The translations under genes and the position numbers were made by a program. From a virus, in the IMG/VR virus record IMGVR_UViG_3300025759_000875, positions 1-20,993 of that record: a stretch of DNA of 20,993 nucleotides; one strand, 5' to 3'. Below the pieces are notes generated by a model. The model was not told the origin of the DNA, ran no database searches, and saw nothing but the letters and a program-made list of their open reading frames with translations. Of the stretch, positions 1-20,993 are shown piece by piece; the first letter of the stretch is position 1; every line of letters begins with the position of its first letter.

Positions 1-188
1 CAGCACCGCAAAACTTTGTTTTTTGTTTTAGCGTAGGTGGTAAAAAAGATCATTTAATTAAATCAACAGATCACCATGCGAAAATATTTGACAATAAAAA
101 AGAGTTGTTAAAAGCTGAATATGTAGATTGTTCAAAAGATGATTTATTAATGCTAACAACAAAAAAAGTAGGTTTGATATACCATTAA
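1..188 (+). CDS. hypothetical protein, 5' end outside window
   Basis: An open frame enters from the left edge (first full codon at base 3) and ends with TAA at 186-188, giving at least 61 residues. The visible part is Lys/Asp-rich with a stretch NFVFCFSVGGKKDH near its start. I do not recognise it. It lies 16 bases upstream of the next small gene and runs in the same direction as the rest of the small-gene row, so it is probably its upstream member. The start and full length cannot be seen. Confidence 0.5.
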   Translation, partial: APQNFVFCFSVGGKKDHLIKSTDHHAKIFDNKKELLKAEYVDCSKDDLLMLTTKKVGLIYH

Positions 189-204
189 AAAAAGAGGTCA
201 AAAC

Positions 205-372
205 ATGAGAAAAAGTAAGGAATTGAAAAGAATTGAAGCAATGCAACGTCAAACGCGTTACAATAAATTAAATAAATCTCAAAAAATAGATTTATTAATT
301 GCTCGCCGCGGTGATTCATTTAAAGAAGCATTAAAAGTAATGAATTTAAGAGAGGTTAAAACATGTATTTAA
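205..372 (+). CDS. small basic hypothetical protein (55 aa)
   Basis: ATG at 205 follows AAAGAGGTCAAAAC, a strong Shine-Dalgarno block at good spacing. The frame runs to TAA at 370-372 and encodes 55 residues, starting MRKSKELKRIEAMQRQTRY, rich in Lys and Arg and probably mostly helical. It overlaps the next gene by 10 bases: its last codons (GAG GTT AAA ACA TGT) contain the ribosome-binding site and start codon of that gene, which suggests translational coupling. No family is recognised. A small nucleic-acid-binding protein would fit its charge, but this is only a guess. Confidence 0.55.
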   Translation: MRKSKELKRIEAMQRQTRYNKLNKSQKIDLLIARRGDSFKEALKVMNLREVKTCI

Positions 373-779
373 TAGAATATTATAAAAAAGATGATTGCGC
401 TGGCTTTGATAAGTTTAAAAGCAAAGCCAAAGCCTGGCAACACTATAAAACATTAAAGCGGCTTAATTATAGAGTTTCACCGCCGCAGTTAATAGACACC
501 AGCGTAATAGATGCGCTTTACTGGTACGCTGTTGAATATGAGCGGCCCACAATTGAAATATATTTTGTTGACTTTGTAACCAGCAATACAACATTATATA
601 AAAGCTGCTTAATTACCTGGAGCGGCACAGATTACAGCGTTTATGTATTAGACAAACGCGGCCCTGGTTTAATGGTGCGCGCTGCTGGCTTTGATAGCTG
701 TCAACACAAATTAAAACATAATGAATTGATAAAGCTGTGCGCGGCTTGGATTGATCACAACTATATAAAAGAGGTTTAA
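363..779 (+). CDS. hypothetical protein (138 aa)
   Basis: ATG at 363 follows AGAGAGGTTAAAAC, a strong ribosome-binding block. The protein has 138 residues, rich in Tyr, Lys and aromatic residues, with no signal peptide or membrane segment. An N-terminal basic helical part (KSKAKAWQHYKTLKRLNYRV) is followed by alternating hydrophobic stretches that look like beta strands (PTIEIYFVDFV, CLITWSG, YSVYVLDK). I do not recognise the family. It is the largest gene of the plus-strand small-gene row and ends with the same GAGGTT sequence that serves as the next gene's ribosome-binding site. A minus-strand ORF over 613-864 is its shadow. Confidence 0.7.
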   Translation: MYLIEYYKKDDCAGFDKFKSKAKAWQHYKTLKRLNYRVSPPQLIDTSVIDALYWYAVEYERPTIEIYFVDFVTSNTTLYKSCLITWSGTDYSVYVLDKRGPGLMVRAAGFDSCQHKLKHNELIKLCAAWIDHNYIKEV

Positions 780-781
780 AA

Positions 782-949
782 ATGAACTTTGAACAACGTA
801 AGAAAATAGCATTAAAAGTATTTCGCATATTTGCAAGCGTTACGGATAAAATAACATTAAGCAACGATATTATTACGCTGGGCGGCCATCAAATAGCATT
901 TAATGAAGTGTTAACATATTACAACAGATTAAAAGAGGTTAAAAAATGA
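782..949 (+). CDS. small hypothetical protein (55 aa)
   Basis: ATG at 782 follows AAAAGAGGTTTAAAA. The frame runs to TGA at 947-949 and encodes 55 residues (MNFEQRKKIALKVFRIFASV at the start, a middle part DIITLGGHQIAFNEVL, and a Lys-rich end). It shares the ATGA joint with the next gene (ATG at 946). Its C-terminal codons GAG GTT AAA AAA double as the next gene's ribosome-binding site, as in its neighbours. No family recognised. Support comes from the ribosome-binding block, the tight packing and the coupling to both neighbours. Confidence 0.55.
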   Translation: MNFEQRKKIALKVFRIFASVTDKITLSNDIITLGGHQIAFNEVLTYYNRLKEVKK

Positions 950-1221
950 GATTAAATACAATATATAAACCAAATAAGCGCGTTACGTTAAAACGTTTAA
1001 ACGCTGTATGTAATGATTTAAACAATGAATTAAAATTAAATAATAAGCGTTATAATAAAAGCGGCCAGGCGTTAGAATCTTACCAAATTAGCGCGGCTTA
1101 TGGCGGTTATAAATTAGAATACTGGAACAATGGCGGCGCTTATGATCAAACGCACCGCACAACAGCAAAAGAGTTGTATTTAATTATAATTGCTATTCTT
1201 AGCGGTTTAAAAGCGCGTTAA
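946..1221 (+). CDS. hypothetical protein (91 aa)
   Basis: ATG at 946 follows AAAAGAGGTTAAAA and overlaps the previous stop by four bases (ATGA). The 91-residue product begins with a basic, Asn-rich part (NKRVTLKRLNAVCNDLNNEL). A Gly/Tyr-rich stretch (YQISAAYGGYKLEYWNNGGA) suggests a beta hairpin. The C-terminal helix (AKELYLIIIAILSGLKAR) is hydrophobic enough to be amphipathic or membrane-associated. Many small phage accessory proteins share this layout, but I do not recognise the family. The next gene starts at the base after its stop codon. Confidence 0.65.
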   Translation: MRLNTIYKPNKRVTLKRLNAVCNDLNNELKLNNKRYNKSGQALESYQISAAYGGYKLEYWNNGGAYDQTHRTTAKELYLIIIAILSGLKAR

Positions 1222-1362
1222 ATGACAATTATATATCTATTTATTATACTGTTCATTTTATGGCTTATTGTAGGCGCTTTAATGATCATTATAAAGCTTA
1301 TTTTAGCATTTTATGAATTTTACAACGACATAAAAACAATACTAACAAAAAAGAGAGGTTAA
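1222..1362 (+). CDS. small membrane protein (46 aa)
   Basis: ATG at 1222 directly follows the TAA of the preceding gene; the frame ends at TAA 1360-1362. The 46-residue product starts MTIIYLFIILFILWLIVGAL and stays hydrophobic to about residue 30, enough for one transmembrane helix and possibly a short second one, followed by a short Lys-rich tail (TKKRG). No ribosome-binding block of its own is visible, so translation would depend on termination of the upstream gene. It could be a holin-like, superinfection-exclusion or other inner-membrane peptide; nothing in the sequence chooses among these. Its last codons AAG AGA GGT TAA contain the next gene's ribosome-binding site. Confidence 0.55.
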   Translation: MTIIYLFIILFILWLIVGALMIIIKLILAFYEFYNDIKTILTKKRG

Positions 1363-1365
1363 AAC

Positions 1366-1584
1366 ATGGCAAAAAAAGAGATTAATTGCGGCCAGTACAG
1401 AATTGAATTTGATAAAACATATCGAAACGCAATTACTATCATTGATACTAAAAATAATAAATGTATACAAATTGATGATTCCACTTCTGAACAAATAATA
1501 TCATTACATACAATTGGAATTTATACAGATAAGAATAGTTTTATTTATATGTGTAAGCAAGGTACGCAAAAAAGAATAGTTTAA
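1366..1584 (+). CDS. hypothetical protein (72 aa)
   Basis: ATG at 1366 follows AGAGAGGTTAAAAC, identical to the block in front of the gene at 363. The 72-residue product looks mostly beta-stranded: CGQYRIEFD, NAITIIDTKNNKCIQIDD, SLHTIGIYTDKNSFIYMC. It contains three Cys and has no membrane segment. No family recognised. It is the last gene of the plus-strand row: a Rho-independent terminator starts 18 bases after its stop codon. Confidence 0.6.
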   Translation: MAKKEINCGQYRIEFDKTYRNAITIIDTKNNKCIQIDDSTSEQIISLHTIGIYTDKNSFIYMCKQGTQKRIV

Positions 1585-1601
1585 CACCGCACCCCACAAA
1601 T

Positions 1602-1635
1602 AAAGGCCTGGCGTAATTGCTGGGCCTTTTTTTTT
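1602..1635 (+). terminator. Rho-independent terminator of the plus-strand row
   Basis: The stem AAAGGCC (1602-1608) pairs with GGCCTTT (1623-1629). A small inner GC/GC pairing is possible, and a run of nine T follows (1627-1635). It sits 18 bases after the stop codon at 1584, where the plus-strand genes end facing the convergent minus-strand operon. In the minus direction the T run is poor, so it should work mainly on plus-strand transcripts. Confidence 0.85.
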
Positions 1636-1902
1636 GGCCTAGTGTTTAAATTCCTGGGCCTAGTTTTTGATCAACTTGCAGCGCTTTTTTAGGTGCGTTT
1701 TTTGTGTCTAAATTGTATTATCGATCTCATTTATTACCTTTTTAAAGTGTCTCATAATGTGAATTTCTATTATACATAATATCGCGAAAGTGCCAACATT
1801 ATGTATAATAGCATTTTAAACGCAATCTCTTTTCCAACGCCCTTATATTTTGGCTCTAAAAATTTGAAGCTCCTAATATTTTTCGTTTAAAAATTTGGTG
1901 AG
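1636..1902. other. gene-free convergent intergenic region
   Basis: No credible gene on either strand. It separates the terminator of the plus-strand genes from the end of the minus-strand early operon. It holds two direct copies of GGCCTAGT (1636-1643, 1657-1664), a perfect 14-bp inverted repeat (1767-1811, listed separately) and two copies of TAAAAATTTG (about 1857-1866 and 1889-1898). I see no clear T-rich intrinsic terminator for the minus-strand operon here. Confidence 0.6.
1767..1811. repeat. perfect 14-bp inverted repeat, 17-nt loop
   Basis: CTATTATACATAAT (1767-1780) and ATTATGTATAATAG (1798-1811) are exact reverse complements around a 17-base centre that is richer in G and C. Each arm contains TATAAT reading outward, so the element carries symmetric -10-like boxes on both strands. 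It could be a protein-binding site, a divergent promoter or operator pair, or an RNA hairpin ending the minus-strand operon. No T run follows on either side, which argues against a standard intrinsic terminator. Confidence 0.7.
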
Positions 1903-2124
1903 TCACTTTTTGAGCTGGCGGTTTCGCCAAAGTAATTTATCTCTGCTCCACAATTTGCTAAAGCATTTGTCATGTAGTTTTATATCTAAATCAGGCCACC
2001 AGCCAAACACTTCCTTGCAATGAACCGTATCACCTACTGGCATTGCAAACACACAAGTCTTGTCCTCTTCATGTGATAAAGGACATTTATGTATAAAATC
2101 CATTTTTTGCATAAAAGTGTTCAC
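1903..2124 (-). CDS. small Cys/His-rich hypothetical protein
   Basis: The longest reading is 73 residues from a GTG at 2124; an ATG four codons later (2112) and another at 2103 are alternatives, and none has a convincing ribosome-binding site. The product has Cys/His residues spread through HKCPLSHEEDKTC, HCKEV and HDKC, which could bind a zinc ion, and an aromatic stretch VFGWWPDL. No family recognised. It is the last gene of the minus-strand early operon. The repeat array at 2117-2211 separates it from the primase-helicase gene, and the GTG start lies inside one copy of the repeated GTGTTCACAC. That placement favours the ATG at 2112. Confidence 0.55.
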   Translation of the reverse strand: MNTFMQKMDFIHKCPLSHEEDKTCVFAMPVGDTVHCKEVFGWWPDLDIKLHDKCFSKLWSRDKLLWRNRQLKK

Positions 2125-2211
2125 ACCGACACTAAATAAAGCTAAAGTAAGTAAAGTAAGTAAAGTAAGTGTTCACACTACTTTAGTTACTTTAGTTCTC
2201 CTGCGTGTCGG
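2117..2211. repeat. 9-bp repeat array with inverted symmetry (iteron-like)
   Basis: Three tandem copies of AAAGTAAGT (2144-2170) face two tandem copies of ACTTTAGTT (2180-2197). The outer 16 bases (2142-2157 against 2180-2195) are complementary with one mismatch. GTGTTCACAC occurs twice (2117-2126 and 2169-2178), the second copy at the centre of the hairpin. CCGACAC (2126-2132) and GTGTCGG (2205-2211) form an outer inverted pair. The array fills the only sizeable gap next to the primase-helicase gene. Iterons beside replication genes are typical of phage origins; an operator or attenuator is the alternative. Confidence 0.75.
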
Positions 2212-4077
2212 TTAATCTAGCATATTTTCAATATCAGTCTTGTTTTTCGCATAAATTCCGCGCTCTATCTTTATTATTCTTTGCTGTTTTAACAGCTTTT
2301 TAAGCCAAGAACTCACACTTGCACTGCTAGTAATATTTAATGTTGCTTTCAAACTCTTTGCCATATCATCATATGTAAAGTTATCACCCATACTATCAAT
2401 ATTATCTAAAACGCGATCCTCACTGGTTTCTTCACGTTCCTTATACCAAAAGATTTCGCCTTTCGGCAGCGGTTGTAAATACTCATACAATAAATGATTA
2501 CGTTCATCATCATCCATCAGCTTAATACCTAGCGGTATGTTGTGAAATTCACTGTTAGTCCTGGTTTTAGTAATTTTCATTACCTTTAGCTTTTCATTAA
2601 ACGTACTTGCAAGCTGTATCAGGTTATCAAGCCAAAAGGAATAGAATGATCCACCAAACACCATAGCAGAGTCCAGTGGTACTTGCTTTTCGGCCATCTT
2701 CTTATGATGGGCCACTACCATCACAGCAAGGCTATACCGCTCTTTTATAGTTTGTATAGTCTCAAGCAAATTACGCAGTTGATCATTCTTAACAGTATCT
2801 ACCTGGGTGCTAGTGTATAGGTTATCTATAATAAGCACCTCAAAAGGCTTTTTAGCGGCTTTTAAATTGCCTTCTATCTTTATATATGAGTCTTCAAACA
2901 ACTTCTTTTGATCTGCGCTAATAATGTGCAGATTCTTTGCTAAGATGTGTTTACGATCAGGATACTTATCTAAAAGTGCATTCATCATAGATGTAATACG
3001 CTGAGTCATCATAGCATCCATCATTTCAAACTGCACCAAAAGTACGCGCCTCGGCTTGGGTACATTAAACGTCATAAACGGCACGCCCATCGCAACGCAC
3101 AGCGCAAACTGCAACGCAAATAGAGACTTGCCCACATTTGTGCCACCAGCTACGCTAGTTCTACCATCTTCCAGTAAAATCTCATCACATATATATTGTA
3201 CTTCATCCTGGAACGTTTCAAGAAAGTCTAGCACAGAATACACTGGATCACCACCAAAGTCGGCAGGATCATTGCCAAATACCTTTGCACTATCTAACAA
3301 TGCATAAAAATCAACTGCATTATTACCAGCAACAAAATAGTCAGTAATATCCATATTATCGCCTAAGTCTACTATTTTTATATTACGATCCGCATGGTAC
3401 AATGCATTTGCTAGTTTATTTGCACCTTTGCGACCACTTTCGTCACCATCATAGCAAATAGCTATATTATTATAGTCTTCTAACATCGATAAGTCCTTTG
3501 GTATGCCGTTAGCACCACTGGTAAATGTTATAGCTGGGAATCCATAACATGCGGCACTAACGACATCCTTTTCACCCTCACAGATAAGTAGCGTGCTGTC
3601 AGGTTCTATATCTGCTATATCAGGATAAATTTTGCACTCTGCATCACCAAACTGCTCGCCTTTATGCCTTTTGATGTGATTATCTGCAATGCGAAACACT
3701 AACTGCATTTCATTATCTTTATTGCGCACACCAATACCAAAGCGCTCTTCTCTAGCAGTTTTATTCCAGGGAAGTTGTAGTTTTTCTATGGTGTAATTAG
3801 CATGGCTTAAAAAATTGGCACGGTGATCAATGTAGCCTGACTTTTTCACCGCACCACTACTCTTTATATATAAAGGTTCTTTCACGTTTGGCGGCTCTAA
3901 TTCACCATTAGTGATCTTTTTATCTTCAAACCACCAGGTTTTAGTACACTTATGGCAAAAGGCGTGATCAGGCTCAATTTGAACGTTAAAATTCTTTTTA
4001 CCATCATTACATTTGGGACAACGCGCACGATTTCCGACTGAGTTTATCTCAGAGAAAATCTCTGATGCGCGGATCAA
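2212..4077 (-). CDS. fused DNA primase-helicase (T7 gp4-like)
   Basis: A 621-residue replicative protein that should prime lagging-strand synthesis and unwind DNA at the fork. Domains in order: a zinc-binding primase motif with C20, C23, C41 and C44; a TOPRIM domain with ICEGEKD (165-171), the acidic YDGDESGR (209-216) and then DLGDNMDITDYF; a RecA-like helicase core with Walker A GGTNVGKS (311-318), Walker B VLIIDN (414-419) and MVVAHHKK (about 453-460); and a C-terminal winged-helix-like tail from about 555. The core resembles the RepA/AAA_25 hexameric helicases as much as DnaB. The only start fitting the frame is a TTG at 4077, overlapping the preceding stop as TTGA, so translation is probably coupled to the exonuclease gene. 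The repeat array follows the stop codon directly. Confidence 0.9.
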   Translation of the reverse strand: MIRASEIFSEINSVGNRARCPKCNDGKKNFNVQIEPDHAFCHKCTKTWWFEDKKITNGELEPPNVKEPLYIKSSGAVKKSGYIDHRANFLSHANYTIEKLQLPWNKTAREERFGIGVRNKDNEMQLVFRIADNHIKRHKGEQFGDAECKIYPDIADIEPDSTLLICEGEKDVVSAACYGFPAITFTSGANGIPKDLSMLEDYNNIAICYDGDESGRKGANKLANALYHADRNIKIVDLGDNMDITDYFVAGNNAVDFYALLDSAKVFGNDPADFGGDPVYSVLDFLETFQDEVQYICDEILLEDGRTSVAGGTNVGKSLFALQFALCVAMGVPFMTFNVPKPRRVLLVQFEMMDAMMTQRITSMMNALLDKYPDRKHILAKNLHIISADQKKLFEDSYIKIEGNLKAAKKPFEVLIIDNLYTSTQVDTVKNDQLRNLLETIQTIKERYSLAVMVVAHHKKMAEKQVPLDSAMVFGGSFYSFWLDNLIQLASTFNEKLKVMKITKTRTNSEFHNIPLGIKLMDDDERNHLLYEYLQPLPKGEIFWYKEREETSEDRVLDNIDSMGDNFTYDDMAKSLKATLNITSSASVSSWLKKLLKQQRIIKIERGIYAKNKTDIENMLD

Positions 4078-4727
4078 AGCTGAGACTTGAGTTGCGAGAT
4101 TTTTACAAGCGCTTTAAATATTTCAATCCCAGTTTCTAATTTCTCTCTCTTGATGACATGCTGATGAAATTTGCCGTCATCCTTACCAAAACGCATTACA
4201 AGGCCATACGCTACATTAGCCTTTGGTTGCGCTTGCTCAAACATATAAGTGTATGCAGCGAGCTGTAATTTATTTTCTGCATACAAATATTTTGAGCTTT
4301 TCCAATCTACTACAACTAAATCTTCGCCCATCCTACCAATACAGTCTATTGTGCCACCAACTTGCATCTCTTCGTTGACTAGCACCAACTCATTTCTAAG
4401 TGCCTTAAACTTGACCTTCTCATACCACTGCAAGTATCCAGCAAATGCTTTCATTGCAGCCTTTTCCTGATTGTAGCTATAATCTTTTGTGTCAATATCA
4501 AAGCCTTGTTGATGACCTTCTATAAGTAGATGCAGCAATGTTCCGATCTGTGCAGCCTCATCTAATACCTTGTCACTATCCTGGCCACCAAGCATCATAC
4601 GTTTAGTCCAACCTAATAATGCCTGCTTATTCCAACCAAGATGCTGACTAATAATAGTTGTAACGCTTGGCACGCGCTTACCTTCTTCGTTAATATATTT
4701 TGTGCCGTGTAAATCAAACTTACCCAT
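4074..4727 (-). CDS. PD-(D/E)XK exonuclease, RecB/Cas4-like
   Basis: A 217-residue nuclease of the phage RecB-like/PDDEXK_1 class, expected to resect double-stranded DNA ends for recombination or to process replication ends. Visible motifs: an N-terminal VPSVTTI, a GTLLHLLIEG helix (around 63-71, with H66), GGTIDCIG with D128, VVVDWKSSK with D141 and K143, and QLAAYTY with Q155 and Y159, the QxxxY motif of this superfamily. The length is typical of phage members. No four-Cys iron-sulfur cluster is seen, unlike Cas4. ATG at 4727 has GAGG nine bases upstream and overlaps the zinc-ribbon gene by 8 bases; its TGA overlaps the primase-helicase start. SSB and primase-helicase in the same operon fit a recombination and replication role. 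Confidence 0.88.
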   Translation of the reverse strand: MGKFDLHGTKYINEEGKRVPSVTTIISQHLGWNKQALLGWTKRMMLGGQDSDKVLDEAAQIGTLLHLLIEGHQQGFDIDTKDYSYNQEKAAMKAFAGYLQWYEKVKFKALRNELVLVNEEMQVGGTIDCIGRMGEDLVVVDWKSSKYLYAENKLQLAAYTYMFEQAQPKANVAYGLVMRFGKDDGKFHQHVIKREKLETGIEIFKALVKISQLKSQL

Positions 4728-4974
4728 TTAAATCCTCACATCTTTTACATACTACTTTTTCTTTACCATACGTAGGCAAATGACCTTTTCTATAATAAAG
4801 CACGCTTTGACCATTATGCTTGTTAGGATTTACAAACTCCCAGGTTCTTTCGCATACTGGACATGCCTTTACAAGTATATCAACTACTAGCTTGCGCCCA
4901 CGTGTTTCTTTACTTTTAATAAGTCCACCTTGACGATTCTCATTTTTTATGCTTTGTTCAATTATCCATTGCAT
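4720..4974 (-). CDS. small zinc-ribbon protein (84 aa)
   Basis: Translation from ATG at 4974, preceded by AGAGAGGTAAAAG, gives 84 residues. A basic N-terminal half (ENRQGGLIKSKETRGRKL) is followed by CPVC (around 38-41) and a C-terminal CKRC (around 76-79), the CxxC...CxxC pattern of a zinc ribbon. This suggests a small DNA- or RNA-binding protein, or an accessory factor for the neighbouring nuclease and primase. No specific family recognised. It overlaps the upstream gene by 17 bases and the exonuclease gene by 8. Confidence 0.7.
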   Translation of the reverse strand: MQWIIEQSIKNENRQGGLIKSKETRGRKLVVDILVKACPVCERTWEFVNPNKHNGQSVLYYRKGHLPTYGKEKVVCKRCEDLNG

Positions 4975-5188
4975 CTTTTACCTCTCTTGTTACGTTATCT
5001 GTTATATCAAATTCTTTTTTACCTATCTTATGCACGGCAAAATGCACTTCAGGGTTTTTGCGCTTCTTCATTAGTAGAACCATTTTCTCAACTAAGTGCT
5101 TTTTTTGTAATGCGGTCACTATTTGATCGCTGCGCTCTAAATCTTCTGTGTCAAATGACACACTTCCTGCGTAATGTTCTATTATCAT
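4958..5188 (-). CDS. hypothetical protein (76 aa)
   Basis: The frame is open from a TTG at 5197, but the ATG at 5186-5188 is the better start. It forms an ATGA overlap with the stop of the PAPS-reductase-like gene and has GAGGAAGGA upstream. That gives 76 residues starting MIIEHYAGSVSFDTEDLERS. A helix around LQKKHLVEKMVLLMKKRK is strongly basic; the rest could be a small alpha/beta fold. No family recognised. Its tight coupling to the neighbours on both sides supports it as a real gene. Confidence 0.65.
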   Translation of the reverse strand: MIIEHYAGSVSFDTEDLERSDQIVTALQKKHLVEKMVLLMKKRKNPEVHFAVHKIGKKEFDITDNVTREVKDAMDN

Positions 5189-5988
5189 AATCCGCAAAAT
5201 CCTTCCTCACACATAAACATTTCTAATTGATCACCAAAATCAACACGCTCAAGCGGTGTACATGAACGGTGCAGATATATTGGTTCTTTTAAACCTTTCT
5301 TACTTGAATCTCTGATGGCTTCGTCAATTTTGACTGCTTTATCAAATTCTTCAGGTAACTTTTCTTTTAATTCTTTCCAGTTTTTATTACTGTGATATGG
5401 GCAAAACACACATGATGATTTTGGAGGTACTGGAAAACTGCGATCCTTAAAAAATGATATGCATTCACTGCGCCTCATTCTCATATCTATTAATGGATAG
5501 TGATATGTAATACGTGGTAACATAGACTCTTTAACGCGCTCTATTTCATCCATTGTAATACCTAGCCATACTTCTGTCATTGGCATACGCTTACGTGGTT
5601 TAAGGCCATATATACTGCGTATAGTCCTAATAACTGGCTCAATTTTATATTCCTTGGTGCATTGTCTACGGACCATACCACCATTTTCTGAAAAAGCAGG
5701 AATACTAGCAAAACGCTGACCAGTACTATTTTGCTGATTTAATAAATCTTTATATAAGTTTCTATCACTATTAACATGGATAGGTATGCCATTGTTTAAT
5801 TTGGCCCAGTCCTTTAAGACTTCTAATATCTCATAAGTCATAGGTAATTCTGCACCAGGGTCAGCGAACACTGCATGATCTGCTCTAGGTATATAACCTA
5901 ATGAACTCATCATATACATTGCAGTGGACTGCACGCCTAGGCCTAGTGATATAACTTTAAGATTAGCTGAACTCAGGGTATTCTTCAT
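5185..5988 (-). CDS. PAPS-reductase-like (adenine nucleotide alpha-hydrolase fold) protein
   Basis: About 267 residues of the phage branch of the PAPS reductase/ATP-pyrophosphatase superfamily. The nucleotide-binding loop is ISLGLGVQSTAMY, in place of the classic SGGKDS, and VFADPGAELP follows. Then come RRQCTKEYKIEPV, WLGITMDEIERVK, YPLIDMRMRRSEC, PPKSSCVFCPYHSN with a CxxC pair, and a C-terminal MCEEGFCGL. This order is characteristic of the family. Members are annotated as PAPS reductases but usually lack a sulfate-assimilation context; DndC-type DNA sulfur modification and tRNA thiolation use related folds. The frame is open from a TTG at 6045, but ATG at 5988 cuts the overlap with the upstream gene to 26 bases and starts just before the conserved core. 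Confidence 0.85.
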   Translation of the reverse strand: MKNTLSSANLKVISLGLGVQSTAMYMMSSLGYIPRADHAVFADPGAELPMTYEILEVLKDWAKLNNGIPIHVNSDRNLYKDLLNQQNSTGQRFASIPAFSENGGMVRRQCTKEYKIEPVIRTIRSIYGLKPRKRMPMTEVWLGITMDEIERVKESMLPRITYHYPLIDMRMRRSECISFFKDRSFPVPPKSSCVFCPYHSNKNWKELKEKLPEEFDKAVKIDEAIRDSSKKGLKEPIYLHRSCTPLERVDFGDQLEMFMCEEGFCGL

Positions 5989-6349
5989 ATTGATAAAACC
6001 ATGTACGTTTACTTGTTTGATTATTTTTTGCCGTTTGCAAGGCAAGACTTAGCATTTTTTCATTGTTGTACGGCACAAATGCACATTTATTCATGGGCAT
6101 GTAATAAACTGCCACAACATCGACACGACCACTATTGACATACTTAGCGCAGCGTATTTGTATCGCTGTCCTGGTGGTAGGCTTTGTTATAGTTTTTATC
6201 TGTACACGTTGGAAAGAACCATTGTTTAACTCTACAATAAGGTCAACCTGATCAATATCTACTTCAGGCAAATAGGTGTTATATCCTTGTTTTAATAATT
6301 CTTGGCGCACAGCAAGCTCTCCAATCGTTCCTTTATTCGTGCTATGCAA
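5963..6349 (-). CDS. PD-(D/E)XK endonuclease-like protein (128 aa)
   Basis: A 128-residue protein with the outline of small PD-(D/E)XK nucleases (PF11645-like or Holliday-junction-resolvase-like). An N-terminal helix GTIGELAVRQELLKQGY contains E11; DQVDLIVEL contains D36; RVQIKT gives Q50-x-K52. An NxGRVDVVAVYY strand follows, as expected in this fold. Candidate roles are branch resolution during recombination or self-protective DNA cutting. The only start in frame is a TTG at 6349, overlapping the upstream gene's stop by 8 bases; no good ribosome-binding site is visible. It is the second of four proteins of this superfamily in the operon. Confidence 0.78.
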   Translation of the reverse strand: MHSTNKGTIGELAVRQELLKQGYNTYLPEVDIDQVDLIVELNNGSFQRVQIKTITKPTTRTAIQIRCAKYVNSGRVDVVAVYYMPMNKCAFVPYNNEKMLSLALQTAKNNQTSKRTWFYQYEEYPEFS

Positions 6350-6818
6350 CTTTCCACACCCTTAACTGAGAGCGTTCCATATGGTAATGTTCTCCATAAC
6401 CATTATCAGATAAGTTGCTCGGATTAATTAGTTCTACTGACCATACCCAACCTTGTATCTCGTAACGTGGCATTGTTCCGCTAACAAGCACGTACATATC
6501 GCAATCTTCAGACTTACGCCATTTTTTTGCTATAAGATAACCTTCCTTATGTCTTGTGGTCTTTACATCAATGCGCACATCTTCGCCATTGTTGCCACGC
6601 ATTTTTAAATCATAACCGCGCCTATGTGGGCCTATAGAAAGATCAGGAAACGCGTTTATTACGCGTGCAACGGCGATTTCGCCAGCAAAACCATTGATGT
6701 CATTATCAGCTTTTGCTACTACGTCTGAGTTTGTTCCATTGGCGAGGTTCTGTTGATGCCTTTTTAAGCCTACTGTCTTCGCTAGGTTCTGCTCCACTTC
6801 GTTCAGTGTTACTATCAT
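6342..6818 (-). CDS. PD-(D/E)XK nuclease-like protein (158 aa)
   Basis: The frame is open from 6881, but the ATG at 6818 (MIVTLNEVEQNLAKT) follows AAAGGTACTAACT and reduces an otherwise very long overlap, so I choose 158 residues. Motifs in this numbering: GFAGEIAVARVI with E47, GYDLKMRG with D70 and RIDVKTTR with D84 and K86, the E...D...(D/E)xK pattern of restriction-like nucleases. A C-terminal part VWSVELINP and ERSQLRVWKV is probably beta-stranded. Even with this start the gene overlaps the 3' end of the upstream gene by 113 bases in another frame. Role unknown; recombination or a defence/counter-defence nuclease are both possible. Confidence 0.7.
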   Translation of the reverse strand: MIVTLNEVEQNLAKTVGLKRHQQNLANGTNSDVVAKADNDINGFAGEIAVARVINAFPDLSIGPHRRGYDLKMRGNNGEDVRIDVKTTRHKEGYLIAKKWRKSEDCDMYVLVSGTMPRYEIQGWVWSVELINPSNLSDNGYGEHYHMERSQLRVWKVA

Positions 6819-7149
6819 AGTTAGTACCTTTGGTATGTGTTGTCTTCTGTTCATGGTGTAATGATGCATAAAGTATTGCATAATTCATTATGTCCTGGCA
6901 TCTGCTCCGCACAGTCTCATCGCTTACTTGCTTGCCAGTTTTAGCATCATTGCATATAGCATCTACATGTTTTAATACGTATACCATCATGGCTTGTTGT
7001 GGTGTTGTGCCTAGACGGCTTGCTACATGCTTAAAATTGTAATGTTTATCTTCATTAGATATGGTGTATTCAATCGACTTAGAATCACTGATATCCAATG
7101 CTTCTTCAATAAATAAATCTCTAAACTCGTTAAATTCTTTATATGTCAT
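6706..7149 (-). CDS. DUF1599-like phage protein (147 aa)
   Basis: A 147-residue protein. Residues 1-100 resemble a family common in phages: NFKHVASRLGTTPQQAMMVYVLKHVDAI, then VSDETVRSRCQDIMNYAILYASL. That pattern recalls DUF1599, also called nucleotide-modification-associated domain 1, an all-helical family linked to nucleotide metabolism. The assignment comes from memory of the pattern and is not certain. Residues after about 108 are Ser/Arg/Lys/Glu-rich, of low complexity, and lie mostly where the downstream nuclease gene overlaps in another frame. ATG at 7149 overlaps the upstream stop as ATGA. Confidence 0.72.
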   Translation of the reverse strand: MTYKEFNEFRDLFIEEALDISDSKSIEYTISNEDKHYNFKHVASRLGTTPQQAMMVYVLKHVDAICNDAKTGKQVSDETVRSRCQDIMNYAILYASLHHEQKTTHTKGTNYDSNTERSGAEPSEDSRLKKASTEPRQWNKLRRSSKS

Positions 7150-7331
7150 TTTTTAAAATTTGGATCGTCTATTACGCGTAATACATCATCCATAATATCA
7201 GTCATTATTCTAAAACGCGTTGTTTCACTGGCAAGGTTTGGCTGCTTATCAGCATATTGCTCTAATACGTTAACAATTGCTTGGCCTACTATTGCTATCA
7301 TTTTTTGTTTAGCTGTCATCATGTAACTCAT
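7146..7331 (-). CDS. small hypothetical protein (61 aa)
   Basis: A 61-residue, mostly helical protein (MTAKQKMIAIVGQAIVNVLE near the start, RIMTDIMDDVLRVIDDPNF near the end). The longest frame starts at 7331, inside the end of the upstream gene; ATGs at codons 4 and 5 are alternatives and no ribosome-binding site decides between them. It is joined to the DUF1599-like gene by an ATGA overlap. No family recognised. Confidence 0.6.
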   Translation of the reverse strand: MSYMMTAKQKMIAIVGQAIVNVLEQYADKQPNLASETTRFRIMTDIMDDVLRVIDDPNFKK

Positions 7332-7476
7332 CTAGCAACATTTGCTTGCCTTCTACTTGGGCCTTTAAGTCAAGTATGTGACCATTCATTTCAAATATAG
7401 CCTTGTCCATGCTGCCATATCTGTTAACCCACTTATCAACAACTACTTGCTTATCTTTTTGATAATCATAACTCAT
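7309..7476 (-). CDS. small coiled-coil-like protein (55 aa)
   Basis: The frame opens at 7503, but the ATG at 7476 is preceded by TAGAGAGGAATAAA, an excellent ribosome-binding site, so the product is MSYDYQKDKQVVVDKWVNRY onward, 55 residues. The C-terminal half (NGHILDLKAQVEGKQMLLDE) has heptad-like hydrophobic spacing and may form a short coiled coil. Its start lies one base after the upstream gene's stop. No family recognised. Confidence 0.65.
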   Translation of the reverse strand: MSYDYQKDKQVVVDKWVNRYGSMDKAIFEMNGHILDLKAQVEGKQMLLDELHDDS

Positions 7477-7477
7477 T

Positions 7478-7666
7478 TTATTCCTCTCTATGCTTTGCGG
7501 CATCAGGCAGCTTACCGCCTACGCCAACCTGGGTATTAATTTTCAAGCCTTTTGATGCCGCATTATTATCCGAGAACCGATTCGCCAACCGTTTATCAGA
7601 CTCAACGTTTAGTGTCTTATCTTCCATGTTCTCGGATTTAATATTTTTATTCCACGCGAAGCACAT
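7478..7666 (-). CDS. small hypothetical protein (62 aa)
   Basis: A 62-residue frame from ATG at 7666, or 49 residues from ATG at 7627 (MEDKTLNVESDKRLANRF). The product is polar, Asn/Lys/Gly-rich and probably poorly ordered, ending GKLPDAAKHREE. It overlaps the end of the 100-aa nuclease-like gene by 20 bases. No family recognised; support is the lack of any gap on either side and a strong start site for the next gene just after its stop. Confidence 0.5.
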   Translation of the reverse strand: MCFAWNKNIKSENMEDKTLNVESDKRLANRFSDNNAASKGLKINTQVGVGGKLPDAAKHREE

Positions 7667-7949
7667 CTTTAAACATCTCTTCGCTCATTATAAATACCCA
7701 ATTACCGCGATCCTCTCGCACTGCAACCAGGTTTGCATTCTTAAATGCTAAGTAACTTGCTATCTTCTTACGGCGTTTTACTTGTACATGTAATTCTAAT
7801 TCACCGCGAGTAGCTTTTATATCTATATCAGAAGCAAGTCCAAACGCTCTACCATCACTGCCCCAGGAGCGTTCGGCATCGAAGCCGAGGTCAGAGAGTA
7901 GTTCTTTGACCTCAACTTCGCCACGGTAGCCTTTTTTAGCTACGTTCAA
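7647..7949 (-). CDS. Holliday-junction-resolvase-like PD-(D/E)XK protein (100 aa)
   Basis: A 100-residue protein with the compact plan of archaeal-type Hjc resolvases and related phage nucleases. KKGYRGEVEVKELLSDLGF contains E11, ERSWGSDGRAFGLASDIDI contains D41, and LHVQVKRRKK contains Q56 and K58. A C-terminal strand-helix (NWVFIMSEEMFKDVL) closes the fold. It probably cuts branched recombination or replication intermediates before packaging. The start is a TTG at 7949 forming a TTGA overlap with the SSB gene stop; no ATG is available near the conserved N-terminus. Its position directly behind SSB supports a recombination role. Confidence 0.82.
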   Translation of the reverse strand: MNVAKKGYRGEVEVKELLSDLGFDAERSWGSDGRAFGLASDIDIKATRGELELHVQVKRRKKIASYLAFKNANLVAVREDRGNWVFIMSEEMFKDVLRVE

Positions 7950-8482
7950 AACGGCAGCTCTTCATCTTTACCATCCTGCTTTTTCTCTTCACCTGGCTCT
8001 AGCGGAGTCCCATTTGTAAAAAGATTTTCAGGATTATAGCGAGCTTTTATATCGGCCCACTGTTTTGCTACATCTGCATCAAGTGCCTTTTTAGGATTTG
8101 GAACGACTGTATATTGAGTCTCTAAATCTTGACCACTACGCGTAATGGTAATGTCATATTCCTGCACCTCGCCCCACTCAGTATTGTCAGATAATGCTTT
8201 GATCTGACTTAATATAGTTTTTTGCTTTAGTTCTAAAAACTTTACTTCACCATTAATAGCAATGGTAAGAAACCAAAAATACTTTGCATCTTTTATACCA
8301 GTAGGTATATCGGTTGGCCCATGTGCGCGTTCAGGTTTATTTGAACCTTCAGGCCACCATACATAACCTTGTATTGGCTTTGTAAGGATGCGCATTCTAT
8401 TCTCACCTTGCTCCAATTTTTTCATAAATAAACCGCCTGATTCGCTAGTCGGTATATCCAATCCACTTAAACTATTAGACAT
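7946..8482 (-). CDS. single-stranded DNA-binding protein
   Basis: A 178-residue protein with features of phage SSBs: GENRMRILTKPIQGYVWWPE early on, strand-rich middle segments (FWFLTIAINGEVKFLELK, GEVQEYDITITRSGQDLE) and a disordered Pro/Gly/Glu-rich C-terminus ending DGKDEELPF. That acidic tip with a terminal Phe is the hallmark used by SSBs to recruit partner proteins. ATG at 8482 follows AAGGAAATATAT, a good ribosome-binding site. The next gene, a resolvase-like nuclease, overlaps by four bases, and the primase-helicase is in the same operon. I cannot tell whether it has a classic OB fold of the E. coli SSB or T7 gp2.5 type. Confidence 0.82.
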   Translation of the reverse strand: MSNSLSGLDIPTSESGGLFMKKLEQGENRMRILTKPIQGYVWWPEGSNKPERAHGPTDIPTGIKDAKYFWFLTIAINGEVKFLELKQKTILSQIKALSDNTEWGEVQEYDITITRSGQDLETQYTVVPNPKKALDADVAKQWADIKARYNPENLFTNGTPLEPGEEKKQDGKDEELPF

Positions 8483-8497
8483 ATATATTTCCTTATG

Positions 8498-8782
8498 TTA
8501 ATTTCTGATTGTCTTCTGTTTTCTTTGTGGTGAAGAAACGGAAACGGTGGCCTCGGATTCGTCTGAGGCCACTTGCTCTACTTCATAACCACCTCTCTGT
8601 ATCAAGCCAAATACTTGACCTAATAATTCTTCACTTGGTACTTTGTGAAATCTTATGCCTATCTGTGCATCAGTAGGCTCATATGTAGATGAATAAACTT
8701 TTGCTCTATCAAGTATAGCGCGAATCTTACGCGCTACTCTGATCTGCTCTTGATCTTTTGGTATGTGGACTCGAAAGATCAT
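8498..8782 (-). CDS. hypothetical protein (94 aa) behind a structured leader
   Basis: The frame is open from a TTG at 8842 (114 residues), but the ATG at 8780-8782 gives a more protein-like 94-residue product starting MIFRVHIPKDQEQIRVARKI. An alpha/beta core is suggested by ARKIRAILDRAKVY, AQIGIRFHKV and EELLGQVFGLIQRGGYEVEQ, with a Ser/Arg-rich tail. No family recognised. With the ATG start, the space between the upstream stop and this gene is exactly filled by a 77-nt inverted-repeat element, and no Shine-Dalgarno sequence precedes the ATG. With the TTG start the element would be partly coding. The next gene downstream is SSB, 15 bases away. Confidence 0.6.
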   Translation of the reverse strand: MIFRVHIPKDQEQIRVARKIRAILDRAKVYSSTYEPTDAQIGIRFHKVPSEELLGQVFGLIQRGGYEVEQVASDESEATVSVSSPQRKQKTIRN

Positions 8783-8858
8783 GGGGCGGTAAGAGGATTC
8801 AACTGAGAGGTTAGAATCGCAACATGACGTTGTTGCTTGCAAGAAGGAAACCGCCCCA
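8782..8858 (-). promoter_or_regulatory. 77-nt structured leader element, three-way-junction-like
   Basis: TGGGGCGGT (8782-8790) and ACCGCCCCA (8850-8858) form a perfect 9-bp closing stem, strikingly GC-rich for this genome. Inside it, GATTCAAC (8796-8803) pairs with GTT-A-GAATC (8810-8818, one bulged base). GCAACA (8819-8824) pairs with TGTTGC (8831-8836) around a 6-base loop. The stems nest without conflict. The element starts two bases after the stop of the HTH gene and ends at the ATG of the next gene, so as RNA it would place a strong stem against that start codon. Its length is tRNA-like but it has no proper T arm or anticodon loop. Confidence 0.6.
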
Positions 8859-8860
8859 CT

Positions 8861-9076
8861 TTACTTAAGAGTTGTAATAATCTTTTCTGTTTCATCTAAA
8901 CTTTTACGAGAAATTCTTTTTTCATTGCCAACGTACTTTATACGTAACGTAGCGTTGCATTTGTTTTGTTCTTTTAATTTAACTGCTTTATCAATACTTT
9001 TACGGCTCATGCCAATATAATCGGCAGCCTGATTAATACTTAACCAACCTTGTGTTGGTGTTATAGGTCTACTCAT
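8861..9076 (-). CDS. excisionase-like helix-turn-helix protein
   Basis: A 71-residue small DNA-binding protein of the MerR-like HTH_17 type: GWLSINQAADYIGMSRKSID is the winged-helix recognition unit (about 10-30), followed by a basic part ending RISRKSLDETEKIITTLK. Such proteins act as excisionases or early regulators in temperate phages. Here it lies in the leftward operon directly after cro, a normal place for Xis, while the integrase is read from the other strand. The frame opens at 9112, but the ATG at 9076 begins just before the conserved core and overlaps the cro stop by 8 bases. Whether it is Xis or another regulator is not decided by the sequence. Confidence 0.7.
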   Translation of the reverse strand: MSRPITPTQGWLSINQAADYIGMSRKSIDKAVKLKEQNKCNATLRIKYVGNEKRISRKSLDETEKIITTLK

Positions 9077-9281
9077 TCCAATTAATACTTTCTTCTTGCA
9101 CACCGAGAACAAGTGCTATGTTTTCCTTATGTCTATATTGAAACGTTCTCTCGCCGTTTAACATCATTGTAAGTAGCGCAGGACTGATACCAACAAGCCT
9201 ACATAACTTGCGTTGTGACATGCCATGCTTGCGAAGTAAACTGCGAAAGCGAAATGTGGTATGTGTTTGTATTTGCTCCAT
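9069..9281 (-). CDS. Cro-like XRE-family regulator
   Basis: A 70-residue protein that is almost entirely one HTH domain of the XRE/Cro-CI fold: RFRSLLRKHGMSQRKLCRLV, then GISPALLTMMLNGERTFQYR as the recognition region, and a final helix HKENIALVLGV. It is the first gene of the leftward early operon and is divergent from a repressor-like gene across a 102-bp gap, the standard cro/cI arrangement. No Shine-Dalgarno sequence precedes ATG 9281, so its mRNA may have a very short leader. It probably represses the repressor promoter and its own operon. Confidence 0.82.
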   Translation of the reverse strand: MEQIQTHTTFRFRSLLRKHGMSQRKLCRLVGISPALLTMMLNGERTFQYRHKENIALVLGVQEESINWNE

Positions 9282-9383
9282 AAACGTTGCATTAAGTTAA
9301 ATACACGTTTTATTTTTTTACAAGAATTAATTTGGAATATTTTGGTATATCATGTAATATTAGAGCAACAGAGAGGTTAAATT
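9282..9383. promoter_or_regulatory. divergent cro/repressor control region
   Basis: This 102-bp gap lies between divergent regulators. On the plus strand TTGGAA (9332-9337), a 17-base spacer and TAATAT (9355-9360) make a good sigma70-type promoter for the repressor, followed by GAGAGG at 9371-9376 before its ATG. TTTGGAATAT and TTTGGTATAT are adjacent near-identical 10-mers (9331-9350) overlapping the -35 box and could be operator half-sites. On the minus strand TTCTTG and TATTTA with 17 bases between (9298-9326) are a weaker candidate for the cro promoter. Confidence 0.6.
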
Positions 9384-10178
9384 ATGACGTTATTAAACTT
9401 TAAATCAGACTTAGAAGCAGTAAAGTATATGATTGAAAATAGTGGCGAATCATCTTGGTCACTCGAAAAATCTACTGGCATATCAAGGCAAACAATAGAT
9501 CGCTGGATGAAAGCGGATCATCTTAAAATACGTAGAGCTACTTTGTCTGACTTTGCAAGTAAGCTTAATTATCAAGTACAATACAATAAAGACGGAACTT
9601 CCGTTTCACCACATACAAAAAAACAAGAATCAGGAGACTTAAACATGGAACAACAGAATATGCTTATAGAACTACAAGCAGAGAAAATAAAGCGATTAGA
9701 AGACAGATTATCAAATGAAGCATCACCACATGAATGCAGTATTGACAATGTGTATGGTATAGACCAGGCTGAAATCATATTTAATTTTGATGTTAAAATA
9801 AAGTGGAGCTTAAAAAAGCCTGGCATTTTAGTTAGATACAATGATGATGCAGATAAATACGTACCAAAGATGGCCAATAAACTTGGGTATACTGAATTAG
9901 AAATGGCTGAGTTATTACAAATAGGTGAGATGATAGAGTATAAAGATCATAACATACATAAACTTAGAACCGCCGAGCAAAAAAACGAGATGTTAGGTAT
10001 AATAAATAATTTTATGTCTGCGTTTAATAAAGTAAAATTAAATACTTCATTATTAATTGCTGAAATACCAGTTAAGTATACATCTAAGCAAGGCGTTATA
10101 TATGCTGCAAATGTCGAATATAGAGTTAATTGGATTAGAGGTAAAGGCACAGCGCATATACGATGGCTTAAAGATTAA
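9384..10178 (+). CDS. HTH repressor-like protein with coiled coil
   Basis: A 264-residue protein read divergently from cro, likely the lysogeny repressor or an equivalent switch regulator. The N-terminal HTH covers about residues 12-65, with SLEKSTGISRQTIDRWMKAD as the core. A polar linker follows. Residues 88-115 (MEQQNMLIELQAEKIKRLED) look like a coiled coil for dimerisation. The C-terminal part (about 125-264) is alpha/beta, with IIFNFDVKIKWSL and AANVEYRVNWIRGKGTAHIR strands, and is not the S24/LexA peptidase of lambda CI, so RecA-stimulated self-cleavage is not expected. The start is fixed by GAGAGGTTAAATT before ATG. A second strong ribosome-binding site sits inside the gene before codon 88. 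Confidence 0.75.
   Translation: MTLLNFKSDLEAVKYMIENSGESSWSLEKSTGISRQTIDRWMKADHLKIRRATLSDFASKLNYQVQYNKDGTSVSPHTKKQESGDLNMEQQNMLIELQAEKIKRLEDRLSNEASPHECSIDNVYGIDQAEIIFNFDVKIKWSLKKPGILVRYNDDADKYVPKMANKLGYTELEMAELLQIGEMIEYKDHNIHKLRTAEQKNEMLGIINNFMSAFNKVKLNTSLLIAEIPVKYTSKQGVIYAANVEYRVNWIRGKGTAHIRWLKD
9632..9647 (+). promoter_or_regulatory. internal ribosome-binding site and ATG within repressor gene
   Basis: AGGAG (9632-9636), eight bases, then ATG (9645-9647) in frame with the repressor at codon 88. It closely resembles the start site of the integrase gene (AGGAGACAAAAACATGG). If used, it makes a 177-residue protein that keeps the coiled coil and C-terminal domain but lacks the DNA-binding domain. 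Confidence 0.5.
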
Positions 10179-10217
10179 CACAAAACTTCACCACACTAAA
10201 AACTAGGAGACAAAAAC

Positions 10218-11333
10218 ATGGCAAGCATAAAAAAGTCAAGTCATAGACAATCTTACCGCGTATCATATAAACACCCAATTAAAGGCAAGCGAAGTAATTA
10301 TTTCAAGAATAAAAAGGATGCGGTAATGGCGTTAGCTCACTGGCAGAAGATAGAGCTACTTGTAAAGATGGAGCTAGATTGGGAAAGTGAAATGCATCAG
10401 GCTGAAAAGCCAATTACTGTGCAAGAAATAATTGACTTGCATAAAAACAATGTCTTAGCAAATAAAGACAACATTAAGACGATCCGCACATATAATACGA
10501 TGTATAATAGTTTATTACGCGTATTTCCTGGAGATACTATTGTTCAAAACATTAGAACTATGACACGCGAAATAGAAGGCGTAGAAGTTGTAGGTTGGCA
10601 AATATACAAAAGACATGAAGAGATTGTGCGAGGCCGCAGTAGGAACGGCATTGATAGCTATATGAATGACATGATGATTATGTTTCGCTGGGCCTTTGAC
10701 CAGGAATACATTTCAAAGCCAGTAATGAAAAAGAGCGATAGATATAAGTTTGATGAAAAACCAGCAGTACAGTTTAAAACTTGGTCAACTAATGAAATAA
10801 AAACTTTATTTGAGCATGATGGTTTAAATCAATTTCAGCGTGATATACTCTTGATATATGCTCTTACTGGACTACGAGCTAATGAATTAACTGGTATAAA
10901 TAAAGATCAACCGTATAAAGAGTTACATTGGAAGCATGTGGATTTAGATGCTAAAACAATGCAAGTACAAGTCAAATCTAAGCAACGTATACGCGAAACA
11001 ATTGATATACATGATGATGTAGTAACCATACTGCGTAAATGGAAAAAGCGTGGATATGCAAGGCCACTTAATTTTCATTATGATGACTTAAATGATTACA
11101 TACATGAGATCAGTGAGATTACAGATGTGCAATTTACTTGCCATGATTTGCGCAGAATGAAGTCACAAATAGCGCGTAAAGAGTATCATAATGTAAATGA
11201 TGCTGCAAAAGCAATTGGTGATAAATCAACAGAAGTAGTTAATAACCATTATGCTGGTGAGACTGTAGAAGAACAACGTTTTAGAAACAAAGGCATTGCT
11301 AATAAGCTGTATCAAATTGTTGGGCATAGCTAA
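10218..11333 (+). CDS. int: tyrosine-type site-specific integrase
   Basis: A 371-residue phage integrase that should recombine attP with a tRNA-Leu gene of the host. The basic N-terminus (1-50) looks like an arm-binding domain, residues about 65-165 form the core-binding helices, and the catalytic domain starts near 185. Catalytic residues: R220 in LTGLRANEL, a Lys in QVKSKQR (K253 or K255), H309 and R312 in CHDLRR, and Y345 in VVNNHYAGE. The second motif His or Trp, normally in LGH, is replaced: AIGDKS has D335. Start: ATG after AGGAGACAAAAAC. It is 39 bases downstream of the repressor and its stop abuts the attP region, the usual position for this gene. Confidence 0.93.
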   Translation: MASIKKSSHRQSYRVSYKHPIKGKRSNYFKNKKDAVMALAHWQKIELLVKMELDWESEMHQAEKPITVQEIIDLHKNNVLANKDNIKTIRTYNTMYNSLLRVFPGDTIVQNIRTMTREIEGVEVVGWQIYKRHEEIVRGRSRNGIDSYMNDMMIMFRWAFDQEYISKPVMKKSDRYKFDEKPAVQFKTWSTNEIKTLFEHDGLNQFQRDILLIYALTGLRANELTGINKDQPYKELHWKHVDLDAKTMQVQVKSKQRIRETIDIHDDVVTILRKWKKRGYARPLNFHYDDLNDYIHEISEITDVQFTCHDLRRMKSQIARKEYHNVNDAAKAIGDKSTEVVNNHYAGETVEEQRFRNKGIANKLYQIVGHS

Positions 11334-11374
11334 CTGGTGTTACAAAAAATTCTTGTAACACTATGTAACACCAG
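11334..11374 (+). repeat. inverted repeats directly after integrase (attP arm or terminator)
   Basis: CTGGTGTTACA (11334-11344) and TGTAACACCAG (11364-11374) are a perfect 11-bp inverted repeat starting at the base after the integrase stop. A competing 9-bp hairpin GTGTTACAA/TTGTAACAC (11337-11345 with 11353-11361, 7-base loop) uses the same left arm. No T run follows, so binding sites for integrase are more likely than an intrinsic terminator. Confidence 0.6.
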
Positions 11375-11427
11375 CATATTCCATAATATGCCATAATATG
11401 CCAAACTATGAAATTTAAGTATGTAGC

Positions 11428-11453
11428 AAAAAACCCCACAATAAGTGAGGTTT
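11428..11453 (-). terminator. Rho-independent terminator after the tRNA fragment
   Basis: On the minus strand AAACCTCAC pairs with GTGGGGTTT (9 bp, one G-U wobble) around a 5-base loop, and the T run continues from the stem for six T in all (TTTTTTGC). It lies just beyond the 3' end of the tRNA-Leu fragment, so it can end both the late tail operon in the free phage and the reconstituted host tRNA transcript in a prophage. Confidence 0.75.
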
Positions 11454-11462
11454 CTTGACGAG

Positions 11463-11527
11463 TACCTGGGGGGGGACTCGAACCCCCACGGCTTTACAGC
11501 CAACGGATTTTAAGTCCGTTCCGCTGT
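11463..11527 (-). tRNA. 3' fragment of tRNA-Leu (UAA), attachment core
   Basis: On the minus strand the sequence has an anticodon arm ACGGA-CTTAAAA-TCCGT (11519-11503) with anticodon TAA, a long class II variable arm (GGCTGTAAAGCC), a T arm GGGGG-TTCGAGT-CCCCC and the acceptor 3' strand CCCAGGT plus discriminator A (ending 11463). CCA is not encoded. The D arm and the acceptor 5' strand (expected ACCTGGG) are missing; unrelated sequence takes their place. It is therefore not a functional tRNA gene but the half that restores the host gene upon integration. The plus-strand ORF over it (11455-11661) is an artefact. Confidence 0.85.
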
Positions 11528-11567
11528 CGAGGAGAAAGTGCTATTTTGTAACACTATGTCACACTAA

Positions 11568-12323
11568 TTATGAGGTTAGTTCTCTCATCACCACCTGGCA
11601 TGAGAAAATATTAGGTGCTACTTGCCTAAATGTCAGTGGGCGAACTAACCTTACCCAATGAAATGGGCCAGTTGTATCATCTTCGCTATAAATAAAAGGT
11701 TCTCTATCAGTTACGGCATTAGCGAATGTTTCCATACTGGTTTTATTTGCGCTTGTCATATAATCAAGGCTTAGTGTTATAATCTTATAGTTATTATGCT
11801 TACTTACGTAAAATCTACTAGCGCCAAGTGCTTTTACTTCTTCGCTACCAAAATTATGCTCAGTAATAATATTAGCAGTAGGCTCAACTGGGAATGCTAA
11901 CTTCTCTCCAAAAAATATTTCTGATATACCAGTTAAAGAACCAACAGAACTATTAATTGTCCAATATTGCATAGGCAATACTGTTAAGGTTCTTATATTC
12001 CAACCCACAGCTACATCTGAAATCGTATTACTTATACCATTAAATGCTCCGCTGGCAGAGTTATCACGCTGAATAATAATATCGTTTGTAGTAGCTACTG
12101 TACTATAAATTGCACAAAAATTCGGCGATACAGTTCCACCAAAATTAAATTGCAATCCTTCATTTACGGCCCATCCACCAATTACATCTGTAATGTTACC
12201 ATCTATAGCTCGTGATTCATCGCTTAACACATCACTACTTGTAAAAGAACTGCCAGTGGTAGTTCCATCTGTAAGAGTAGATGATCGACTGTTAATTGAA
12301 TCGTAATAAATTGCACTAGCCAT
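11568..12323 (-). CDS. lectin-like tail protein, paralogue B
   Basis: A 251-residue protein, last of the late operon. The N-terminal two thirds look like a discoidin/galactose-binding beta sandwich (SRAIDGNITDVIGGW, GLQFNFGG, QYWTINSSVG, SEIFFGEKL). The C-terminal part (about 170-251) contains EPFIYSEDD, HWVRLVRPLTFRQVAPNIFS and ends VVMRELTS. The adjacent gene encodes a protein of the same plan with matching blocks in the same order, so the two arose by duplication. Position after the tape measure and large tail-tip genes suggests a tail-tip or receptor-binding component recognising surface sugars. Its stop is four bases from the attP arm repeat. Confidence 0.72.
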   Translation of the reverse strand: MASAIYYDSINSRSSTLTDGTTTGSSFTSSDVLSDESRAIDGNITDVIGGWAVNEGLQFNFGGTVSPNFCAIYSTVATTNDIIIQRDNSASGAFNGISNTISDVAVGWNIRTLTVLPMQYWTINSSVGSLTGISEIFFGEKLAFPVEPTANIITEHNFGSEEVKALGASRFYVSKHNNYKIITLSLDYMTSANKTSMETFANAVTDREPFIYSEDDTTGPFHWVRLVRPLTFRQVAPNIFSCQVVMRELTS

Positions 12324-13081
12324 TATGCGCTACTTTCTTCTTTAAGTGTCAATGATGTAGAGAATGCATTGGTAGCAACTTGATTAAAAGATGGTGCTTT
12401 TATTAAGCGTACATTATGATATGAAGACTCATCATAATATACAAATTTATGTAAATTAGCATAATCAGATATAAGTAGCTCAAGCAAAGACTTATCATTA
12501 TCTGTTACTAAAGGTATATTTATTTCCCATGTACGAAGCTCTGTATCTATTTTATTAGAATATTCTGTATTGTCATATGAACTAGCGACAAAGCTGTTAA
12601 ATGGCTTTGTAATCTTTATATCTAGCGATCCTATATTATAAACTTCTCCAAAGTAAACTTCAGTTGGCGCAAAAGAACCACTTGCTCGTAAAGTCCAATA
12701 CCTACTGCTTGCAGCGGTAAACTCAAAAAAGTTCCACCCAGTAGTAAGATCAGTAGTAATTAAACTTGTTGATGTAGTATTGCCAGTCGTAGCAGCACTG
12801 GTCAGCACTTGAATATTTGTAGATGTATCAGATGCTACATAAACAGCAATGAAATCAATTGTCTTGCTTTCTCCAAAGTCAAAAAGTAAAGCATCATTAG
12901 CACCCATATTTGATACTGCTGTCGCTATGCTCCTATCTGTTACTCTTGCCTCATTAGTTATATAATCGCTTCCATCATCAGCTAAAACAAATAAAGCGCT
13001 ACCACTATCAAATGTTGATGCTTTATCATCAGCAGTTAGCGTATGAGTTTTTTTGTTGTCAAAGTATAATTTATGTGCCAT
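12323..13081 (-). CDS. lectin-like tail protein, paralogue A
   Basis: A 252-residue protein with the same plan as its downstream neighbour: an N-terminal galactose-binding-like sandwich (EARVTDRSIATAVSNMGAND, LLFDFGESKTIDFIAVY, GWNFFEF, RYWTLRASGS, TEVYFGEVY) and a C-terminal domain with KFVYYDESS, NVRLIKAPSFNQVATNAFS and an end LTLKEESS. Shared blocks with the neighbour include DG/DR near residue 48, YWT, E(I/V)(F/Y)FGE and RL(V/I)...F(R/N)QVA.N.FS. It probably sits at the tail tip and binds a host glycan; a distal-tail-like role for the C-terminal domain is possible. One-base overlaps on both sides show tight late-operon packing. Confidence 0.72.
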   Translation of the reverse strand: MAHKLYFDNKKTHTLTADDKASTFDSGSALFVLADDGSDYITNEARVTDRSIATAVSNMGANDALLFDFGESKTIDFIAVYVASDTSTNIQVLTSAATTGNTTSTSLITTDLTTGWNFFEFTAASSRYWTLRASGSFAPTEVYFGEVYNIGSLDIKITKPFNSFVASSYDNTEYSNKIDTELRTWEINIPLVTDNDKSLLELLISDYANLHKFVYYDESSYHNVRLIKAPSFNQVATNAFSTSLTLKEESSA

Positions 13082-15180
13082 TACGCTTTAAATACTTCCA
13101 TAGCTTTTATTTTAAGACTGTTAGGTGTGCGAGTAGTTTCTATTATTCTAAACTGATAATCAGTATATGCTGCACTGCTATCACGCATACGAAAATCTGC
13201 TGGTGGATCGCTAAACGTTATCATATCTCCAATCTCAAGATTCCAGGCAGTGGCATCAAGTATTTCACATTCTGCTGTCACGCGCTGATGTTTGTATAAT
13301 CTATGTAAATTTACTGGGCCTTCAGCTTGATTAACCCAGTCTAAATTTTGTGTTAATACACCATCATTATCTCCAAATGAGTAGGCGGTTTTTATAGTGG
13401 AATCTGAACTGCTTGAGCCACTCAGATATGTACCTTTAGCTGGGTGCTTATCAAAATTATACAATACTTTCCAAAGCACTTGACTTAATGGTATTGTGCC
13501 AAAACTTGGATTACGATACATGCTTTGTGTTAAATTTTTATCTATGCTTTTACTGGTACTATCTTCTAGCAAGTAATATATCTTTCCATCACTAGGCCTG
13601 ATATAGCTTATAAAACCAGCTTCTTGTTGTAATTTGTTTAGCGCATCTTGAACAGTCATATTTTCATTATCAATCGTACATCTAACACTATCAGTAAAAT
13701 TTGCTCTTACATCAGACTCAGAAGTAGCATCGATATTTAATGATCCAGGCCCAAAATTTCTTAAGATATTATAATGCACCTCTGTTGGCGTAAAATTATT
13801 TGCTCCAATGCTTGTATAACCTGACTCTATAGTATCAGCATCTGTACCAACATAAAGCACTGGTGGCAGTTCTTGATCTCGCGCTTTACCGTTTTGCGTA
13901 TCAATTGGAATGTATGTAGTAAATTCAATATACATTTCAGCGATTTGTAGTGTAGCACTACCACTACCAACACCTTGATAATATCCATATATAATGCCGT
14001 TTAAATTCACGCCAGCAGCATTATTATTCCATTCAGTAGTAATGTCTTTTTTAGAGTCTACAAATGATCCTGACAAATTACCAATTACTGGACTCCAGTC
14101 ATTACCGCCAGTTATTGCTTCATTAAGTATAGTATCACCATCGCCAGCTTTTATCCATACTTCTACACCAGCAGGAATATCACTTTTTGCTCTGATCACT
14201 GCACGCACAGATTTTATTGTTCCATTAAGCGTACCACTCATCTCACCAAAAACACCAACTGGATCATCACCGCCTTGTGTTGCAGTGACTTGCACATTTG
14301 TATTATTATCATTGTCAATTGCGTTAGCAATTAATCCAGTGTCATCTATGGTATTAGGTATGTCAGATGCCGAAGCATCTGTATTTGGAAATAATCTTAC
14401 TGTCTGTCGAAAATATGATTTATTAGTATCAGGATTATCATCATTAGATACAGTTACATTGTTTGTATTAAATTTTGTTGTTGAACCAGTGCCAGCTTGC
14501 TGTATAGGCACAAACTTGTCAATACCATCGACATATATGTGCGGCCTTCCACCTTTATCTGTTAAACCTTCGCTATAAAACAAAGTATCTCGATCGTGAG
14601 AAACAAATTTTACTGGTCTTAATTGTTTACTTTCACATACTCCTGAGTTAGTTTCATTAGAGCTGTTTGCAGTGTACGCACCATAGCTTAATGTTTTAAA
14701 CATTTTATCGCCAGGCATATTGTACCCTGCTTCAGCAGTTACTTTTTCTTGTAATAGTGTATTAAATCTCCACGAAGCATAATCCTCAACATTAACAGAT
14801 ATTTCTTTTTCAGTTAGTTTTGATACGCCAATTACTCTGCCAGTAAATACTTTTAAGCATTGTCCTATCGCAGATGTTGTACCATTTGTAGCAAGATAAA
14901 TAACAACTGACTTATTTGTACGCTCACCAAATGTGACATCATAACCAGCATTCGCTATACGTAGTGTAATATTGCTTGTGCGGCTTGTCCTATTTCGTAA
15001 ATCAATACTAGATGTTATACTAGGAGCAGCCATTAAACGGCCATCATAAGCCTGGGAGTCTACTGTTACATCTCTAGTGCTAAGATATATAGTTGAACTA
15101 CCACCAATCTGCACCAATGGGAATATATCGTTGTTACGTTTAAGAGAGTTTGTAAAATTTGCATGTGGAGATAATGCCAT
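13081..15180 (-). CDS. large tail-tip/baseplate hub-like protein
   Basis: A 699-residue virion protein encoded directly after the tape measure gene, the usual place for the distal tail and hub proteins. The N-terminus (about 1-150) is beta-rich (FPLVQIGGSSTIYLSTRDVT, NITLRIANAGYDVTFG, CLKVFTGRVIGVSKLTEKEI), consistent with a hub or tube-like fold. A middle part (about 230-440) is Asp/Asn/Gly/Ser/Thr-rich and may be an inserted carbohydrate-binding-like domain (SGTLNGTIKSVRAVIRAKSD). Then VQDALNKLQQEAGFISYIRP and GKIYYLLED recall phage tail proteins of the gp27-like/tail-associated class, and the C-terminus (LNWEIGDMITF-like strands) fits. No peptidase or lysozyme motif is seen. Function is inferred mainly from position. 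Confidence 0.7.
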   Translation of the reverse strand: MALSPHANFTNSLKRNNDIFPLVQIGGSSTIYLSTRDVTVDSQAYDGRLMAAPSITSSIDLRNRTSRTSNITLRIANAGYDVTFGERTNKSVVIYLATNGTTSAIGQCLKVFTGRVIGVSKLTEKEISVNVEDYASWRFNTLLQEKVTAEAGYNMPGDKMFKTLSYGAYTANSSNETNSGVCESKQLRPVKFVSHDRDTLFYSEGLTDKGGRPHIYVDGIDKFVPIQQAGTGSTTKFNTNNVTVSNDDNPDTNKSYFRQTVRLFPNTDASASDIPNTIDDTGLIANAIDNDNNTNVQVTATQGGDDPVGVFGEMSGTLNGTIKSVRAVIRAKSDIPAGVEVWIKAGDGDTILNEAITGGNDWSPVIGNLSGSFVDSKKDITTEWNNNAAGVNLNGIIYGYYQGVGSGSATLQIAEMYIEFTTYIPIDTQNGKARDQELPPVLYVGTDADTIESGYTSIGANNFTPTEVHYNILRNFGPGSLNIDATSESDVRANFTDSVRCTIDNENMTVQDALNKLQQEAGFISYIRPSDGKIYYLLEDSTSKSIDKNLTQSMYRNPSFGTIPLSQVLWKVLYNFDKHPAKGTYLSGSSSSDSTIKTAYSFGDNDGVLTQNLDWVNQAEGPVNLHRLYKHQRVTAECEILDATAWNLEIGDMITFSDPPADFRMRDSSAAYTDYQFRIIETTRTPNSLKIKAMEVFKA

Positions 15181-15183
15181 GAT

Positions 15184-17070
15184 CTATGCGTTAGCTTCAC
15201 GCCTTAATTCTTCTTTTATAGCAGGAAGCACTTTAGTTCTTACGTGATCTTCATCACCAATCATATCTCCTGCAATATTAATTGTGACACCACCGCTTGG
15301 TTCGCCAGTATTATTCATCTGCGCTAAGTTTTGCAGGCCAATACTATTAACAGCACTGCGCTGCATGATAAACTCACCTGATTGCGCCATGATTGGCACG
15401 TTATCCTGGCCCTGCACCATACCACCAGTAGCAAAACGCTGTATACCATTATTTTGTATCAAACCACCAGTATGACCTATAAAGCCTGCAAATGCTTGCA
15501 GTGCAGCACCAAATGGCATTCCTGCACCACCACTCTGCATTAATAACGCACCTATGGTTGTAAGCAGGCTTTTCATTTTATCCTCTGCACTTGCACCTCT
15601 ATTAGCCAATACTTGTAAAGCTCCTGATACTGTAGTAACTGCATTAGCTGTTTTTTTGAACTGGTCTTCAAGGTCTTCAGCGGCTGTCTTACGTATTTGT
15701 TTTTTAGTTTCCTCTGCGTTTTCTTCTAATTCAATTTGTTCATCCAAGAATGCTAGAGTTAAAACAGATAATTTTTCTTGCATTTCCTTAATTCTTGTTA
15801 ATAAATCTATTCTACCTTGTTCTTCTTCTTGCGCTTGCATTTCTCGTTGACGCTTTGTTATCTCAGCTTGTGCGGCTTCAAATTCTGCTTGTTTACCATT
15901 TAACTTCATTGCCAAAGTTTGCGTGTCTAACAAACTTAATAATGCCATTTCTTGACTAGTTATTGCATCTCTTAATCCTAATTTTTCTCGAAGCATTTCT
16001 TTTTCGACACCAAGTAATGCTTTACTATCAATAATAGCAAATTTTAATGTAGCAATTCTTTTATCTTGTCTCTCCTTGAGCTTTTTTTCTTCATCTGTAA
16101 GTTCTTTTGTAGATGTGATTTGTTCGTCTTGCTTTAGCTTTAAATCAGCAATTTCCATTTTTAATGCATGAGCCACCATACTTTGCTCTTTAAACGCGAA
16201 AGTAGCAGGCATCGCAGCTTTTATCATTTCTGATAAAGATTCTGCAAGCTCTCCAAGTTTTACAGATAACTTTTCAAAGCTACCAGCAAAAGCTATACTT
16301 AGTGTATCACTAAACTCTTGAACTTGTGTATTTGATGTTCTAATCTTATCAGAAGAGCTTTCTATTTCCTCACCAAATGCTGCAACTTTATTCCTACCTT
16401 GTTCTAAACCAGCATTAATAAATGCTGTTTTCTTTTCCATATCTGACATTGCAGCGACAGTAGTGTTATTTGCTTGTGCGAACGCCTCATATGCCTCATT
16501 GGTTTTAATCATTAAACCAATATTATCAAGCATCAATCTTGATTGTCTACCAAGACCAGTAACAAAAGACTCTAAACTAGATGTAGCATCTTTTCCTAAT
16601 GCTCTACCCAAGCGTTGAGCAATGTCAAACATCTCTGCAAGCTCATCTGTGCTACGCGCTACACCAAGTAACATAGCGTTGTTTGCCTGGCGCATAAGCT
16701 CCATATCAGTTACTGTGCCATTAGTAGCTTTTCGTAATTTTTCTAATGTATCTTCATTTAAATCAGCAGCCACACGTAAACTGGTAAAACCTTTTGATAA
16801 ATCCTCTAATTCAGCAGCTCTAGTAACCTCAGTTAGTTTTCGTAACGCAAATACAAACGGCGTTAGTGCAAATGTAGCAAGCAAGACTGTGTTTCTGAAT
16901 CTACTTACTGCAAGATTAGCGCCTTTGTATGCTTGGTTTAATTTGCGCATTGCACCGCGCGTTGTTCTTGCTGCTAATGCTTGTTGCCTTAGAGCGACAG
17001 TGGTTTCATCAATGCGCTTTTTTGCATTGGTAAAACCTTTACTTCTTATTTCAATTATGAATTTTGCCAT
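15184..17070 (-). CDS. tail tape measure protein
   Basis: A 628-residue, mostly helical protein that sets tail length and is injected or released at infection. It opens with a basic helical part (KGFTNAKKRIDETTVALRQQ) and a hydrophobic helix near residues 62-78 (TVLLATFALTPFVFALRKL). A long Ala/Glu/Lys-rich helical section follows, with coiled-coil stretches around 300-480 (for example AAQAEITKRQREMQAQEEEQ). A Gly/Ala-rich hydrophobic region comes near 500-545 (TIGALLMQSGGAGMPFGAAL), then a C-terminal VTINIAGDMIGDED segment. The two frameshift-linked chaperone ORFs lie immediately upstream, as expected. By the rule of about 0.15 nm per residue the tail would be roughly 90-95 nm. It overlaps the upstream ORF by 20 bases. 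Confidence 0.88.
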   Translation of the reverse strand: MAKFIIEIRSKGFTNAKKRIDETTVALRQQALAARTTRGAMRKLNQAYKGANLAVSRFRNTVLLATFALTPFVFALRKLTEVTRAAELEDLSKGFTSLRVAADLNEDTLEKLRKATNGTVTDMELMRQANNAMLLGVARSTDELAEMFDIAQRLGRALGKDATSSLESFVTGLGRQSRLMLDNIGLMIKTNEAYEAFAQANNTTVAAMSDMEKKTAFINAGLEQGRNKVAAFGEEIESSSDKIRTSNTQVQEFSDTLSIAFAGSFEKLSVKLGELAESLSEMIKAAMPATFAFKEQSMVAHALKMEIADLKLKQDEQITSTKELTDEEKKLKERQDKRIATLKFAIIDSKALLGVEKEMLREKLGLRDAITSQEMALLSLLDTQTLAMKLNGKQAEFEAAQAEITKRQREMQAQEEEQGRIDLLTRIKEMQEKLSVLTLAFLDEQIELEENAEETKKQIRKTAAEDLEDQFKKTANAVTTVSGALQVLANRGASAEDKMKSLLTTIGALLMQSGGAGMPFGAALQAFAGFIGHTGGLIQNNGIQRFATGGMVQGQDNVPIMAQSGEFIMQRSAVNSIGLQNLAQMNNTGEPSGGVTINIAGDMIGDEDHVRTKVLPAIKEELRREANA

Positions 17071-17428
17071 TTTCTATACACGCGTTATATTCTTCATCTA
17101 TAGCGCTAAAAAGCGACATCCTGGTATATGATGCTTCATCAATGCTTTTAGCAAGTGGGATATTGAAGCGCTTATGCATCATATATTCTTCTAGGAATAT
17201 GCTGGTATCATTATCCAGGAAATAAGCCGAATCAGCGCAATGTAGCACGTTAAAATACAATTGCTGACCATAAGTGAACTTGCCATCCACATCTTCATTG
17301 AGTATACGATCAATTTCATGCCACAACTCCTGCTCATCATATGTAATATGCTTTTTAAGCGTTGGACTTAATGCTTTATATGGAAATACTAAATTACGAG
17401 ACTCAACGCCATGATAATTCATCCACAA
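17051..17428 (-). CDS. tail assembly chaperone, frameshift extension (T-like)
   Basis: An open frame of 125 codons from a TTG at 17428 (or 123 from ATG at 17422) with no ribosome-binding site of its own. It lies between the short chaperone ORF and the tape measure gene, in the -1 frame of that ORF, and is continuous with it through A AAA AAG at 17455-17449. It is best read as the downstream half of a fusion protein, equivalent to lambda gpT in gpG-T. The frameshifted product would be 87 + 7 + 125 = 219 residues. The sequence is acidic and helical (ELWHEIDRILNEDVDGKFTY, SIFLEEYMMHKRF). Confidence 0.75.
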   Translation of the reverse strand: MWMNYHGVESRNLVFPYKALSPTLKKHITYDEQELWHEIDRILNEDVDGKFTYGQQLYFNVLHCADSAYFLDNDTSIFLEEYMMHKRFNIPLAKSIDEASYTRMSLFSAIDEEYNACIENGKIHN

Positions 17429-17442
17429 AGCTACTCTAAGTT

Positions 17443-17709
17443 TTAACTCTTTTTTTTTGGAGGTTTTTTATATGCAGTATAAATCTCTGTCAAAACAAGA
17501 TCAATCTGCACATCATCTAAGTGGCTTAAATCTTTTTCAGGATTAGCAAATGCAAAATCCATTACCCACTCAATGACATCATAATACTTGTCTTGTTGAA
17601 AATTGCCATCTTTATCAATAGCTTGCACTTCTAAACGATGCAATGCTCTTCGATCTTTAAATGTTAAGTCACGGCATTCAAATTTACCATGCTCTGTTTT
17701 TATGGTCAT
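17443..17709 (-). CDS. tail assembly chaperone (G-like)
   Basis: An 88-residue protein between the major tail protein and the tape measure gene, the position of lambda gpG. It is a small acidic helical protein (DLTFKDRRALHRLEVQAIDK, KYYDVIEWVMDFAFANPEKD, DDVQIDLVLTEIYTAYKK) ending in a Lys-rich run encoded by nine consecutive A. It should bind the tape measure protein and major tail subunits during tail polymerisation. The last codons contain the slippery heptamer A AAA AAG, so a fraction of ribosomes would shift to -1 and make the 219-residue long form. Confidence 0.8.
   Translation of the reverse strand: MTIKTEHGKFECRDLTFKDRRALHRLEVQAIDKDGNFQQDKYYDVIEWVMDFAFANPEKDLSHLDDVQIDLVLTEIYTAYKKPPKKKS
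17449..17455 (-). promoter_or_regulatory. -1 ribosomal frameshift site A AAA AAG
   Basis: In the chaperone reading frame the codons are CCA AAA AAA AAG AGT TAA, so A AAA AAG stands in exactly the XXXYYYZ phase needed for a -1 shift, six bases before the zero-frame stop codon. The -1 frame continues GAG TTA AAA CTT AGA without a stop into the 125-codon ORF. This is the conserved translational frameshift of long-tailed phages. Confidence 0.85.
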
Positions 17710-17738
17710 ACAACCTCACTACTTGTATTAACCCAGGT

Positions 17739-18740
17739 CTAAGCTATTGTAATGCTTATTATGCTTGCTGACTCACTAGCAGCAAAAGCTCTAAATGGTA
17801 TATTCTGCAATAAGAAGTCACCCACTTCAGGTTTTGAATTATCAATCATTACAGTAGGTAAACTTAATGTGTATCCACTTGACTCAGCAAGACTCAATGC
17901 AATACCAGCACTATCACCTTTTATTCTTGCATCAAGATCATGTATGTCATTATCTCGCTTTGCAACTAATGTACCAGTTACTTCATAAGGCCCATTTTGC
18001 ACATAACCAAATGGCTTATAATCTGAAGTATTCTGATGATGCACTCTTGCAAGTGGCCTGCTAATCACAATTTCATAGCTTTGTAATACTAACACTTGAC
18101 TATCTAATGTAGAAGTTGCAAGATTAAAAATATTCTTTGGTGCAGCAGTGTCAGGCGTTCTAGTTAAATTATCAGCACTATTGAAATCTTCTTGTGATGG
18201 CTGGTAGCCTGACATAAACTGCGTTTCTACTTCTAGCTCGCCGCCATTTGTACCAACATCAGCTCTAAGTGTCATAGATGTAGCCATACATCCTGGCATA
18301 ATTACATCTTTTGATGTTACATCAGAACCAGCACCCATAAAAGCAAGTGTAACAGCATTAACATTTGTTCCACCGTCTTTCATTTGTGTTGAACTATTGT
18401 CATTAGTATTTGCTGCTGGTGTGAGCGCAGCAGCGCTTGTACTAGCACCAAATAATGCTTGTGTTGATTTTAAAACGGCAGTAGGCGTACCACGCATTGT
18501 TAAAGTAGCTTCATACATTTGCGTATCAGGTCTGTGATGACCTTGACTTTCAAGTTGTCCAAGTACACTATTTTTGCTTGGAGCAACATCAATTGGTGCT
18601 GATGCAGCTTCTATGTTAAAATCAGTAACTTGTACAAAATTATATGTACCACTTGATGGATGTTTTGTGCCAAGTGCTATTGAACCACTGCCAATACCAA
18701 CATCAATACTTGTTTTTGATTGAAAATTTGTTTCAGCCAT
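17739..18740 (-). CDS. major tail (tube) protein
   Basis: A 333-residue Ser/Thr/Ala-rich, beta-strand-rich protein (IDVGIGSGSIALGTKHPSSG, NFVQVTDFNIEAASAPIDV, YEATLTMRGTP, GELEVETQFMSGY, YEVTGTLVAKRDNDI), typical of tail tube subunits that stack to form the tail. It lies directly before the chaperone pair and the tape measure gene, the standard tail order. ATG at 18740 follows AAGGAAGATAAATA and overlaps the upstream TAA by one base. A 29-bp gap before the chaperone gene is the largest space in this part of the operon; no terminator is seen there. Confidence 0.8.
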   Translation of the reverse strand: MAETNFQSKTSIDVGIGSGSIALGTKHPSSGTYNFVQVTDFNIEAASAPIDVAPSKNSVLGQLESQGHHRPDTQMYEATLTMRGTPTAVLKSTQALFGASTSAAALTPAANTNDNSSTQMKDGGTNVNAVTLAFMGAGSDVTSKDVIMPGCMATSMTLRADVGTNGGELEVETQFMSGYQPSQEDFNSADNLTRTPDTAAPKNIFNLATSTLDSQVLVLQSYEIVISRPLARVHHQNTSDYKPFGYVQNGPYEVTGTLVAKRDNDIHDLDARIKGDSAGIALSLAESSGYTLSLPTVMIDNSKPEVGDFLLQNIPFRAFAASESASIISITIA

Positions 18741-18925
18741 TATTTATCTTCCTTTTCTTTTTTTGGTTCTGCACTTTCTAAATGCTTTTCTAATTCTTTT
18801 GGCACAGATTCCATTTCTATTACACCGCCAGCCATCAACATATTATGCTTTGATGAGTCTAAAAATGCGTAAAAATTCTTACTATCATCAAGTTTTCTAT
18901 AACTTGCTTTTGCTTTATATTTCAT
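18740..18925 (-). CDS. small hypothetical late protein (61 aa)
   Basis: A 61-residue protein with a basic start (MKYKAKASYRKLDDSKNFYA), a short middle part (HNMLMAGGVIEMESVPKELE) and an acidic-basic Lys/Glu tail (SAEPKKEKEDK). The start ATG overlaps the tail-terminator-like gene's stop as ATGA. No family recognised. A minor head-tail or tail-completion protein would fit its position. Confidence 0.6.
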   Translation of the reverse strand: MKYKAKASYRKLDDSKNFYAFLDSSKHNMLMAGGVIEMESVPKELEKHLESAEPKKEKEDK

Positions 18926-19353
18926 CCTATTACTTCCATTACTGATACGTTAACATCCATACTAGCACTTACTAAATATGGATTATCTTCATCTCTTGCA
19001 TATTCTATTGAGCCTACATTCGCATTATTGAATTTGCGTGAGCCTGATACTTCATAGTTTCTGTTATTATAAATAAGTCTTTTTACTCTTTCAGCAACCT
19101 CAGACACAGTCTTTAGTGTTAGCTTTGTATAGTTACCGCCTAAATCAACTTGATAAGCAATATTAACTACATAATCTCTAACTTGCGCTGTCGCAAAAGT
19201 CTCATTTAGTTCATCAGAAACTGGCGTTATCAAAAAACTTTGATTGCCCTCATGGGCATCGTAATAGATCGGCATTGAAAATTCATCAGCAATAATGCTA
19301 GATAAACTTTCAATGACTCGATCATAGATAACATTTTCGTAAGAAATTGCCAT
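18922..19353 (-). CDS. tail terminator/completion-like protein
   Basis: A 143-residue alpha/beta protein. An N-terminal helix (YDRVIESLSSIIADEF) and the strand MPIYYDAHEGNQSFLITPVS are followed by YVVNIAYQVDLGG, a helix SEVAERVKRLIYNN and final strands (VSASMDVNVSVMEVIG). This order is the usual outline of siphophage tail terminator or neck proteins, and it is encoded shortly before the major tail protein as expected. The assignment is by fold outline and position, without a motif specific enough to be sure. Confidence 0.62.
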   Translation of the reverse strand: MAISYENVIYDRVIESLSSIIADEFSMPIYYDAHEGNQSFLITPVSDELNETFATAQVRDYVVNIAYQVDLGGNYTKLTLKTVSEVAERVKRLIYNNRNYEVSGSRKFNNANVGSIEYARDEDNPYLVSASMDVNVSVMEVIG

Positions 19354-19358
19354 CTATA

Positions 19359-19457
19359 TTAACGGCGCTTAGATGACATCTTGCGCTTTTTCATCACTTT
19401 TTTCTTGAGCTTCTTCTTCTTTTTGCCCATCTTACCATATCCTTTACCCATTGGCAT
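19359..19457 (-). CDS. very basic 32-residue peptide
   Basis: ATG at 19457 is preceded by AAGGAGAAACGCT, the best Shine-Dalgarno sequence of the late operon. The product is 32 residues: MPMGKGYGKMG, then a Lys run, then KVMKKRKMSSKRR, with about half the residues Lys or Arg. It fills the only gap between the virion protein gene and the tail-terminator-like gene. Short Lys-rich peptides starting MPMGKG are familiar from marine phages, but I know of no proven role. DNA binding within the capsid or at the portal is the simplest guess. Confidence 0.75.
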   Translation of the reverse strand: MPMGKGYGKMGKKKKKLKKKVMKKRKMSSKRR

Positions 19458-19468
19458 AGCGTTTCTCC

Positions 19469-20452
19469 TTATCTGTAGATTTGACCTGACTTGATTGTTC
19501 CTATTGGCAGTTCGTCACTTTGAAAAATGATTGACCATTCATCATTAGCAACATAAACTCCTGCCTGAAATCTTATCCTTGCTCCATAAGCAAGCGGCTG
19601 ATAATCACCATTTACTTGCTCTGCATCCACTACCTTGTGCATGCGCAAACCCTCACTATTTTTTATATACACATCGTATTTAACTGGACTGGTTGTACCT
19701 AGCGCAAATGTGCCGCCAGTAGAAATGACTACCCTTACCTCATCGTAATCTACGCGAGGTGGGCCATGAAGTTTTATATCTTCTACGTAACCAGTAGTAG
19801 AACCATTAAGAGATATTTCTTGTATTACGCCTTTTTCTGAAGCAAAAGATGTTTCATTTGACATAACATATTCACGGCGTTTTAGCTTGTCTAACAATCC
19901 AGTACCATCAGGATTCATTGCCATCTCTTCAATTGCTTCTGCTTTTTCAGGATCGCTGCTTCTTACCAGGTCGGCGCAGGCGAGAATGGCGTTTATACGA
20001 ACGATAATAAAATCATAGTTTCGCTCGCTTGCGCCTTGATATGTGGTGTTTGCACGTTTGTATATAGGTCTATCTAAATATGACCTCATTAAATCTGCTT
20101 GCTCTTTGCACACTGTGCTTTTTAATGTATCCCAGTCTTGTCCTGCTTCAAATACAGCGCTATTAAGAGCAGAAACAGAACTAGATGCTAAGAAAAACTG
20201 AAACGAATCTGTACTACTACTATAATTATATTCATTATCTGCATTAGGCGTATCAGTAACAGCAGTCATTTCTACGCCATCTTTATATAATTGGCCAATA
20301 AAACCAGTATTATTAAGTTGATATAAATTGCTAGTATCTGTAGTCGTAAAGTTTGGCATTAATACACGCTTGCGATCATATTTATCTATGTCGCTTACGA
20401 CACTTTGTAGGTCTGTGGTGTTATTACAGAATGCTGAATATATACTGCTCAT
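19469..20452 (-). CDS. virion protein, probable head-tail connector or head protein
   Basis: A 327-residue protein. The N-terminal third is polar and beta-rich (MPNFTTTDTSNLYQLNNTGF, SSSTDSFQFFLASSS). A helical middle follows (ILACADLVRSSDPEKAEAIE, LLDKLKRREYVMSN). The C-terminal third is again strand-rich (GTFALGTTSPVKYDVYIKNS, ARIRFQAGVYVANDEWSIIF). It lies between small genes and the tail genes, where connector, adaptor or decoration proteins are found. I do not recognise the family, and the assignment rests on position. The start overlaps the upstream stop as ATGA. Confidence 0.6.
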   Translation of the reverse strand: MSSIYSAFCNNTTDLQSVVSDIDKYDRKRVLMPNFTTTDTSNLYQLNNTGFIGQLYKDGVEMTAVTDTPNADNEYNYSSSTDSFQFFLASSSVSALNSAVFEAGQDWDTLKSTVCKEQADLMRSYLDRPIYKRANTTYQGASERNYDFIIVRINAILACADLVRSSDPEKAEAIEEMAMNPDGTGLLDKLKRREYVMSNETSFASEKGVIQEISLNGSTTGYVEDIKLHGPPRVDYDEVRVVISTGGTFALGTTSPVKYDVYIKNSEGLRMHKVVDAEQVNGDYQPLAYGARIRFQAGVYVANDEWSIIFQSDELPIGTIKSGQIYR

Positions 20453-20640
20453 GCTCTAGCCATATCCTCAATGTTTGGAAGTAATGTAATGTTTGGTATT
20501 TCAGCAGTTGCTATTAAAGCAAGAATAAGAGAAAATATCTCACCATGTGCATTGTAGTCACGGCGCAGTTCTTTTTCTAACTCTTTAAGCCTGCACATTA
20601 CTTCTATAATGTTTTCTATTTTTTGTACTTCGTTATCCAT
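20449..20640 (-). CDS. small helical hypothetical protein (63 aa)
   Basis: A 63-residue protein, mostly helical: MDNEVQKIENIIEVMCRLKE and ELEKELRRDYNAHG are heptad-like, followed by a hydrophobic stretch (EIFSLILALIATAEI) that could be a buried or membrane helix. It overlaps the lysozyme-like gene by 8 bases and the virion protein gene by 4. A spanin- or holin-like role beside a lysozyme-like gene is conceivable but not supported by any motif. Confidence 0.6.
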   Translation of the reverse strand: MDNEVQKIENIIEVMCRLKELEKELRRDYNAHGEIFSLILALIATAEIPNITLLPNIEDMARA

Positions 20641-20993
20641 ATGCTTCTACTATCTTGATGAAATGGTCGACAGTACCTTTACCACGTGCAGTGTTATAAT
20701 ACTGTTTCCATTGACGAGCTTGATCTAATAATGTCTTTGGCAGCTTTTGTGGTACTCTGCGCCAATGCAGTCTGCAAAAAGCAATTTGTGCTTTTACGTT
20801 GTAGGTTAAAATAATGCGCCAAGCATCTTCATTAGGACTGGTAAAAAAACGCCAGTCTAACATGCAAGCATTTGCTACCTCACGCATTAAATCTTCTCTA
20901 TACGCGAGGTAGTTTTTACATATATCAACGGCATTGTGTGGTTCACACTGGAAGAATCCACGCGCTACATTGTTACCACCTTTTTGATATAGG
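20633..20993 (-). CDS. lysozyme-like virion protein, 5' end outside window
   Basis: The frame is open from the right edge, so the ATG at 20887 is probably internal; at least 119 residues are visible. The upstream part reads GGNNVARGFFQCEPHNAVDI, followed by KNYLAYREDL, then VKAQIAFCRLHWRRVPQKLP and QWKQYYNTARGKGTVDHFIK. The pattern ARG(F/L)FQ.EP, R.HY.RVP..LP and YNT..GKGT is one I associate with a phage family of lysozyme-like fold. Such proteins may open the cell wall during entry or release. The visible part lacks a clear catalytic Glu assignment because the N-terminus is cut. It is the first visible gene of the late operon. Confidence 0.65.
   Translation of the reverse strand, partial: LYQKGGNNVARGFFQCEPHNAVDICKNYLAYREDLMREVANACMLDWRFFTSPNEDAWRIILTYNVKAQIAFCRLHWRRVPQKLPKTLLDQARQWKQYYNTARGKGTVDHFIKIVEAYG

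Follow-up and report, generated by a model that had tools for sequence, protein, structure and literature searches.

The question raised by this locus is what a strongly structured 77-nt segment is doing between the stop codon of one early phage gene and the start codon of the next. The window, that is, the whole stretch of DNA analyzed here, is 20,993 nt long and comprises positions 1–20,993 of the IMG/VR virus record IMGVR_UViG_3300025759_000875. Its features are collected in Table 1.

Position and fold of the element

The original prediction, made from the nucleotide sequence, described three compatible stems filling the gap between a stop codon and an ATG that lacks a Shine–Dalgarno sequence, and this description is reproduced here. 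The segment is flanked by the HTH_17 stop codon (8863–8861) and the ATG at 8782, no Shine–Dalgarno sequence precedes this ATG, and folding of 8858–8782 on the minus strand yields a 9-bp stem P1, a 6-bp stem P2, and a stem P3 of eight pairs with one bulge. The minimum free energy of the element is –28.1 kcal/mol (z = –5.6), and none of 200 dinucleotide shuffles is as stable. Only the predicted 8-bp stem has to be modified: it is present in the window, but its top three pairs are not kept in homologues, where P3 is conserved as 5 bp (4 in some) closing a 13-nt loop.

The element does not correspond to a tRNA, as had been stated from the outset, with ARAGORN reporting none and no Rfam tRNA match at the element. 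At the gathering threshold, no Rfam family matches the window element or 14 relatives; below the family cut-offs, nothing above chance is observed for the window element, and the search for intrinsic terminators (GC hairpin, short loop, U run) identified no site at the element. The readings as a tRNA, a member of a known Rfam family, or a terminator are thus ruled out by model and site searches. Coding from the TTG at 8842, the possibility that the original prediction had set against itself, is ruled out as well, the frame being broken by in-frame stops in L022, L026, L034, and other relatives. Literature searches, in which subscription journals and preprints were thinly covered, yielded no description of this RNA.

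Table 1. Features of the window discussed in the text (positions in nt from the first letter of the window)
Feature	Position	Strand	Remark
Five small genes, function unassigned	205–1584	+	nearly identical ribosome-binding sites AAGAGGTTAAAA/AGAGAGGTTAAAA
Candidate PAPS reductase-like protein	5185–6045	–	replication region; likeness by eye
SSB-like protein gene	7946–8482	–	query used for collecting relatives
94-aa protein gene, function unassigned	8498–8782	–	start codon at the end of P1
Structured antisense RNA element, candidate	8782–8858	–	77 nt; closed by P1, two inner hairpins
P1 closing stem, 3' arm	8782–8790	–	final base is the A of the ATG of the 94-aa gene
Hairpin P3, presents the antisense loop	8796–8818	–	fold; 8 pairs and one bulge in the window
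Antisense loop CUAACCUCUCAGUUG of P3	8800–8814	–	complementarity to the Shine–Dalgarno sequence of the divergent gene
Hairpin P2, 6 bp	8819–8836	–	fold; contains AACGUCAU
Joining segment CCUUCUUG	8840–8847	–	group A alignment
P1 closing stem, 5' arm UGGGGCGGU	8850–8858	–	fold; all cells paired in relatives
HTH_17 (excisionase-like) gene	8861–9076	–	stop abuts the element
Cro-like HTH gene	9069–9281	–	first in the early operon
Probable –10 box TAATAT of the repressor promoter	9355–9360	+	putative, from sequence reading and conservation
Target CAACAGAGAGGUUAA, 5' leader/Shine–Dalgarno of the repressor-like mRNA	9366–9380	+	13 pairs and one mismatch with the loop
Divergent repressor-like gene	9384–10178	+	weak N-terminal Cro/C1-type HTH; C-terminal domain without assignment
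Tyrosine integrase	10218–11333	+	downstream of the repressor-like gene
tRNA-Leu (TAA)-like fragment	11464–11531	+	follows the integrase; probable attachment site of the phage

Relatives and conservation of the structure

All relatives of the locus are metagenomic or unannotated contigs. The search with the 94-aa protein yielded seven loci with the element, and the search with the repressor-like gene yielded L011 and L012, which have an element in the corresponding position that is clearly unlike that of the window; scans with the repressor protein also retrieved phages that share its C-terminal domain only, in differing context. Alignment of the SSB protein provided 43 loci, several of them near-identical copies; for 42, the region preceding the SSB gene was available. 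In this upstream sequence, a search for long-range inverted repeats identified a P1-closed element of 60–94 nt in 40 loci, and the remaining two, L055 and L060, carry it too (the same contigs as L095 and L100, respectively). In relatives the element sits just upstream of the small gene and/or SSB.

Among phages, a DNA-level search gave no match to the window, and the INPHARED set contains no relatives of the repressor or the HTH_17 protein and only matches at 26–32% to SSB. As for the host, the genome collection searched contains no exact copy of the tRNA-like putative attachment sequence, and SSB has no relative in the genome contig collection searched.

The elements fall into group A, comprising window-like elements of the form GGGGCGG...CCGCCCC with CUUCUUG; group B (L041, L046, L053); group C, with CUAG-ended P1 and the loop UCUAUCCU; and group D (L049–L052). 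As the covariance model R1 recovers window-like members only, the groups with other P1 sequences were recognized by their place and pairing.

Relatives keep the stems through changes on both sides of a pair, which was the check on covariation proposed originally. In the 14 distinct sequences of group A, P1 and P3 together are 98% paired, with both-sided changes in four pairs; P1 alone is paired in 100% of cells, with three pairs changed on both sides. The covariation score of this group is 0.196, compared to 0.121 in shuffles, none of 500 reaching the observed value, and slid structures fail in the same test. In the ten sequences of groups C and D, P1 is again 100% paired, with seven double-change cells. 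P2 is always a hairpin, though its sequences are unrelated. Hence the stems, the folding energy, and the compensatory changes in relatives establish the 77-nt element as real. The joining segment CCUUCUUG is nearly invariant in group A, while the loops and P2 vary, and no partner was found for it.

The position of the element relative to the flanking codons is also regular. The distance from the upstream stop to the downstream start is a multiple of three in 35 of 40 loci (60, 63, 75, 78, 81, 87, 93, or 99 nt), the exceptions being 62 nt in L047 and 70 nt in four L054-type loci; as few independent changes are involved, this regularity is an observation and not a proof. In group A the variation in length occurs mostly within P2. 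In-frame stops break the frame in many phages, and so the element is not plain coding sequence. The stop codon at the beginning of P1 and the start codon at its end suggest that translational coupling may be a second function, and the originally proposed role in non-standard initiation gains some support, as an ATG or GTG is placed at the P1 end without a Shine–Dalgarno sequence in nearly all relatives.

These same observations, the stop and start codons at the two ends of P1, the missing Shine–Dalgarno sequence, and the distances divisible by three, could be taken to mean that the element is mainly a cis-acting device of the small gene, serving stop–start coupling or a cut that makes the small gene leaderless. 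We consider this unlikely as the main role. L098 and L100 retain the element while the homologue of the 94-aa gene is absent, so the element is independent of the small gene and not simply its leader; moreover, a cis-acting role leaves unexplained the covariation between the loop and its target, described below.

Complementarity of the loop to the first divergent gene

The P3 loop CUAACCUCUCAGUUG is antisense to CAACAGAGAGGUUAA, the Shine–Dalgarno region of the divergent gene starting at 9384, which we call repressor-like from its position and a weak HTH match. When both strands of the 21-kb window are considered, no partner except the loop's own complement suits the loop better than the ribosome-binding site (RBS) of this gene, which scores 28 compared to 22.5 for the next one.

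Nearly every relative has a loop antisense to the RBS of whichever divergent gene comes first, be it a repressor or an integrase, and this relation is held by unrelated sequences. The loop/target combinations include CUAACCUCUCAGUUG/CAACAGAGAGGUUA, AUCUACCUUA/UAAGGUAGAU (L053), AUGUCUAUCCU/AGGAUAGACAU, and UCCUCGCACC/GGUGUGAGGA (L050 and L051), and in L040 the loop CAUGUCUAUCCU pairs with the target AGGAUAGACAUG. In L023–L028, L031–L033, L036, L039, L043, L045, L049, and L059 the repressor is absent and the integrase comes first; in these loci the match falls on the integrase RBS, weakly so in L059. In the window, where the integrase is the second gene, its RBS does not match the loop (score 13.5). 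In L038 the repressor has been lost, and its start region survives, together with the target site, as a short relic ORF before the integrase. L023–L028, L033, L036, and L039 are window-like phages without the repressor, some of them also without the HTH_17 gene.

The mRNA of the repressor-like gene probably begins near the target, which would then lie within its first ~20 nt. This estimate comes from the putative –10 box TAATAT, which is kept in many relatives and was not reported by a consensus promoter scan. With an mRNA start so close to the target, pairing would cover most of the 5' leader together with the Shine–Dalgarno sequence.

The presence of the same short sequence on the same DNA strand at two places, both in the regulatory region, may also be read at the DNA level, with the shared 10–14 bp being an operator bound by Cro or the repressor at the divergent promoter and in the element. 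Several features make this quite unlikely: the second copy is inside a loop, in an RNA fold that is conserved and covaries; the site covers the Shine–Dalgarno sequence of whichever gene comes first, repressor or integrase; the two copies are oriented as antisense pairing requires, with G–U pairs tolerated in L050, L051, and L054; and the common sequence is no obvious palindrome.

The fit between loops and targets was assessed by permutation. RNA cofolding was uninformative, because a loop–target pair inside P1 is pseudoknot-like and cannot be formed by a nested model, and opening and duplex energies were used instead; a loose gapped target search was discarded as too permissive. For 28 distinct pairs, the mean ungapped score is 25.1 with own targets and 19.1 (sd 0.8) with swapped ones, and the accessibility-corrected energy is –11.1 and –6.8 kcal/mol (sd 0.56), respectively, with 0 of 100,000 permutations reaching the observed value in each case; as the relatives represent few lineages, the all-pair permutation partly measures differences between groups. 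The own pairs all fall between –8 and –15 kcal/mol after correction for accessibility. Within group A alone, loops fit their own targets better by score (p = 0.003) and by energy (p = 0.03), with p = 0.08 if the whole element is scored instead of the loop, and groups B, C, and D, too small or uniform, give no significant result when tested separately.

When the inner element is compared with the whole locus, the own RBS is among the top 12 of about 9,000–17,000 alignments in 25 of 28 loci, and ranks first in 8–9 of them (hand count). The loci weak in ungapped scoring are L044, L046, and L059; out of these, L046 is good by energy, and in L044 and L059 a bulged match, read by eye, is possible. 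Four more loci, obtained by a further scan and a second look, are outside the permutation tests. In L095, where the first gene is a different one, 12 pairs are formed with its RBS and start, the match being picked automatically. L100 has nine pairs to the integrase RBS (one of them G–U), while L082 and L098 have eight pairs each to the RBS (one G–U in L098); in these three loci the automatic search placed its best match at other sites, and the pairing with the RBS comes from reading by eye, so they provide weaker support.

The specificity of the loop may be partial, since GAGGTTA is common to other RBSs of the window: it is found upstream of the plus-strand genes at 363, 946, and 1366, which score 22, 19, and 22, compared to 28 for the repressor-like gene. 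The five small plus-strand genes at the beginning of the window could be secondary targets of the loop. That the loop is a general anti-Shine–Dalgarno decoy with no specific target, as pyrimidine-rich loops and the frequency of Shine–Dalgarno-like sequences such as GAGGTTA might suggest, is very improbable, given that loop sequences vary in step with the RBS of one gene, that own targets outperform swapped RBSs, and that in most loci tested the core is found at only a few sites besides the element and the first divergent gene.

A second contact is observed in the window between AACGUCAU in P2 and the complementary sequence AUGACGUU at the repressor start. L022, L034, and L035 have similar contacts, which are not general; the permutation test for this contact was negative, and we treat it as suggestive only.

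Computation thus shows that the structure of the element, its place, and a locus-specific complementarity that covaries with the target are conserved.

Proposed function and comparison with known phage RNAs

We favor, with a probability of about 0.8, the reading that the early lytic transcript carries the element as an antisense RNA, which acts in trans and blocks translation of the first gene of the lysogeny operon. The element is read in the same direction as the early genes (cro, HTH_17, the small gene, and SSB), and we infer that it is transcribed with them. Firing of the early promoter would yield the element RNA, in which P1 would hold a compact domain and P3 would present the loop complementary to the Shine–Dalgarno sequence of the gene that comes first in the divergent operon. 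This RNA may act inside the mRNA or be cut out at the foot of P1. Pairing of the loop with the repressor or integrase mRNA would block ribosome binding, the repression being presumably translational rather than based on decay; with no new repressor or integrase, the phage would commit to lytic growth, and the RNA would do a Cro-like job. As the match is kept in dozens of relatives despite changing letters, the element looks like an RNA switch silencing dormancy as soon as this marine phage begins to multiply.

The original prediction had suggested an RNA controlling translation or processing of the SSB-proximal genes. Our data support a conserved structured RNA with a link to translational control, whereas the SSB-proximal genes are probably the wrong target, the pairing being with the RBS of the divergent gene. 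A broader version of the antisense reading would have the silencer re-evolve its loop to follow whichever gene comes first, with P1 also serving as a translational junction that connects the stop codon to the start codon and maintains the frame over an insert that is not translated, and would make such elements common in uncultured marine temperate phages; this extension is tentative, and we rather doubt it in full.

If the antisense reading is correct, an RNA layer is added to the lysis–lysogeny switch of uncultured marine temperate phages. The relation is predictive, as the loop names the target gene and its RBS, and can be tested with plasmid reporters. Moreover, as elements in the same place have differing loops matched to differing targets, the family supplies natural compensatory mutants.

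By mode of working, the closest known system is C4 of phages P1 and P7 (RF01695), a compact RNA that matches the element in size. C4 pairs around the RBS of a regulatory gene, and its complementary segments are thought to be placed in loops (PMC12197685); the element, likewise, has a loop with complementarity to an RBS, that of a regulatory gene in its own phage. Among the references of PMC8546580, one title describes P1 c4 as a processed 77-base RNA, and RNase P processing of C4 is the subject of a title cited in PMC11143913 (Hartmann, 1995). C4 has two complementary segments; for the element, the suggestive second contact is seen in the window and the three relatives named above. C4 blocks the antirepressor (icd/ant) and so protects lysogeny, whereas the element has the repressor or integrase as its target and is encoded in the lytic operon; the element would therefore work like C4 with the politics reversed. 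The C4 model has no match at the gathering threshold in the window element and 14 relatives, and none at E ≤ 10 in the window and L011 elements. Given this lack of a match, the repressor or integrase target, and the location in the lytic operon, we do not assign the element to the C4 family.

The P4 CI RNA, OOP, and sar are more distant from the element than C4. OOP RNA overlaps its target, the cII mRNA, on which it acts with RNase III decay. The element is not a cis-antisense RNA of this type, as it lies about 0.55 kb from the target leader, with 8–14 nt of complementarity between separate places. OOP of lambda, directed against cII, is an antisense RNA that favors the lytic cycle (PMC12197685). 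The sar RNA of P22 blocks translation of a phage regulator by antisense pairing (PMC12197685); it acts against ant and favors lysogeny, and the element would act in the opposite direction. In the satellite phage P4, the control region gives rise to CI RNA, a structured antisense RNA that is processed (PMC4825925). CI RNA promotes termination on its own transcript and maintains immunity, whereas the element targets the RBS of a divergent mRNA. Hence most of the phage RNAs compared here (C4, P4 CI, and sar) protect lysogeny, with OOP being the exception on the lytic side.
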